Positions 1 to 53,953 of a stretch of 53,953 nucleotides of DNA are shown in pieces. This DNA is from a virus. The notes below the pieces were generated by a model that had not been told where the DNA came from, searched no databases, and saw only the letters and a program-made list of their open reading frames with translations. Made by a program: the position numbers and the translations under genes. The DNA is taken from positions 1-53,953 of IMG/VR virus record IMGVR_UViG_3300021138_001458; one strand, 5' to 3'. Positions within the stretch are counted from its first letter, which is position 1, and every line of letters starts with the position of its first letter.

Positions 1-236
1 TATCTATATTTCCTTATCAATTTAAAGATCTCTGTTATATCGGTGAACTTCATCTCCTGCCCATATCTGATTGGATAAAAGGCTACTGTGAATCCATGGT
101 TACCATAGAAGTAATCATCCTCTTCTATTTCTTTACCATTTATTTCATCGATATAAATCCAAGGAAAGTTACTGCCTAGTTTTATTTCTATTCCCAGTTT
201 CTCCATCCTCTTCATGAACACATCTAACTTTTCCAT
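1..236 (-). CDS. conserved phage hypothetical protein, 3' end cut by window edge
   Basis: A 78-codon open frame starts at ATG 236 and runs off the left edge; the last complete codon is Arg and the next two bases are TA, so a stop probably follows at once. The protein begins MEKLDVFMKRMEKLGIEI and contains NFPWIYIDEINGK, then a glycine/aromatic stretch (GNHGFTVAFYPI) and FTDITEIFKLIRKY. I recognise this as a small protein found in many tailed phages, with no known function. No signal peptide or membrane segment. It lies downstream of the two tRNA genes and may be in the same transcript. Confidence 0.8.
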   Translation of the reverse strand, partial: MEKLDVFMKRMEKLGIEIKLGSNFPWIYIDEINGKEIEEDDYFYGNHGFTVAFYPIRYGQEMKFTDITEIFKLIRKYR

Positions 237-253
237 TTCAACTACTTTTTACG

Positions 254-326
254 TTTCCCCTAGCAGGCTTGAACTGCTGACTCCGATATTAAAAGTATCG
301 TACTCTACCAACTGAGTTAAGAGGAA
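254..326 (-). tRNA. tRNA-Lys (anticodon TTT)
   Basis: A full cloverleaf can be read on the minus strand. The acceptor stem TTCCTCT/AGGGGAA has one G-T pair, the D arm closes ACTC/GAGT, the anticodon stem CGATA/TATCG encloses CTTTTAA (anticodon TTT), and the T arm is AGCAG-TTCAAGC-CTGCT. The discriminator base is A and no CCA is encoded. The AAA codon it reads fits this AT-rich genome. Confidence 0.93.
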
Positions 327-344
327 TTGATATGCTATCTATAA

Positions 345-372
345 GTCCTCCTTAGCTTTTTAATTAGAGGAC
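345..372. repeat. 6-bp inverted repeat between the two tRNAs
   Basis: GTCCTC and GAGGAC flank a 16-nt AT-rich loop. The 84 nt between the tRNA genes hold nothing else I can recognise. It may be a processing hairpin or chance. Confidence 0.25.
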
Positions 373-410
373 ACTGTCTCGTTTTCGTTTCATTGTTAAA
401 TTTGTTTATG

Positions 411-482
411 TGGTACCTTGGAGTAACGATCTCCACTCTGAAGATTTTCAGTCTTCCGCTAATCCATCTCAGCTAAAGCACC
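411..482 (-). tRNA. tRNA-Phe (anticodon GAA)
   Basis: Cloverleaf on the minus strand: acceptor GGTGCTT/AGGTACC with two G-T pairs, D arm GCT...AGC, anticodon stem GAAGA/TCTTC around CTGAAAA (anticodon GAA), and T arm TGGAG-ATCGTTA-CTCCA. The discriminator is A and no CCA is encoded. It is the first gene after a promoter-like site at 508-541. Confidence 0.9.
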
Positions 483-507
483 ATTGTTATTATCTCTTTC
501 TATATAT

Positions 508-541
508 TAAATGTAAGGACTTTTTTTCGATCTACCTACAA
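508..541 (-). promoter_or_regulatory. promoter-like site for the tRNA pair
   Basis: Reads AAAAAAAGTCCTTACATTTA, sharing the AAAAAAAGTCCTTAnATTTA block with the promoters at 802 and 1157. The -33 position reads TAG instead of TTG at exact 20-nt spacing, so it is weaker than the others. Confidence 0.5.
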
Positions 542-577
542 TTTGTTTAACAAATCTTAACTTTTTTTTTAATTAAA

Positions 578-608
578 ATAAAAAAGCCCTGATTTTGTGG
601 TCAGGGCT
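578..608 (-). terminator. intrinsic terminator after the 42-aa ORF
   Basis: On the minus strand, AGCCCTGA and TCAGGGCT form a perfect 8-bp stem with an 8-nt loop, followed by TTTTTATTTT. It ends the short transcript started at 802-832 and lies before the tRNA promoter. Confidence 0.92.
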
Positions 609-635
609 CTTTAGTTATTGGTTATTATAGAATCT

Positions 636-764
636 TTATTCTGCTTCTCCGTCACTAATTCGCCCTTTGTTTGTATCTTTAATCATATTAAAACAATACG
701 CCACCGGTAGTAGATTTCTACTCTCTGTCTGCCAATTGCCTGTATGTAATATAGATCGTGTCAT
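636..764 (-). CDS. small hypothetical protein, 42 aa
   Basis: ATG at 764, TAA at 636. The peptide reads MTRSILHTGNWQTESRNLLP, then VAYCFNMIKDTNKGRISDGEAE. No family recognised. Support for a real gene comes from context: a Bacteroidetes-type promoter at 802, a late-type element at 772 only 7 nt from the ATG, and a strong terminator 28 nt after the stop, which together define a one-gene unit. It could alternatively be the leader of a small RNA. Confidence 0.55.
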   Translation of the reverse strand: MTRSILHTGNWQTESRNLLPVAYCFNMIKDTNKGRISDGEAE

Positions 765-771
765 TGTATTA

Positions 772-779
772 ATAAATAG
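772..779 (-). promoter_or_regulatory. late-type promoter element
   Basis: CTATTTAT on the minus strand, 7 nt before the ATG at 764. Confidence 0.4.
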
Positions 780-801
780 TCTCTGTTTCTGTTTTATTTA
801 A

Positions 802-832
802 TAAATATAAGAACTTTTTTTCTACTTTCCAA
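802..832 (-). promoter_or_regulatory. Bacteroidetes-type promoter
   Basis: TTG, exactly 20 nt, TATATTTA on the minus strand. It overlaps the last codons of the 822-980 ORF and drives the 42-aa ORF. Confidence 0.75.
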
Positions 833-980
833 CTTTTATTTCTCTTTTTATTTGTCTAGCTAGCCATTTCTTTCTAAAATCTACTATAGGTGGTATCTTA
901 TTCCACTTCTTTGTTTTGATGTAGTGGTTTACTAACCTAGATGTTAGGTCAATGGTGAATGAGTAGAGTTTATACTTCAC
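822..980 (-). CDS. small basic hypothetical protein, 52 aa (GTG start)
   Basis: The GTG start overlaps the TGA stop of the upstream ORF in GTGA, typical of translational coupling. The product is very basic and ends RQIKREIKVGK. The final VGK codons and stop coincide with the -33 region of the promoter at 802-832. No family recognised; no membrane segment. The coupling and absence of any other gene here support it. Confidence 0.6.
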   Translation of the reverse strand: MKYKLYSFTIDLTSRLVNHYIKTKKWNKIPPIVDFRKKWLARQIKREIKVGK

Positions 981-1141
981 AACTTTTCTAATTCCTGATG
1001 TACATAAATCCAGTAATCTGTATCAAATACATTTTGGATTAATTCCTCAACTGTAATAATAGCATGTTGTATTGCTTCTTTTTCAATAGCAAAAACATTA
1101 TGCTTATCAATTAATTCTTGTGCTTTTTCTTTTGGTGTCAT
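977..1141 (-). CDS. small hypothetical protein, 54 aa
   Basis: ATG at 1141, TGA at 977. The sequence (MTPKEKAQELIDKHNVFA...) is helical and charged, ending DYWIYVHQELEKL. Similar short phage proteins starting TPKEKAxEL are common and have no known role. It follows the promoter at 1157-1187 with a 15-nt gap and is coupled to the next ORF. Confidence 0.75.
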   Translation of the reverse strand: MTPKEKAQELIDKHNVFAIEKEAIQHAIITVEELIQNVFDTDYWIYVHQELEKL

Positions 1142-1156
1142 AACTTTTTATTTAAC

Positions 1157-1187
1157 TAAATATAAGGACTTTTTTTCTACTTTCCAA
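1157..1187 (-). promoter_or_regulatory. Bacteroidetes-type promoter
   Basis: TTG, 20 nt, TATATTTA. The 31-nt site is nearly identical to that at 802-832, including AAGTAGAAAAAAAGTCCT. It overlaps the end of the metallophosphoesterase gene. Confidence 0.78.
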
Positions 1188-1890
1188 CTTTAAATTTACC
1201 ATCTTCCAAAATTAAATACTCACCTGATGTTGGTAACGTATCAATGAAGTAGTATCTACCTCCTGTGGCTTTACCTTCGATATCAATTTGAGATTGTACT
1301 GTATGTCCAACTACTTGGATTACTTCTTTACGTAATGTATCGTAGTTAATATGCATTAGTGATTTAGGTCTAATCCAAATTGGTGTTTGGTATATGTCAT
1401 CTCCATACGGATCTCTACCGTAGAACATAAACATCTTGGGTCTATATTTGAATAGATCGTTTAATAAGTCTGCGATACTATTTACTCTCCACCTCTCTTT
1501 ACCAAATACATCGTCTAGGTACCTACTGCTAACACCGGCATGTGTATACATTACACCATCAAATTGGTATGCCATTTGTAGATGTTCTCTATTCTCGTCT
1601 ACCACTTGAGTGATATTAGGTGCAATACCTTGTTGGTATCCGCTTGTACCGGTGTTTCCGATTTCAGGGAAGTAGTGATGATCATGATTACCAATCAGCA
1701 TTATTACTTCTGACTCTGTTGATTTCTTGTATTCAATAATCTCTTTGAAGTTAGCAATCTGCTCTACTCCACTTATATCAAATGAATCAAAGTAATCACC
1801 AATAAAGATTACCTTGTCAGGTTTCTCTTGATGTACTATTAGTTTCCATGTTGACATTCCGTGGGTATCTCCTATTATAACTGTTTTCAT
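1177..1890 (-). CDS. calcineurin-like metallophosphoesterase, 237 aa
   Basis: The two-metal phosphoesterase signature is complete: GDTHG (residues 7-11), GDYFDS (31-36), GNHDHHY (about 67-73) and later THAGVS and GHT. Such enzymes hydrolyse phosphomono- or diesters; phage members resemble PP-phosphatases, but the substrate cannot be told from sequence. It is soluble and single-domain. The promoter at 1895-1925 sits so close that its -7 element ends 5 nt before the ATG, so the mRNA may be leaderless. A second phosphoesterase of a different subfamily lies just upstream. Confidence 0.85.
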   Translation of the reverse strand: MKTVIIGDTHGMSTWKLIVHQEKPDKVIFIGDYFDSFDISGVEQIANFKEIIEYKKSTESEVIMLIGNHDHHYFPEIGNTGTSGYQQGIAPNITQVVDENREHLQMAYQFDGVMYTHAGVSSRYLDDVFGKERWRVNSIADLLNDLFKYRPKMFMFYGRDPYGDDIYQTPIWIRPKSLMHINYDTLRKEVIQVVGHTVQSQIDIEGKATGGRYYFIDTLPTSGEYLILEDGKFKVGK

Positions 1891-1894
1891 AAAC

Positions 1895-1925
1895 TAAATA
1901 TAAGGACTCTACTTTGACTTTCCAA
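1895..1925 (-). promoter_or_regulatory. Bacteroidetes-type promoter, possible leaderless start
   Basis: TTG, 20 nt, TATATTTA. Only GTTT separates the -7 box from the ATG at 1890, so transcription would begin at or beside the start codon. Confidence 0.75.
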
Positions 1926-1928
1926 CTT

Positions 1929-2654
1929 TTAGAAAGACTTTATTTCTATACTATTATCAGTAACAAGTATTGCTGTTTTATTTTCAACCCAGTCTCCTGA
2001 ATTTAAGTAGTGATCATTTCCAATATGACGATCTGCCGGTTGATGAATGTGTCCACAAATCACACCTTGACATCCGTTTTGATGTGCTAATTTAATAGCT
2101 GCCGATTCAAAGTCATTAATATAATTGGTGGCTGCTTTAACACCTGATTTGATTTTCTGTGATATAGATTGATATGGTAACTTTCTCCATACTCTATACC
2201 TGTTATACCATCTATTCAACCATAATGCTAGATCGTATCCAATGGATCCTATCTTGGCCAGCCATTTGTATTTAGTTATGAATACATCTATTACGTCACC
2301 ATGAAAGACATAGTAGCTACGTTGTGATGTTTCTAGTTTGTAGCTCTCCTTTATTTCAATTCTACCAAAGGTATTCCCAATAAATTCTGTTAGGAATTCA
2401 TCGTGGTTACCTCTAATCCAAATTGTTCTTGTTTTATTTGATAGCTTGAGTAACTTAGATACTACTTTGGTATGTTGTTTCTTCCACCTAGCACCTCTGT
2501 TTAGTGCCCACCCGTCCACTATATCTCCATTTAGTATTAGTAGATCGGTTGGATGTTTGTCTATGAATTCAATAAATTCCTTAGCCTTACTGTCCTTAGT
2601 ACCCAAATGTAGATCAGATACTATAATTGCTTTATACTTTATCCCAGTATCCAT
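1929..2654 (-). CDS. LpxH-like metallophosphoesterase, 241 aa
   Basis: Contains SDLHLG, NGDIVDGW, RGNHDEF, HGD and GHIHQPA, the ordered metal-binding motifs of UDP-2,3-diacylglucosamine hydrolase (LpxH) relatives. LpxH cleaves UDP-diacylglucosamine to lipid X in lipid A synthesis; Bacteroidetes carry many paralogues, and the phage copy may act on the host envelope or another nucleotide-sugar lipid (inference). I prefer the Met at 2654, because the Met at 2678 gives a 47-nt overlap with the glycosyltransferase end; both are possible. Its neighbour, a family 2 glycosyltransferase, fits an envelope-glycan role. Confidence 0.78.
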   Translation of the reverse strand: MDTGIKYKAIIVSDLHLGTKDSKAKEFIEFIDKHPTDLLILNGDIVDGWALNRGARWKKQHTKVVSKLLKLSNKTRTIWIRGNHDEFLTEFIGNTFGRIEIKESYKLETSQRSYYVFHGDVIDVFITKYKWLAKIGSIGYDLALWLNRWYNRYRVWRKLPYQSISQKIKSGVKAATNYINDFESAAIKLAHQNGCQGVICGHIHQPADRHIGNDHYLNSGDWVENKTAILVTDNSIEIKSF

Positions 2655-3339
2655 AATCTTGTTTGTACCAGTTTTCATTATTTCTGTTTAACCACGATGA
2701 CCATGCAAGTTTAATCATGTACCGGACACCCTTGTTAAAAAATCTTCGAGGCGAAGTATGTACATAACGGTTAATGATGCTAAACTTTCTGGGTTTAATC
2801 TTCTGAGATAAATGATAGTCCTCAGCAATCTTGTCTTCTTCATTGAAGCCTCCTAATTGGTTAAATGTTTCGGTTTTAAATAACATAAACCCACCTATCG
2901 CAAAAGGCTTTGTAATCCATGATATTAACTGTATTACGTCAAATATTCTGTACACCCAATTGTATTGACCTGTTGTTGTCTTGAATCGACACGTTACTAA
3001 GTCTAGGTCTTTTTTAATGGTTACCTGTAATGCTTTACGAATGATTTTTGTGTCCTTCAAATACATATCAGCATCTAGGAATAGAACGTAAGGTGTTGTA
3101 ACTAACTTAGCTCCATTGTTACGTGCTACTGCAGGTAACCCCCCTTCTATTATTTCAACCTCAGGATAAAAATTGTGAACTGTATTTACCGTGAGAGCTA
3201 GACGGCCTGTTGATGAATCGGCTAAAATTATTCTACATTTAATACACTGTGTGTAAAGTAGATCTAATGTACCCATCAATCTTAGCCCCTCATTCTTGCA
3301 CGGTATTACTATCGTTAGTTGATTGTTCATATTTTTCAA
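2632..3339 (-). CDS. family 2 glycosyltransferase, 235 aa
   Basis: N-terminal VIPCKNEG is the nucleotide-sugar binding start of GT-A family 2. Next come a metal-binding DAD (LFLDADMY, near residue 92) and, about 75 residues later, the acceptor-site AEDYHLSQ. A hydrophobic stretch (VIQLISWITKPFAIGGFMLF) may associate with the membrane. It would move a sugar from NDP-sugar onto a glycan or protein. It overlaps the small ORF upstream and the LpxH-like gene downstream, so they are probably co-translated. Confidence 0.85.
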   Translation of the reverse strand: MKNMNNQLTIVIPCKNEGLRLMGTLDLLYTQCIKCRIILADSSTGRLALTVNTVHNFYPEVEIIEGGLPAVARNNGAKLVTTPYVLFLDADMYLKDTKIIRKALQVTIKKDLDLVTCRFKTTTGQYNWVYRIFDVIQLISWITKPFAIGGFMLFKTETFNQLGGFNEEDKIAEDYHLSQKIKPRKFSIINRYVHTSPRRFFNKGVRYMIKLAWSSWLNRNNENWYKQDYGYWDKV

Positions 3340-3445
3340 ATGCTTTAGCTAATTTCTCACCTAACCATTCTCCCCATTCCTCAAATGTGAATGTTGATTC
3401 TGGATGTTCCTGGAGGTGTAACTTGTATTGTCCTTCTAGTGTCAT
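3290..3445 (-). CDS. small hypothetical protein, 51 aa
   Basis: ATG at 3445, TGA at 3290. It reads MTLEGQYKLHLQEHPESTFT and then FEEWGEWLGEKLAKAFEKYE. It is acidic with a helical tail. Its ATG shares a base with the stop of the membrane-protein gene (TAATG), and its 3' end overlaps the glycosyltransferase start by 50 nt, as in a tightly coupled operon. Short phage proteins with this EExxxWL pattern are common; function unknown. Confidence 0.7.
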   Translation of the reverse strand: MTLEGQYKLHLQEHPESTFTFEEWGEWLGEKLAKAFEKYEQSTNDSNTVQE

Positions 3446-3846
3446 TACTTATTTATTAGTAGGTGGTCATAAAAGATAACAAATACAATATCCCTTGATA
3501 TCCCTGCAATAACAAAGTATAATGTAATTAACCCAAAGTCATATGGGAATCCAATATATGCTGCAGATGCTATTGCTAGCGAATTAAATATCTCCTTTAA
3601 TGACTTAAATAGATGCCATGCATCTGTTAGAGCTACAGGTATGACTATTCCTTTCCACTTCTTGAATCCTTTGGATGGAGTGTTGTCTACATACTTGTTA
3701 GTCCAGCTAACGTTCTTATTCCAATAGTTTGGATTTTTGTTTTTGAAAATACTAATGCTAAAATGATCTGAACAAGTATCCATTAGAGCATCAAAAATAC
3801 CTCCTATACAATATAGGAGAATAGGAATTAATAGTAAGTATTGCAT
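3445..3846 (-). CDS. integral membrane protein, 133 aa
   Basis: The N-terminal hydrophobic helix (YLLLIPILLYCIGGIFDALMD) is followed by a polar region with NPNYWNKNVSWTNKY and two or three further hydrophobic helices ending in FVIFYDHLL. The layout (SDHF, KNKNPNYWNK, DAWHLFKS) matches a small membrane family seen in phage and Bacteroidetes genomes with no assigned role. It could be an envelope-modifying or metal-dependent membrane enzyme given its conserved D/H residues; this is a guess. Confidence 0.7.
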   Translation of the reverse strand: MQYLLLIPILLYCIGGIFDALMDTCSDHFSISIFKNKNPNYWNKNVSWTNKYVDNTPSKGFKKWKGIVIPVALTDAWHLFKSLKEIFNSLAIASAAYIGFPYDFGLITLYFVIAGISRDIVFVIFYDHLLINK

Positions 3847-3847
3847 A

Positions 3848-4147
3848 TTATTTATTTTTAGGTGGGTGATAATTTTCTCTTAACCAATCCCAGAAGGCTA
3901 ATGCGTCTTCAGGTACACCTACTGGTCTACCGTATCTCTCAATAATATCTAACCAGGTTGGTTGTTGAGGAATGATTTTAGCAAACCATAATGTTTCTAA
4001 AGCTAGGAACTTTTTTTCATACATAAACATTACTTCTTGTCCTTCTTGAAGTTTTTCGGTAATATCTTCCTCTCTTAATTTAACATCACCATATTGGTAT
4101 TTAATATTCCATACCTTATCTTCATTACGATATAGTGTACCTTTCAT
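3848..4147 (-). CDS. hypothetical protein, 99 aa
   Basis: I place the start at Met 4147 (MKGTLYRNEDKVW) rather than 4183, because the 29-aa zinc-ribbon ORF ends at 4159 and the extra 12 residues look like its overlap. The N-terminal half is beta-rich (VWNIKYQYGD, EGQEVMFMYEKK); the C-terminal half is proline/tryptophan rich (PTWLDIIERYGRP, FWDWLRENYHPP). Not recognised. A late-type element abuts the start. Confidence 0.65.
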   Translation of the reverse strand: MKGTLYRNEDKVWNIKYQYGDVKLREEDITEKLQEGQEVMFMYEKKFLALETLWFAKIIPQQPTWLDIIERYGRPVGVPEDALAFWDWLRENYHPPKNK

Positions 4148-4151
4148 GTAT

Positions 4152-4159
4152 ATAAATAT
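4152..4159 (-). promoter_or_regulatory. late-type element, doubtful
   Basis: ATATTTAT lies only 4 nt before the ATG at 4147. That is too close for a normal leader, so it may be chance in AT-rich DNA or serve another start. Confidence 0.25.
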
Positions 4160-4248
4160 TAGTTGTTCTTCTCTTCCAAGCATTTAGGGCATGGTATATT
4201 TACTGGATGTAAAGTGCCATGTTTATCACATAGTTTCTTTTCTTTCAT
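4159..4248 (-). CDS. 29-aa zinc-ribbon microprotein
   Basis: ATG at 4248, TAA at 4159. The peptide reads [20 protein letters not shown], then PKCLEEKNN. A CxxH and a CxxC pair 11 residues apart form a plausible zinc site. Its ATG overlaps the stop of the thyA fragment (TAATG), implying coupling. Tiny CxxH/CxxC proteins are common in phages and usually bind nucleic acid or a host protein; function unknown. Confidence 0.55.
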   Translation of the reverse strand: MKEKKLCDKHGTLHPVNIPCPKCLEEKNN

Positions 4249-4403
4249 TAGTTACTTAACGGGAATCCATCAGACATTTTATGTCTAATTTCTCTACTGA
4301 ATACTGATAGTGTACCTGTACCTGTTCTATCTGTTTTCTTTACTCCATTATCCAATATATCTTGAAGTAAATCTGTGTATTGTTTATCTAGTTTATTGTT
4401 CAT
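4248..4403 (-). CDS. orphan N-terminal fragment of thymidylate synthase, 51 aa
   Basis: The first 49 residues align with the start of Thy[15 protein letters not shown], then [11 protein letters not shown], then GFPL. The RTGTGT segment is the dUMP phosphate-binding loop with its catalytic Arg. ThyA then continues with TTK; here the frame reads SN and stops. The remaining 200 or so residues, including the active-site Cys, are not in this window. There is no intein start and no recognisable intron. The 4-nt overlap with the upstream gene and 1-nt overlap with the next ORF look like a maintained reading frame rather than random decay. It could be a remnant, the first exon of an interrupted gene, or a small regulator. 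Confidence 0.7.
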
Positions 4404-4621
4404 ATTAGTATACATTTTTCTCTTGGGAATGATAGTATATGTAATTTACCATCTATATAAGCATCGCCTGAATACAACTTCTCCTCTGTCCCTATAATAG
4501 TCATATTTGCTACATTTATTAATTCTAAACCTGCTTTATAAACAGTTGAATCTGGGTGTCGTTGATAGTCTTCTACTAGTCTTACTTTAATACCGTCTGT
4601 CCATCTTGTTGATTTATTCAT
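4400..4621 (-). CDS. hypothetical protein, 73 aa
   Basis: The longest frame starts at 4663 but overlaps the upstream gene by 32 nt; the internal Met at 4621 ([13 protein letters not shown]) lies 10 nt after that gene's stop and is the better start. The product looks like a small beta-barrel ([32 protein letters not shown]). It ends in ATGA overlap with the thyA fragment. No family recognised. Confidence 0.65.
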
Positions 4622-4631
4622 ATTCTTTATT

Positions 4632-5156
4632 TTAATCCCACCATCTTCTAATATTCCTCTCAAGGATAGTGAATAGTAATTTATGTGCTCTTTCTTCGTT
4701 GATGTGTGCTATATTCAAAGCAATACCTACTACAGTATCTTTATTGAAGATAGGTTCAGGATTGTTTATAACCTGCTTGTAGATGCGTGGATACTTTCTA
4801 AAGTATTCATCAAAACGATGATTTGGATCTTCTTCGATATCTAGTTCCCAGTAACCTGGTTGTGATTCAGAATCATTCCAATTGAACTTTGGTTCATGGT
4901 AATCCTGATATTCACCACTATACCATTCATTCTGTAGCTTATCAATCAATCTTACACATAGTCTCATAATTTGAGCATCACGTTGGGCACGTAGATGTCT
5001 GTCATGATATCCAATGTACTCTGCTTGATTCTTTAGTTTGAATTTGAGAATCTCGTAAATGTATCTGTGATCCCAATCCTGGTCATTCCATATGATTGGA
5101 AACCATCTTACTAAGTTTTTTATTCTTTTAAAGAAACCTTTAATTGTGTGTATCAT
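4632..5156 (-). CDS. conserved phage hypothetical protein, 174 aa
   Basis: N-terminal WFPIIWNDQDWDHRYIYEIL followed by a helical region rich in His/Arg (HDRHLRAQRDAQIMRLCVRLIDKLQ) and an acidic middle part. I recognise this architecture (IWxDxDWD, LKFKL, RHLRAQ..I..C..LI) as a protein spread through very different large phages, of unknown function. The aromatic N-terminus is amphipathic, not a clear membrane span. Confidence 0.78.
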   Translation of the reverse strand: MIHTIKGFFKRIKNLVRWFPIIWNDQDWDHRYIYEILKFKLKNQAEYIGYHDRHLRAQRDAQIMRLCVRLIDKLQNEWYSGEYQDYHEPKFNWNDSESQPGYWELDIEEDPNHRFDEYFRKYPRIYKQVINNPEPIFNKDTVVGIALNIAHINEERAHKLLFTILERNIRRWWD

Positions 5157-5164
5157 AACTTGTT

Positions 5165-5689
5165 TTATTTGTTTTCTTCAATGAATGTAATTAATAATTC
5201 TTCTAGCTCTTTTGTGTATTTTGGGTTAGCAGCCCCAGCAGCCCAAGCAGCCCAAGCAGCAGCCTTAGCAGCCCCAGCAGCCCTAGAAGCAGCCCTAGCA
5301 GCAGCCCTAGCAGCACTAGCAATCCTAGCAGCATCCGAAGCAGCCCAAGCAGCATCCACAGCATCCTCTAACTCCTCTACACCTATCTCACCTGCTAGGT
5401 ATAACCTAGCAGCTTCTATTGCTTTACGAGGTCTGTTATCACTAGGGTACTCCTCTTCAAAGATAGGAAGAACAGCTTCTGCTATTTTAATAGCAAGATG
5501 TTGGTTCTGACTATTTGTAAAAACTCTACAACAAAAGAACCAGTACTTATCCTGTAAAGGAATACTACTCTGTAGTATATCTTCATAGCTAACTACTTCT
5601 CTTTCTTTTGGAAATAGATTTTCTATTTGCTCACTTTCATAACATCCTATATTTTCTAACAGGAACTCTAAATTGTATTCTGTTTGCAT
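5165..5689 (-). CDS. Ala-rich immunity-like protein, 174 aa
   Basis: A globular N-terminal half (YWFFCCRVFTNSQNQHLAIK, then NRPRKAIEAARLYLAGE) is followed from about residue 110 by a 45-residue Ala/Trp helix built of AAWAA, AARAA and AAKAA units, then a short acidic tail. The PRKAIEAA plus poly-Ala-helix layout resembles the 'putative immunity protein' family of Bacteroidetes and their phages. The DNA under the Ala tract is a run of imperfect GCNGCN triplet repeats, prone to slippage. Function in a phage is unknown. Confidence 0.7.
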   Translation of the reverse strand: MQTEYNLEFLLENIGCYESEQIENLFPKEREVVSYEDILQSSIPLQDKYWFFCCRVFTNSQNQHLAIKIAEAVLPIFEEEYPSDNRPRKAIEAARLYLAGEIGVEELEDAVDAAWAASDAARIASAARAAARAASRAAGAAKAAAWAAWAAGAANPKYTKELEELLITFIEENK

Positions 5690-5692
5690 AAC

Positions 5693-6085
5693 TTATTTGT
5701 TTTCGTATTTTACTTTTAATGCTTCGTATTGAGCTCTTTCTTTTACTTCCAATTCTGCTTCTGATATTCTACGAGCTTCTGCTTGTTTTTCTTTTAACAG
5801 TCTAACTCGTTCATCTCTCTCGGTTATTGCTTGTGCTTTAATCTCTTCATTTGATTTATAAAGTAGTTCTAGTTTAAAGCTAAATCCTACAGGATCATCA
5901 TAGTAATGAGCTGTTTCTGATCGGATAAAAATCTCATCTTCGTCGATTTCAACCTCTCTACATGCTTTATAAAGTGGATATCTATCTTTATCTACTTCAT
6001 TTAATATCTCAGCTACTTGAAGTGCTTTGTCTTCTATTGCTTCTTTAGCAGCTAGGTAACTTTCAAACTGTTCTTTTGTTATCAT
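5693..6085 (-). CDS. hypothetical protein with C-terminal coiled coil, 130 aa
   Basis: An acidic globular N-terminal part (about residues 1-80; DEDEIFIRSETAHYYDDPVGFSF) is followed by a long charged helix (AQAITERDERVRLLKEKQAEA...) predicted to form a coiled coil. First gene after the promoter at 6101-6131, 15 nt downstream of the -7 box. Not recognised beyond general similarity to other phage orphans. Confidence 0.75.
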   Translation of the reverse strand: MITKEQFESYLAAKEAIEDKALQVAEILNEVDKDRYPLYKACREVEIDEDEIFIRSETAHYYDDPVGFSFKLELLYKSNEEIKAQAITERDERVRLLKEKQAEARRISEAELEVKERAQYEALKVKYENK

Positions 6086-6100
6086 AATTTTCTATTTAAT

Positions 6101-6131
6101 TAAATATAAGAACTATTCTTTGACCAAACAA
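6101..6131 (-). promoter_or_regulatory. Bacteroidetes-type promoter
   Basis: TTG, 20 nt, TATATTTA, just upstream of the 130-aa ORF and right after the terminator at 6143. It starts the leftward early operon ending near position 1930. Confidence 0.75.
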
Positions 6132-6142
6132 CTTTATTTTAT

Positions 6143-6165
6143 AAAAAAACCTCCTAAAAAGGAGG
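6143..6165 (-). terminator. intrinsic terminator
   Basis: CCTCC-TTTTTA-GGAGG hairpin followed by seven T on the minus strand. It ends the transcript carrying the 85-aa membrane protein gene. Confidence 0.9.
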
Positions 6166-6191
6166 CTTAATTTTGGTTTTGTAGAAATTAA

Positions 6192-6449
6192 TTATTGGTT
6201 TTCTTCGGGTTGTTTTGGTTGCTGGTCTGGTTTACTTAGTCCTTTTAAGCTAAATTTATCTACCGTATCTGCACCAATACCTACTACTGCTAATAATAAT
6301 ACAGCATTTAAAGCTGTGGTATCGGGTGTATACTTTAAAAATACTATAGTACATAGTACTAATGTACATATAAAGCCGGCTACTGGTTTGATTGATATTG
6401 ATCCTCTCTCGTCTTTAAAGAGACTGATTACAAATTCTTTAAATGTCAT
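6192..6449 (-). CDS. small two-helix membrane protein, holin candidate
   Basis: 85 aa. After a charged N-terminus (FKDERGSISIKPV) come two hydrophobic helices, about residues 22-40 (VAGFICTLVLCTIVFLKY) and 46-62 (ALNAVLLLAVVGIGADTV), then a polar Pro/Gln tail. Two spans with a hydrophilic tail is the class II holin layout, and a single-gene unit with a late-type element 15 nt upstream and a terminator downstream suits a lysis gene. No endolysin is adjacent, so the call is tentative. Confidence 0.5.
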   Translation of the reverse strand: MTFKEFVISLFKDERGSISIKPVAGFICTLVLCTIVFLKYTPDTTALNAVLLLAVVGIGADTVDKFSLKGLSKPDQQPKQPEENQ

Positions 6450-6464
6450 ACTATTTAATTTATT

Positions 6465-6472
6465 ATAAATAG
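6465..6472 (-). promoter_or_regulatory. late-type promoter element
   Basis: CTATTTAT, 15 nt before the ATG of the holin-like gene. Confidence 0.5.
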
Positions 6473-6547
6473 TAAAAAAACATCTTTCTCGTTTAAAAAG
6501 GTAATGTTTGCGAGCCTTTTTTGCTCCCTCGACCTTTTTTAAGTTTA

Positions 6548-6712
6548 CTACTTAGTTGTAGGTAGTATTACTACTGTACCGCTATCTAAGCTTGTAGTGT
6601 CTACTTTTACTGAATCTACCTTTGTAGAATCGGTAGTGGGAGTTGGTGTTGAACTGTTTACGCAAGCTACTAAGAATAATGCGATTACAGCTGCTGTGAT
6701 GATTGCTTTCAT
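6548..6712 (-). CDS. small lipoprotein, 54 aa
   Basis: ATG at 6712, TAG at 6548. Signal peptide MKAIITAAVIALFLVAC has a clear lipobox (LVAC, Cys17), followed by a Ser/Thr/Pro/Asp/Val-rich mature part (NSSTPTPTTDSTKVDSVKVD). The mature peptide should be anchored in a membrane by its lipidated Cys. Size and Pro/Thr richness fit an outer-membrane spanin, or a superinfection-exclusion lipoprotein. It precedes the holin-like gene on the same strand. Confidence 0.75.
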   Translation of the reverse strand: MKAIITAAVIALFLVACVNSSTPTPTTDSTKVDSVKVDTTSLDSGTVVILPTTK

Positions 6713-6733
6713 GTTTTTATTTTGTTTAGTTAG

Positions 6734-6991
6734 TTAAATTAGGGCAGCTAGGGTGTTTGCTAAAGCACTCTTTGCCATTGCTCCAGTGTGTCTGAATACA
6801 GTTTGGCCATTCTTTGCTGCTATGATTGTTGGAACTGAGGTTACTCCAAACTGTTGGGCTAGTGCTTGGTTATGTTGAGCATCTATAAACTGCATTGGAA
6901 TGTTTTTCTCTGCTACAACCTCCTGTACTACAGGTTTAAATGCCTTACAAGGTCCGCACCAAGCAGTGCTAAAATAGTAAAATTGTGTCAT
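6734..6991 (-). CDS. thioredoxin-like protein, 85 aa
   Basis: Compact thioredoxin fold: FSTAWCGPCKAFKP has the classic WCGPCK redox site (Cys12, Cys15), and VTSVPTI carries the cis-proline. It would reduce disulfides in the cytosol. The natural partner here is the phage class II ribonucleotide reductase, whose C-terminal Cys pair needs thioredoxin. Shorter than host thioredoxins (about 105 aa), as usual for phage versions. Confidence 0.92.
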   Translation of the reverse strand: MTQFYYFSTAWCGPCKAFKPVVQEVVAEKNIPMQFIDAQHNQALAQQFGVTSVPTIIAAKNGQTVFRHTGAMAKSALANTLAALI

Positions 6992-7001
6992 GTGTTATTT
7001 T

Positions 7002-7346
7002 TTATTTCCAGAATAATTGTAATAATATAATCGCTAATCCTAAAAGAAGACAGGCTGCTGTCTTAAGTGTTATTGGTTCTTTGAACAAGAGAGTGGAAAG
7101 TGTTGTAAAAATGATTACTCCAACTCCAAAACCGATTAATCTAGAGGGCCATAGCTGACCATCGTAGGCAGCTACCATGTACTTAACTGATATCATAAAT
7201 AAGTATGAGATCGGTATGCCTAGTAATATTACGAAGTTTTGGTTCTGCTTTAGGATTGGAATCTTTAGACTTCCCTGTAATTGAAAAAAAGTTATGATAT
7301 TTGCGATAACTCCACAAATAATCCCCTTTATTAAGTTGCTTACCAT
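7002..7346 (-). CDS. four-helix membrane protein, SMR-like, 114 aa
   Basis: Four hydrophobic helices (about residues 4-22, 39-58, 70-86, 92-112), with WPSRLIGFGVGVIIF and FKEPITLKT. The family is widespread in large phages and marine bacteria and resembles small-multidrug-resistance-size transporters, but the substrate is unknown. Its ATG lies inside the last codons of the upstream 48-aa ORF, so the two are probably coupled. Confidence 0.8.
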   Translation of the reverse strand: MVSNLIKGIICGVIANIITFFQLQGSLKIPILKQNQNFVILLGIPISYLFMISVKYMVAAYDGQLWPSRLIGFGVGVIIFTTLSTLLFKEPITLKTAACLLLGLAIILLQLFWK

Positions 7347-7486
7347 ATTTTAAAATAAGCTTTTAAGTATAGGATAGCAAAGTGAACTTCAGGATTACTT
7401 GCTGTTAGAAGTCCTAGGAGATCAAAGTGATTGTAAGAATCACCACAAAGTCCTAGTAAGTGTAAGATTGGGTCCATTGTAAACAT
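7340..7486 (-). CDS. small hypothetical protein, 48 aa
   Basis: ATG at 7486 (a second Met at 7477 is possible), TAA at 7340. It contains MDPILHLLGLCGDSYNHFDL and LLTASNPEVHFAILYLKAYF. Short phage proteins beginning MDPILHLLGLCxDS are recurrent and often lie beside this membrane-protein family; function unknown. It follows the promoter at 7500 with a 13-nt leader. Confidence 0.78.
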   Translation of the reverse strand: MFTMDPILHLLGLCGDSYNHFDLLGLLTASNPEVHFAILYLKAYFKIW

Positions 7487-7499
7487 GTTTGTTATATAA

Positions 7500-7530
7500 T
7501 AAATATACTAATCTTTTTTCAATTTACCAA
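7500..7530 (-). promoter_or_regulatory. Bacteroidetes-type promoter
   Basis: TTTG, 20 nt, TATATTTA. It sits immediately after the groEL terminator and starts the next operon. Confidence 0.8.
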
Positions 7531-7532
7531 AA

Positions 7533-7561
7533 GAAAAAAAAACTCCTCACTTAGGAGGAGT
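7533..7561 (-). terminator. intrinsic terminator after groEL
   Basis: ACTCCTC-CTAAGT-GAGGAGT hairpin with a run of nine T on the minus strand, 19 nt past the groEL stop. Confidence 0.93.
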
Positions 7562-7579
7562 CTTCTTTATAGTTTTACT

Positions 7580-9217
7580 TTAGAATCCCATATCCATTCC
7601 TGCCATCGGATCTGCCTTATCTTCTTTCTTTTTCTCAAAAATTACAGATTCTGTAGTTAGGATGGTACCTGCAACCGATGCTGCGTTCTCTAGTGCTGTA
7701 CGAGTTACCTTAGTCGGATCTAATAATCCAGCCTCAATAGCATCAACCACTTCTTGAGTTTTAGCATTGTAAGTTTCGAAGGTATTAGCCATATTAATCG
7801 ATCCTAATATTGAAAAGGTATCTTCTACCCCACAGTTTGTTAGAATCGTTTTAAACGGTGCAAAACAGGCTCTTTTAACGATCTCATATCCTTTCAGATT
7901 GTCATTAGTTGAGTCCTTATCTAATACAATAGCTTTTACAGCTCTAATCAAAGCAATACCACCACCTGGAACGATTCCTTCTACGAGGGCTGCTTTGGTT
8001 GCAAATAAAGCATCTTCCACTCTATCTTTCTTCTCTTTTATTTCGATGTCTGAGTTTCCTCCAACACTTATGATAGCAACTCCTCCGACTAGTTTACCTA
8101 AACGCTCTTGTAGCTTTTCTTTTTCGTAGAAAGATGTTGCAGCTTCGACTTGCTTTTTGATTTCTTCAACTCTTGATTCTATTGCCTCTACAGTACCTTT
8201 ACCATCAACAACAGTTGTCGTTTCTTTTGTAACTGTAACCGTTCTTGCTTTTCCCAACAAATCACTAAGTTGTGCTGGAGTTAGTTTATCTAGTTTATGG
8301 CCTTTCTCTTTTGTAATCACTTGACCGCCTGTCATGGTTGCTAGATCCTCTAATAATAGAGTCTTTCTTTCTCCAAAGTCAGGTGCCTTAACTGCACAAA
8401 CCTTAACGATCCCTCTCATCTTATTTACAATTAGAGTTGCAAGAGCTTCATCACCAATATCCTCAGCAACAATTAGCAACGGCTTATTCTCAGCGTTTGC
8501 CTTTGTTAGGGGGTTTAATAGTTCTGCAGCAGTTGTAATTCTACCATCGTAGATTAGAATATACGGATCATCTAACACAGACTGCATTGTGTTGTTGTTA
8601 GTAACAAAGTAAGGAGATTTGTAGCCTCTGTCAAATTGCATACCTTCAACAACTTCTAAACTAGTCTCACCCGTCTTAGATTCTTCAATCGTAACAATTC
8701 CTTCTCTTCCAACTTTTTCAATTGCTGTTGAGATTAAGGTACCAACTTCTACGTCATTATTAGCTGAGATTGTTGCAACTTGCTTGATTTGATCTTGTGA
8801 TGAGATATCTTGTGAGATTTCTTTTAGTTGCTCTATAACCTCTCTTACATAAACATCAATCCCCTTCTTTACTTCAACAGGATTAGATCCTTGGTTAATT
8901 AGTTTTAATCCCTCTTCAACCATCGTAGTTGCAAGTAGGGTTGATGTTGTTGTACCATCTCCTGCTTCATTTGCAGATTTTATGGATACTTGCTTTACTA
9001 ACTGTGCCCCTAAGTCCTCCACTTGATCTTCAAGCTGTCCAAATGCTTTCGCACAGCTTACTCCATCTTTTGTAACTTTTACCTCTCCGTTAGGTCCCTG
9101 TATTAGAACTGTTCTACCTCCAGGTCCTAGAGTAGAAGATACTGAGTGGTTTAGTTGTTTGATACCACTTAATAGTTTGTTTTTTAAATCAATGCCGAAA
9201 ACTGTTTGTGTACTCAT
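7580..9217 (-). CDS. groEL: phage-encoded GroEL chaperonin (Hsp60), 545 aa
   Basis: Full length for the family. ATP-site motifs are present: TLGPGGR (29-35), KDGVSC (50-55), GDGTTT (86-91) and PGGGIAL near 410. The tail ends in [10 protein letters not shown], a short version of the Gly/Met C-terminus inside the GroEL cavity. It forms a ring that folds proteins with GroES. The GroES gene is directly upstream (4-nt gap). Complete GroEL is rare in phages; it may fold capsid or tail proteins, or replace the host chaperonin. The sequence is Bacteroidetes-like but clearly diverged (for example GVSCAK in place of GVTVAK). Confidence 0.97.
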
Positions 9218-9221
9218 GTTT

Positions 9222-9527
9222 TTAATTTGTTGTGTCGTTTACTAATACTGAAAAAACATCTTGCTCTTTGCAGATGAAATACTCTTCACCTTCTAAGGTG
9301 ATACGTGAAGCTCCTAGTTTAGGAATTAACACTTTTTGTCCAACTTCAAGTTGTGACTGTATCCAAGAATCAGAGTTGTAGTTATAGGTTGCTGATACAG
9401 CTACTACCTCTCCTATCTCAGGTCTCTCTTTTCCTAAGTCAGGAATTACTATGTTTCCATAGGTCTGTTCCTGCTCTTCAATTGGCTTCATAATCAGATA
9501 GCCATTAACTGGTTTTAATTTACTCAT
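9222..9527 (-). CDS. groES: GroES co-chaperonin (Hsp10), 101 aa
   Basis: Begins KLKPVNGYLIMKPIEEQEQT, the GroES start, followed by the mobile loop region (TYGNIVIPDLGKERPEIGEVVA) that contacts GroEL, and ends GEEYFICKEQDVFSV. Length fits the family, with an insert before the KVLIPK strand. It caps the GroEL ring. Same operon as GroEL. Confidence 0.92.
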   Translation of the reverse strand: MSKLKPVNGYLIMKPIEEQEQTYGNIVIPDLGKERPEIGEVVAVSATYNYNSDSWIQSQLEVGQKVLIPKLGASRITLEGEEYFICKEQDVFSVLVNDTTN

Positions 9528-9539
9528 ATTGTTGTTTTA

Positions 9540-9743
9540 TTATATAACTTCTACCTCTTCTACTTTTTCTATTTCTAGGTCTGGGATTGATTCTAGAAAA
9601 TATAGAATACCGTCTTTTCTTAATACTAAATCCGTTCTTAGATGCTCTTTCCAGGTATCGATGTTAGGATTATCCTCCTCCCTTATGAGCTTCTTTATAA
9701 CATACAGATTTTCATTGAAATTTAAAAATTTTTTTGCAAACAT
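9540..9743 (-). CDS. hypothetical protein in chaperonin operon, 67 aa
   Basis: Starts MFAKKFLNFNENLYVIKKLI, contains WKEHLRTDLVLRKDGILYFLE and an acidic tail (KVEEVEVI). Not assigned; small proteins with the xDxWKxxLxxDxVLRKxGxLYF pattern recur in phages. Tight packing between Hsp20 and GroES suggests co-expression with the chaperones. Confidence 0.72.
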   Translation of the reverse strand: MFAKKFLNFNENLYVIKKLIREEDNPNIDTWKEHLRTDLVLRKDGILYFLESIPDLEIEKVEEVEVI

Positions 9744-9771
9744 AACAGAGATTTTTGGTAGGTCGTTTTAA

Positions 9772-10194
9772 TTATTTACTTGTAGGTGTCTTGATTTCAA
9801 TCTTTCGTACAGAGGTATTTTCAGCTGTAGGGATTGTTAAAAGCAGTAGTCCCTTATCTAAGGTTGCTTCTAATTTTGTTAAATCAAATTTGGATGATAC
9901 TTTCCAGGTCAGATCAAATGATGATCTCTTGATACCTCTGTAGATTACAGGACGATCTTCTTTTGTTGGTTTTTCATAACGAATACGTAGCTGCTCTCCC
10001 TCAGTAAGGATTTCAATATCCTCTTGAGATAGGCCAACTGCGGCTATTTCAAAAATAATTCCGGTTTCTGTGTCGTAGATATCGACAGGATGTGTTACTC
10101 TTTGCGTAATTGCTGAGAAGTGTGAGTTTGTCTCGAAGAGGTCTTTCCAGAGCAGGTCAAATGGATCAAGCTCAAATGGTCTAAATATGCCCAT
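9772..10194 (-). CDS. small heat-shock protein, Hsp20 family, 140 aa
   Basis: N-terminal FRPFELDPFDLLWKDLFE is the typical aromatic arm, followed by an alpha-crystallin domain (HPVDIYDTETGIIFEIAAVGL..., DIEILTEGEQLRIRYE, SSFDLTWKV, LEATLDKGLLLLTIP), with the A/G-x-L-like GLLLLTIP strand. It would hold unfolding proteins for refolding by GroEL/ES. The C-terminal I-x-I motif is present as IEIKT. T4-like cyanophages also carry Hsp20, but not beside GroEL. Confidence 0.92.
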   Translation of the reverse strand: MGIFRPFELDPFDLLWKDLFETNSHFSAITQRVTHPVDIYDTETGIIFEIAAVGLSQEDIEILTEGEQLRIRYEKPTKEDRPVIYRGIKRSSFDLTWKVSSKFDLTKLEATLDKGLLLLTIPTAENTSVRKIEIKTPTSK

Positions 10195-10276
10195 AGTTTT
10201 AAGTTTTGTGTTCCCTTCCGGTGAACGATTAATTAATAAAATTCATAACAGAGACCTACCAAAGTATCTCTTTGTT

Positions 10277-10304
10277 ATAAATATATACGAATTAAGAAAA
10301 ACAA
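10277..10304 (-). promoter_or_regulatory. possible promoter for the chaperone operon
   Basis: ATATTTAT (late-type) within GTATATATTTATAA, with a TTG only 16 nt upstream. It fits neither class well and lies 82 nt from the Hsp20 ATG. The AT-rich leader 10195-10276 holds no other clear signal. Confidence 0.35.
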
Positions 10305-10312
10305 GAGATTTT

Positions 10313-12625
10313 TTAGTGACCGTCTCTCATATTAGTTGTTACTTCAGGGATTGCTATCAGCTGAACTCCATCTAGTGTTGTTGTGTTTTCCATACAATCC
10401 TGTACAATCTCACAAGCTCTCTTTGTATCCTCATCCTTTACTTGGCAAACTAATTGGTCATGTATCTGAGCTATTACTTGTCCATCGATTCCTTCCTCTA
10501 TAAATCTTCTATTGATTCTAAGAGCAGCTCTGTTTACTATGCTTGCAGAATAACTCTGGATCTGGTAGTTGAGGCAATTATTTAGAGCATTCTTATAATC
10601 CCTATACAGTTTAGTTATTTCTTCTACTCCATACTGTCTTTCCATTTCTTTTTTAAACTTCCAGTCCTCGAGAAGCTTATCACCCATTGCAGCATAAATC
10701 TCCTTTGCAACAGGTAAATGTCTAACACGACCTACTTTATTCTTAATATAACCGTTCTCCTTCACAAAAGCTCTCGATCCTTCTCTCCATTTCCTAAGAT
10801 CTGGAAATCCATCCAAGTAACCCTCCACTAATCTCTCTCCTTCTTTCTTGTCTACAGATAAAGTCATTGCAAGTGCATATCCTGACATGCCGTAAGCAAC
10901 CCCTAACGAATAAGACTTTGCAGTTTGTCTTTTGACAGGATCTACTTTCTTTAGAAAGTTTGGTGCTTTTGTATGAGCACTAACCCCTTCTAATTTTTCA
11001 GTCTTGATAGCAATAAAGGAGTAGAAGTCTAAGTCTTCACGGAAGATAGTCTTTAATCCCTCATCTCCTGTTACAGCTGAGAATACTCTCGGTTCTAGTG
11101 ATTGATAGTCGGTGTCAATTAGCTTATAACCTTCATCCGAAATAAAGAAAGCCCTTACTACATTAGTGTAGTCCATTACAATTTGATCATCTTGACCATC
11201 CTCTAATGGTTTTGGTAGCTGCTGTAGATCTGATCCATACCTTCCTGATACTGTACCGTTCTGTTTGAAGTACGGATGAAATCTTTCATTATCCGCAGCA
11301 TCTAGAAATCTATCAATATATGCTGATTTGATCTTAGTTAGCTTGTTATAAATTCTAAGATACTTTGCCCACGTATGTTCATCTCCTATGGACTGAATTA
11401 GATCCTCGTCGAACTGGTCTTTGCCTTTCGTGGTTTGTGATTGTGGTTTGATTCCTAGCACTCCAAAAGCTATCTGACCTAGTTGATCTTTGGATTGAAT
11501 GTTAAAGAACACTCCTCCATTATCTTCTTTCCAAAGTCCTAAGCTAACTTTTACAATCTGCTCTTTCGTTAGAAACTCAGAATCTCCAGTCAAAAGAAAA
11601 CTCTTGATTGGACCATCCGGTAGTCCTGCTACAGTTAATTTGTTTATAGAAAATTTTCCCGTCTTTTCGGATCTTGGAAGCTCCACTCCTTCAATCTCTA
11701 ATAAACGCTGAGCAAAGGTTCCAGCCTTCTTAGGAGGATATTCCGTAGTTGCTTTTTCAATAATCCAAGTTCTAACCTCAGGAAGACTTAGCAATTCCTG
11801 TACTACTAAGTCAGCATGCTTCTGTAAGTCTGCTGTAATGCTCTTTTTAGTTTCTTCTATTAGAGGAATGTTAAGTCTAACACCGTGTTCTTCCATTCTA
11901 ATCGTAACTTCTCTGTAGAGAGGCATTACCTCATCCTCAAAGAAAAACTTCTCAAGTCCTTCCTCCTTCAATATCTCTAGGAAGTGGTTACATATTCTAA
12001 GAGTCAAGTCAGCATCCGCTGCTGCGTACTTAGCTAGAATGTCCATGTCTGCTTTGAAGATCTCATAGTTATCTCTACTCGTACTGCCACCACTTCTCTT
12101 GATGCTCTCTTTTAGTTCTAACTGCTCTTCATTCGCTGCTTTCTCAACATCAATACCGATCTTGTCCTGAATTAGTCTTGCTATTTCCTTAAGACCGAAA
12201 GGCTTGCCTCCAATACCAAACGCACCTTCTTCTTTCACAGTATGCACGAGTAGTGCAGTGTCTATGTAGATTGATGGAATTAGGTTTATACCATAAAAGC
12301 ATTTCGTAAACCTTCCATCGAAAGATCCGTTATGCATCACTAACTTCTTACCAACTAGCTTTTGTATAGCATATTTAGCTAGATCGTGACACCTTTTTCC
12401 ATTTAGACTCACCTCTCTTAGAGCTTCATTCTCAAAAACCATAGTAGGCATATAGTACCCCCTTCCAACTTCGCCTGAGACAGAGAAACCGATTATCTGT
12501 CCTCTTCTAGGATTCAGACTATCGGTCTCCGTATCATAAGCTAGTATTTCGTGTTGATTTATGTGCTCTATCAGTTCTCGGAAAGTTTCTAAATCATTTA
12601 CTAAAACATAACTTTTTTCTTGCAT
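10313..12625 (-). CDS. polA: DNA polymerase, family A with 3'-5' exonuclease, 770 aa
   Basis: Replicative-type phage Pol I without the 5' nuclease domain. Exonuclease motifs: AYDTET (Asp31, Glu33), HNGSFDGRF, and YAAADADLT. Polymerase motif A is DTDYQSLEPR, motif B RQTAKSYSLGVAYG, motif C IHDQLV. Two details stand out: motif C has HDQ where most family A enzymes have HDE, and the residue matching E. coli Phe762 is Leu. A separate FEN-type nuclease is at 26,746. It is coupled (2-nt gap) to the dUTPase-like gene. Confidence 0.96.
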   Translation of the reverse strand: MQEKSYVLVNDLETFRELIEHINQHEILAYDTETDSLNPRRGQIIGFSVSGEVGRGYYMPTMVFENEALREVSLNGKRCHDLAKYAIQKLVGKKLVMHNGSFDGRFTKCFYGINLIPSIYIDTALLVHTVKEEGAFGIGGKPFGLKEIARLIQDKIGIDVEKAANEEQLELKESIKRSGGSTSRDNYEIFKADMDILAKYAAADADLTLRICNHFLEILKEEGLEKFFFEDEVMPLYREVTIRMEEHGVRLNIPLIEETKKSITADLQKHADLVVQELLSLPEVRTWIIEKATTEYPPKKAGTFAQRLLEIEGVELPRSEKTGKFSINKLTVAGLPDGPIKSFLLTGDSEFLTKEQIVKVSLGLWKEDNGGVFFNIQSKDQLGQIAFGVLGIKPQSQTTKGKDQFDEDLIQSIGDEHTWAKYLRIYNKLTKIKSAYIDRFLDAADNERFHPYFKQNGTVSGRYGSDLQQLPKPLEDGQDDQIVMDYTNVVRAFFISDEGYKLIDTDYQSLEPRVFSAVTGDEGLKTIFREDLDFYSFIAIKTEKLEGVSAHTKAPNFLKKVDPVKRQTAKSYSLGVAYGMSGYALAMTLSVDKKEGERLVEGYLDGFPDLRKWREGSRAFVKENGYIKNKVGRVRHLPVAKEIYAAMGDKLLEDWKFKKEMERQYGVEEITKLYRDYKNALNNCLNYQIQSYSASIVNRAALRINRRFIEEGIDGQVIAQIHDQLVCQVKDEDTKRACEIVQDCMENTTTLDGVQLIAIPEVTTNMRDGH

Positions 12626-12627
12626 AA

Positions 12628-13149
12628 TTAGCTTGCTGTCCTTTGTTTATCGCCTTGGAATTGGCCGTTGTATAGATTATCAGCTCCAACTGGAGTGCAT
12701 TCGTGGAAGTAAATCTGAGCAACTCTTGCTCCTTCCTCTATAAATATAGTTTCATTTACAACCATAACTGTTCCCATAAACTCAGTCTCAAATCCTGGAT
12801 CAAATACTGATGAGTGTAGGACTGTACCGTTTCTTAGTAGGGATGATCTCTGTCTAATTAATCCTAGATAGTTTTCTGGTATCTTGCATCCTTCGTTGAA
12901 GGTTATGCTGTAGACTCCTTGAAACAAAAGCCATCCTGATGCTCCATCAAGATTCATTAATGGATGTGGAGTGTAGGTAGTTAGTTGAGTACTATCTTTT
13001 AGTACTTTACCAACTTTTACTGCTCCGTTTCCTCCTATCTTATCTACTTGCTTTAGTGATAAGTCGTAACCTACCTGTGCAGGTTTACCTTGCGTGTGTT
13101 CTAGTTTTAATAGTCCTTGACTAACTATCTGTTCCGCGTTTAGTGTCAT
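12628..13149 (-). CDS. dUTPase / dCTP deaminase family protein, 173 aa
   Basis: Trimeric dUTPase-fold motifs: VGYDLSL near residue 27, RQRSSLLRNG, HSSVFDPGFETEF, and a C-terminal YNGQFQGDKQR arm. The RSSLxRxG and FDPGF signatures are shared by dUTP diphosphatase and dCTP deaminase; the C-terminal arm looks closer to the Dcd side, and I cannot separate them by eye. Either activity feeds dUMP for dTMP synthesis and keeps uracil out of DNA, yet only a thyA fragment is present here. Confidence 0.85.
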   Translation of the reverse strand: MTLNAEQIVSQGLLKLEHTQGKPAQVGYDLSLKQVDKIGGNGAVKVGKVLKDSTQLTTYTPHPLMNLDGASGWLLFQGVYSITFNEGCKIPENYLGLIRQRSSLLRNGTVLHSSVFDPGFETEFMGTVMVVNETIFIEEGARVAQIYFHECTPVGADNLYNGQFQGDKQRTAS

Positions 13150-13336
13150 CTTCTTTTTTATTTTTAAATGGAAATAATTCGTTTAAGGTTTCTCTCCTTC
13201 TTTCACATCCACAATCCTCTTCTCCTACAGCATGAGCTATGTCCTCAGCTATCTTAGCTAGTCCCAATCTGTGAGTTATCTTTGCTATGATATCTCCTAA
13301 GCCTTCTGCCTCGTTATTTGGATTAAAGGTGCTCAT
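13121..13336 (-). CDS. conserved phage protein with CGC motif, 71 aa
   Basis: Contains EAEGLGDIIAKITHRLGLAK, then EEDCGCERRRETLNELFPFK. I recognise the GLGDxxAKxT...CGCxxRxxxLNELFP signature as a small protein common in large phages of Bacteroidetes and in cyanophages; role unknown. The two cysteines could bind a metal. It overlaps both neighbours by 14-29 nt. Confidence 0.82.
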   Translation of the reverse strand: MSTFNPNNEAEGLGDIIAKITHRLGLAKIAEDIAHAVGEEDCGCERRRETLNELFPFKNKKEDDTKRGTDS

Positions 13337-14159
13337 CTTCTTTTAGTATTAGGTCCTCCATGTATGCAATATTCTTTTTAATAGTTGCTTCTGCATCTCT
13401 TGAGTAAGGAGCTTTAAAATCTACTTCGATCCTAGATTTACCGTCTTTAAGTCCCCATAAACTATCATCAAACTCGATACCTAAATAACCATGCCAGAAT
13501 GGTGAAGAGCTATCATTGCTATCCATTAAACCTAACTGTCTTTGTATTAGTATTTCTCTTGGTCCTCCCCCTAAGCCTAAATAGTGATGCCACTTTTCAG
13601 GAATAGCTAAACCATTCTCTATTAGAAAGCTTGTTGCAAAGATACGATTATAGGCAATGTCACTTGTGCCTGTCAGAGAACAGAAGGCATTTGGTATACC
13701 TAAGATAGACATTCCTATTACAGCAATATCATCATTCTCAGCCATATTAGAATAACACTGTAACCAGCCTTTCCAATCACCTTTTACGCTTTGAGGTACA
13801 GCCATTACCTTGTATTCCGTGTCTCTTACTCTTTCAATAAAATCCAAAGTAGATTCCAAAGTAACTTCCCACCTCTGAAATGGGGCATCTGGAGCTACTA
13901 GATAAGTTGGGGATAAGCCAGAGTCCTCTACTATCCCAATAAGTTCCTCTGCTGGAATGCTCTTCTTTAGCTCGAAGGCCATGTTATCGCATATAATAAT
14001 ATCCCCTCTTTCCTGTTTTTTCTTGTAAAAAGCGAGATAGGTAGGATCTCTAAGATAGTAGGATAGTACTAGGTGAAAGGTCTGATGTTCTGGTATTAGG
14101 TGTAGGTAGTTAATTGGTGATATGTAACCAAATTTAATTTGTTTCATAAAATAATTCAT
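13323..14159 (-). CDS. dpdA: TGT/DpdA-like 7-deazaguanine transglycosylase, 278 aa
   Basis: TIM-barrel tRNA-guanine transglycosylase relative: DNMAFE (58-63), LVAPDAPF (87-94), VMAVPQ (118-123), GMSILG (149-154), HYLGLGGGP (192-200), then MDSNDSSSP with an Asp in the nucleophile region. The zinc-binding C-terminal Cys motif of bacterial TGT is absent, as in phage DpdA-type proteins that swap guanine in DNA for a deazapurine. FolE2, QueD and QueE nearby make the precursor. The DNA rather than tRNA target is inferred from family and context. Confidence 0.78.
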   Translation of the reverse strand: MNYFMKQIKFGYISPINYLHLIPEHQTFHLVLSYYLRDPTYLAFYKKKQERGDIIICDNMAFELKKSIPAEELIGIVEDSGLSPTYLVAPDAPFQRWEVTLESTLDFIERVRDTEYKVMAVPQSVKGDWKGWLQCYSNMAENDDIAVIGMSILGIPNAFCSLTGTSDIAYNRIFATSFLIENGLAIPEKWHHYLGLGGGPREILIQRQLGLMDSNDSSSPFWHGYLGIEFDDSLWGLKDGKSRIEVDFKAPYSRDAEATIKKNIAYMEDLILKEDEHL

Positions 14160-14170
14160 TTAATTGTTTT

Positions 14171-15172
14171 TTATCTTAAACCTCCATCAACACCTTTATA
14201 AACAATAGCTGTTGCTGACCATGGATGCAATGACTCAATGTGCTCCGTTACTACTGAGAAATCATAAATCTTCCCAGCTTTAAACCACTCATCCAATCCT
14301 GCATATAATAACCTAGAAGCGTCTTCTGTGAAAATTAGATTAGATCCGTTCAACTCTGCAAATGCTTGCTCATCCCTCCTCTTTACCACTATTTGAACTT
14401 CAGTCGGTACTTGCTGCCTTGCTAGTTCAACTAAATCTTCAATCCAAACTACCTCACTGGGGTCAAACTGAACTTTTATTCGTGCTACGCTACGTTGACT
14501 GTGTCCATTAGCAGCCTTACCTCTACGCTCTCTTGCATCCTGCGATAATTCAAAAGAACATGGACAGGTACTGCTGTATATGTAATCTACAGTTAAGTAA
14601 AAAGCGTACGCATCACCATGCAATTGTCCTTCTAGTTCACAGTTGTAGAAAATGTGACCTCTTAGTTTATTGTGGCTAAGTTTAACACCCTCAACAACCT
14701 TAAATACTTCTTCGCTAGGGGCATCGGATGATAACTCCTCTCTTGTTCTAAGCGCTTCTTGATCCCACTGATAAGAGAAGCGCAGCTTGCAGTAAGCATC
14801 TTTGCAATTTTGCTTTTTTTGCAACTCTTTCAATATATCCTTAAGTCCATCAATTGATAACTTATTTGACACCTTGTCGTGCATTAGCAAGTAAAATCTA
14901 CTTAGATTCAACCCCTTTGCTTCAGGATCATCGAGAGATCCGTACAAAGAAGCCTTTGCATGTAAAGTCTGCTCAGTACCATCTCTTCGTATCAACTTAA
15001 TTGGCAAATCAACGGGACCGATGCCTACTTTCTGAATAGGTACTTTTGCTCCTGGTAGAATAGGCTGTTGTTGTGGATCTGGTAACTCTGAATCGTCTGG
15101 GTAGTACGTGTTATCGTACTTGAAATCTAAGTGCGGCATCTTGCTCGCATGGTCAATGTAATTAAGCTCCAT
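14171..15172 (-). CDS. folE2: GTP cyclohydrolase IB (FolE2), 333 aa
   Basis: The signature STCPCSFELS (201-210) supplies the metal-binding Cys, and ANGHSQRS (221-228) the conserved His; residues 50-70 (VGIGPVDLPIKLIRRDG) match the family start. FolE2 converts GTP to dihydroneopterin triphosphate, the first step to queuosine/preQ0 and folate, using various divalent metals instead of zinc. Phages with this pathway usually carry FolE (type IA); type IB is unusual. A promoter (15200-15230) precedes it, embedded in the end of the homing endonuclease gene. Confidence 0.88.
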   Translation of the reverse strand: MELNYIDHASKMPHLDFKYDNTYYPDDSELPDPQQQPILPGAKVPIQKVGIGPVDLPIKLIRRDGTEQTLHAKASLYGSLDDPEAKGLNLSRFYLLMHDKVSNKLSIDGLKDILKELQKKQNCKDAYCKLRFSYQWDQEALRTREELSSDAPSEEVFKVVEGVKLSHNKLRGHIFYNCELEGQLHGDAYAFYLTVDYIYSSTCPCSFELSQDARERRGKAANGHSQRSVARIKVQFDPSEVVWIEDLVELARQQVPTEVQIVVKRRDEQAFAELNGSNLIFTEDASRLLYAGLDEWFKAGKIYDFSVVTEHIESLHPWSATAIVYKGVDGGLR

Positions 15173-15199
15173 AGTTGCTTGTTATTATTAATTTATATT

Positions 15200-15230
15200 G
15201 AAAAATACTAAATATTCTCTAATGTTCCAA
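15200..15230 (-). promoter_or_regulatory. Bacteroidetes-type promoter for folE2
   Basis: TTG, 20 nt, TATTTTTC. It overlaps the last eight codons of the GIY-YIG gene, so the inserted endonuclease does not separate folE2 from its promoter. Confidence 0.65.
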
Positions 15231-15900
15231 CTTTATTTTTACAGTTTTCAAAATGCCACTGTATCATCTGCGGTTTACCTCCTCTCTGCTTACAGTGTGG
15301 GCACTCTACTATCTCTTTTGGTTTTCCTTTATGTACCTTAGCGTATGTATTACCTATCATGGTTGGTCTAGGAGATCCTTTAATCTTTACGCCAGTCATA
15401 CTATAACAATTATCAAAGTGTAACCTTTTCATATTACTGATACCACCGACCTTGCTACAATGAGGGCACTGCACTCTTTCTTGAGGTCCCACTCTCTTAC
15501 CACGTCTAGATTGTGCTCTTTTTTCAATGGTTTCTTTCGATGGTTTATTTGTACCGTTTTTAATTCTGGTTTGTTGTCTCTTTCTGATAGAATCCTCCGA
15601 CATCTTTCCGCTTTTATCACCAGCCTTTGTTAAGTAGCAATTTAAACCCATCGAACTAGTTGATTGAAATAGCTCTTGATAGTATCTCTCCCAGTAATTT
15701 AACTCCTCTGTTTTACACTCGGTAATTATTTCGAATTTATGTGAATCAACTCCGTATTTTATAAAAGATTTATATAGTATAATTTGAGTTTTACATGCTC
15801 GCATTTTTCTATATTCGTCAAATCTTCGCTGGATGTCGATAGTTTGTCCTATGTATATTTTTCCTGTCGGACTTGTTATTTTATAAATTCCAGTTATCAT
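15208..15900 (-). CDS. GIY-YIG homing endonuclease with two C2HC fingers, 230 aa
   Basis: GIYKITSPTGKIYIGQTIDIQRR is the GIY...YIG catalytic core, with the helix Arg (RRFDEY) and a later Glu/Asn (about residue 75). A basic linker (SIRKRQQTRIKNG) precedes two copies of a CPHC-x8-M-x3-HFxNC zinc finger at about residues 145-166 and 199-220. These probably bind the target DNA. It cuts an intronless allele and spreads by repair copying. The leader (15896-16000) is a conserved structured RNA that buries the ATG. Confidence 0.9.
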   Translation of the reverse strand: MITGIYKITSPTGKIYIGQTIDIQRRFDEYRKMRACKTQIILYKSFIKYGVDSHKFEIITECKTEELNYWERYYQELFQSTSSMGLNCYLTKAGDKSGKMSEDSIRKRQQTRIKNGTNKPSKETIEKRAQSRRGKRVGPQERVQCPHCSKVGGISNMKRLHFDNCYSMTGVKIKGSPRPTMIGNTYAKVHKGKPKEIVECPHCKQRGGKPQMIQWHFENCKNKVGTLENI

Positions 15901-16000
15901 AGTAAATAAAAAAGGCTCTTAGTTTAAAAGAGTACGGCAATACCCAGTTAAACCTTGAGCCAAATATTTTGTTAGCTGTTGCCGCAGCTTTTACTATAAT
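15896..16000 (-). ncRNA. structured leader RNA with kissing loop, copy A
   Basis: Minus strand, 5' to 3'. P1 5' arm ATTATAGTAAA (15990-16000) pairs with TTTACTATGAT (15896-15906), covering the start codon of the GIY-YIG gene. P2 hairpin AGCTG-CGGCAA-CAGCT is at 15974-15989. P3 runs 15914-15961: GGCTC/GAGCC, an AAG/TAA internal loop, GTTTAA/TTAAAC, then GTA-TTGCCG-TAC. Loops CGGCAA and TTGCCG are fully complementary (6 bp). Six T follow P3, so it may also act as a terminator. The same architecture recurs at 28,880 with a compensatory loop change. Confidence 0.75.
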
Positions 16001-16006
16001 AAATAG
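15999..16006 (-). promoter_or_regulatory. late-type promoter element
   Basis: CTATTTAT overlapping the 5' edge of structured RNA copy A. Transcription from it would begin inside or just after the P1 5' arm. Confidence 0.5.
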
Positions 16007-16025
16007 TTGGCAATTAACTCAAAAC

Positions 16026-16505
16026 CTAACTATTATCTACAATTACTAGCCTATCTTTATACGTTTCGTAGATTTTCTGGCACTCCAACTCTATTGGTCT
16101 ATTATCTGCTACCTCGAAAGGTTCTGTATCTCTACCATCCTTTCTTGCTTCATATCGTCTCTTGCGTTCCTCTGTAGGAACCTCTAACCAAACAAGTAGA
16201 GCATCTGGAAAATGCTTTAGAACCTTCTCCACTATACTAAGCTGTCTAATACCATCTACAATGATATCATCACAATGCTCTAGTCCCTCCAACCTATGAA
16301 TATCCGATACTATCGTATTAGCTATCAAACTATCTAAGGACCTAGTGTTTTGTAGATCTGATCTAGTGCCTGGTCCTGTTAGATTTCTAACTATTGCAGA
16401 TACTGAAATTCTACGACCGGTTAGGGGATAGGTTCCTTTCCCACTGCAGATCCTACCAAATAGCAGTATTAGGCTACTCTGTTTCAACTGTTGCTCCATT
16501 TTCAA
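16026..16505 (-). CDS. P-loop nucleotide kinase, dNMP/dephospho-CoA kinase-like, 159 aa
   Basis: Walker A LFGRICSGKGT (about residues 14-24), a central DIIVDGIRQ, a lid-like RKRRYEARKDGRDTEPF, and a C-terminal LVIVDNS as in the dephospho-CoA/adenylate kinase group. The most likely role is phosphorylating a deoxynucleoside monophosphate, as T4 gp1 does; the phage's modified base could be a substrate. The exact acceptor is uncertain. The start may be Met at 16505 or the next Met two codons on; it overlaps the upstream gene by 32 nt. Confidence 0.75.
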   Translation of the reverse strand: MKMEQQLKQSSLILLFGRICSGKGTYPLTGRRISVSAIVRNLTGPGTRSDLQNTRSLDSLIANTIVSDIHRLEGLEHCDDIIVDGIRQLSIVEKVLKHFPDALLVWLEVPTEERKRRYEARKDGRDTEPFEVADNRPIELECQKIYETYKDRLVIVDNS

Positions 16506-16824
16506 GGTCCTCCCACACCGTTACTGACTTACAGTCAAATTGTTTTTGAATATCCTTTGCTATCTTTTCACAGCTCATAGCTCCAAAGTCATGAGCTCTT
16601 TTCTGAGATCTATAATAAAAGGCTCTTAGGTAGTCTAGGATATCTCTCTTAAACATTACAAATTCCACATCTCTATCATCGTGAAATACTTCTTTCTTTG
16701 CCTCAATGTGAAAAACATGTCTGTGTGGATCAGACAAAAAAGCCACTTCCGGAAATACTTCTTTTGCTGCAGGCCAGCAATGTATTCCATCCACTTGTAG
16801 TCTTACTATTATGTAAGTTTTCAT
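16474..16824 (-). CDS. conserved phage hypothetical protein, 116 aa
   Basis: MKTYIIVRLQVDGIHCWPAA, then FLSDPHRHVFHIEAKKEVFHDDRDVEFVMFKRDIL. The LxxxHRHxFxI...VxHDDRDxEFI pattern is a recurrent phage protein with clustered His/Asp that could bind metal. Function unknown. The neighbourhood is nucleotide metabolism. Confidence 0.78.
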   Translation of the reverse strand: MKTYIIVRLQVDGIHCWPAAKEVFPEVAFLSDPHRHVFHIEAKKEVFHDDRDVEFVMFKRDILDYLRAFYYRSQKRAHDFGAMSCEKIAKDIQKQFDCKSVTVWEDLENGATVETE

Positions 16825-16854
16825 AATTATTTATTTTTAGTTAATAAATTAACC

Positions 16855-17118
16855 TTACAAACTTTTTTCGAATTCTCCAACAATTTCATAAAATTCAGGA
16901 GTACCAGGAAAGGCTAGGAAGTTTGGATGCTTCATAGTCCTCTCTAGTATCTTGAGTGTTAGATCTCGGTTTGTGGTATCTATTAAAACTGATTCTAATA
17001 TCATCTCTCCCTCCTTTCCATCTTTTTTCTTGGCAAGGTAAAAGAGAGTTCCAGCTCCTCTATCTTCTATAAAAGTAAAATAGTTATCTGCTGTTGTTAA
17101 TGCTTTACTTAACTTCAT
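16855..17118 (-). CDS. hypothetical protein, 87 aa
   Basis: MKLSKALTTADNYFTFIEDR followed by a beta-rich segment (TLFYLAKKKDG, MILESVLIDTTNRDL) and LAFPGTPEFYEIVGEFEKSL. The start ATG overlaps the stop region of the 44-aa membrane peptide in another frame. No family recognised. Confidence 0.7.
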   Translation of the reverse strand: MKLSKALTTADNYFTFIEDRGAGTLFYLAKKKDGKEGEMILESVLIDTTNRDLTLKILERTMKHPNFLAFPGTPEFYEIVGEFEKSL

Positions 17119-17239
17119 TATCCCAATCTATGTTAAATTGTTCAGGAGGTACACCACCTCTTTTCTTTTTTGCTTTCTGTACTCCAAGTACAAGTACTGC
17201 TACTACTAGTACTACTAATGTTAAAAATGCTACTGTCAT
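17105..17239 (-). CDS. single-span membrane peptide, 44 aa
   Basis: ATG at 17239, TAA at 17105. MTVAFLTLVVLVVAVLVLGV is a near-perfect transmembrane helix, followed by a basic KAKKKRGG stop-transfer and a short acidic tail (PPEQFNIDWDNEVK). It overlaps the 87-aa ORF on its 3' side by 14 nt and runs through the 3' end of the next ORF upstream in another frame. The hydrophobic pattern argues that this is the translated frame here. Confidence 0.7.
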   Translation of the reverse strand: MTVAFLTLVVLVVAVLVLGVQKAKKKRGGVPPEQFNIDWDNEVK

Positions 17240-17405
17240 ATTTGTTTTTATTGTTTAATATTAATTCAGGATGTTCTTCTAATATTCTAGCAATAGCATA
17301 TACTATCTCTTTAGGTCCGAAATGAGTTTTCCATTCATATTCATCTGCTACTTTATCTACCCATTCCATGTAGAGCTTATATAGCTCTGTTTTATCTATT
17401 GTCAT
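17142..17405 (-). CDS. conserved phage protein, C-terminus likely frame-extended, 87 aa
   Basis: The first 50 or so residues (TELYKLYMEWVDKVADEYEW, KTHFGPKEIVYAIARILEEHPELI) match a small helical phage protein that normally ends about there. Beyond residue 52 the frame turns into low-complexity Ser/Thr/Cys (ISSTSSSSTCTWSTES) and overlaps the 44-aa membrane peptide by 98 nt. The normal stop may have been lost by an indel, giving a nonsense tail. The N-terminal part is probably still functional. Confidence 0.7.
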   Translation of the reverse strand: MTIDKTELYKLYMEWVDKVADEYEWKTHFGPKEIVYAIARILEEHPELILNNKNKYDSSIFNISSTSSSSTCTWSTESKKEKRWCTS

Positions 17406-17476
17406 ACTATACGTTTAAGGTCTTATAAATTATAGGAATATACACTATCCGGTAAATAATACTTGCTATCATAATT

Positions 17477-17507
17477 TAAAGATATGTTATTTATTTCGAT
17501 TTTCCAA
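17477..17507 (-). promoter_or_regulatory. Bacteroidetes-type promoter
   Basis: TTTG, 20 nt, TATCTTTA. It lies just past the stop of the GIY-YIG gene at 17527 and drives the small ORFs below. The 120-nt gap 17406-17526 holds this promoter and a doubtful 21-codon frame, nothing else clear. Confidence 0.7.
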
Positions 17508-17526
17508 ATATTCGTAAGGGTTGACC

Positions 17527-18384
17527 TCAAAGAAATTTCCAGATAAACCCGTAGGCAGTTTTTTGTTTACCAGCGCAGCAATTGCTGATATTACCTTTGA
17601 TTCTATGAGAGGACTTATTAAATGCTATCTCAGCATCCTTAACACTTCTGTATGATCGTACTAAGTCTCCGGTAACTTTATCATACTGCCCGACCGGTTT
17701 TTTGACTTTTTCAGATGCTTTTTTTCTTCCTTCTGTAATATTTGCTTTTTTCTTTTCAGCTTTGGTTTCGTACATTTCTAAATCAGAGATACGCTCCTCT
17801 TTGTACTTCCACAAAAACCCTCCTGCTTTTTTCTGATATCCTCTTAAAACTCCGGCTATATTATTTATTCCTGTGTTTTTAAAGGCTTCTTGAATCGAAT
17901 AGTACTCCTGTACTGTTCTACTAGTTTCCGGATCTACTTGTAGCACTGCTCTTGCTCGTTTCATTCTTGTATCTTTACTTACAGTTTTACCTGTGTGTAC
18001 CTGTCTTATTTTAGCTATCTGCTCTACAGTGTGGTAGCTTTTGCCTTTGCGTGCTGATGACTGCTTATTACGTGTATCTAACGTAGTTACATAACCTACC
18101 CTTTGATCAGTCACGTACTTGCGAATGTTGTACTCAGGTTGATGAGTATCTATATAATACTGCTCTCTTTCTAAGAGTTCGCTTATAGTTACAAGTTCCA
18201 GTACTTCAAAAATAAACACATCCTTACCGTATTTACAGTATGCATTTTGTAGTATAGGACTATGATGCTTACCATTCCTTAAAGATCTCCAGTGCTCCAG
18301 CTCTCTACTTCTTAGGTTTCTAGTACTTCCTATATAAACCTTATTATTACATAAATCTCTAATTTGGTATATTCCAGATTTCAT
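17527..18384 (-). CDS. GIY-YIG homing endonuclease with NUMOD-type tail, 285 aa
   Basis: SGIYQIRDLCNNKVYIGSTRNLRSRELEHW carries GIY and YIG with the catalytic Arg; EREQYYIDTHQPEYN supplies the Glu and Asn of the family. The C-terminal half contains repeated DNA-binding modules (SKDTRMKRARAVLQVDPETS, IQEAFKNTGINNIAGVLRGY, KPVGQYDKVTGDLVRSYRSV...) of the NUMOD1/IENR type: 'constant-plus-helix-turn-helix' units ending GFLWKYK and GFIWKFL. It sits between queE and a promoter, inside the deazaguanine region. Confidence 0.92.
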   Translation of the reverse strand: MKSGIYQIRDLCNNKVYIGSTRNLRSRELEHWRSLRNGKHHSPILQNAYCKYGKDVFIFEVLELVTISELLEREQYYIDTHQPEYNIRKYVTDQRVGYVTTLDTRNKQSSARKGKSYHTVEQIAKIRQVHTGKTVSKDTRMKRARAVLQVDPETSRTVQEYYSIQEAFKNTGINNIAGVLRGYQKKAGGFLWKYKEERISDLEMYETKAEKKKANITEGRKKASEKVKKPVGQYDKVTGDLVRSYRSVKDAEIAFNKSSHRIKGNISNCCAGKQKTAYGFIWKFL

Positions 18385-18418
18385 ACTCCACTATTTGATT
18401 ATAAATAGTTGGAATTAC
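18367..18418 (-). promoter_or_regulatory. possible start-codon occluding hairpins upstream of GIY-YIG gene
   Basis: A 7-bp inverted repeat ACTATTT/AAATAGT (18390-18409) overlaps the late element. A second, imperfect pairing links 18410-18418 with 18367-18376 inside the first codons (six pairs, a bulge, three pairs). Weaker than the arms at 19,862 and 23,377. Confidence 0.35.
18401..18408 (-). promoter_or_regulatory. late-type promoter element
   Basis: CTATTTAT, 16 nt before the GIY-YIG ATG at 18384. Confidence 0.5.
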
Positions 18419-18424
18419 GAAAAG

Positions 18425-19183
18425 TTACACGGCAGTAGCCCTATCCCAAATAGTTACATGTAATCTATCAGTGAACCTAACTCCTTCCTTTATAGCTAAA
18501 TCAGCGGCTAATTCTCTAGTTTTACTCAACTCCTCCTGAGTTTGACCTTCCGGCATAATAACAATTTTATCTTTGCTGATAAATCCAGGCTGTATAAATG
18601 TTTCGTAGATTTCGTTCCAATCTTCTTTGCTGTTAACAACAAACTTAAAAATGGAGTTAGGCAAGCTTCCCATATACGTAAGTGTGAGCGGTTTAATTCT
18701 TACTCTCTCTTTCATTCCTGAGTTATCTAATTTCGGGCTATTGTTCCACCAGTCTACCAAATCTACAAAATCAGTTGATGGCATTAACACTGCTTCGTTC
18801 TCTACTTCAACGTATGGTTTGAAACCATATTTAGCTACAAACGCTTTTAAGAAAGCTATACACTCTTTCTCTTGCTTTAGAGGTGACCCACCTGTTAATA
18901 TTAAATGTTGACCTGACTTGAATCTCTCTACTAAATTGATTGATTCGAACAATTCAAAAACTTCATCGAAGGAGTATTCGTTACCTTCTGGCCATACGTC
19001 TATGGTATCGCACCATACACATTTTAAGGTACATCCCTGCAATCTTATAAATGTAGAGATAACCCCTGCATGTGGTCCTTCTCCTTGTATGGTATCTGAA
19101 AACATTTCAGATATTGCTAACTTGTTTTCACCTTCTACTTTCTTAGTAAAGGTGGGTTTTTGCTGTATTAATGTAACTGGCAT
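18425..19183 (-). CDS. queE: 7-carboxy-7-deazaguanine synthase (QueE), 252 aa
   Basis: Radical SAM enzyme: CTLKCVWCDT gives the 4Fe-4S cysteines 51, 55 and 58; DTIQGEGPHAG (30-40) is the QueE substrate loop; LTGGSPLKQ corresponds to the GGE-like SAM region. It rearranges 6-carboxy-tetrahydropterin (from QueD) to CDG. Length is close to the family (about 210-250 aa). The start overlaps the upstream endonuclease gene by 16 nt. Confidence 0.93.
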   Translation of the reverse strand: MPVTLIQQKPTFTKKVEGENKLAISEMFSDTIQGEGPHAGVISTFIRLQGCTLKCVWCDTIDVWPEGNEYSFDEVFELFESINLVERFKSGQHLILTGGSPLKQEKECIAFLKAFVAKYGFKPYVEVENEAVLMPSTDFVDLVDWWNNSPKLDNSGMKERVRIKPLTLTYMGSLPNSIFKFVVNSKEDWNEIYETFIQPGFISKDKIVIMPEGQTQEELSKTRELAADLAIKEGVRFTDRLHVTIWDRATAV

Positions 19184-19878
19184 GCGTTATTAATGTTTAA
19201 ATTTAATTTAATGAATTCCTCTTGAACTTCCAACTGATTTTTTGCATTGAAAGAGTACCTGAAGACTTTCCAACCTTGTGATCGTAGGTACTCATCTCGT
19301 TTAGCGTCTCTTTCAATAGCGTCTGGAAAGGAGTGCCAGTAGAATCCATCGTACTCAAAATCAAGTTTTAACTCTGGTACTGCTACGTCTAAATAATAAG
19401 TCTTACCTGGAGCTTTTATCTCGTATTCAATAACTGCAGTTGGAAATATATCTCTTATCTTTTCAAACAATAGTAACTGTCCTCTACTTATATTATTTCC
19501 TGTAAAAAACTTTCTAGGATTATCCTCCTTCCAAAATTTACTAGCTTTAGCTCTTTTCTTTGCAGCTACTTCCGGATCCATAAAATCCTCATACTTACGT
19601 CCTTTTAACGGGCTTACTTTTCCCTTGGTGGACCTACCTCCTTCTTTTTTCCCTTCTGCTTGATTTTCGATCGCTTTCTGCAAATCCTCGACTGTTCCAT
19701 GATCTTTAGTAAGCTGTTTTGCAGTTGGATAAGAGCAGAGAATTAAACCTTCGTCTTGCATTTTCTTAAAAGTCACTCCTTTCCAGATTAACGGTCTAAT
19801 TACAGTTTCGTAGTAAGCAACTCTTTGCTCTCCCATATAGTTTAACCTTCTCCAGTCCATTTTTTGAGTAAATTTCAT
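19168..19878 (-). CDS. Vsr-like (EDxHD/PD-(D/E)XK) homing endonuclease, 236 aa
   Basis: The C-terminal domain reads YYLDVAVPELKLDFEYDGFY, then WHSFPDAIERDAKRDEYL, then GWKVFRYSF. This is the very-short-patch-repair nuclease pattern: acidic residues on the strand, D-G-x2-WH, RDxxRDxxL, GWxVxR. The N-terminal 110 residues are basic with a likely helix-turn-helix (TFKKMQDEGLILCSYPTAKQ). Free-standing endonucleases of this kind are known homing genes in phages. It lies between queE and a small ORF, with its own late element and a start-occluding arm. Confidence 0.82.
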   Translation of the reverse strand: MKFTQKMDWRRLNYMGEQRVAYYETVIRPLIWKGVTFKKMQDEGLILCSYPTAKQLTKDHGTVEDLQKAIENQAEGKKEGGRSTKGKVSPLKGRKYEDFMDPEVAAKKRAKASKFWKEDNPRKFFTGNNISRGQLLLFEKIRDIFPTAVIEYEIKAPGKTYYLDVAVPELKLDFEYDGFYWHSFPDAIERDAKRDEYLRSQGWKVFRYSFNAKNQLEVQEEFIKLNLNINNACQLH

Positions 19879-19919
19879 ATCACTTTATTTATAATAAATA
19901 GTATCATTTTTACTCAAAA
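19862..19919 (-). promoter_or_regulatory. 11-bp long-range pairing across the endonuclease start
   Basis: TTTTGAGTAAA (19909-19919 on the minus strand) is perfectly complementary to TTTACTCAAAA (19862-19872), which covers codons 3-6 of the endonuclease. The late element at 19894 lies between the arms, so only read-through transcripts contain both. Confidence 0.6.
19894..19901 (-). promoter_or_regulatory. late-type promoter element
   Basis: CTATTTAT, 15 nt before the endonuclease ATG at 19878. Confidence 0.5.
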
Positions 19920-19955
19920 CACCACTTACAAGCTATAGAAATACTATTTTACTCA

Positions 19956-20162
19956 TTACTTTTGCTTTTTACGTTTTAATTGCTTTTCAGCAACTGTGGT
20001 TTCTTCTACTACAGCGGGTGCTGTTACTTCTACTGTTACTCTAGTAGCCTTTTTCCATTCACTCTTAGACACATAATTCCATTTAGAACCTACCATTTGA
20101 AAGGCCTCTACATCGGTTACTCTCTTTATAGTACCGTCTGCTTTACTCTTAATACACTTCAT
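19956..20162 (-). CDS. small basic hypothetical protein, 68 aa
   Basis: MKCIKSKADGTIKRVTDVEA, FQMVGSKWNYVSKSEWKKATR, then a Val/Thr/Pro stretch and a Lys/Arg-rich end (KQLKRKKQK). The IxRVxDxEAxxxVxxGxxxYVxKSEWK pattern is seen in many phages. The basic tail suggests nucleic-acid contact. Function unknown. Confidence 0.78.
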   Translation of the reverse strand: MKCIKSKADGTIKRVTDVEAFQMVGSKWNYVSKSEWKKATRVTVEVTAPAVVEETTVAEKQLKRKKQK

Positions 20163-20186
20163 AGTTTACCTCCATGTTTTAAATTA

Positions 20187-20459
20187 TTATTTACTTGCTG
20201 TTGCTCTCTTAGCTGCTATTTTAGCTTCATACCATTTAGTATCTGCCTCAATTGCTGCTCTGTTCTGATTATCGTTGAAGAATACTTCTAGGAACGGTCT
20301 GCGATAGAGATTTACGGTTCCTTTGTAGGTTTTTACTTCTACTTGCCTTGTCTGTATTGGCTCTTTTCTAATTGTAGCATATTTAGCTACTACAAAGCCT
20401 AAGGCTGGTCCTGCTGCACGACCTAGGTGGTCGTATAAAGAATAAAATTTGTCTTCCAT
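20187..20459 (-). CDS. conserved phage hypothetical protein, 90 aa
   Basis: EDKFYSLYDHLGRAAGPALG, then VEVKTYKGTVNLYRRPFLEVFF and an Ala/Lys-rich C-terminus. The FYSLYDHLGxAAG...YKGxVxLY pattern recurs in large phages next to queuosine genes or small orphans. No function known. Confidence 0.75.
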   Translation of the reverse strand: MEDKFYSLYDHLGRAAGPALGFVVAKYATIRKEPIQTRQVEVKTYKGTVNLYRRPFLEVFFNDNQNRAAIEADTKWYEAKIAAKRATASK

Positions 20460-20478
20460 AACGTATTATTTGCTTTTA

Positions 20479-21039
20479 TTAGTTTACTAATTTACGATCA
20501 TCATATTCAAAAATACCCTTATCTAAGGCGTACTGATTGACTTCTTTATGCCTTTCCTTGAACCAGTTAGCAGTTTCTACTGTAGAAATAGATTCTTGAC
20601 TGCATACTGTAGAGCAGTTCGGAGTTTCGTAGATGATCACTCTGTGGATACTCAAGTTCTTGTAGGGAGCAAATAGAACTTGCATTGCAAGAAACACCTC
20701 CTTAGCAATATTTTCTACTGATGGATTGCAGTACTCTCCAGCTCCGTTTAAAGACATTAGCCAATACTTGCTACCGTAGTTCTTGGTTGTTTGTATTAAC
20801 TCCATGTCTTTTGGATTAAGTAACATACCGTGATCCAGTACATCATCTATCCATTGACAGCCTACTCTCTTGATTTCCTTGAAGTCGATAGCATAGCCAA
20901 TTTCTTCCATTTCGTTAAATTCAAACTCCAGCTCATAGAGGTAAGTGTGTCCGTGTATATTGAAACACTTCATCCTCTCATTCATAACTCTGTGTCCTGA
21001 GTCAAAGGTTCCCTTACGGGTTACATACTGTTTTTTCAT
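20479..21039 (-). CDS. queD: 6-carboxy-5,6,7,8-tetrahydropterin synthase (QueD), 186 aa
   Basis: Zinc ligands His16 (FDSGHRV) and His29/His31 (CFNIHGHTY) plus catalytic Cys25 and the later DHGMLL and YETPNCS (substrate Glu). It converts dihydroneopterin triphosphate (from FolE2) to carboxy-tetrahydropterin for QueE. Longer than bacterial QueD (about 120 aa) through an insert around residues 78-105, as in several phage versions. Confidence 0.93.
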   Translation of the reverse strand: MKKQYVTRKGTFDSGHRVMNERMKCFNIHGHTYLYELEFEFNEMEEIGYAIDFKEIKRVGCQWIDDVLDHGMLLNPKDMELIQTTKNYGSKYWLMSLNGAGEYCNPSVENIAKEVFLAMQVLFAPYKNLSIHRVIIYETPNCSTVCSQESISTVETANWFKERHKEVNQYALDKGIFEYDDRKLVN

Positions 21040-21042
21040 ATG

Positions 21043-21315
21043 CTATTTATTGCTTAATTTTGCTTGTGCTCTTTGTCTAACTAATAAACCTAGTTCTGCA
21101 TCATTAGGATGTGCATCAATTTCAAATAAATGTACTGGTAGGAATTCTTCGAAACTGTTCCAGAAGGCTTTTGCTGCTTCTTCTAGGGTAGCTCCGTCTT
21201 TTAGTTCAAGAATATTACCATCCTCTCCTACTTTTAGGAGAATATCACCTTCTGGTGTTCCTATTGCAAATAGGTAGTTATCTACTGCTTCTTGTGTTTG
21301 TTTAGCTTTTGCCAT
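21043..21315 (-). CDS. acidic hypothetical protein, 90 aa
   Basis: MAKAKQTQEAVDNYLFAIGT, then GDILLKVGEDGNILELKDGATLEEAAKAFW and HPNDAELGLLVRQRAQAKL. A small alpha/beta phage protein, first gene after the promoter at 21339-21369 and 3 nt before queD. Not assigned. Confidence 0.75.
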   Translation of the reverse strand: MAKAKQTQEAVDNYLFAIGTPEGDILLKVGEDGNILELKDGATLEEAAKAFWNSFEEFLPVHLFEIDAHPNDAELGLLVRQRAQAKLSNK

Positions 21316-21338
21316 AATTAATTACTGTTTTATTTCTA

Positions 21339-21369
21339 TAATATTAAGACTCTTTTTCCAATCTAGCAA
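21339..21369 (-). promoter_or_regulatory. Bacteroidetes-type promoter
   Basis: TTG, 20 nt, TAATATTA. It overlaps the end of the DUF5522-like gene and starts the queD transcript. Confidence 0.65.
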
Positions 21370-21538
21370 CTTTATTTTCTAAAATAGTGTTATTTTTAAT
21401 TGCTCTTGGTTCATATGGACAATGACGACATCCATTACCACAACAGAATCCTCTTTCAGAAAGGTAAAGGGTAGTAAAAACTACCCTCCCTTCTTCTAAA
21501 TAATAATGTACTCCTTGTATAAAATCTCTCTTATCCAC
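21344..21538 (-). CDS. DUF5522-like cysteine-rich protein, 64 aa
   Basis: GVHYYLEEGRVVFTTLYLSE, then RGFCCGNGCRHCPYEP. The YxExGxxVxTxxYLxxRGxCCGxGCRHCPY signature is that of DUF5522, a small domain common in Bacteroidetes, with four or five Cys that likely bind a metal. Its presence supports the host assignment. It follows the ribonucleotide reductase C-half by 4 nt, so may serve redox or metal handling. Confidence 0.85.
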   Translation of the reverse strand: MDKRDFIQGVHYYLEEGRVVFTTLYLSERGFCCGNGCRHCPYEPRAIKNNTILENKVARLEKES

Positions 21539-21542
21539 TGCT

Positions 21543-22568
21543 TTATACTATTTCGCATGCTCCACCAGCGCAAGCTGCTTCTGAGCGTAAGTCTGTGTTG
21601 TCTTGGTGCTCAGTTACCTGAGTTAGATCCAAGCCTGTTAAGCTCTGCATCATCTCCGTATACTTATCTTCTGTACAGTCCTCAAAAGGAGCTTGTATAT
21701 AGGTTCCTCCGTTATAAGGTAAAACTGATAATCCATTGTAGAATTTTCTATTCTCCCACATCCACTCTCCGACTTGCTTCCACTCTTCTGGTTTGATCGA
21801 GACAGTTGCTGATATGTTATGCGTATTTTGTCCAGTTCTGTGTCCAGGTTTAATCCAGCCTATATAGAAAAGTTTAACTCTCTCTAATAAATCAAGAGCT
21901 GATTCATGTCTTAGAATCGCACCTTGAGGGGCTTTTTGAGGAACTGAGATTACTGCTGTATCATGTGGACGGAAATATTCATCTTCTACTAGCTCTGGAT
22001 GAGCTGCTTTTAGGTAATCGTAGATTGCTTCGTTCTTACCTACTCTAATTCTTCTGATATAGTAGTCGTTATGCCAAGCATGGATACCTGAGGAGGTTCC
22101 TAGCGTTAGCGAAGAAGTTCCAGATGGTTTTATCGTAGTACATCTAGCTGCTGCATTAATACCTAACAACTTAGCTACTCTTTCATTTTCTTCTTTTACG
22201 ATTTCAGCTGCTTGTTTTAAGTCTAGTAGTTGAGCTTTTCCAGAACCAACTCCTGTCATTCCTACTCCAATTAGAGCATCTTTTTCGGTTGTACGTTGCC
22301 ATACTGGTCTTAGGTAGTGGAAGTTTGTGTAAGAAGCCTGTAAAGTACCGATAAAGGTAGCTGCTTTTACTCTTGCGTTTAGATCCTCTTGAGATTCAAC
22401 ATCGGATACATTTACTTCACATAGATTACAGAACTGAAAAGGACGCAAGGCGATTTCACAGTTATGCGCTAATATGTTGTTTGCAAAGAAGTTATGATTA
22501 TTCTCTACTTCTATATCATATACATCCTTCAATGCTTCTATAAACTCTATTGATACTAATCTTGCCAT
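21543..22568 (-). CDS. nrdJ-C: ribonucleotide reductase class II, C-terminal half with C-intein, 341 aa
   Basis: Residues 1-36 are the C-terminal half of a split intein (YDIEVENNHNFFANNILAHN). After Asn36 the extein starts with Cys: CEIALRPFQFCNLCEVNV, the sequence that follows NPC in class II reductases. It contains TGVGSGKAQL and KPSGTSSLTLGTSSGIHAWH, and ends in ACAGGACEIV, the redox-active Cys pair re-reduced by thioredoxin. It makes active enzyme only after trans-splicing to the product of 23443-24705 (313 + 305 residues). Confidence 0.93.
   Translation of the reverse strand: MARLVSIEFIEALKDVYDIEVENNHNFFANNILAHNCEIALRPFQFCNLCEVNVSDVESQEDLNARVKAATFIGTLQASYTNFHYLRPVWQRTTEKDALIGVGMTGVGSGKAQLLDLKQAAEIVKEENERVAKLLGINAAARCTTIKPSGTSSLTLGTSSGIHAWHNDYYIRRIRVGKNEAIYDYLKAAHPELVEDEYFRPHDTAVISVPQKAPQGAILRHESALDLLERVKLFYIGWIKPGHRTGQNTHNISATVSIKPEEWKQVGEWMWENRKFYNGLSVLPYNGGTYIQAPFEDCTEDKYTEMMQSLTGLDLTQVTEHQDNTDLRSEAACAGGACEIV
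22461..22568 (-). other. C-terminal split intein segment (36 aa)
   Basis: Block F VYDIEVENNHNFFANNILAHN followed by block G His-Asn and the +1 Cys. The start Met is native to the fragment, as in other naturally split inteins. Confidence 0.92.
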
Positions 22569-22569
22569 T

Positions 22570-23367
22570 TTATTTTAATTTATGTTTATGTTTATGTGCT
22601 CCATAGTCCGGTATGTTTTTATAGGACCATGCTCGTAGACATTTACTGCTACAAAATTCTTTATTGCTTTTATACTTAGACTCAAAATCACTATTACATT
22701 CTTTACAGTTTTTACTCACTACTGGGTTACGCTGGCTGTTATAAGCTCTCCTCTGCTCGGAAATCCGCTGTCTCCTCTCAATGCCATCTTGCGTTTTAAA
22801 ATACTCTTTTTGTCGCTCGGAGTTGTGCTTTCGATAATCTTCAGTCTGTCTCAGCAATGCCTTCTGCCTTATAAGCTCTACTGTAGATGCCTTGTGCTTC
22901 TTACCATACATTGGATTATTCTCTCCACTAACATCCGAAATACGGTCATAAGTCTCTATAGATTTTTGAACCCAAGCCTCTACTTCTTTTTTGAGTTCGT
23001 ATTTAGCCACTATTCCTTGAAATTTCCAAACAACCTCGTAGTCGATTCCTATAGAATTAAAAAAATCTTTGTACGAAGCTAGGTACCGTAGAGCAGTGGC
23101 TTTATCATCCAGTCCTTTTATCTCTACTATTTTAGTAATCGTAGTATACGTAGAATCAAAGATAAAAAAATCTGGCTTATACCTAATTCCCCTAATATCG
23201 TAAGTGCAGCATTCTAACTTATACGGTATCTTCTCAGTATCTAGCATTCTAGCGTATATAAACTCAGCTTTGCTCCTTAAAAAGACCCTTTTATTGTCCC
23301 ACGTAGTATGGTAGCCGATATACCCTCTACTTCTACAAGTTCCCCTTTTTGCTCTTCCTCCACTCAT
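22570..23367 (-). CDS. PD-(D/E)XK homing endonuclease within fractured nrdJ, 265 aa
   Basis: The nuclease core is RYKPDFFIFD...ITKIVEIKG (PD...ExK) near residues 66-90, preceded by an RSKAEFIYARML helix carrying the family Glu. A NUMOD3-type module (ENNPMYGKKHKAST) and a C-terminal CKEC...CSSKC zinc ribbon follow, typical of DNA-target recognition. It lies between the two intein halves, 1 nt before the C-half ATG. Its leader has a start-occluding arm and a late element. Confidence 0.88.
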   Translation of the reverse strand: MSGGRAKRGTCRSRGYIGYHTTWDNKRVFLRSKAEFIYARMLDTEKIPYKLECCTYDIRGIRYKPDFFIFDSTYTTITKIVEIKGLDDKATALRYLASYKDFFNSIGIDYEVVWKFQGIVAKYELKKEVEAWVQKSIETYDRISDVSGENNPMYGKKHKASTVELIRQKALLRQTEDYRKHNSERQKEYFKTQDGIERRQRISEQRRAYNSQRNPVVSKNCKECNSDFESKYKSNKEFCSSKCLRAWSYKNIPDYGAHKHKHKLK

Positions 23368-23376
23368 AGTTGATAA

Positions 23377-23439
23377 TGTTTTAGTGTTATATCTCTACTA
23401 TAAATAGTATGAAGTTGCACTAAAACACCGCTAACTTCA
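23377..23439 (-). promoter_or_regulatory. 10-bp start-proximal pairing plus hairpin upstream of endonuclease
   Basis: TGTTTTAGTG (23418-23427) is complementary to CACTAAAACA (23377-23386), 9 nt before the ATG. The upstream arm is displayed in the loop of a 7-bp hairpin TGAAGTT/AACTTCA (23410-23439). The late element at 23400 lies between the arms. Confidence 0.6.
23400..23407 (-). promoter_or_regulatory. late-type promoter element
   Basis: CTATTTAT, 32 nt before the endonuclease ATG at 23367. Confidence 0.5.
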
Positions 23440-23442
23440 ATG

Positions 23443-24705
23443 TTAAATCAAAGAAGGGTATACTATTATATCATCCTCATTTGTTAAGTTTTTACACTCA
23501 ACCCATCCTCTATTCGTAGTAAAAAATCGATGATCAGGGGTGCAGGTTACGGAGTAGCTTATACCGGCCTCTACTACTGTAAGCTTAACAACAACTGCAT
23601 CCTTTTTAGTAAGTTGCCCTGCTTTTACTGTATTTACTTCGATTTGACCAGTGCCTTCGTTAAACGTCTTTACCTTACAGGTCTGACCGTTATTTACAGC
23701 CTCTACTATTTCCTTAATTGACATCTTTCCAGATTCTGTTTCAATTAAAGTGTCCCCTACAAAGCAACATGGATTAGTTCCCCAATCTTTGTCGTTTGAA
23801 AAGTATATTCCTGGTTCACCAGCTCCACTTGCTTCAATTCTTTCCCATAAATCAAAGAAAAATTCCTCTGTAATCTTGTTTCTTAGTAGCACTGCAGAGT
23901 TGTTTGCACGACCTCTTTGTGGATTTAACTCCCACCAAGCTCCTGATTTAGCTGCAATCATATCCATATCATCTGCTGAGAATAGGCTGATTAAGGCAGC
24001 TCTTCTAATTCCTCCTGCAAGTACTGCATCTGCAATATGACAAACGATATCATGTACTTGAATAGGTGAAAGTTTCTCACTGTCTCGTTTGCTATCCAGA
24101 ATACTCTGTACTCTAGCTAAACAGTCCTTTAATGGTTGAGGTCCTGGTGCCTTACCTCCAGAAGTAATTAAGGCAGCTCCTTTTGGTCTAATGTCTGAGA
24201 AATCAAATACAATAGTTGATCCTCCTTCAAAGTACGACTTTAGTAATACCTTTACTGCATCTGCCCAACCTTCAATAGAATCTCCAATTAAGTATCTCCT
24301 AGTTCTGTCTGGGTTTGGTTTTCTGATTTCTGGTAGTTTTTCTATGTGATGCTTTTGCACTGAGTATCCAACCCCAGTTCCACCTAGCAACAAAAACATC
24401 GCCTCACCAAAAGCTCTCCAATCATCGATTGGTAAGTAGGCACAGTTATAAACTCTGTTTGGTGATATCTCAATTGACTTTCCTGCAAACTGCATTGAAC
24501 GCATGGAAGGTAAAGCCTTTCTTTCATAAACAAACTTATAAGCTTCTTCTATCTCTGCTTCTAACTGAGGAAACTTCTTCAGATGCATACTCTTATTCCT
24601 ATCAACTAACTCTTGCCAAGTCTCCCTACGTTCCATTAGCGGATTATACTTGGCATACTTCATGTGAACTGTTAAATCACTTAAAATGCTCTGTGAAATG
24701 TCCAT
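23443..24705 (-). CDS. nrdJ-N: ribonucleotide reductase class II, N-terminal half with N-intein, 420 aa
   Basis: The first 313 residues are the N-terminal part of an adenosylcobalamin-dependent reductase: LPSMRSMQFAG, NRVYNCAYLPID, FLLLGGTGVGYSVQ, DSIEGWADA, GGIRRAALISLF, and GAGEPGIYF ending DWGTNPC. It reduces ribonucleotides to deoxyribonucleotides with a Cys thiyl radical, no oxygen or NrdB needed. From residue 314 the protein is an intein N-half. No separate small subunit gene is present, in line with class II. Confidence 0.94.
   Translation of the reverse strand: MDISQSILSDLTVHMKYAKYNPLMERRETWQELVDRNKSMHLKKFPQLEAEIEEAYKFVYERKALPSMRSMQFAGKSIEISPNRVYNCAYLPIDDWRAFGEAMFLLLGGTGVGYSVQKHHIEKLPEIRKPNPDRTRRYLIGDSIEGWADAVKVLLKSYFEGGSTIVFDFSDIRPKGAALITSGGKAPGPQPLKDCLARVQSILDSKRDSEKLSPIQVHDIVCHIADAVLAGGIRRAALISLFSADDMDMIAAKSGAWWELNPQRGRANNSAVLLRNKITEEFFFDLWERIEASGAGEPGIYFSNDKDWGTNPCCFVGDTLIETESGKMSIKEIVEAVNNGQTCKVKTFNEGTGQIEVNTVKAGQLTKKDAVVVKLTVVEAGISYSVTCTPDHRFFTTNRGWVECKNLTNEDDIIVYPSLI
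23446..23766 (-). other. N-terminal split intein segment (107 aa)
   Basis: Starts with Cys1 (CFVGDTLIETESGK, block A) and contains block B TCTPDHRFFTTNRGWVEC with the T-x-x-H catalytic motif, ending NLTNEDDIIVYPSLI. The stop follows directly; no endonuclease domain is attached. Confidence 0.93.
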
Positions 24706-24790
24706 GTTTCTTCTGTGTTTTTAAATTTTAAAGATGAGGTTATCCTGCCCGTAGGCTGGTTACTCATAACTGTTTTAATAAATTAAGTAA

Positions 24791-25300
24791 TTAGTGTCCT
24801 ATTGGTAATGCGTAGCCACCATTTATGGTAGTACCATACAACACAAAGCCAAACCCAATCGTAGCTGTGTATCTCTGATCTGGTGATGGTGCTGAGGTTG
24901 TAGAGGCTGCTGTATTTGTATTTGGTACGGCGGTATCTATTGCAGCTAAGGCTACTGAAGTGACTGGTAGTTTTTCGTACTGGTTTGGGCCGAGTCTATT
25001 GACGTTGAAGACAGCATCTAGGTAGGTTGGACTATTAGCTGTTGAGCTTTGTAAATTTGAGGCACTGTTGGTTGCTGCGTTTATCTTCTGAGATTTATCT
25101 ACAAATAACTTGCTTGTATAGTTGTTATTACCGGTACCTGCAGTAGTAGGGATTCCTAAGGCAGTCAGATCTTTCGTTTTTAAAGCTGCTGATTCAAAGG
25201 TTCTGCTACTAACTCGTTGTCCGTAGTTAGCTTGTTTTGGATTTGCTGATATAGCTCCTCCGTTATAGTTAGTTCTTTTTAGTATGCCAATTAGACTCAT
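24791..25300 (-). CDS. putative virion protein of unknown family, 169 aa
   Basis: Composition is typical of a structural protein: rich in Ser, Thr, Ala, Asn, few charges, with YTATIGFGFVLYGTTINGGY at the end. MSLIGILKRTNYNGGAISAN at the start has no signal peptide. A late-type element lies 18 nt upstream, although the gene sits in the replication region. Not recognised. The 85 nt between it and nrdJ-N hold no clear signal. Confidence 0.65.
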   Translation of the reverse strand: MSLIGILKRTNYNGGAISANPKQANYGQRVSSRTFESAALKTKDLTALGIPTTAGTGNNNYTSKLFVDKSQKINAATNSASNLQSSTANSPTYLDAVFNVNRLGPNQYEKLPVTSVALAAIDTAVPNTNTAASTTSAPSPDQRYTATIGFGFVLYGTTINGGYALPIGH

Positions 25301-25318
25301 ATCGATAGTTTTACTCTA

Positions 25319-25326
25319 ATAAATAG
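25319..25326 (-). promoter_or_regulatory. late-type promoter element
   Basis: CTATTTAT, 18 nt before the putative virion gene. Confidence 0.5.
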
Positions 25327-25327
25327 T

Positions 25328-26707
25328 TTACTTTGACAATTCAAAAAACTTCTGTTGTAAATAATTCTTTTCCTGTGCACTAAAGTTAATTCCTGTTTTT
25401 TGAGGAGCCCCCCCTTGTGAACCTTCAGTCGCAATCAAATCTTCATCCATCTCAGAAGCTTCTATATCTATGTGACCATTATCAGTGTTGACCTTTGCTT
25501 GATAAGTCATACCATCAGATCCATACCTATTTTTCATGATGTGGATTCTTCCTGTCTTATTTACCTTATCCTGTCTTTTTCTTGATAAAGACATCGCAAA
25601 GTCAGCAATCATAATCTTATTATAAGACCCTGCTGCCTTGTCTCCTTCAATAACATCATCTTTCGCTCCTGCTCTATTAACCTGAGAAACAGTCCAGATT
25701 GGAATCTTAAGCTCTCTTGCCATCCCCTTGGTGGACATATAAATATCGTCTATCTCGTCTTTCTTGTCTATAGATTTTCTCTTTGATTTTAGTAGATCTA
25801 CATAGTCAATAATAACGAGATCTGGGGGATGTCCTAGATCTGTGCACTTTCTTATATGGGCTTCAATCGTAGAGATGCTTGCTTTTCCCATTGGATACTC
25901 CTTGATGATAAGCTTCCCTGTTAAACCTGCTACTGCCTGCTCAACTGCCTCTCTGTGTAAATGTATTTCTTTTACTGGTAATCCTGTAAAGATGGAGTCG
26001 TACCTTCTACCTATATAATCCTCAGCTAACTCCAGAGTGTAGTGATTAACTGTGTACCCTAGCTTTACTGCAGTTGCTCCAAGGTTAGATAACATCCAGG
26101 ATTTACCTCCTCCTGGACCTCCAAATATAAGTCCTACGTCACCTCTTCCAAGACCTCCCATCAAGAGCTCGTTAATATGATCCCAAGAAGTTGGGATTGG
26201 TCCTCTCTCTTCTGCTCGATATCTAGTTTCAACATCCTTATCGTACTCATGTCCAATATTCTTATCTTGTCCTGCTTTTAGAGCAGAGTCCATTACGTAC
26301 CTGATATCATCATACTGCCCTCCATCAAGGAGATCTGGTAATAGTAGAATTGCTTTTTTTAGCTGCTGGTTTCTACAAAAATTAGAAAATTCCTGCTCAA
26401 TATACTCCCTATCCTCGTTAGAAGCTTTATAAGCCTCTTTTAACTGATCAATAACAGATACCTTTAATACATCATTTTCTATCTTCTTGACTTCAACCTG
26501 CAAAGAATCTAGAGTTGGAGTTGCATGATACTTATAGTGATATCTCAAGATCTCCTCAACAATCCATTTATGTGCTGGATTATCGAAGTAGGATTCGTCT
26601 AGGATATCGTGAATATTCTGTAAAAATTCTCTATGCTTTAGTAAACTGGATAGTACTTTAACTTGGAAGCCTATCCCGTAATTTTGTAACTGATTCAAAA
26701 CTGCCAT
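25328..26707 (-). CDS. replicative DNA helicase, DnaB/gp41 family, 459 aa
   Basis: An N-terminal helical domain (YGIGFQVKVLSSLLKHREFL) precedes a RecA-like core with Walker A FGGPGGGKSW (about residues 201-210), Walker B DLVIIDYVDLL, and a SQVNRAG sensor motif. Hexameric 5'-3' helicase that unwinds the fork for the phage polymerase. No intein is present, although gp41 helicases are often split in phages of this type. The promoter at 26722 gives a 14-nt leader. Confidence 0.94.
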   Translation of the reverse strand: MAVLNQLQNYGIGFQVKVLSSLLKHREFLQNIHDILDESYFDNPAHKWIVEEILRYHYKYHATPTLDSLQVEVKKIENDVLKVSVIDQLKEAYKASNEDREYIEQEFSNFCRNQQLKKAILLLPDLLDGGQYDDIRYVMDSALKAGQDKNIGHEYDKDVETRYRAEERGPIPTSWDHINELLMGGLGRGDVGLIFGGPGGGKSWMLSNLGATAVKLGYTVNHYTLELAEDYIGRRYDSIFTGLPVKEIHLHREAVEQAVAGLTGKLIIKEYPMGKASISTIEAHIRKCTDLGHPPDLVIIDYVDLLKSKRKSIDKKDEIDDIYMSTKGMARELKIPIWTVSQVNRAGAKDDVIEGDKAAGSYNKIMIADFAMSLSRKRQDKVNKTGRIHIMKNRYGSDGMTYQAKVNTDNGHIDIEASEMDEDLIATEGSQGGAPQKTGINFSAQEKNYLQQKFFELSK

Positions 26708-26721
26708 AATCTTCCTTTATT

Positions 26722-26752
26722 ATAATATAGGTAACTTTTTTTAGTTTAGCAA
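26722..26752 (-). promoter_or_regulatory. Bacteroidetes-type promoter for the helicase
   Basis: TTG, 20 nt, TATATTAT; it overlaps the last codons of the FEN nuclease gene. Confidence 0.68.
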
Positions 26753-27771
26753 CCTTTATTCTTAAACACCTTGAGGTTGCTGAAGGTATCGTGTAGCCAC
26801 ATTTGTGGATTTGTAATACTTCCTCCCAACATATCCTCATTGTACAACTTTATAAAAGCTGCCGAGTGTAGTTCATTTTTTGGATTTTCTAAGACCTCCT
26901 GTATAACTGCTTGATCTTCAATAGGAATATTCGGATTACTTAGATCCATTAATAACTTATTTATTTTAAGCTGATGTGCGAAGTTCGTAACATTAGTATA
27001 CACTCCTGTCTTTCCCTCAGCCTGTTCCAGTATTGTCTCTAAACTAATCACCTCTTCTTTGGCAATATCTGGAAATTTCTTTAACATCGTCTTCAAGCCA
27101 AGCCCCTGTACTCCTGGTACATTGTCAGACTTATCTCCTAATAAAATCTTCTGGATTAGGAAATTCTGAGCTGGTAGTCCGTACTCCTCCTTTACACTCT
27201 TTTGAGTATAGAATTTTTTCTTGATTGGAGAAAATACTGTAATTCGATCTGATACTAGCTGCAGGTAGTCCTTATCTGAGGAGTATATTACGACTTCCTC
27301 TTTTAGAGTTTTTGCAATATGCCCAATGACATCATCAGCCTCAATCTTATCAATTATAAGAAGATCTACAGGAAGGCATTTTAAATAGGAAATAAGACGT
27401 ACGATTTGATCTGTAATTGAATCAGACTCCTCCTCCTGAGAATCAAAGGCATCCCAGTTACTAATCTTAGAAATCTTACGATTTGCTTTGTATTCAGGAT
27501 ATAAATATCTCTTATTAGTTGATCCTCCGTGTCCATCAAACACCAGAATAACTCTTGTTGGTTGTATTAATCTTATTGCGTGTCCAATAGATTTTAAATA
27601 TCCAGCTAAACCTCCAATATGATTTCCATGTGGATTTAGGTGGTGTATCATAACAAAACTACGTAGAAAGGTATTTAGGGAGTCCACTATAAGAACTTTG
27701 CTGTTTCTGTGTAATGGCTCCTGTTTAGCTTCTTTTAGATTGCTAAATAATGCTTGAAATTCTTTGTTCAT
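26746..27771 (-). CDS. FEN/RNase H-type 5'-3' exonuclease, 341 aa
   Basis: Ordered FEN motifs: LIVDSLNTF, LVFDGHGGSTNKRYLYPEYK, IEADDVIG, SSDKDYLQLV, and LLGDKSDNVPGVQGLG (helix-hairpin-helix). T4 Rnh is the functional relative: removal of RNA primers and adjacent DNA on the lagging strand. It supplies the 5' nuclease lacking in the phage Pol I. An N-terminal extension of about 25 residues is atypical. Overlaps denV by 29 nt. Confidence 0.92.
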   Translation of the reverse strand: MNKEFQALFSNLKEAKQEPLHRNSKVLIVDSLNTFLRSFVMIHHLNPHGNHIGGLAGYLKSIGHAIRLIQPTRVILVFDGHGGSTNKRYLYPEYKANRKISKISNWDAFDSQEEESDSITDQIVRLISYLKCLPVDLLIIDKIEADDVIGHIAKTLKEEVVIYSSDKDYLQLVSDRITVFSPIKKKFYTQKSVKEEYGLPAQNFLIQKILLGDKSDNVPGVQGLGLKTMLKKFPDIAKEEVISLETILEQAEGKTGVYTNVTNFAHQLKINKLLMDLSNPNIPIEDQAVIQEVLENPKNELHSAAFIKLYNEDMLGGSITNPQMWLHDTFSNLKVFKNKGC

Positions 27772-28156
27772 TTACCTTTCGTTTTTGTTGTGCGATAGGA
27801 TTAGCCAGCCTATCCTGTATTCTCTCTCGAACTAATTGTGTAGCTGCTTCAGGAGGACAATACTGTCCCATTAAATGAATAGGCACTCCGTCCCAAGAGC
27901 TTTCATAGTTTTGCACATTAAATCCACGAGCTATACATTCTGTATAAAGCTCTTTGTATCTCTCTTTTAAGTATCCTAATCGAGTATAGAAGAAGGATAC
28001 GTGTCCTTTACCAAGAGTAAACTCTTTTGGTGCAGTTTTTAGATTATATCTTCCTTTAGATACTACGTTCGGAACTCTCTTAAGTTCTCTGTGCTCAGCT
28101 ATCAAATGTTTGTTTGTGAGCTCTTTTGGCGGAATGCCTACATTAATCCTTGTGAT
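27743..28156 (-). CDS. denV: pyrimidine-dimer DNA glycosylase (T4 DenV-like), 137 aa, probable ATC start
   Basis: Matches T4 endonuclease V throughout: TRINVGIPPKELTNKHLIAE, HREL (catalytic Glu), VSKGRY, LGKGHVSFFY, ECIARGFNVQ, PIHLMGQYCPPEAA. The catalytic N-terminal Thr must be exposed after initiator removal. The only codon directly before ACA AGG ATT AAT is ATC, and an in-frame TAA lies 10 codons upstream with no ATG, GTG or TTG between. So initiation at ATC 28156 is the likely reading; the in-frame ATA GCT further down, often taken as the start, would delete the Thr. It excises UV dimers by beta-elimination. Confidence 0.85.
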   Translation of the reverse strand: MTRINVGIPPKELTNKHLIAEHRELKRVPNVVSKGRYNLKTAPKEFTLGKGHVSFFYTRLGYLKERYKELYTECIARGFNVQNYESSWDGVPIHLMGQYCPPEAATQLVRERIQDRLANPIAQQKRKVNEQRISSII

Positions 28157-28198
28157 AGTGTTTAATTTAAGGTGTAATTTACTTTATTATATATCCTT

Positions 28199-28229
28199 TA
28201 AAGATACTCTTTTTTATTTACCAATGCAA
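28199..28229 (-). promoter_or_regulatory. Bacteroidetes-type promoter for denV
   Basis: TTG, 20 nt, TATCTTTA, lying right beyond the HNH gene stop and about 42 nt before the denV ATC. Confidence 0.68.
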
Positions 28230-28233
28230 CTTT

Positions 28234-28881
28234 TTACAAGTACTTACACTCTCCTCTCTTTATCAACCTTGTTATATAGGCCTCACTGCGATTTAGTGCA
28301 CTTGCTGCAAATCGTCGAGATCCGTAAACTGTTCCTGTAGGGAGGTGCAGCAGTTGCTTTGATTGACGCCTTGATTGTTCCGGATAAGACTGTCCCCATC
28401 TAGGGTGGTTTGCTCCACGCACTTTATTCTTAGCTGCTTCTGTTTTTTTCAGACCTGTTCTAGCTTTCACCATCTTTTGGATTGTAGCACTTGAGTGTTT
28501 TCTTCCGTACATAGGATTCTGACTTCCAATCCTTACGCTTGCCTCCAATGCATTCAGCTGCTTAGCTTCCGCATATGCCCTGCTTGATGGAGCATATCTG
28601 CCAGCTTGCCATTTATTTTTTAGATTGCAAAGTGCCCAGTAAGCGTATACTAGTTTCTGTGTACCTGGATGGATTTTGCACAATAGTCGATGACATATAA
28701 AATGTTCTTTAGCAGTAAGCAGTGTTATATTGGAGTGAGTTTTCCATTGATAAACCGATCCACCCCCTCCTAAACACTTTGGAACGATGTGGTGTGCTTC
28801 GTAGTAAACACCTTCACCTTTCCCTCTACTCTCCCTTCTAGCTCTTTCAATAATCTGATCGTAGATCCTTTGATAATTCAT
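28234..28881 (-). CDS. HNH homing endonuclease with NUMOD3 module, 215 aa
   Basis: HNH core: YYEAHHIVPKCLGGGG, NITLLTAKEHFICHRLLCKI. Next a NUMOD3 motif (GSQNPMYGRKHSSAT) and a C-terminal helix-turn-helix (FAASALNRSEAYITRLIK). It lies between uvsX and the denV promoter. Its leader is structured RNA copy B, whose P1 helix covers the ATG. Confidence 0.9.
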   Translation of the reverse strand: MNYQRIYDQIIERARRESRGKGEGVYYEAHHIVPKCLGGGGSVYQWKTHSNITLLTAKEHFICHRLLCKIHPGTQKLVYAYWALCNLKNKWQAGRYAPSSRAYAEAKQLNALEASVRIGSQNPMYGRKHSSATIQKMVKARTGLKKTEAAKNKVRGANHPRWGQSYPEQSRRQSKQLLHLPTGTVYGSRRFAASALNRSEAYITRLIKRGECKYL

Positions 28882-28984
28882 TATAGTAAATAAAAAAGGC
28901 TCTTGGTAAATGTAAAGTACTGCAATACTTCACAAACCTTGAGCCTAATATCCTATGACTGTTGCAGCAGCCTTTTACTATAAT
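28880..28984 (-). ncRNA. structured leader RNA with kissing loop, copy B
   Basis: P1: ATTATAGTAAA (28974-28984) pairs perfectly (11 bp) with TTTACTATAAT (28880-28890), overlapping the HNH ATG. P2 GGCTG-CTGCAA-CAGTC is 28957-28972. P3 spans 28898-28945: GGCTC/GAGCC, an AAG/CAA internal loop, an imperfect middle stem, then AAGTA-TTGCAG-TACTT. Loops CTGCAA and TTGCAG are fully complementary. Compared with copy A, one loop-loop pair changed from G-C to T-A on both sides. Six T follow P3. Confidence 0.75.
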
Positions 28985-28990
28985 AAATAG
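28983..28990 (-). promoter_or_regulatory. late-type promoter element
   Basis: CTATTTAT at the 5' edge of RNA copy B, as in copy A. Confidence 0.5.
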
Positions 28991-29011
28991 TGAGTTGTCT
29001 AGGATATACGA

Positions 29012-30091
29012 CTATTCTGATTCAGAAGCATCAAAATAATCTTTTATGTCGTTATCAGTCTCCTCCACTATCTCAAAATCTGTGGAATTTAACACCTTCA
29101 GCCAGTCTCCTGAATAGGCCTTTTTATAGTCGTCAATTGCTTTTTTGTCGTCATCTATAAAACCGTGAGCTGTCATTAAGACTTTACCGATAGAGGTTAC
29201 GTCGTTTACGTGATTCTTGTCTATAGAAATCTTGGTTCGCTTCGCAAACTCAATCTCCTTTCCATTCTTTGTAGCCTTTATTTTATTTGTACCTGAGCTT
29301 GATACATTACCAAATGTAATGACCAATGTAGCATCGAAATACATTGTGTTCCCCCCTTTATTTGCCATCCTAGGCTGTCCCATAATACTCTCAGCTTTCG
29401 CAACCCAAATCTTATTCACAGCAAGCATCGTATTGGTATACGGTTGACTTACCTTACGTGATAAAACTATTTTTTGATTGATAAAGTTACCAAACTGTTG
29501 AGACATGGCTCCTGCATTCCACTCATTGTTGTTCTTGTTAGACTCAACCGATAGACGAGATGGAATAGATCCTACAGAATCCCAAAGGAATAGTAGGTCG
29601 TAGGGTAGCCTGTTATGCTTCTGCTCATCTAGCAAGTCTGCTATAAAGGCAGCAACATCCTCAATAGTATTTAGTCTCTCTCTATCTACATAGATAAAAA
29701 ATCCTTTGTAATCTGCAATTTCTCCATCCTCATCTGCGACTTCCTCAAATTGAAGTCCCATCTGTCTTGCATGATCCCAATTCCATTTCATCTCAGTAAT
29801 AATCAAAACAGGCAAGATTCCCATCTTCTGAGCGCTTACTGCTGCTTCTAGGAGAGCGGTAGTCTTGCCTGTATCTGAGTGACCTCTTAATAAAGTTATA
29901 TGACCAATAGGAACTCCTGGTATTGATAGACATTTCTGGAAAGCTGGGGATAGGGGAATCCATTGCTGGGTTTTCATCTTTATCGATGTAGATGTAAGGT
30001 TCTTTGCTTTTAGAAAACCCTCTAAGTTAAATTCTCCCTTAATAGCTGATGTTACAGCTTGATTTAAGCTACCTCTTGTCGATTTTGCCAT
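29012..30091 (-). CDS. uvsX: UvsX/RecA-like recombinase, 359 aa
   Basis: RecA-fold with Walker A RGHSDTGKTT (69-78), Walker B LLFLWDSVGSIPS, a DNA-binding-loop region rich in Asn/Gly (SNKNNNEWNAGAMSQQ) and an acidic C-terminus (DYFDASESE). It coats ssDNA and drives strand invasion for recombination-dependent replication with SSB. Directly follows the SSB gene (6-nt gap). Confidence 0.94.
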   Translation of the reverse strand: MAKSTRGSLNQAVTSAIKGEFNLEGFLKAKNLTSTSIKMKTQQWIPLSPAFQKCLSIPGVPIGHITLLRGHSDTGKTTALLEAAVSAQKMGILPVLIITEMKWNWDHARQMGLQFEEVADEDGEIADYKGFFIYVDRERLNTIEDVAAFIADLLDEQKHNRLPYDLLFLWDSVGSIPSRLSVESNKNNNEWNAGAMSQQFGNFINQKIVLSRKVSQPYTNTMLAVNKIWVAKAESIMGQPRMANKGGNTMYFDATLVITFGNVSSSGTNKIKATKNGKEIEFAKRTKISIDKNHVNDVTSIGKVLMTAHGFIDDDKKAIDDYKKAYSGDWLKVLNSTDFEIVEETDNDIKDYFDASESE

Positions 30092-30097
30092 ATAGTT

Positions 30098-30943
30098 CTA
30101 TTTCTTTTTAAGATCAAATAAATCTTCAAATTCTTGATCAATATCAGCCTTTACTTTAGCTGGTTTGGTTTGTAGTGAATACTTCTTCTCCTCTGCTGCT
30201 ACTTCTTCCTTAATTGAAAGTGGTTTTGCAGGAGCTGTAGTGGTTGGAGTTTCCTCCTCTTCTGCATCGTCTGTAGCTTCTTCAGGGTTTAACCACTCAA
30301 GTAGAGATGCTTTCATCTCATCATAAGGATATCTCTTGAAAACAGCTAATGGATCTGGTTGGTCGTTTAACCACTTTTCTACTTGCTTTCCGTCAGTAGA
30401 TAACGGAGTTGTCTTTGTACGTACACGCACTTTTGACTGATTGAAACTAGTTCCGTTTGTTTCAGGTCCTGTAGTCTCGATTGTGATATCACGACCATCT
30501 ACTGGATCTGTGTAATCACCTACGTCCTCATCCTCTGCAATGCTAAGTAGTTCCATGTAAACTTGTTTACCAAATTCCCATAAACGAACACCCTTCTCTT
30601 CCTCTCCTCTTACAACAACAGGAGCAAATACACGCATTTTTGGCTCTAATTTCTTAGCCATAGACCAGTTTTCTTTGCTACTAGTCTGTTTTAACTGTTT
30701 AGCGAACTCCACAATCGGATCTTTCTCTCCGAAATTTACAAGAGAAATCATAGTGCCCTTACCAATACCGTAATGCATGTAGACTTCTTTGAATGGGTTT
30801 GCTTTGTCATACACGGACGGCACAATTCTCACAGAATGCTTACCTATGGCAGGCTTCCAGAAAATCTGCGACATGTCCCTCTTTTGGCCTCCTTGCTTCG
30901 TTTGCAGAGCGCCAAGCCTTGACTTAATGGCTGATAAATCCAT
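30098..30943 (-). CDS. gp32-like single-stranded DNA-binding protein, 281 aa
   Basis: N-terminal DLSAIKSRLGALQTK is the cooperative-binding basic arm; the core has FWKPAIGKHSVRIVPS, FGEKDPIVEF and WEFGKQVYMELL with aromatic residues of an OB-fold. An acidic Glu/Asp/Pro/Thr tail ends in DQEFEDLFDLKKK. T4 gp32's zinc-binding cysteines are absent, as in many T4-like relatives outside enterobacteria. The promoter at 30990 is 46 nt upstream. Confidence 0.88.
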   Translation of the reverse strand: MDLSAIKSRLGALQTKQGGQKRDMSQIFWKPAIGKHSVRIVPSVYDKANPFKEVYMHYGIGKGTMISLVNFGEKDPIVEFAKQLKQTSSKENWSMAKKLEPKMRVFAPVVVRGEEEKGVRLWEFGKQVYMELLSIAEDEDVGDYTDPVDGRDITIETTGPETNGTSFNQSKVRVRTKTTPLSTDGKQVEKWLNDQPDPLAVFKRYPYDEMKASLLEWLNPEEATDDAEEEETPTTTAPAKPLSIKEEVAAEEKKYSLQTKPAKVKADIDQEFEDLFDLKKK

Positions 30944-30989
30944 ACAAGATTTGTTTTAAAATGAAAAAATAAAAAATTTGATATTACCT

Positions 30990-31020
30990 CTAATATACGA
31001 CTATTATTCTAGAAATCCAA
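30990..31020 (-). promoter_or_regulatory. Bacteroidetes-type promoter for the SSB/uvsX pair
   Basis: TTTG, 20 nt, TATATTAG, immediately upstream of the SSB leader. Confidence 0.68.
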
Positions 31021-31021
31021 A

Positions 31022-31435
31022 TTATAAACTAACTATTTTGTGAACAGTTGTGTTTAGGCGACGTAGATCAGTGCCATTGGTAAGTAGAGCGGAATTTCTA
31101 TAATCCCCCCAGTTAATAGGGAATGTTGTATCTAACACACCGTTATTTAGGGATCTAATAAGGGTATTAAGTGAGTCGATTGTGTATAGTGTGTTTGTTT
31201 CTTTCTTTCTGTGTAGTAGGATCGTGTTTGGCAGTCTTGGAACATTACCACTCACTATCTCAATATTATAAGTACAAAGATACTCATCAGAGTCAACAGA
31301 CTCCAATATGAAGATCTTCTTATACAATACTGTATAGGTTGTTTTAATTGTGGTAAGTGTCTCCTCTAGCTTATCCTTTGTGCTGAAGGTACAAAATAGT
31401 TTATTCGCCAAATCTCCTATGTTTAGTTGTTCCAT
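31022..31435 (-). CDS. conserved phage protein, 137 aa
   Basis: I place the start at Met 31435 (MEQLNIGDLANKLFCTF), not at 31495, because the late-type element at 31454 lies 18 nt upstream and the extra 20 residues overlap the polymerase-like gene. Contains ICTYN-like YLCTYNIEIV, NTILLHRKKETNTLYTIDSL and FPINWGDYRNS. The HRKKETNTLYTIxxLN...INWxxYxNS pattern is a frequent T4-like phage protein; it may be virion- or morphogenesis-linked given its late element. Confidence 0.78.
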   Translation of the reverse strand: MEQLNIGDLANKLFCTFSTKDKLEETLTTIKTTYTVLYKKIFILESVDSDEYLCTYNIEIVSGNVPRLPNTILLHRKKETNTLYTIDSLNTLIRSLNNGVLDTTFPINWGDYRNSALLTNGTDLRRLNTTVHKIVSL

Positions 31436-31453
31436 AACCTTTATTTCTCTTAT

Positions 31454-31461
31454 ATAAATAG
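31454..31461 (-). promoter_or_regulatory. late-type promoter element
   Basis: CTATTTAT, 18 nt before the ATG at 31435. Confidence 0.5.
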
Positions 31462-31469
31462 TTTGTTTT

Positions 31470-32765
31470 CTATGTAAAGTCGTACGTTTCTCCAACTTTT
31501 ATTTTGACTAGGTACCCATCCTCTTCTAGGATTGATCTTATTTGCTCTAATGTTTCTTTACCATCCTCCAGTGAACAATCCACTAAAATTGAATCATATA
31601 CCACTAAAACAACCTTACTCTTTTTTTCTCGTAAAAGCTCTTTTAATTTTATTAATTTCTTAACATTGTTTACTGTCTCTAGGCACTGAATGTAGTAGTT
31701 GAACAGTTTTTGTGGGTTTGCTTTATCTTGTACTAACACTCTACCGTTTGGTAGTGTGATACTTCCTTCCTCCTTATAAGTCGTCCACATAGCCTGTATA
31801 AATTCCTCCACCTCAGCAAATAGAGGAATATGCCTAACCTCGTCTTCAACTCCGTTATACAGCTGTCTAAATGTGATTTTTTTGGATTCTTGATACTCCT
31901 CTGCAGTAAGCTCTTCTTTTCCAAAATAAAATTTACCTAGATAGGTGTGAATAGACTCTCTTGCTGGTAGCTTAACTCCGAGTAAATTTGCAATTAACCT
32001 TAAATGGTATCCATCGAAATCAAATTCTACAAACCTATCATTTCTTGGTATAAAGGCAGCTCTTGATTTATCCTTTGGTAAAGCTAGAAAGTTGATTGAA
32101 TTAAAAGCATTAGTAGGTCTTGATGTTACATTGTATAAGTTGTACTTTGTGTAGATAATCCCATCCTTAATTGAGTTAGCTTTCCAAGTAGGTTCATAGT
32201 GTTTTGCAAAGATTTTCTCATCGATTGCTATTCCTCGTTCTTCAACCCACTTATATGCCTCAATAAAACGATTTTGCCACGCTATATTCGCTTCTTTTCC
32301 TATAAGTGGTATAACTGCCTCAAACATACATTCACACCGTTCATAGTGCTTAGAAACGGGAATTAAAGTGTTTACGTTTTGAGTGTACTGAAACCTATGA
32401 TAAAAGTCTTTATGCACATTGGTATAGCAGTCAAGCACACTTAGATTTGGATAATGATCGTGGGCTGGGAAATATAGATCGGCTTGATTTGGTAAATCTA
32501 GAAAGTAGGAGTGATATTTTCCATCTAATAGGAATACTGTTTCATGCTCTGTAAGAAATTCCTGAACTTCTTCAATTGATAAACTGAAGCCCTCCGAGTG
32601 ATCTATTATTAGTATGAAGCCTTTCTCGAAATTATTATAATAAATAACCGATGCACTTGTGAGGGATGGATGAAGATCTTCTGACTTTGCTACTAGATCT
32701 ATGAAGCATTTGTTTACCTTTGGTAGCCTTTCTAGCTGCTCTTTTGTTTCAACAATAAAAAACAT
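31470..32765 (-). CDS. second, degenerate family A DNA polymerase-like protein, 431 aa
   Basis: The C-terminal half keeps a polymerase palm outline: FVEFDFDGYHLRLIANLLG (motif A, with catalytic-type Asp and Arg), KKITFRQLYNG in place of motif B, and LVVYDSILVDC in place of motif C (HDE becomes YDS). The motif B Arg is not conserved. The N-terminal 180 residues look like a worn exonuclease domain without its DxE (FIDLVAKSED, FLLDGKYHSYF). Both motif Asp residues remain, so weak or special activity is possible. It could be a structural partner of the main polymerase. Confidence 0.75.
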   Translation of the reverse strand: MFFIVETKEQLERLPKVNKCFIDLVAKSEDLHPSLTSASVIYYNNFEKGFILIIDHSEGFSLSIEEVQEFLTEHETVFLLDGKYHSYFLDLPNQADLYFPAHDHYPNLSVLDCYTNVHKDFYHRFQYTQNVNTLIPVSKHYERCECMFEAVIPLIGKEANIAWQNRFIEAYKWVEERGIAIDEKIFAKHYEPTWKANSIKDGIIYTKYNLYNVTSRPTNAFNSINFLALPKDKSRAAFIPRNDRFVEFDFDGYHLRLIANLLGVKLPARESIHTYLGKFYFGKEELTAEEYQESKKITFRQLYNGVEDEVRHIPLFAEVEEFIQAMWTTYKEEGSITLPNGRVLVQDKANPQKLFNYYIQCLETVNNVKKLIKLKELLREKKSKVVLVVYDSILVDCSLEDGKETLEQIRSILEEDGYLVKIKVGETYDFT

Positions 32766-32778
32766 ACATAACTTTTCT

Positions 32779-32809
32779 TAAACATAAGGCTTTTTGATTA
32801 ATAAACCAA
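32779..32809 (-). promoter_or_regulatory. Bacteroidetes-type promoter
   Basis: TTG, 20 nt, TATGTTTA. It marks the border: structural genes with late-type elements to the right, replication genes with this promoter class to the left. Confidence 0.72.
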
Positions 32810-32816
32810 CAAAAAA

Positions 32817-33449
32817 CTAAGAGGTAATAGTACCAAACTTAGCATATTCTCCGTTGATAAAGTCTAAAAGTCCGTTAAAACCTCTAGCTTTTCCTTCTGT
32901 TATTCTCTTATTTGTATCGTAAATGCCACCGTTTACTTGATACTGAGATACTCTCTGATCGTGAAGAGGTCCAGATATTTGCCATAAAAGGTCGATTGTT
33001 TCGTAATCAAGTATAGTTTGACTTGCTTGTCCACTCTTTACCAGATTCCAATCACTTGGTGATATTTCAATAATATACTGTGGACCTGTTACATTCTTAG
33101 CAAAGTATCTTGTAAAATACCCCTGAGCGTATTCAGCTTTGGTTGGTTGTGGAAAGTAAAACTTCAAAGCTGTCAAAACACCATCGCTGATCGTCGATTG
33201 AGCTGTATTCTGTTTGTTTGGAATAGGTTGACTGGTTTTTACACTTGCTTGACTGCTAGGAGCTGGTGGTGGTAGCTTAAATAATCGCTTGTTTGCTCCT
33301 TTCAAGGGATTTGCCCCTGTATAAGCTTCGTTATCGCAAGTTGTATAGTAGGTTCCTGTGTAAGGAGTTCCATCAGCAAGTACATATTCTCCTCCCCTTG
33401 TGTAAAGGTTTGGAGTTATCATTGATAGTGGATAGTATCTTATACTCAT
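32817..33449 (-). CDS. conserved virion/tail protein, 210 aa
   Basis: The N-terminus has IRYYPLSMITPNLYTRGGEY, then VLADGTPYTGTYYTTCDNEAYTGANP, an aromatic glycine-rich module found in a structural protein of several T4-like marine phages. A Pro/Ser/Gln linker follows, then a globular C-terminus (YFTRYFAKNVTGPQYIIEIS, LLWQISGPLHDQR). No membrane or signal sequence. Last structural gene, coupled (2 nt) to the large baseplate gene. Confidence 0.72.
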   Translation of the reverse strand: MSIRYYPLSMITPNLYTRGGEYVLADGTPYTGTYYTTCDNEAYTGANPLKGANKRLFKLPPPAPSSQASVKTSQPIPNKQNTAQSTISDGVLTALKFYFPQPTKAEYAQGYFTRYFAKNVTGPQYIIEISPSDWNLVKSGQASQTILDYETIDLLWQISGPLHDQRVSQYQVNGGIYDTNKRITEGKARGFNGLLDFINGEYAKFGTITS

Positions 33450-33451
33450 AG

Positions 33452-36400
33452 TTATGATATTGAATTTACGTAAGCTCTAAAGTCTGCTACAGTTAAAGGA
33501 GTTCCTGGAAGTTTTCCAGCTGCTCTTGCTATTACTGGGTTTTGCTTAGATACGCTTGCTGCTGATAATCCCTTTGCTTGAACAATTGTTGTAGTGTCTT
33601 GGCTGTTGAATACCGGAACTAGTGCTGGGAAGAATACTAATCCATATATGCTTAGCATACCTTGCCCTGATATATCACGTTTGTGATGCTTCCAGTAATC
33701 AAAATACATATCAACTAGATCAAGTTGTTGAATTCCTGGCATTGTTCTAATCTGCTCTAATGTGTAGCTTGGACCTGGAGTTCCTCCTGGTGCTACATTG
33801 TCTGAAGTCCATTGAATTAATCCTGTTGCAAAAAGAGTACGACCTGGTCCTGGGTTACTGTAAGCTTTTTTATTTGCGTCATAATAAAGAGAATCAGCTG
33901 GGTTCAGTCCACTCTCTGCATTCATGACTTTTAGCACATTCTCATCACTGATATTATATTTAGCACATATTGCTTTTAGCTTTGTTCTAAAGGCTTGGTC
34001 GTTGTACAGGGCCTTACCCTTAATGACAGCTGATGCATTTCCAGTAGCCGGTGAACCTGCTGGTGCTGGTGGAGTAAATCCACTCGTTGCTGCACCTACA
34101 GCTGTTGCCTCAGCTGATAACAAAGATTTAGTTTTAATCTTTATCATTTGGCCTTTTATACTTGTAAGCCACTCATTTGCTACTATTGTATGCCTCAATC
34201 CTGAGATAATAAAGCCAACTTTTGTAAAAGTTCCATCCCCTCTAAGACTTGCTGGAAGTCTGTCATCTGGTATTGTGAAGGAGTTTCCTATGTGAATACC
34301 TGCAATACCGTCAATAGTTATATCGAGGTTCATTGGAATAAATGGAGCTGCGTTGGTTGCTGTATCTTTGTCTACTGCTTTTGGATCTCTCTGTCCTTTT
34401 AGCTTTGATAATCTTTCAATATAATAGTTTTTGGCTGTATCAACTCTGCTTAGGTCTAGGGCTGGAGTTCCATAATAGATGCTCTTTACGTGAGCATCAA
34501 ATTGAGTTGCTAAATCTTTATCTGATATTGCTTTTAAATTTGGATTGGTTCCTGGTGAAGTAGAGGCAGCTTCTGTACGGAATGGTATGTATCTGTCTCT
34601 TGTATACTCATTCTGCCATGAAAAACTTGATCCGTCCAAAGAGTTTACAGCAGCTGATCTATCTCCAGTACTCTGTGCTGATATTGCTAGCATTGAGGCA
34701 AGTCTTGTTGACATCTCTGTCTTAAACTGCATCGCTCTAACTAAGCTATCTTGCCCAAAAATTGGAATAGTCGTATACTGTCCTGGATTAACTCCATCTG
34801 GAACAATGATACCTGAATCCTCTGCTTCGTAGCCTGGGGTTGTTTGATTATCTTTTATAAATACTGTGTTACTCTCGTCATTATACGAAACTGAGAACAT
34901 ATTAAAGCAGCCCGTTGACTTGTTGATGTCATCCATTACCCTTTCTAGGAAAGGTTTTAGATTTACAGAATGTCTTGCATCGCTTCCTGATAATGAGTCT
35001 AGTAGTTTGATTAAGTAAGAAACGTTTACCAAGATTTCCATAGTCTTGCCTTGATACTTCTTAGATCTAAATTTAACACTGCCTATACCTTTACCAGTAC
35101 CATTAGTGAGTACGTTAGATATGTAGTTCTGTGTTGCTGGGTCAAACTCCCCACTAGGTACTAGATTAGCTGGGAATATGCTATCGTAATCTCCTTTAGT
35201 TCCCTGGAAAGGGATTAAACAAGTAGTCGGATCTATAGAAAGATGCTGAGGAGTTGATAGACAGAAGTTTGTTTCTGGATTAAAATCGATGTACACGAAT
35301 GGTTTTGGTGCTGCACTAACAGTTTTAGCTGCTGTCTTAGTTGCTGTCGGATCACTCTGTGAGTCATAGATTAAACACATGCTATTAAGAAAGGCAAGTA
35401 AATACCCTAACTTAATATAAACCGGATATTCAGGTATGCCATTAGAGTTTGATTGATTCAATTCATACCTAACTGCATAAGCTGTACATAGGCTGTCCCA
35501 ATCCACTGTTGGAGTTGTGGTCTTATATGTGTCTGGATCAAGCATTAAACTGCTATTAAAACCTCTATTAGCATAGGCTTTTAGATCAAAGTTATTAGCA
35601 TCTACTGCACCTGTGTAGCCGATTACTCCATTTAAGACTCCAGCACTAAATATTGTAGTTGTATTTTCTTTTGTAGATACTGGAATTACTGGAGTTTGTT
35701 GATTGGTAACAAGTGCTAGAATACCGGAACTCTGTATAGATACCAGCATTGCGTGTAAAGCAGATTGAAACTTGTTTGGATCATCTGTTTGAGTTGTATC
35801 TGCATTGTTTGTTGTTGAGTCAGCACTTCCAGATGCAGCTCCTGCTGCACTTGCAGGCTTTGCTGCTGCAGATGGTATGGACAAAGCTCCTCCAACTCCA
35901 TTCGAAGTTAAAATTAAATATGGATTATTAAACTCAAGAGTGACCGTACCTGTTGCTACTTTAGCTGCTGGATTTGTTGCCTTTCCTGTGTATTTGAGTG
36001 GTATAGTCGGTAGGTCCTGTAAGCCTACTTCAATAGTTGCTAAAAATCCGCTTCCTTTTTCAACTTTACGCACTGATCCTCGTAGAACGGATTGTTTAAA
36101 TATAGAGTCTAACCAATTCCAAACTTGCTGCCAAGTCAAACTTGCATAATCATCTGGGGAGCTTTCTATATGGTAATTGATTGTAAAATTAAAATTCTCA
36201 AGATCTCCAATCTGAAAAATCTTTCCAGTAAATGAAGGTGCATCATAGGATCTAGTTCCGTAGTTATAGTCAGCATCTCCCGGTGCTCCACTGGCGTAGC
36301 GCATCCATTGCCCCACAGTGCTACTCATTCCTGCCCCTGCAGATCCTGGTACCTTTGCAAAATTTGAAAGTTCATAGTTGATTTCAGTACCAGATAAAGT

Positions 36401-37831
36401 CACACTCGAACCATTTGTAACCTGCTTCCATCCAGCTCGTTGTCGATCTGAGGCCTTGTTGGTTATTTCAGGTATGAATAGTCCACCATACTTTTGTCTA
36501 GGTCCATATTTTGGAACAAAGTAGTAACTATAAAGAGGGTTAGTTGCTGATAGATCAGCTTGGTAGACCATTCCTGTGGCTGTATAACCATAGTCTGGTA
36601 CCCAACCAGTAAGCCATTGTTGATATGTTGTTGGAGTTTTCACATCTCCTACGTATTGTTGATACAGTTCTTGGGGATTTCTTGCGACTCTATCAAGCAC
36701 CTCTCCGCCTGCACCTGCTGTCGGAGCTACAGAGCTGCTTGGATCTAGGATGATTGCTTTACCATCAGTACCACCACAGTCATACTTTAAAACTTTTTGT
36801 AGTTTTGTGTCATAATAAGCATTGTTGTAGTAAAAAGCAAAAGAACTATACTGTCCCGTACCGTTTGCGTACTTGCTTCCATCTGTACCAGTTACAATGG
36901 AGAATTGTCTAACACAAGGAGGATAATTGTTTATATCACCTGCCGTATTAGTCTGTTGCTGTGTTTGTATCTGTTTGATTGTATTTTTATATGCCTCATA
37001 TAGGGCATTTGGCATCTGGTATGACGAGTTGATTTTAATTGTATCAATTACTGAGCCTAGTCCAGCTAACTTTAGTGTACAATCAAAGCCTCCTTCTTGG
37101 TTCATTGCGTAGTCGTAATTTACAACCATACCAAGCATCCCATCATAATTACCACTAGTATTCTTTGTATTTCTATAGACTGCTTGTTGAATTAATTCTT
37201 TTGAATTTAATCCACTACTAAATACATCTATACCGTATTGGTTAGTTTGAAATTTTCCAGTATTATCATGATACTGAACATGCCCCCACTCAATGAACAT
37301 TGAGTATCCTAATCTGAAGTAAAGAAGCTCCATGACATCTAGCTGATCCATGGTCCATATCTTGAAGCTAATAGTTGCTCCTCTCAGTGATCCGAGAGTA
37401 CCTTGTGATTCAATAGCAACATCAGTTAGACCTGGCATTGGTCTATATCCATACTTATCTAAGCTACTTCTAAACCCATAAGCGCCATCAACTCCAAGTC
37501 CGGATCTTATTCTCGTTTGAACCTGTTTATCAGCTACTGTCACTGCTGATGTACCAGCTTCCAATGTCCAGTTCTTTGCTAGTCCATCAAGTCCGTTCTT
37601 ATCGTCTGAAGTTACTATAGGTAGTTTACCATAAACCTTCTGTGCGTCCGCTTCTACTAAGTTTACAGAGGAAATAAGCCTCACCCAAGCCGTTTTATTA
37701 GCCAAGAATAGGACCTGTTCTGGAGTTCTACTTGTTGAGGTGTTGTCCTTTGCACGAAGATTTAGCTGGTCTCTTACAAAAGGATCAAAAGGAGCCCCTA
37801 TAACATTGGATAATTTATTACTATCTGCCAT
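33452..37831 (-). CDS. large baseplate hub protein with C-terminal lytic transglycosylase-like domain, 1459 aa
   Basis: The N-terminal 600 residues are rich in aromatic/glycine loops (WGHVQYHDNTGKFQTNQYGI, FNFTINYHIESSPDDY). The 1130-1230 region (SFTIPDDRLPASLRGD, FIISGLRHTIVANEWLTSIKGQ) is typical of tail-hub 'late-control D'-like folds. After a Pro/Ala linker, residues about 1275-1459 hold a lysozyme-fold domain with catalytic-type Glu in VMNAESGLNP and ATGLIQWTSD. It would puncture peptidoglycan during infection, like T4 gp5. The fusion of such a large hub to its muralytic domain is unusual. Confidence 0.8.
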   Translation of the reverse strand: MADSNKLSNVIGAPFDPFVRDQLNLRAKDNTSTSRTPEQVLFLANKTAWVRLISSVNLVEADAQKVYGKLPIVTSDDKNGLDGLAKNWTLEAGTSAVTVADKQVQTRIRSGLGVDGAYGFRSSLDKYGYRPMPGLTDVAIESQGTLGSLRGATISFKIWTMDQLDVMELLYFRLGYSMFIEWGHVQYHDNTGKFQTNQYGIDVFSSGLNSKELIQQAVYRNTKNTSGNYDGMLGMVVNYDYAMNQEGGFDCTLKLAGLGSVIDTIKINSSYQMPNALYEAYKNTIKQIQTQQQTNTAGDINNYPPCVRQFSIVTGTDGSKYANGTGQYSSFAFYYNNAYYDTKLQKVLKYDCGGTDGKAIILDPSSSVAPTAGAGGEVLDRVARNPQELYQQYVGDVKTPTTYQQWLTGWVPDYGYTATGMVYQADLSATNPLYSYYFVPKYGPRQKYGGLFIPEITNKASDRQRAGWKQVTNGSSVTLSGTEINYELSNFAKVPGSAGAGMSSTVGQWMRYASGAPGDADYNYGTRSYDAPSFTGKIFQIGDLENFNFTINYHIESSPDDYASLTWQQVWNWLDSIFKQSVLRGSVRKVEKGSGFLATIEVGLQDLPTIPLKYTGKATNPAAKVATGTVTLEFNNPYLILTSNGVGGALSIPSAAAKPASAAGAASGSADSTTNNADTTQTDDPNKFQSALHAMLVSIQSSGILALVTNQQTPVIPVSTKENTTTIFSAGVLNGVIGYTGAVDANNFDLKAYANRGFNSSLMLDPDTYKTTTPTVDWDSLCTAYAVRYELNQSNSNGIPEYPVYIKLGYLLAFLNSMCLIYDSQSDPTATKTAAKTVSAAPKPFVYIDFNPETNFCLSTPQHLSIDPTTCLIPFQGTKGDYDSIFPANLVPSGEFDPATQNYISNVLTNGTGKGIGSVKFRSKKYQGKTMEILVNVSYLIKLLDSLSGSDARHSVNLKPFLERVMDDINKSTGCFNMFSVSYNDESNTVFIKDNQTTPGYEAEDSGIIVPDGVNPGQYTTIPIFGQDSLVRAMQFKTEMSTRLASMLAISAQSTGDRSAAVNSLDGSSFSWQNEYTRDRYIPFRTEAASTSPGTNPNLKAISDKDLATQFDAHVKSIYYGTPALDLSRVDTAKNYYIERLSKLKGQRDPKAVDKDTATNAAPFIPMNLDITIDGIAGIHIGNSFTIPDDRLPASLRGDGTFTKVGFIISGLRHTIVANEWLTSIKGQMIKIKTKSLLSAEATAVGAATSGFTPPAPAGSPATGNASAVIKGKALYNDQAFRTKLKAICAKYNISDENVLKVMNAESGLNPADSLYYDANKKAYSNPGPGRTLFATGLIQWTSDNVAPGGTPGPSYTLEQIRTMPGIQQLDLVDMYFDYWKHHKRDISGQGMLSIYGLVFFPALVPVFNSQDTTTIVQAKGLSAASVSKQNPVIARAAGKLPGTPLTVADFRAYVNSIS

Positions 37832-38129
37832 TATTTTCTGCGTTGTATGATGTTAAAACTTGTCTTATATCTGACGGAATTCTCAACTGAGCTCCGATTG
37901 GAGGATAAATTGAATCACCAGGTAGTGCGTTTGCTGATGCAATCACCCACCATAAACTACTATCCTGATAAAAGTCATTTGCAAGCAAATCTAATCTATC
38001 TCCAAGAGTTGTTATTACGTAGTAATCAGTGTTAGTTGGTGGAATATCTGGATAAATATTATTAGTATAGTATTGAGATCCTGTTGTATTCAACTTTAAA
38101 ACATCTATATTTTGGTATCTTGATGGCAT
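37821..38129 (-). CDS. gp53-like baseplate wedge protein with LysM-type fold, 102 aa
   Basis: YYVITTLGDRLDLLANDFYQ, then DSSLWWVIASANALPGDSIYPPIG, then LRIP. This is the LysM-like module of phage tail proteins (gpX/gp53 type), which joins wedges in the T4 baseplate. It overlaps the large hub gene by 11 nt and precedes it in translation. Confidence 0.85.
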   Translation of the reverse strand: MPSRYQNIDVLKLNTTGSQYYTNNIYPDIPPTNTDYYVITTLGDRLDLLANDFYQDSSLWWVIASANALPGDSIYPPIGAQLRIPSDIRQVLTSYNAENNGR

Positions 38130-38135
38130 ATAATA

Positions 38136-40271
38136 TTATTTAGGAAAAGGTGGTGGAGTCTTAAAATAATTTTGATACTCTGTATTTGCTCCAGGTTGCA
38201 GAAGTGGTTTAGAATTATTACCAAAGTACTGCTTATTGGTAGGTCTATACCCATCATACATGGTATTATTAGTCTTATCTCTTAAGGCATCCTCTTGCTG
38301 AGCAGGGAAGAATGTTGGAGTTGCTGTTGGTGGTGGTGTGGCTTTTCCTTTACTTGTATGTTTGGTCTTTTTCTGTCTATTTTTATGTTTTTGTACTGTA
38401 GGTGAAGGAATGACTCCTATTGGAGTTCCTGTTATCGGTCCTGTAGGAGTTCCTATAATTAGATCTGGTGTTGGTCTTGTGACGATGGTACCTGGTGCAA
38501 GTTGTGGTGTCGGATTCTCTATATACTCGATTGGAGTTCCTAGATAGTTTTCTCTTGATATCAGCGGAACAAATGGATTTAAGCTATTTTCTCTTCTTGG
38601 TAGTAGATCCATAATAGGTTTAAAGCTACATTGGATTGAAACTAAATGCGGTAGTTGTTGTACGATATCACGTGGATATAGTATAGGAACTCCTGGACTG
38701 TAGTCTCCGGAATGACCTTTTCTATCATATAGGCTATCTACAGCATAGTCATCGTCCTGCTGATTGCTATTTAGCAAAGTCTCCCACGAGCTGTTTTCGT
38801 CGATTGTAATGTTTACATTTTCAAGGAAGCCAGGTATTCTATATAAATAATCTCCAATCGTTAATCTTACAACTGAGCCTCTCATTAAGTTCGAAGTTGG
38901 AGAATAGTCTGGATATACTTGAGTCATTAAATGGTTTAGCTTCTTGTATAGAGTCTGCATCTCACTTCTTGTCTGTACAAACATCTTGAAGCTAAATGAA
39001 ATGGATCTATCGAACCCTTGATAGGTTCTAAAAGTTTCACCTCTACCTAGGTATTTGAAGGTATTGTATTCCGCTTGGTTGGTATCTGTAATTCCTCCAT
39101 CCATGAAGGCTCTCATGACAATAGCAATCGCATCTCCTGCAAAGTCATTACTCATACACTCAAAAGTGAACTTAATAAGATCCTTAGTCTCATTTCCACT
39201 CTCTAAGGGAGCATCCCAAGGACTATATTTAGTTGTATCGTAGTAGTATAGTCCTGTTGCATTAACAGAGTCGATTGCTTGTGGTTTTACATCGTTGTAG
39301 CTAGTTCTATCATCAGCCGCTCCTGGATTACCCACTCCATATCGAGTTTCTAAGTTATAGTCTGCGTAGTCTTCGTTGTAAACTGTTGAATCATCCGGTA
39401 GCTGTGCTCTAAAATCTTGTAGATTTGGATGTGCTGCAGTAGTACCAAAGCCAGTAGTTTGTGCAGCTATTTGGCTGTAAGAGAAGGCTAGATTAGAGTA
39501 TGCAACTCCATCTACACTTGTCTGAGCTATTGCTTTTTCTGTGCTTGTATACTTTCCTATCGAAGTAAATCCATCCCCATAAGTCGAGCCTGGGCCTCCT
39601 TGGTAGTTGAATAGCTCGCTACCATAATTAGAAATTCCATAAGCATTTGCAAAAGCAATCCCGTTTACATTAATAAGTCCTGTTAGTTTTGTTTGCTGTA
39701 AAAGGAGTAGTCTATTACTACTTTCGTCATTGTTGTATGATACAAAATACTCGTAGGTCTGAGTTGGATCATCTGCTACTGATAGATATGCTCCATGTCT
39801 CTTTAAATGAACACCAGTACCTTGTGAAGCAATCTGTGCTAACATGTTACGTCCTGTGTCATCAAACTGCTGGGTTGGTGCTAATGGTTGTGAGTTGAGG
39901 CTGTTTACTAGGTTTTCAAGAGTTGAAAAATTTAACTTTTGAGTAGCTACTAGTTGTAAGTTTGGATTCGTTTTTTGCAAGTCTGTCTGCTTTTGTAAAA
40001 ACAGTCCTCCCTTAGCAGGATCATCCATAAAAGCCTTTATTCTTGCACGATCAATGTCTCCTGCTGGAGTTGTTGTGAGTGGTCCGGCAAAAGTTAAAGC
40101 TCCTCCTCTTACAAAAGAATCAGATCCGTTAATACCCCTTGAAAAGGTATCAAATAGTATTGGGTTTATGGTTTGTGGTGTTATGTACGGCTGTCCACTA
40201 TCTCCCCCTCCAGGTAGATCTCCCCCATATTTTAAGTTTGTTAGATCCGAGTTGTAGTCAATTAAAGGCAT
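38136..40271 (-). CDS. baseplate/tail structural protein, 711 aa
   Basis: The segment GRGETFRTYQGFDRSISFSF, KMFVQTRSEMQTLYKKLNHLMTQVYPDY, GSVVRLTIGDYLYRIPGFLENVNITID is a conserved contractile-tail protein core, seen near the hub in marine T4-like phages. The N-terminal half is Asn/Gly/Thr-rich; the C-terminal 130 residues are Pro/Thr-rich with a KHKNRQKKTKHTSKGK basic patch, likely flexible. Probably a wedge or tube-end component. Confidence 0.75.
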   Translation of the reverse strand: MPLIDYNSDLTNLKYGGDLPGGGDSGQPYITPQTINPILFDTFSRGINGSDSFVRGGALTFAGPLTTTPAGDIDRARIKAFMDDPAKGGLFLQKQTDLQKTNPNLQLVATQKLNFSTLENLVNSLNSQPLAPTQQFDDTGRNMLAQIASQGTGVHLKRHGAYLSVADDPTQTYEYFVSYNNDESSNRLLLLQQTKLTGLINVNGIAFANAYGISNYGSELFNYQGGPGSTYGDGFTSIGKYTSTEKAIAQTSVDGVAYSNLAFSYSQIAAQTTGFGTTAAHPNLQDFRAQLPDDSTVYNEDYADYNLETRYGVGNPGAADDRTSYNDVKPQAIDSVNATGLYYYDTTKYSPWDAPLESGNETKDLIKFTFECMSNDFAGDAIAIVMRAFMDGGITDTNQAEYNTFKYLGRGETFRTYQGFDRSISFSFKMFVQTRSEMQTLYKKLNHLMTQVYPDYSPTSNLMRGSVVRLTIGDYLYRIPGFLENVNITIDENSSWETLLNSNQQDDDYAVDSLYDRKGHSGDYSPGVPILYPRDIVQQLPHLVSIQCSFKPIMDLLPRRENSLNPFVPLISRENYLGTPIEYIENPTPQLAPGTIVTRPTPDLIIGTPTGPITGTPIGVIPSPTVQKHKNRQKKTKHTSKGKATPPPTATPTFFPAQQEDALRDKTNNTMYDGYRPTNKQYFGNNSKPLLQPGANTEYQNYFKTPPPFPK

Positions 40272-40272
40272 T

Positions 40273-40464
40273 TTATATCTTTTTAGCCATTCTTAGAGTT
40301 TCTAAGTAGGTTAGGTTTACGTTATTCGTAACTACATCTATTGGATCTGGAGTTTGTTGGTTTGGTACTGTGTTTTCAGGTTTGGTTTCAAACACTCCAG
40401 TAGTTGTTGTAAGTCCTTTTTTGCTTAGATTAGATCCTTGTATTTGACTTAATACTGTGCTCAT
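40273..40464 (-). CDS. small structural protein, 63 aa
   Basis: MSTVLSQIQGSNLSKKGLTT and a Pro/Asn/Thr-rich middle, ending VNLTYLETLRMAKKI. Unstructured composition. It sits between tape measure and baseplate genes with 1-10 nt gaps, so is likely a tail component. Not recognised. Confidence 0.65.
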   Translation of the reverse strand: MSTVLSQIQGSNLSKKGLTTTTGVFETKPENTVPNQQTPDPIDVVTNNVNLTYLETLRMAKKI

Positions 40465-40474
40465 AGTTTAGAGT

Positions 40475-42745
40475 TTAATTCATCATTTGATAATAACCGT
40501 TCTTGAATGCATAGGTAACTTGTCTACCATCAATTGCTATGACTAGTTTTGCAGGTGGTTGAGCTGCACTCTTTTGCTCAAAGCTTTCATACTGTCGTGC
40601 TTGATCTGCAGTCATTGTTTTTGGTGCTTTTTGATCTGCAACTGCTGCTGTATTCATAGGAGTTCCTACATCCGTTCCTCCTCCACCAAGACCTCTTATA
40701 TTACTTTCTGCGGTGTCGAAGAAGTCCCCAACAGCCATTTTATCTTCGTGACTTATTGCATAAAAGAATCGCGCTATTCCTGCAACTCCTTTTGCCATAA
40801 TGCCTATTGCATGTGCAATAGCTGCTGCTATATCACGAACCATGAACATCGTTTCTTTTATATGCTCTGGTTTTGATAACCAGTCAAAGGCTTGTTGCAA
40901 CTCATCCATAATTCCTGAACTTGTTATCAAGTCAGCGAATCCAGCTTTTATTTTTTCAATAAATGCATTTATTTTTTCTTGGATAGATAAAGTTGTTAAG
41001 TTTTGATACGCTCCTTCTCCTAGTGCTTTATTTATCTCTTTTTCTGAGCCGAATCTCTGCTTTGCAATTCTCAGCTGTTCTGCACTAGTTGCATTCTGCT
41101 TTGTGCCTAACCTATCCATGTAAAGCTGTGTCTTTAGCATATCGGATAGCTGATCTCTTGTCATACCAACTGACTCTGAAATCGACTCTTGCTGGATTCT
41201 ATTCATTTTACCGAACTCAAGATAATTTCCAGCATTCTTTGATATTTCTGAAGCTGCTGTTACTAGATCGTTATTTAGGAATGCCTCTCTTGCTTTTGTA
41301 AGATTTAATTGCTTTCCTGTTAAAACTTGAGCTTCAATTTCCTTTGAGATACTGCCTTCAAAATCTAAAAAGTGGCCAGCTAATCCGTCCAACTGCTTCA
41401 ACTCTAAACCAAAGGTCTTAGTTGTCACTAAAGCCTTTGCTATCTTTCCTGGATATAAGGAGAACTGAAGACCTAAATAGCCTCCTAGCTTACTTGCCTG
41501 GCTTAGTACTTGTTGATAACTTAAACCAATGCCTGTGGCTGCTTTTAGTCCAGCTACTTGAGCAAATACTGACTTGGTTAGGTCCTCTGACTTCTGTCCT
41601 GTTATAGTCGTTGATTCAGCAATGTTTTTTCTCGCCTCTTCATCGAGTCCTATAAGGTCTTTTAGTTTTATATTTGTTGATAGCTGCTCAGCTGTTAATT
41701 TATTAGTTGTTCCTAATAAGCCCACCAACTCTGTATAAGAGTCCATTAGCTTTTCAGTATTAACGAGTAGATCTCCGTTAGAATAGTTTATGCTTGCAAA
41801 TTCATTTCGTATTGCAGTTGCTTCTTTTCTTGAAACACCTAAAGCTCTTCCAAATTTAACTGTTCTATCCTCAATACCTACAATATAATCAAATGCTGCT
41901 TTTAGTCCGCTAAGAATTCCTCCTACTATAGGAATCATAGATGATACTAGAGCTACTGGGTCACTTAACGTATCTTTTATAGCTGAGCCTGCTGCACCAC
42001 CTAGAGCTTTCATCTTATCTCCGAAGTTTATGCTCTTACCTTCTTCTCTAGCCTTTCTAGCTGATTCTGTAATTCTCCTATAGTATTCGTCTCCAACCCC
42101 AAGCTTCTCTGCAAATTTACCTGCAAGGGCTCCTGTAATTCCAATGTCTTTTTGTAGCTGTTTTTCGAACTCTAATTGTTTTTTTAGGCCTTCCGTGGTT
42201 TTCTGCTGGACTTCCTGTCTTTTTTTAGCTCCTACGTAAGTTAGCTGCTCTATGTTTAAAATATCTTCCTTAGCTGCTATATTAGATTCTAGCTTAGCTA
42301 GTTGAGCTTCTATTTTAGCTCTCTTAACTTTAGCCCCCATACTAGTCGATTCTAGCTCTCTTTCTTTTTTTCCTCTTTGCTCTAGTAATTTAGAATAAGC
42401 ATCTGCATCTTTTTTCTGTGTCTTATTTAAGGCTTGAGATAGATCAGCTATTTTCTTATCTGCTAAGTATTGCTTCTCTTTATTATCCTTAAGCTGTCTA
42501 TTAATTTCTTTTATGTTAATAGTACCTCTCTCAATAGTTGCTAGTTTAGCCTCTATTTTTTCATAATACTTCAAAGTTTCAGATAGATCCTTGATACTAT
42601 CTTTTAGCTGATTTTTATAGTCACCATTTAACCTTAGGAGGTCTTTAAGACTCTCCTTAACATCTCCGACTCCAGCTGCTATAGATGGTCCTGTCGTATT
42701 TTGATTGTTAGGTTGATTTGGTGTATTTGTTGGATTTTGGGCCAT
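40475..42745 (-). CDS. tape measure protein, 756 aa
   Basis: Long coiled-coil N-terminus (residues about 25-215: LKDLSETLKYYEKIEAKLAT, KDADAYSKLLEQRGKKERE), a hydrophobic segment (VALVSSMIPIVGGILSGLKAAF, about 267-288), an alpha-helical middle and a second hydrophobic part (AAIAHAIGIMAKGVAGIARFF). This is the standard tape-measure layout. It sets tail length and passes into the host membrane at infection. Located directly downstream of the two chaperone-like ORFs, as expected. Confidence 0.85.
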   Translation of the reverse strand: MAQNPTNTPNQPNNQNTTGPSIAAGVGDVKESLKDLLRLNGDYKNQLKDSIKDLSETLKYYEKIEAKLATIERGTINIKEINRQLKDNKEKQYLADKKIADLSQALNKTQKKDADAYSKLLEQRGKKERELESTSMGAKVKRAKIEAQLAKLESNIAAKEDILNIEQLTYVGAKKRQEVQQKTTEGLKKQLEFEKQLQKDIGITGALAGKFAEKLGVGDEYYRRITESARKAREEGKSINFGDKMKALGGAAGSAIKDTLSDPVALVSSMIPIVGGILSGLKAAFDYIVGIEDRTVKFGRALGVSRKEATAIRNEFASINYSNGDLLVNTEKLMDSYTELVGLLGTTNKLTAEQLSTNIKLKDLIGLDEEARKNIAESTTITGQKSEDLTKSVFAQVAGLKAATGIGLSYQQVLSQASKLGGYLGLQFSLYPGKIAKALVTTKTFGLELKQLDGLAGHFLDFEGSISKEIEAQVLTGKQLNLTKAREAFLNNDLVTAASEISKNAGNYLEFGKMNRIQQESISESVGMTRDQLSDMLKTQLYMDRLGTKQNATSAEQLRIAKQRFGSEKEINKALGEGAYQNLTTLSIQEKINAFIEKIKAGFADLITSSGIMDELQQAFDWLSKPEHIKETMFMVRDIAAAIAHAIGIMAKGVAGIARFFYAISHEDKMAVGDFFDTAESNIRGLGGGGTDVGTPMNTAAVADQKAPKTMTADQARQYESFEQKSAAQPPAKLVIAIDGRQVTYAFKNGYYQMMN

Positions 42746-42766
42746 GTGCTATCTTTATTCTTTTAA

Positions 42767-42774
42767 ATAAATAG
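42767..42774 (-). promoter_or_regulatory. late-type promoter element
   Basis: CTATTTAT, 21 nt before the tape measure ATG. Confidence 0.5.
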
Positions 42775-43071
42775 CTATCTTCTCGATTTTGCTGTCGAGG
42801 TATAAGTAGGCTTTGCTGATATGGGAGCAGAGTCTGGGATTCCAGGCCTGCTTATGAGAGGTTTGTCGGCTGTTACTGTTTGGTTGGCTTCTTGTTTCTC
42901 TCGTACTAATTCGAGAAACTCATTGACTTTCTTGATGTTATACCTTCTAATTTGGATAGGCATATCCATAACTTCCGAGTATATGAAGCCCCCCTGGCCG
43001 TGATAGACCAGGTCAAAGACTTCAGCCATGTAAGTTGCTCTATATTCCGCTGCCGGGAAAAAAAAACTCAC
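42775..43071 (-). CDS. tail assembly chaperone extension ORF, frameshift partner
   Basis: The frame is open from GTG 43071 across the slippery run; an independent ATG at 43029 gives an 84-aa protein (MAEVFDLVYHGQGGFIYSEV, MDMPIQIRRYNIKKVNEFLEL...). It overlaps the gp26-like gene by 32 nt in another frame. Position (just before the tape measure) and overlap match the second tail chaperone of long-tailed phages, often made as a fusion by programmed frameshifting. Independent initiation at 43029 is the alternative. Confidence 0.7.
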   Translation of the reverse strand: MSFFFPAAEYRATYMAEVFDLVYHGQGGFIYSEVMDMPIQIRRYNIKKVNEFLELVREKQEANQTVTADKPLISRPGIPDSAPISAKPTYTSTAKSRR

Positions 43072-43801
43072 CAGTTAATGGCAAATCTAAATCAGTTATT
43101 TCTTTGCCTGATGATAGCTTGATGCTGACTGTCATGTCAATATCTGGAGTAAGCTCTGCTATGCGTGTTCTTAATTCTATTGAATCTTTCGCTATTAGAT
43201 AGTTATCTACAAAGTCTCTTACAGCTTTTGGATCATAGTCACCATTCACAGAAAGGATCTGCTTTTTAAGGCGTGTAGTGATCTCTCCAGCAGTTAAGTT
43301 TGCTTTCTTTAGACCTTTGATCTCAGCATCGATTTGCTTCTGATCTCCGACTGTAAGTAGTTTGAAAGTTACCGTGTTTTTTGAGAATGGTAATACGAAT
43401 GCAAATTCGTTTTTATTTTCATAAGCTGTGTAGTCAACTTCTTTCTCTTTTAGTTGATTCAAGTCTACAGCTACTTTTTCTGTGATTTCTGTTTCTGGAT
43501 CTGTGTAGGTGATTAGGTATTCTGCTCCGTATCCTAAGATCCTTGCAGCTATTAGTAATCCATTACGATCTCCTAATACTAAATCATCGAAGTTGATTGG
43601 GGATTTAACCAGTGCTTGCAATACTTTTTCAATTGCTATACCCTGCTTTAGTAGGTTTGGATTCGTTAGAATATCCTCCTCTCTTGCAGTCATGTACTTC
43701 ATTTCTACAGTTCCACTAGAAAGTGGATTCTCTTTTGCATAAAGCAAACCTTTCGAAGGTAAATTGATTGTCTCAGTTGGTAGCGTAAACTTTTCAGCCA
43801 T
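43040..43801 (-). CDS. T4 gp26-like baseplate hub / tail assembly chaperone, 253 aa
   Basis: INLPSKGLLYAKENPLSSGT, VEMKYMTAREEDILTNPNLL, GDRNGLLIAARILGYGAEY and TVGDQKQIDAEIKGLKK are the conserved blocks of the T4 gp26 (PF12322-type) family. It probably helps build the hub or binds the tape measure. The 3' end TGEFFFPGSGI is encoded by a run of nine T, where the other frame can be entered. Confidence 0.78.
   Translation of the reverse strand: MAEKFTLPTETINLPSKGLLYAKENPLSSGTVEMKYMTAREEDILTNPNLLKQGIAIEKVLQALVKSPINFDDLVLGDRNGLLIAARILGYGAEYLITYTDPETEITEKVAVDLNQLKEKEVDYTAYENKNEFAFVLPFSKNTVTFKLLTVGDQKQIDAEIKGLKKANLTAGEITTRLKKQILSVNGDYDPKAVRDFVDNYLIAKDSIELRTRIAELTPDIDMTVSIKLSSGKEITDLDLPLTGEFFFPGSGI
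43058..43066 (-). other. nine-T slippery run, candidate programmed frameshift site
   Basis: GAG TTT TTT TTT CCC in the gp26-like frame; the downstream ORF needs a +1 (or -2) shift. The downstream frame is free of stops right through this run, and the gp26-like frame ends six codons later. Confidence 0.5.
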
Positions 43802-43825
43802 AATCTTAATTTGTGTTTTATACTT

Positions 43826-43833
43826 ATAAATAT
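43826..43833 (-). promoter_or_regulatory. late-type promoter element
   Basis: ATATTTAT, 24 nt before the gp26-like ATG. Confidence 0.48.
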
Positions 43834-43873
43834 ATACAGATCTAGTTTTTTAATAAAAAAATATTTGACCAAT

Positions 43874-43900
43874 AAAAAACCCCTTCCGTTTGAGAAGGGG
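43874..43900 (-). terminator. intrinsic terminator after the tail tube gene
   Basis: CCCCTTC-TCAAACG-GAAGGGG hairpin plus TTTTTTATT on the minus strand, 24 nt past the tube gene stop. It isolates the highly expressed tube (and sheath) transcript. Confidence 0.92.
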
Positions 43901-43923
43901 CTTGATTTTTTGATTATGTTGTA

Positions 43924-44409
43924 CTAGAAGTTTAATATACAATAATCCATTGCTATTGTAAGTTCAATTGTGATTGCGTCTTGGTTAGACCAGTCATAGG
44001 AACCGAAGTTAGACTGCTTAACAAAAGCTCCTTTAATTATCCACTCACTTACTACATCTCCAACTGGACCTAGGATTGATAAATTTAGATCTTTCTTATA
44101 GAAGTCAGAGTAACCATCTCTACCTGTAACAGATTCGTGTGATAAACGAATCCACTCCATTACTGCTTGTTGGCCTGAAGGAGAGATTGGGTTGTATAGA
44201 CTTAAAGTCATATCTTGCCACTCAGCTTTACCTTTGATTTTACGGTAAACGTTGATGTGATCAAGCTTAACTTCATTTAAGTTCACGTTTGGAGCTGAGG
44301 CAGCTTTAATCATGAAAGATGGGATACCGTCTATATACATTATAAAGCGATTCTGAACTGTAGGTTCAAAAGCTGTAAACATTATCTCATTTGGGTTCAG
44401 TACTGGCAT
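43924..44409 (-). CDS. tail tube protein (T4 gp19-like), 161 aa
   Basis: QNRFIMYIDGIPSFMIKAAS, then RKIKGKAEWQDMTLSLYNPI, SGQQAVMEWIRLSHE and ILGPVGDVVSEWIIKGAFVK. These are the gp19 tube family blocks; the length (161) matches T4 gp19 (163). It forms the stacked hexamer rings of the tail tube inside the sheath. Confidence 0.95.
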   Translation of the reverse strand: MPVLNPNEIMFTAFEPTVQNRFIMYIDGIPSFMIKAASAPNVNLNEVKLDHINVYRKIKGKAEWQDMTLSLYNPISPSGQQAVMEWIRLSHESVTGRDGYSDFYKKDLNLSILGPVGDVVSEWIIKGAFVKQSNFGSYDWSNQDAITIELTIAMDYCILNF

Positions 44410-44426
44410 TGTTCTTATTATTTAAT

Positions 44427-44434
44427 ATAAATAT
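44427..44434 (-). promoter_or_regulatory. late-type promoter element
   Basis: ATATTTAT, 17 nt before the tail tube ATG. Confidence 0.55.
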
Positions 44435-44468
44435 CTTATGTTGATAAAATTATAACTTATGTTTAACT

Positions 44469-45251
44469 TTATTCGTCAATTCCGCCTCTATATGCTTTAT
44501 CCATAGTAGCGTGAGTGTCTTCTAGTTTTTTATAAAGCTCAGGATTCTTTTTCTTGATATAATCTTGTATCTTAGCTACAGCCATTCCACCTAATCCAAG
44601 ACTACCGATACCAGCAATAATACCAATAAGTTCTTGAGCTGAAGGCATGTCTTCGTTTAGTGTTTCTGATTCTTCTAGTTCGTTTGATTCTGCTATTTCA
44701 GTGCTACGAACTTTATTAATAAACTTTTCTAATGGTCTTGCTACTGCATGCACATCATTTATGCTACCTCTTAAGAATTTATATCCTTTAGGAGTAACTA
44801 AGATTACTACTGAAGGTGAACCTGTACCTTTGAATTCAAGACGTACAGCGTTGTTTTCTCTTTGGACGTGTATGTCACAAGTACCGCCATTACGGTACAT
44901 TTGAGATGCTATTTTATCTCCTTCGGGTTGTAGGCTTGGATCAACGTGATCTCTAGAAGTACGATATTGATCTAGTCTTCTGTACTGTTTTAACACGTCT
45001 CCTGTTTGATCTTGATCAGCAGCTTGTTGAAGAGCTTTATTCATTGCTCTCTGTTTTAGTCCTGCTGATAATTCATCAAGCTTTTCTTCTTTTGCTTTTT
45101 TAGCTCTAGTCTCATGCATTTTAAGCATCTTGCTAGTTAGTTTCATTGCATGGTCACCTTTCACACCTTTTCCCTCAGCTAATACCTCTTGTATAAGTGA
45201 TTCAAAAAGATGTTTAGGAACGTGTATTCTTAGTTTAGTATTATTTTTCAT
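44469..45251 (-). CDS. hypothetical virion-associated protein, 260 aa
   Basis: The N-terminus LRIHVPKHLFESLIQEVLAE resembles the start of prohead core or scaffold-type proteins; a Lys/Glu-rich helical region follows (LKMHETRAKKAKEEKLDEL). A globular beta part (CDIHVQRENNAVRLEFKG, VVILVTPKGYKFLRGS) precedes a short hydrophobic helix (LIGIIAGIGSLGLGGMAVA). Located between tube and sheath genes, which suggests a structural or assembly role; not assigned. Confidence 0.65.
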   Translation of the reverse strand: MKNNTKLRIHVPKHLFESLIQEVLAEGKGVKGDHAMKLTSKMLKMHETRAKKAKEEKLDELSAGLKQRAMNKALQQAADQDQTGDVLKQYRRLDQYRTSRDHVDPSLQPEGDKIASQMYRNGGTCDIHVQRENNAVRLEFKGTGSPSVVILVTPKGYKFLRGSINDVHAVARPLEKFINKVRSTEIAESNELEESETLNEDMPSAQELIGIIAGIGSLGLGGMAVAKIQDYIKKKNPELYKKLEDTHATMDKAYRGGIDE

Positions 45252-45263
45252 TTTAGTTTATTG

Positions 45264-47024
45264 TTATGCTCCGAAAGTTGCTCCGGTTGGTAAAATGTTA
45301 AAGTCTAATTGAATAAATTCAGCAGTCTTAGTTGGTTGTAGGTAGATTGCTCCGGCTAGGATATTTCTATCAATTACATCCGCTGTGTTATTAGTATCAT
45401 CCATTACAACTCTGAATGCATACAAACCTTGTTTTTGTTGTACATATTCTAGGTAAGGGTTTACTTGGCTTAAGAATTTGTTTCTTGTTACTGCAGTGTT
45501 TTGCTCAAATACTAGACTTTCAGATATTTGACCAATGTAACGTTTAAGTGCGATTAATAGTCTTCTAACGTTTATTCTATCTAAAGCTGATGCTTTTGCT
45601 TGTAAAGTCTTTTGACCATACACCACTGTACCAACTCCTGCAAGAGCAGCGATTGGATTTACTTTTCCTGCGTATAGTATGTTTCTTTGACCTACTGTTA
45701 ATCTTCTTTCTGGTTGTAATACTGTTGGTAATCCACCTCTGTTGATACCTGCTGGTGCAAACCATTCTGCAGATACTGTATCGCTATACTCGTATACAGC
45801 TGGGATAATTGTTGAGGCTGGCACATATACTAATTTACCAGTTTCAGGTGATCTTAGTTCTAACCAAGGCCAGTAAGTTGCACCGTATGAGTTATCGTAA
45901 GTTTGAGCTCCTTGAGTTGCAGAAGTTATTGATTGACCGTATCCTACTACATCAATTACAGCTATTGCATCACCACGGTTTTGTGTGTTGTCTAGTAGAG
46001 TAGCTACTTGACTAGATGCATTTTGTGAGGTTATACCAGGTACAAATATTGAATTATAGTTGTATTGATCTTTGTTTTGTAATAAGTTAAGAGCAATGTC
46101 ATAGCTAGTTGCTAATAGCCCTTGAGTATTGTTTGCATTTGAATTTGCAGCTACTATAGGAATATTACTGTACATGTTTAATGGAGCAAGTCCGTAGCAA
46201 CCGTATAAAGGTCCTGTAGCTCCACCAAATGATCCGCTATAAAGTCCTGTACCGTTTGCTGGCATAGAAGCTGTGTAGTAAGAGTATGGTTGTCCTGTAG
46301 GATCTAGGTAGTTAGGAGTTGGCATATTAACCGACTTAACTCTTACATAGTTTGAAGAGTTAGGATAGTTTCCAGAGGTTTGTAAGTAGTTGCTTCCAAA
46401 TTCATCAGTCATTACTGTTTGAGTTTGGTCACCTATTACATACTCGATGTAGTTGTTTTGGTTTGGATCTAAAGAGATATTTGACCATGTTTCTAAGATA
46501 GTCTTGCTATTTGTATAGTCATCACCTCTTCTAATTAGTAGAGTGAATAGACCTGAGCCACTATCAGATTGTGTGATCTCCCATCTAACGTTTGAATTTG
46601 ATCCTGAAGGTAGAACTCCGTTTGAAGCATACTGTGCATCACCATCATTATTCATAATAGTACCAACACTTAGGGTCTCTAAGACAAAAGAAGGGAATCC
46701 AACTCCTGCTGTGCTTGGAACATTTGCTGATGCAGGTGTGTAAGAACCTGATGCAACTCTAGTTACTAGTAGAGATGAACCTCCTTGTTGGAAGTAGTTA
46801 TAGGCTGCTAGAGAAGTTAGATACTCAAAGTTAGCTCCTCCTGAATAGAAAGTTGTTCCAAATACTGCCTTATATTGGGAGTATGAGGTTACTACAGTTG
46901 GAATGTTTTGCGGACCAACTACTGTTGGACCTACAAGTGCTGCTCCTACTGCTATTGGTCCTTGTGTTATCTGAGAGGTATCGTTTTCTCTCATGAAAAC
47001 GCCTGGTGAAAGTAATGCTTCCAT
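45264..47024 (-). CDS. tail sheath protein (T4 gp18-like), 586 aa
   Basis: Begins LLSPGVFMRENDTSQITQGP, the handshake-arm start of sheath proteins; contains VVGPQNIPTVVTSYSQYKAV and FEYLTSLAAYNYFQQGGSSLLVTR. The C-terminal core has LQAKASALDRINVRRLLIAL, KRYIGQISESLVFEQN and the final strand FIQLDFNILP. It assembles around the tube and contracts to drive infection. Length is intermediate for the family. Confidence 0.96.
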   Translation of the reverse strand: MEALLSPGVFMRENDTSQITQGPIAVGAALVGPTVVGPQNIPTVVTSYSQYKAVFGTTFYSGGANFEYLTSLAAYNYFQQGGSSLLVTRVASGSYTPASANVPSTAGVGFPSFVLETLSVGTIMNNDGDAQYASNGVLPSGSNSNVRWEITQSDSGSGLFTLLIRRGDDYTNSKTILETWSNISLDPNQNNYIEYVIGDQTQTVMTDEFGSNYLQTSGNYPNSSNYVRVKSVNMPTPNYLDPTGQPYSYYTASMPANGTGLYSGSFGGATGPLYGCYGLAPLNMYSNIPIVAANSNANNTQGLLATSYDIALNLLQNKDQYNYNSIFVPGITSQNASSQVATLLDNTQNRGDAIAVIDVVGYGQSITSATQGAQTYDNSYGATYWPWLELRSPETGKLVYVPASTIIPAVYEYSDTVSAEWFAPAGINRGGLPTVLQPERRLTVGQRNILYAGKVNPIAALAGVGTVVYGQKTLQAKASALDRINVRRLLIALKRYIGQISESLVFEQNTAVTRNKFLSQVNPYLEYVQQKQGLYAFRVVMDDTNNTADVIDRNILAGAIYLQPTKTAEFIQLDFNILPTGATFGA

Positions 47025-47037
47025 TTATGTTATGTGT

Positions 47038-47724
47038 TTACTGTGTTTTTAATTTACAATTATCGTTATGAAACCTCTTAAATGCGCTTACTCCTTGTAT
47101 ACTCCTATTACAGTGTACGCAGGTTTGAACTTTATAGCTCGGATTACACTCCCTAAATAACTTAGTAGACTTTGCCTTTGCAGCGGTACTCTTCTTAATA
47201 TGGCCTTCTATGCAACCTTTTTTGTGAGCTTCTTTATATGATAAAGTCTTCCTCGCTTCTATAAGCACAACCTCTCTATTCTCCACTTCTTCTTTAGGTT
47301 GCACTCTTCCTCTATTTGCTTCAGAAATCTTACTCCTCGTACTTTCAGATCTACTAAGCGATCCTCTCTGTTTTTTGGTTTCTAGCAACTTTCTCTTAGT
47401 CTCCTCCTTGCTAAAGGAGTTTTCTAATCCTAATTTAACCGGTGGTCTTGTTGCTGTCGGGTTCATCATCGTATAATTCTGAACTCCGTAAAACCTATTA
47501 ATAAGTATCTGCTCTTCTAGATAAGCCTCTAGTCTCGTAGAGTGTATTGAGAGTATTTCGTAAGCGAAGCACCCATACTTGTTGTAGGCATTTTGCATAT
47601 ACTTATTACAGTGTACACCCCTCTCTAAAGCAGTGAGATGCTCTTTCATCCTACTCTCAACTCTTCCCGTAGATCCGATCTGTTTCTTAGGTCCAATTGA
47701 TATTTGATAAACGACACCCACCAT
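47038..47724 (-). CDS. GIY-YIG homing endonuclease with degenerate YIG, 228 aa
   Basis: GVVYQISIGPKKQIGSTGRV has GVVY and QIG in place of GIY and YIG, with R...H and KYGCFAYEIL, plus LEEQILINRF carrying the catalytic-type Glu. A basic linker (KRKLLETKKQRGSLSRSEST) leads to a C-terminal CVHC-x9-FKRFHNDNC finger, the same type as in the 15208-15900 endonuclease. It is inserted between a small structural gene and the sheath gene. Activity may be reduced because the YIG Tyr is missing. Confidence 0.85.
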   Translation of the reverse strand: MVGVVYQISIGPKKQIGSTGRVESRMKEHLTALERGVHCNKYMQNAYNKYGCFAYEILSIHSTRLEAYLEEQILINRFYGVQNYTMMNPTATRPPVKLGLENSFSKEETKRKLLETKKQRGSLSRSESTRSKISEANRGRVQPKEEVENREVVLIEARKTLSYKEAHKKGCIEGHIKKSTAAKAKSTKLFRECNPSYKVQTCVHCNRSIQGVSAFKRFHNDNCKLKTQ

Positions 47725-47745
47725 TTTGTTGTTTTGTTTCTAATA

Positions 47746-47753
47746 ATAAATAT
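47746..47753 (-). promoter_or_regulatory. late-type promoter element
   Basis: ATATTTAT, 21 nt before the endonuclease ATG; it may now also serve the sheath gene by read-through. A near-palindrome AGAGCAGCTCT adjoins it upstream. Confidence 0.5.
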
Positions 47754-47776
47754 CTAGAGCTGCTCTCAAAGTGATC

Positions 47777-48025
47777 TTATTGTCTTGGTTTAATCTCCCC
47801 TGTTTCCAGGTCTACTATTCCATCGCCATACTGCTGTCCGAAACTCTGTAATAGACTTTGTTCCTTAGCTCGTACCTCTTTGATCGCATTTGTTATTTTT
47901 TCCTTTTCTAGGTTGATTAAAACTTCTTGGTAACCTAATTCTCCAAGGGCTGATGCCAGTTGTAGGACTTGCTCTCTTACTGATTTTAATTGTGCTAAAT
48001 CCTCTTGTGAAATTGTTTGACTCAT
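47777..48025 (-). CDS. small coiled-coil protein, 82 aa
   Basis: EDLAQLKSVREQVLQLASAL then LINLEKEKITNAIKEVRAKEQSL is an almost continuous helical heptad region, ending QYGDGIVDLETGEIKP. Short coiled-coil phage proteins with the C-terminal GxGxxDLxTGE motif occur beside structural genes in many T4-like phages. Function unknown. Confidence 0.75.
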   Translation of the reverse strand: MSQTISQEDLAQLKSVREQVLQLASALGELGYQEVLINLEKEKITNAIKEVRAKEQSLLQSFGQQYGDGIVDLETGEIKPRQ

Positions 48026-48048
48026 ATACTATATTGTTTTGTTTTTTA

Positions 48049-50640
48049 TTAAGATATTGTGATCTTAGCCCATCCGTTTCCTGCTGTAGTTGTACCTCCA
48101 GTGTAAACGTATAAGTTTAAGTTTGCACCAGTACTTCCTGACATCATCACACTACCTGTAATAGTTGTTGCTAAGGCTGGAGTTGTTGTTCTTGGTGTTA
48201 GGGTTAGTAGGTTGTTTATTGTTACTGATCCAGTTACGTTTAGTGAACCTGTTACAGTACTTGTACCTACAATCGTTTTAGATCCGCTTATGAATACACT
48301 ACCTGTGATTGTCTTAGTTCCTATTAGTGTATTTGAACCAGTCACATTTAGTGAACCACTCAATGTGCTTAATCCTATTACAGTTACACCACTACCTGAT
48401 ACTAAAAGTGAACCACTCACTGTTACAGAACCAGAACCATTTGAGCTAATGCTTCCACTGTCAAATACTACTGCTCCATTTACTGCACTGATTGATGCTA
48501 CTACTACTGGAGTAGTTGGAAGGTAGGGTGAAGCAGTACCGCCATTTCTTGTAAAATTAAAGCTACCACCTGTTCCAGAACGGCCACTAACAACGGTAAA
48601 AGTTGCACCATATCCGCTAGAAACAGCATCTCCTACGTAAGAGTACCCGTAAGTGTCGTCCGGTGTGTTATAAAATCCACTATTACTAAGGTATGCTGTA
48701 CTTCCTACATTAATAGTACTACTGACAATGTTATAAGGTGTACTGAAACCTCCTGCATTCAAAGTATTGGTAACATTTAGATCAGTAACTAATATAGCTG
48801 ATGAGGTCAATTGACCTGTTACCTTTAGTGAACCTGTTACGTTTAATGAACCTGTGATTGTACTTGTACCAACTACTGTTTTAGATCCACTTATGAATAC
48901 GCTACCTGTGATTGTTTTAGTTCCTATTAATGTATTAGAGCCTGTTATATTTAGTGATCCTGATACAGTCGTTTGACCGTTAAATACACTGCTTCCCGAT
49001 GCTTTTAGAGATCCTGATAAAGTTATAGTATTGCTAGTGATTGATGTATTGCTTCCTGATACTCCAAAGGATCCTGTAACATTTACAGCAGATCCTGATA
49101 GAGAGATTACTGTACCGTTATCAGTTATATTTGAAGATGCGATAGCAACTGAGCCACCACCAGTTGAATATTTAGTTAAAGAATATTGAGTAGATGCTGC
49201 AGAAGATACTGTTTGTCCACCGTTTACTGTTACTACCCCTGTAAGAGCTATATTAGTTGCGTTTATGCTTACTGTGCCATTTGAACTACCAGTTACAAGT
49301 AGTGAACCTGTAATTGCTAGTGATTGACTTATTACAGCATTACCTGTATATGGGAATGTAGAAGCTCCGCCTGGTGCCCAGCTTGCACTTAGTGCGTAAG
49401 ATGAACTTAATGCACGAGATGCATAAGAAGCAGTTCCTTGTAGTGAACCTGTAACTCCATAAGTTGCAGTTAATGCACCACCTATTTGAGTAGGTCCGGT
49501 TAGAGCTATGTTAGATGCTACTACGTTTACTGATCCGTTCTTCATATTTAAAGAACCAGTAAGGTTTAGTGGTCCTGTTATACCTGCACCAGCTCCTGCG
49601 CTCAGTGTACCACTTGTTCCTAGCCCTGAAGGTGTTACGAAAGTCACTGGTACTGCGTTGCCATTTCCATCGTCAAAGTAAAAAGTTGCTGCTTGGTTAG
49701 TTCCATCTACTTGTAGATAGGCTATAGTAGAGTCACTAAAAGCATCGTTCGGATTTCCTAGCTGATAGTAGTTATCCTTAAACTCTAAGACAATCCCTGT
49801 AGGGGTTCCTTCACTGTATGCAATTATTGATTCATTTGAATCGTCTATGCTTATGTGCGTATTGTTTATACCTATATATGCACCAAAATCGTATACATTA
49901 GTTCCGTAATTAAATCTAAAGCCGGCTTGTGTACCACCTGGTCCTGCTACGGTTGATAAGTTATTTGGGGTTTGGTATAAGTATCCGTATGTAATGTTGT
50001 ATGGACTTGTCCAGTATGCATTATATCCTGCAAGACCTCCGTTTAATCCAGCGGATGGTGCCCAGCTTGCACTCACTGCTAAACTTGCAGTTGATGCATA
50101 TGAGCTACTCACTGCATTCATTACATAGCTTGCTGTTTGAGCTGTTGCTGCAGCACTTGCACTTGTTGCAAAGCTTGCATATGAGGCACTTACTGCTGTA
50201 GTTGCATTGGTTGCAGTAGTGGCAGTAGTTGCAGTAGTGGCAGTAGTTGCGTTTCCTGCATTAGTTGCATAATTAGCGTTCTCAGCTGTTCCGTATATCA
50301 CTCCACCAACAACTAGATCGGTATTGATTGATGCACCTCCGTTTACTGTTAGACCAGTAGTTACTCCTAAAGCATTGACTGTAGTTGTATTGGTAGTGTC
50401 AACTACTAAAGCAGGAGATCCCTGTACATATACAGCAAGTGGATCATTTCCATTATCGTTCAACTCAGTTTGAGCTGCTGAATTACGACTGGCATCTGAT
50501 AATCCAGTAGTAAGTCTGCCCTGTAAAGCAGTTGGAATTTGATTATTAAAACTTAAGGCATCGACAATTTGTAGAATGTCGGATGGTTGCACTGGTAAGT
50601 TTACCGCAATTGACGCTGTTTGGTATTGTGTTAAAGACAT
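48049..50640 (-). CDS. repetitive tail fiber-like protein, 863 aa
   Basis: The N-terminal 100 residues are globular (PVQPSDILQIVDALSFNNQI). After that come Ala/Thr and Ser/Tyr repeats (NATTATTATTAT; SASYASFATSAS; SSSYALSASWAP) and many GSLNVTGS / ITGSxxxSG units typical of beta-helical trimeric fibers in Bacteroidetes and marine phages. It contains an internal 603-bp-offset duplication. No chaperone domain at the end; it finishes TTAGNGWAKITIS. Likely host-binding fiber or fibrous virion protein. Confidence 0.8.
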   Translation of the reverse strand: MSLTQYQTASIAVNLPVQPSDILQIVDALSFNNQIPTALQGRLTTGLSDASRNSAAQTELNDNGNDPLAVYVQGSPALVVDTTNTTTVNALGVTTGLTVNGGASINTDLVVGGVIYGTAENANYATNAGNATTATTATTATTATNATTAVSASYASFATSASAAATAQTASYVMNAVSSSYASTASLAVSASWAPSAGLNGGLAGYNAYWTSPYNITYGYLYQTPNNLSTVAGPGGTQAGFRFNYGTNVYDFGAYIGINNTHISIDDSNESIIAYSEGTPTGIVLEFKDNYYQLGNPNDAFSDSTIAYLQVDGTNQAATFYFDDGNGNAVPVTFVTPSGLGTSGTLSAGAGAGITGPLNLTGSLNMKNGSVNVVASNIALTGPTQIGGALTATYGVTGSLQGTASYASRALSSSYALSASWAPGGASTFPYTGNAVISQSLAITGSLLVTGSSNGTVSINATNIALTGVVTVNGGQTVSSAASTQYSLTKYSTGGGSVAIASSNITDNGTVISLSGSAVNVTGSFGVSGSNTSITSNTITLSGSLKASGSSVFNGQTTVSGSLNITGSNTLIGTKTITGSVFISGSKTVVGTSTITGSLNVTGSLKVTGQLTSSAILVTDLNVTNTLNAGGFSTPYNIVSSTINVGSTAYLSNSGFYNTPDDTYGYSYVGDAVSSGYGATFTVVSGRSGTGGSFNFTRNGGTASPYLPTTPVVVASISAVNGAVVFDSGSISSNGSGSVTVSGSLLVSGSGVTVIGLSTLSGSLNVTGSNTLIGTKTITGSVFISGSKTIVGTSTVTGSLNVTGSVTINNLLTLTPRTTTPALATTITGSVMMSGSTGANLNLYVYTGGTTTAGNGWAKITIS
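48231..48358. repeat. in-frame direct repeat, copy 1
   Basis: About 125 bp coding SNTLIGTKTITGSVFISGSK and flanking residues; the second copy lies 603 bp (201 codons) away at 48834-48961. DNA differs at synonymous sites, protein nearly identical. Confidence 0.8.
48834..48961. repeat. in-frame direct repeat, copy 2
   Basis: Partner of 48231-48358, same frame, 603 bp offset. Confidence 0.8.
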
Positions 50641-50670
50641 TGTTAAAATCTGTTTAAAGGTTTTGCTCTA

Positions 50671-50678
50671 ATAAATAG
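50671..50678 (-). promoter_or_regulatory. late-type promoter element
   Basis: CTATTTAT, 30 nt before the fiber-like gene. Confidence 0.5.
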
Positions 50679-50715
50679 TGATGTCATAACACAAACCTCA
50701 ACTTGGAGATGTGAT

Positions 50716-50955
50716 TTAAGGGTTTGTTTGTTTACTTGCTTGTTTAGCTATTCTCATAGCCTCTCTTGTTTCGTCTGCAAATGCTTTCATTGATGCAGCA
50801 ATTCTATCTTTTTCTGCTTGTATAGCAGCTTCTTCTTTTTCTACTTCAGTTAATACGTCAATCTCTAATTCATCTATATCACCATCTTTTACTGCTTTAT
50901 AGATATAAACTCCAGCTACAATTAAAATCGTAAATAAAATGATTAGTCCTAACAT
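50716..50955 (-). CDS. N-anchored coiled-coil membrane protein, i-spanin-like candidate, 79 aa
   Basis: An N-terminal helix (MLGLIILFTILIVAGVYIYK) is followed by an acidic charged helix (EVEKEEAAIQAEKDRIAASM...) to the end. Type II topology with a coiled-coil domain is the inner-membrane spanin layout, but many small virion-assembly proteins look the same. A late-type element precedes it. Could pair with the lipoprotein at 6548, though they are far apart. Confidence 0.6.
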   Translation of the reverse strand: MLGLIILFTILIVAGVYIYKAVKDGDIDELEIDVLTEVEKEEAAIQAEKDRIAASMKAFADETREAMRIAKQASKQTNP

Positions 50956-50972
50956 AGTATATAGTTTTTATA

Positions 50973-51407
50973 CTAATAAATATAGTCAGAAAAGAAAATA
51001 TTACATATTTCTGATACTGTTTTATTTGTTGTATCTATACCGATAAAATTAGTAAATGGTTGTTCATAGTTAGTATGATATTTTTCTTTACTCCTAACCT
51101 CACTAGTATAAATATAATATTCTGTTAATTCATTCCCAACCTTTTGTTTGAAATTTTCACGTTGGTCTCTATAAGGTGAAACCATTGCTACTATTACATC
51201 TTTATTATTTTGATGTAGGTAGTAAGCTATATTTTGAGCTAACTCAATATTATCTCGTCTACCTTTTTCAGAATAGTCTTTATTGTTGAATAATTTTCTC
51301 ATCTGGTCACCATCTATTAAAAATGCTGATTTGAATCTATCTTTTAATAGTTCTTTGGCAATTGTGGTTTTACCAGCACCCGGTTGTCCTGTTAACCAAA
51401 TTATCAT
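50973..51407 (-). CDS. cysC: adenylylsulfate (APS) kinase, 144 aa
   Basis: IWLTGQPGAGKTTIA is the P-loop; LIDGDQMRKLF and the MVSPYRDQRE block are the APS-binding signatures, followed by KYHTNYEQP and a final FIGIDTTNKT. It phosphorylates APS to PAPS, the sulfate donor. The neighbouring sulfotransferase gene (ATGA overlap) would use that PAPS. Short relative to CysC (about 200 aa), as in phage versions. Confidence 0.87.
   Translation of the reverse strand: MIIWLTGQPGAGKTTIAKELLKDRFKSAFLIDGDQMRKLFNNKDYSEKGRRDNIELAQNIAYYLHQNNKDVIVAMVSPYRDQRENFKQKVGNELTEYYIYTSEVRSKEKYHTNYEQPFTNFIGIDTTNKTVSEICNIFFSDYIY
50976..50983 (-). promoter_or_regulatory. late-type promoter element
   Basis: ATATTTAT, 20 nt before the ATG at 50955, lying inside the 3' end of cysC. 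Confidence 0.45.
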
Positions 51408-52222
51408 CTATATCTAAATTTTTCGTTATACCACTTATAGTTATTCATTATCCAGTCACAAACATCTTTACCTAGTATTTGAGTAGCTTTAGATGTTACA
51501 GGTTCTAACTTAGTTCTGATAACATGATCTCCATAAACACCGTATACTTCATCATCCTCCTTTGTAACCTGTTCTATGTTATCAAAATCGTGTTTAAAGA
51601 ACGGTATGTCTAAATAGGTATAAATTCGCTGCATTTCTCTTTCTGGGTATAGACATAGATCTTCAAACTTAACAAATAGTACTTTACTATCTATTCCCAT
51701 TCTTATCATCTCACCTAATCTCTCAAATGCCATACCAACAGGTGGATTTTGTACCCACAAGTCAATACGCTTAGGTGTTGTAGTACCTTGCATCTTAGAC
51801 CAATCTAGTAATGGACTTGCTTTATCACTAGCCTTTCTAAAATTCTTTTCCATTGAAGCAAATATATCTCTTGGATCTCTAACCATACAGATAATCTTTG
51901 GATCAGGTTGTATCATGTTTAGAAAATCGTAATGAATACCCCACCCTCTACTCTTATCAATAACATATTTCTTGTCTGTTATTCCATTGTAGAAACCATA
52001 CATTCCAGCATGACAGAAATTAAGAAAACCTAGTTTCATTAATTCTGCATCTTGTGCTTTGAATTCTGGTGAGTTAGTATAGTTACCTCTAGCTGCAAAT
52101 ACTAATTCAAGAACACCTGAAGTTGGTGTTGCATACATATCTGGATTCTGTGCTAGAATATTTTGTAATAGAGTTGAACCTGCTCTTGGTAATGAACTTT
52201 GATAAAATATTTTCTCTACCAT
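51404..52222 (-). CDS. sulfotransferase, 272 aa
   Basis: The N-terminal FYQSSLPRAGSTLLQNIL is the PAPS 5'-phosphosulfate loop; ICMVRDPRDIFASM is the 3'-phosphate binding region; a C-terminal VLFVKFEDLCLYPE follows the family. It transfers sulfate from PAPS to a hydroxyl of a glycan or protein. Between an APS kinase and a glycosyltransferase, the acceptor is most likely a sugar on the virion or cell surface (inference). All three are translationally coupled. Confidence 0.88.
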   Translation of the reverse strand: MVEKIFYQSSLPRAGSTLLQNILAQNPDMYATPTSGVLELVFAARGNYTNSPEFKAQDAELMKLGFLNFCHAGMYGFYNGITDKKYVIDKSRGWGIHYDFLNMIQPDPKIICMVRDPRDIFASMEKNFRKASDKASPLLDWSKMQGTTTPKRIDLWVQNPPVGMAFERLGEMIRMGIDSKVLFVKFEDLCLYPEREMQRIYTYLDIPFFKHDFDNIEQVTKEDDEVYGVYGDHVIRTKLEPVTSKATQILGKDVCDWIMNNYKWYNEKFRYR

Positions 52223-53094
52223 TATTGTTGTTTAATTGATGTAACTATTTGATCTATATTGAATACCTCTGTTTCATTGTTATACGGAAATTCTAATAAA
52301 TCTCCTGATATATTGAACTTACTTAGATAAGCTCCTTTTAATTCAGGTTTTGTTGTAAATGGATTAGATAGGATATTATCATGTAATTCATAACCAAATA
52401 CATATGGATTATTAGCTATCCAGCAAACTGTTGATTTTAATCCTAATGCAGCAGCGGTATGTTGAGCAAAACTATCTATAAATAATCTTTTAGTACTCAG
52501 GCTAATCAAAACAGATAATGATCTAAAGTTATCTGTTACCGATACAGTATTATCATACTGAAATTGGTCTTCTCTCCTTATATGTACTATTGTATACGAA
52601 TCTTTGAATTGATCTATTACTGCTGTAGCAACAGATCTTGGAATATCTCTAGCCCATGAATACTTCATGTCTGATAAAGCTCCACCATTTGTTTGTAGTA
52701 GTAGGATTGGCTTGTCAAAGTTAAACTTAGTGCTATAGAATTTCTGCTCTCTACTACTCAAATATACCTTAGGTACTTCACCGTCATACTTAATATCAAA
52801 CATATTACACCAAGTGGCTATTAGATGCTCTTCTTGTAAGAGATGGCTTGTTTCTAGGTATGGATCATGTGCAAATACTTTGAAGTCTTTACCTTCAATA
52901 TAATCCTCATAGAAATAAGAGAAACCTCCAAATGCAAATGTTCTATCTACATTTGGATTATTTAAGAATACGTCAGGATAACCTGATACTACGATTAGAG
53001 TGGATTTAGGATACTGTTTTTTAATTGCTTCGCATACGGCTGTAGCCATAATACATTTACCCATCCCACCGTTTATTTGGAAGATAATATTCAT
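52222..53094 (-). CDS. GT9-like glycosyltransferase, 290 aa
   Basis: GT-B fold of the heptosyltransferase type: FQINGGMGKCIMATAVCEAI at the start, LIVVSGYPDVFLNNPNVD, a central PILLLQTNGGALSDMKYSWA, and FIDSFAQHTAAALGLKSTVCW near the donor site. It would add a sugar using an NDP-sugar. Coupled to sulfotransferase and APS kinase, it may build a sulfated glycan decorating virion proteins; the acceptor is not known. Confidence 0.8.
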   Translation of the reverse strand: MNIIFQINGGMGKCIMATAVCEAIKKQYPKSTLIVVSGYPDVFLNNPNVDRTFAFGGFSYFYEDYIEGKDFKVFAHDPYLETSHLLQEEHLIATWCNMFDIKYDGEVPKVYLSSREQKFYSTKFNFDKPILLLQTNGGALSDMKYSWARDIPRSVATAVIDQFKDSYTIVHIRREDQFQYDNTVSVTDNFRSLSVLISLSTKRLFIDSFAQHTAAALGLKSTVCWIANNPYVFGYELHDNILSNPFTTKPELKGAYLSKFNISGDLLEFPYNNETEVFNIDQIVTSIKQQ

Positions 53095-53119
53095 GTAACT
53101 AATTTAATTCTATAATAAC

Positions 53120-53464
53120 TTAGAATGACATACCAGGTATGTTAGAACCGCTTACTATACCTGTAACAGTAGTACCTACTTGACTAGCTATTATGTGTAG
53201 TGCAGTAGTATCATCTGATCCCCAGGTTGATAGCTGGTCAGAAGTTAAAGTTACTTCTTGCTGTGTTACTCTTTCAAATGCTATAACACCGTCTACTCCC
53301 ATTACTACATTACCGTATAATACTTCAAATCTTGTTTTGTCAGCACCTAATTTATATGGACGTGCTATTGCAGTCATTGCTGAACCAGATACTATTGTTG
53401 ATTCACCGAATGGTCCTTTGTTTTGGACTTGTGTTGCTGCAGGATTAATTGTTGCAAATATCAT
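53120..53464 (-). CDS. small virion-like protein, 114 aa
   Basis: MIFATINPAATQVQNKGPFG, then KTRFEVLYGNVVMGVDGVIAFERV, VTLTSDQLSTWGSDDTTALH. Low charge, beta-rich, no signal peptide. Similar short proteins with FEVLYGNV...LTSxxLxxWGxDD occur next to tail fibers in marine phages; role unknown. The strong promoter at 53493 precedes it. Confidence 0.7.
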   Translation of the reverse strand: MIFATINPAATQVQNKGPFGESTIVSGSAMTAIARPYKLGADKTRFEVLYGNVVMGVDGVIAFERVTQQEVTLTSDQLSTWGSDDTTALHIIASQVGTTVTGIVSGSNIPGMSF

Positions 53465-53492
53465 TTGTTATTGTTTTTATGTTGTTTATAAG

Positions 53493-53523
53493 CAAATATA
53501 TGAAATCTTTTTTGACTTTCCAA
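53493..53523 (-). promoter_or_regulatory. Bacteroidetes-type promoter, near-consensus
   Basis: TTTG, 20 nt, TATATTTG: the best match in the window to the Bacteroidetes consensus TTTG / TAnnTTTG. It starts the glycan/sulfation operon. Confidence 0.8.
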
Positions 53524-53531
53524 AACTATTT

Positions 53532-53953
53532 TTATGTTAATCTTATTTTTAATACACCACCAGTATGGTAAACACCTCCTACCGGTATTCCTCCGGCTGC
53601 TGCTGCTGTATCATTTGCAAAGTTTTTAGTCTGTATGGTTGGTGATACTAAGTTGTTAATATAAAGAGAGTAATTACAAGCTGCGGTTAATCCGCATCCT
53701 ATTGCTGCTGAATAGTCACCTGATACTGTGTTACTTTTACCACCCGGTATTATTCCATACTTTCCAGAAATAGTGTTGTTAAATCCACCACCTATTGTTG
53801 AATATTGGGAATATTGTCCAGAAATTTGATTATTATATCCACCACTTATTGTTGAGTAGAATGAATTAGTTCCAGAGATATTATTGTTAGTTCCTCCACC
53901 TATTGTTGAATATTGGGAATATTGTCCAGAAATTTGATTATTATATCCACCAC
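53532..53953 (-). CDS. C-terminal part of a repetitive tail fiber/adhesin, 5' end outside window
   Basis: 139 codons open to the right edge, TAA at 53532. Repeated GGxNNxISGxYSxIGGG units (YNNQISGQYSQYSTIGGG, TNNNISGTNSFYSTISGG) resemble YadA-type left-handed beta-roll heads used in phage fibers. After a CGLTAACNYSLYINNL block the end is NDTAAAAGGIPVGGVYHTGG, then VLKIRLT, a common fiber-tip ending. Likely a trimeric receptor-binding fiber. Confidence 0.8.
   Translation of the reverse strand, partial: GGYNNQISGQYSQYSTIGGGTNNNISGTNSFYSTISGGYNNQISGQYSQYSTIGGGFNNTISGKYGIIPGGKSNTVSGDYSAAIGCGLTAACNYSLYINNLVSPTIQTKNFANDTAAAAGGIPVGGVYHTGGVLKIRLT
53788..53953. repeat. 108-bp tandem repeat in the fiber gene
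   Basis: Bases 53788-53845 recur without a mismatch at 53896-53953, offset 108 bp (36 codons). The second half of each unit is a diverged copy of the same glycine motif. Confidence 0.88.

Follow-up and report, generated by a model that had tools for sequence, protein, structure and literature searches.

Two homing endonuclease genes of unrelated type in one virus genome are preceded by leaders of the same architecture, which raises the question of what these leaders are and how they might act on the genes that follow them. The window, by which we mean the whole stretch of DNA analysed here, is a single virus record of 53,953 bases with its genes on the minus strand. The tail sheath shares 55% identity with its counterpart in Flavobacterium phage immuto, and the ORF starts are preceded by A-rich sequence rather than by a Shine-Dalgarno element; together, these features make a T4-like phage of a Bacteroidota host the likely source. 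Elsewhere in the window, GroEL-, GroES- and Hsp20-like ORFs can be read by eye at 7580-10194, and a ribonucleotide-reductase segment at 21543-22568 has an intein C-terminal splicing block directly upstream, which makes this gene intein-split or otherwise interrupted.

Two leaders of one plan precede unrelated nuclease genes

Both leaders lie on the minus strand (A at 15895-16005, B at 28879-28989) and present, in order, the motif TATTTAT, a hairpin (P2) with a 6-nt loop, a linker, a second hairpin (P3) whose 6-nt loop is complementary to the first, a U6 tract, a short stretch and the start codon. The arms of a further helix, P1, lie at the two ends:

15999-16005, minus: TATTTAT of copy A at the leader's 5' edge, probable core of a late promoter (7-mer enrichment upstream of ORFs in the window, immuto and G004)
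15990-16001, minus: copy A P1 5' arm, overlapping the promoter motif (folding and alignment)
15974-15989, minus: copy A hairpin P2, loop CGGCAA at 15979-15984 (folding and alignment)
15914-15961, minus: copy A hairpin P3 with GGCTC/GAGCC and an AA/AA internal loop, loop TTGCCG at 15935-15940
15908-15913, minus: copy A six-U tract, abutting P3 (sequence, T-tail score)
15895-15906, minus: copy A P1 3' arm, including the start codon at 15898-15900 (folding and alignment)
15208-15900, minus: GIY-YIG homing endonuclease ORF after copy A (Pfam PF01541, 3.6e-9)
28983-28989, minus: copy B TATTTAT, probable late-promoter core (motif enrichment)
28974-28985, minus: copy B P1 5' arm (folding and alignment)
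28957-28972, minus: copy B hairpin P2, loop CTGCAA at 28962-28967 (folding and alignment)
28898-28945, minus: copy B hairpin P3, loop TTGCAG at 28920-28925 (folding and alignment)
28892-28897, minus: copy B six-U tract, abutting P3 (sequence, T-tail score)
28879-28890, minus: copy B P1 3' arm, including the start codon at 28879-28881 (folding and alignment)
28234-28881, minus: HNH homing endonuclease ORF after copy B, MobE-like with NUMOD3 (phrog_655, 5.1e-46)

An initial, sequence-only reading had placed the two leaders before unrelated nucleases, and the assignments bear this out: the ORF behind A matches the GIY-YIG family in Pfam, and that behind B matches the homing endonucleases of phrog_655 and is 35.6% identical to T4 MobE. 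The loops are perfect complements, as that reading held (CGGCAA/TTGCCG in A, CTGCAA/TTGCAG in B), the double change from G-C to T-A between the copies is real, and both copies contain the GGCTC/GAGCC stem and six-U tail of P3. The internal loop of P3, by contrast, had been given as AAG/xAA and is actually a 2x2 AA/AA loop, since the G is itself paired, to U or to C. P1 had been described as an 11-bp helix that buries the start codon; the start codon does lie inside P1 in both A and B, but the helix spans 12 columns (5-16 with 103-114 of alignment A3, U-G pairs included) and is not a family-wide trait.

Both leaders fold far more stably than shuffled sequences, with energies of -39.2 kcal/mol for A (shuffle mean -19.7, z -6.0) and -34.9 kcal/mol for B (shuffle mean -18.4, z -6.1); none of 200 shuffles folded as well as the real leaders. 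No Shine-Dalgarno is visible before A or B, and a U-rich stretch precedes both starts; across the leaders, the 15 nt before the start codon are 65% U, compared with 56% A for other ORFs of the window, the leader scan itself having demanded TTTT. The base of P3 abuts the U-tract in all leaders (T-tail score 4.95 versus 2.08 for other ORFs, partly by selection). P3 thus presents a GC-rich stem followed by a U-tract; it contains an internal loop, and a simple terminator scan did not call it.

The leaders belong to a wider family

Searches of other phage contigs with sequence patterns, the TATTTAT motif and a covariance model yielded 56 distinct leaders with 28 different loop pairs, comprising 54 relatives and the two copies in the window, which are thus part of a wider family. 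All of the relatives come from metagenome fragments, and the phages that carry them are probably T4-like and Bacteroidota-infecting. A pattern search for P3 found L001, L002 and L012, and two more subgroups, with the same plan and different sequence, were seen upstream of HNH relatives. The TATTTAT-anchored search covered loci picked for an HNH, GIY-YIG or leader pattern. Among 766 motifs it identified 55 distinct leaders with complementary loops, as opposed to 3 in the complement control and 2 in the reverse control; the remaining leader was found by the covariance model alone, and its loops are complementary too. A further member of subgroup 3, L047, was aligned by eye and stands outside the 56.

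Because the anchored hit list demanded perfect loop pairing, we rely on leaders found without that demand, which suffice. A subgroup 2 pattern that left loop pairing free returned 33 distinct stretches; apart from L124, which is spurious, every one of them (32) has a perfectly complementary loop pair. Likewise, a covariance model built from subgroup 2, with the window copies left out, finds both A (E 1.6e-5) and B (E 0.0085). The homologues with covarying loop pairs upstream of nucleases that the sequence-only reading proposed to look for in phage metagenomes exist.

That reading had also called the RNA unrecognised. No leader matched Rfam at gathering score, relaxed scans giving only chance-level matches below that score, and our literature search found no report of the motif. 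BLAST against isolated phages (with leader B plus its ORF, leader B alone and one subgroup 2 leader) returned no match, and a genome-collection scan gave just two clostridial or uncultured-bacterium stretches, in which the leader descriptor called none. A scan of viral contigs with the P1 sequence only produced 92 stretches and no new kissing leader, indicating that P1 without the P2/P3 module does not mark the family. Since one fold, with many loop sequences, precedes dozens of unrelated nuclease genes, the leaders form a genuine RNA family, apparently one that had not been described.

Pairing constraint is greatest in the kissing helix

Two alignments of 18 leaders from subgroup 2 and a third of the five leaders from subgroup 1, the group to which A and B belong, show the kissing helix with 100% of its cells paired. 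Its pairs have changed on both sides at 5 of 7, 5 of 7 and 3 of 6 positions in the three alignments, always from one Watson-Crick pair to another, and across the family it measures 6-9 Watson-Crick bp. When the partners are slid by 1-3 columns as a control, the whole structure drops to 29-49% paired. P2 and P3 covary as well, and the G-U pairs included in their covariation favour an RNA over a DNA element. Among all helices, the kissing helix shows the strongest pairing constraint.

P1 behaves differently. The sequence-only reading expected it to covary, but in the five subgroup 1 leaders it has one-sided changes only, with no double change, and two of its pairs are broken in L001.

Two further features of the alignments deserve mention. 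The 20 kissing pairs of A3, A6 and A7 include no one-sided (G-U) intermediates, unlike the other helices, hinting either at very strict pairing or at both loops changing jointly. In A6 and A7, the linker between P2 and P3 contains AAACTTATTGG, which is strongly conserved yet unpaired in the subgroup 2 leaders.

A probable late promoter overlaps the 5' arm

Of all 7-mers, TATTTAT is the most strongly enriched upstream of ORFs, occurring there 10 times in the window against 1.2 expected, 10 times in immuto against 0.7 and 8 times in the relative G004 against 1.1. In immuto it stands 26-38 nt before the sheath, tube, hub and tape-measure genes. Within the window, the motif lies 22-39 nt before ten ORFs, four of which are leader-less nuclease-like genes, and 105-108 nt before the two nuclease ORFs that bear leaders. 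A similar division holds in G004: six nuclease genes have leaders, whereas for four nuclease-like ORFs TATTTAT comes 18-20 nt ahead of the start. This distribution suggests that TATTTAT is likely the phage's late promoter.

The leader 5' arm overlaps the motif, and late transcripts should therefore lack P1. Read-through RNA, on the other hand, would carry the arm, because the leader follows closely on the upstream stop codon, at a median distance of 11 nt.

A GIY-YIG gene without a kissing leader, at 17527-18384 (upstream region to 18408), provides a simpler case in the same genome. Here, a hairpin (ACTATTT..AAATAGT) formed by the promoter motif and the start region is predicted to bury the start codon in read-through RNA, and on this model the locus is a plain I-TevI-like arrangement.

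Start-codon closure by P1 is predicted for few leaders

Contrary to the view of P1 as a defining trait, a start-burying P1 occurs in 6 of the 56 leaders, namely those of the window's subgroup (one of the five being broken) and one distant leader. The latter, the unrelated L046:21-135, has an apparent 11-bp start-burying helix of different sequence (by eye), and its start codon is closed in the full-length RNA prediction. In the large subgroup 2, the same 5' arm, which is nearly invariant there, instead lengthens P2, and in subgroups 2 and 3 the start codon is not buried by it.

Folding predictions agree with this division, although ViennaRNA ignores the kissing pair and the openness values that follow are a guide only. 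In full RNA, the ATG is predicted to be unpaired with a probability of 0.00-0.23 in A, B, L002, L012 and L046, and of 0.45 in L001. For an RNA that starts 13 nt downstream of the first base of the motif and so lacks the 5' arm, predicted openness rises from 0.00 to 0.44-0.55 for A and B and hardly moves in subgroup 2 (mean 0.34 with the arm and 0.34 without). Because the 5' arm has little influence on predicted openness in subgroups 2 and 3, timing of the I-TevI type fails to explain most of the family.

The leaders move with homing endonucleases

Every intact ORF downstream of the leaders resembles an HNH or GIY-YIG homing endonuclease, a statement that draws mainly on leader-pattern scans and a covariance-model scan of 17 larger records. 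At L094:6264 and L139:4425, leaders stand before nuclease ORFs broken after 9 and 40 codons, respectively, as expected for decaying homing genes. Unrelated nucleases may share an identical loop pair in their leaders, indicating that the leader moves as a cassette. Insertion sites fit this pattern: the window has a leader and HNH gene between uvsX and the next gene at a site without a nuclease gene in L002, and L002 has a leader and GIY-YIG gene between its genes for the exonuclease and the helicase, a place free of both in the window. The maximum per contig is reached in G004, whose 53 kb contain six leaders, each with a different loop pair.

Two identities for the leader were rejected. A nuclease operator is incompatible with loop sequences that do not track nuclease type, and a remnant of a self-splicing intron with the complete upstream frames seen for 49 leaders, which stop a median of 11 nt short of the leader.

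Possible functions of the leader

The sequence-only reading offered a switch or attenuator tied to a ligand, a protein or late transcription. Late transcription fits best, given the overlap of the 5' arm with the probable late promoter, and an attenuator is possible; a ligand switch finds no support, as the subgroups share no conserved unpaired core and loop sequences vary freely.

Our preferred reading, whose chances we consider evenly balanced, is that A and B belong to a mobile family of cis-acting leaders that act as a brake on nuclease expression. In read-through RNA, the promoter-derived 5' arm would be present and, in the window's subgroup, would pair with the start codon to block nuclease translation; late RNA starting just downstream of TATTTAT would miss the arm, and the start codon would open. 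Closure of the start by P1 is ordinary in kind and does not explain the kissing unit and U-tract. The P2-P3 unit sits in the ribosome footprint and ends in a terminator-like U-tract, which suggests the brake: kept in both kinds of transcript, unit and U-tract would reduce output further, through either transcription attenuation at P3 or rigid structure in the ribosome footprint. Several points count against the scheme. A strong terminator after the late promoter would silence the nuclease as well, and the absence of double changes in P1, with its broken pairs in L001, speaks against start-closing timing, as does the unburied start codon of subgroups 2 and 3. The internal loop of P3, and the failure of the simple terminator scan to call it, also weigh against attenuation.

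It is possible, if doubtful, that the leader is instead a conditional attenuator, in which P3 and the U-tract form an intrinsic terminator controlled by kissing. In read-through RNA, kissing would be strained or prevented by the long P1/P2 helix that subgroups 2 and 3 form, so that P3 terminates, whereas the short P2 and longer linker of late RNA would allow kissing with P3 and weaken termination. The juxtaposition of P3 and U-tract in all leaders and the dominant constraint on the kissing helix are both in keeping with such a device, as is the near-invariance of the P2-lengthening arm in subgroup 2, although this last is also explained by the promoter and the arm was part of the search pattern. 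The direction of the kissing effect is a guess, however, and the terminator scan passed P3 over. A related and equally tentative proposal is a new class of mobile regulatory RNA, a self-contained cassette of late promoter, kissing loops and terminator acquired by and swapped among homing endonuclease genes from many unrelated families, in which kissing would set termination at P3 and each genomic copy would keep a private loop pair.

We consider it unlikely that the leader is simply a 5' protector, a rigid kissing structure that slows decay of late nuclease mRNA without any switching. P2 would sit at the extreme 5' end of late transcripts, as a protector should, but the U-tract and poor start context are left unexplained, and most late genes, together with the four other nuclease genes of the window, do without a leader. 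Less probable still, by analogy with T4 gp32, which uses a leader pseudoknot and an A+U-rich start region (PMC3014915), is an operator for the phage single-stranded-DNA binding protein (SSB) that ties production of the nuclease to free SSB; the leaders have U-rich start regions and a gp32-like ORF seems, as a sequence impression only, to be present at 30098-30943, but the family precedes nuclease genes only and not the SSB gene. A DNA-level element, its inverted repeats serving as recombination or nuclease-binding sites, is the most improbable: loop-pair changes are Watson-Crick only, with no G-U, and the leader shuffles among nucleases as a cassette, but G-U pairs are frequent in P1, P2 and P3, an indication of RNA, the orientation relative to the gene is single, loop sequences are not tied to nuclease type, and inverted repeats flanking the nuclease ORF, 13 nt long around ORF B, are not enriched over 50 leaders (6.7 versus 6.5 nt expected).

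Relation to known RNAs

Purine riboswitches combine a P1/P2/P3 plan with a loop-loop contact, and kissing of the ColE1 RNAI/RNAII type joins fully paired loops of 6-7 nt. The leaders lack the conserved ligand core of the former, together with any Rfam match, and their loops are in cis and freely variable.

Closer likenesses are found among phage nuclease genes. For T4 I-TevI, I-TevII, I-TevIII and segB and for Aeh1 mobE, RNA structure closes the start region of read-through transcripts, and a late promoter inside the 5' arm frees late RNA from the structure (PMC2988022, PMC3014915). As with I-TevI, segB and mobE, the present leaders precede homing endonuclease genes (ORF B being MobE-like), have a 5' arm that coincides in part with a probable late promoter and, in the window's subgroup, are predicted to close the start codon in read-through RNA. 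Those systems, however, hide a Shine-Dalgarno with one structure; here no such element is evident, a two-hairpin kissing module is added, and the 5' arm pairs elsewhere in most relatives. In seg43(25) of Aeromonas phage 25, a very stable hairpin lies directly upstream of the nuclease translation start without hiding it (PMC2988022), a placement close to that in subgroups 2 and 3, but the hairpin is single, has no described kissing partner and belongs to no known family. The leader of T4 gene 32, also from a T4-type phage, shares tertiary pairing of a loop upstream of an A+U-rich start region, but this is an H-type pseudoknot that autoregulates an SSB gene in another gene context (PMC3014915).

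The new part is the kissing P2/P3 module with its U-tract beside the start codon, which would most likely act as a brake, either as an attenuator or as a translation block. That leader hairpins can repress phage homing endonucleases in a timed manner had already been established for a small number of T4-type genes. In the present family, a single structured RNA with a covarying tertiary contact stands before at least 56 HNH- or GIY-YIG-type nuclease genes, with as many as six on one contig, and is exchanged among them; its loop pairs lend themselves to clean compensatory swaps. This recurrence suggests a transferable control device common to selfish nucleases.
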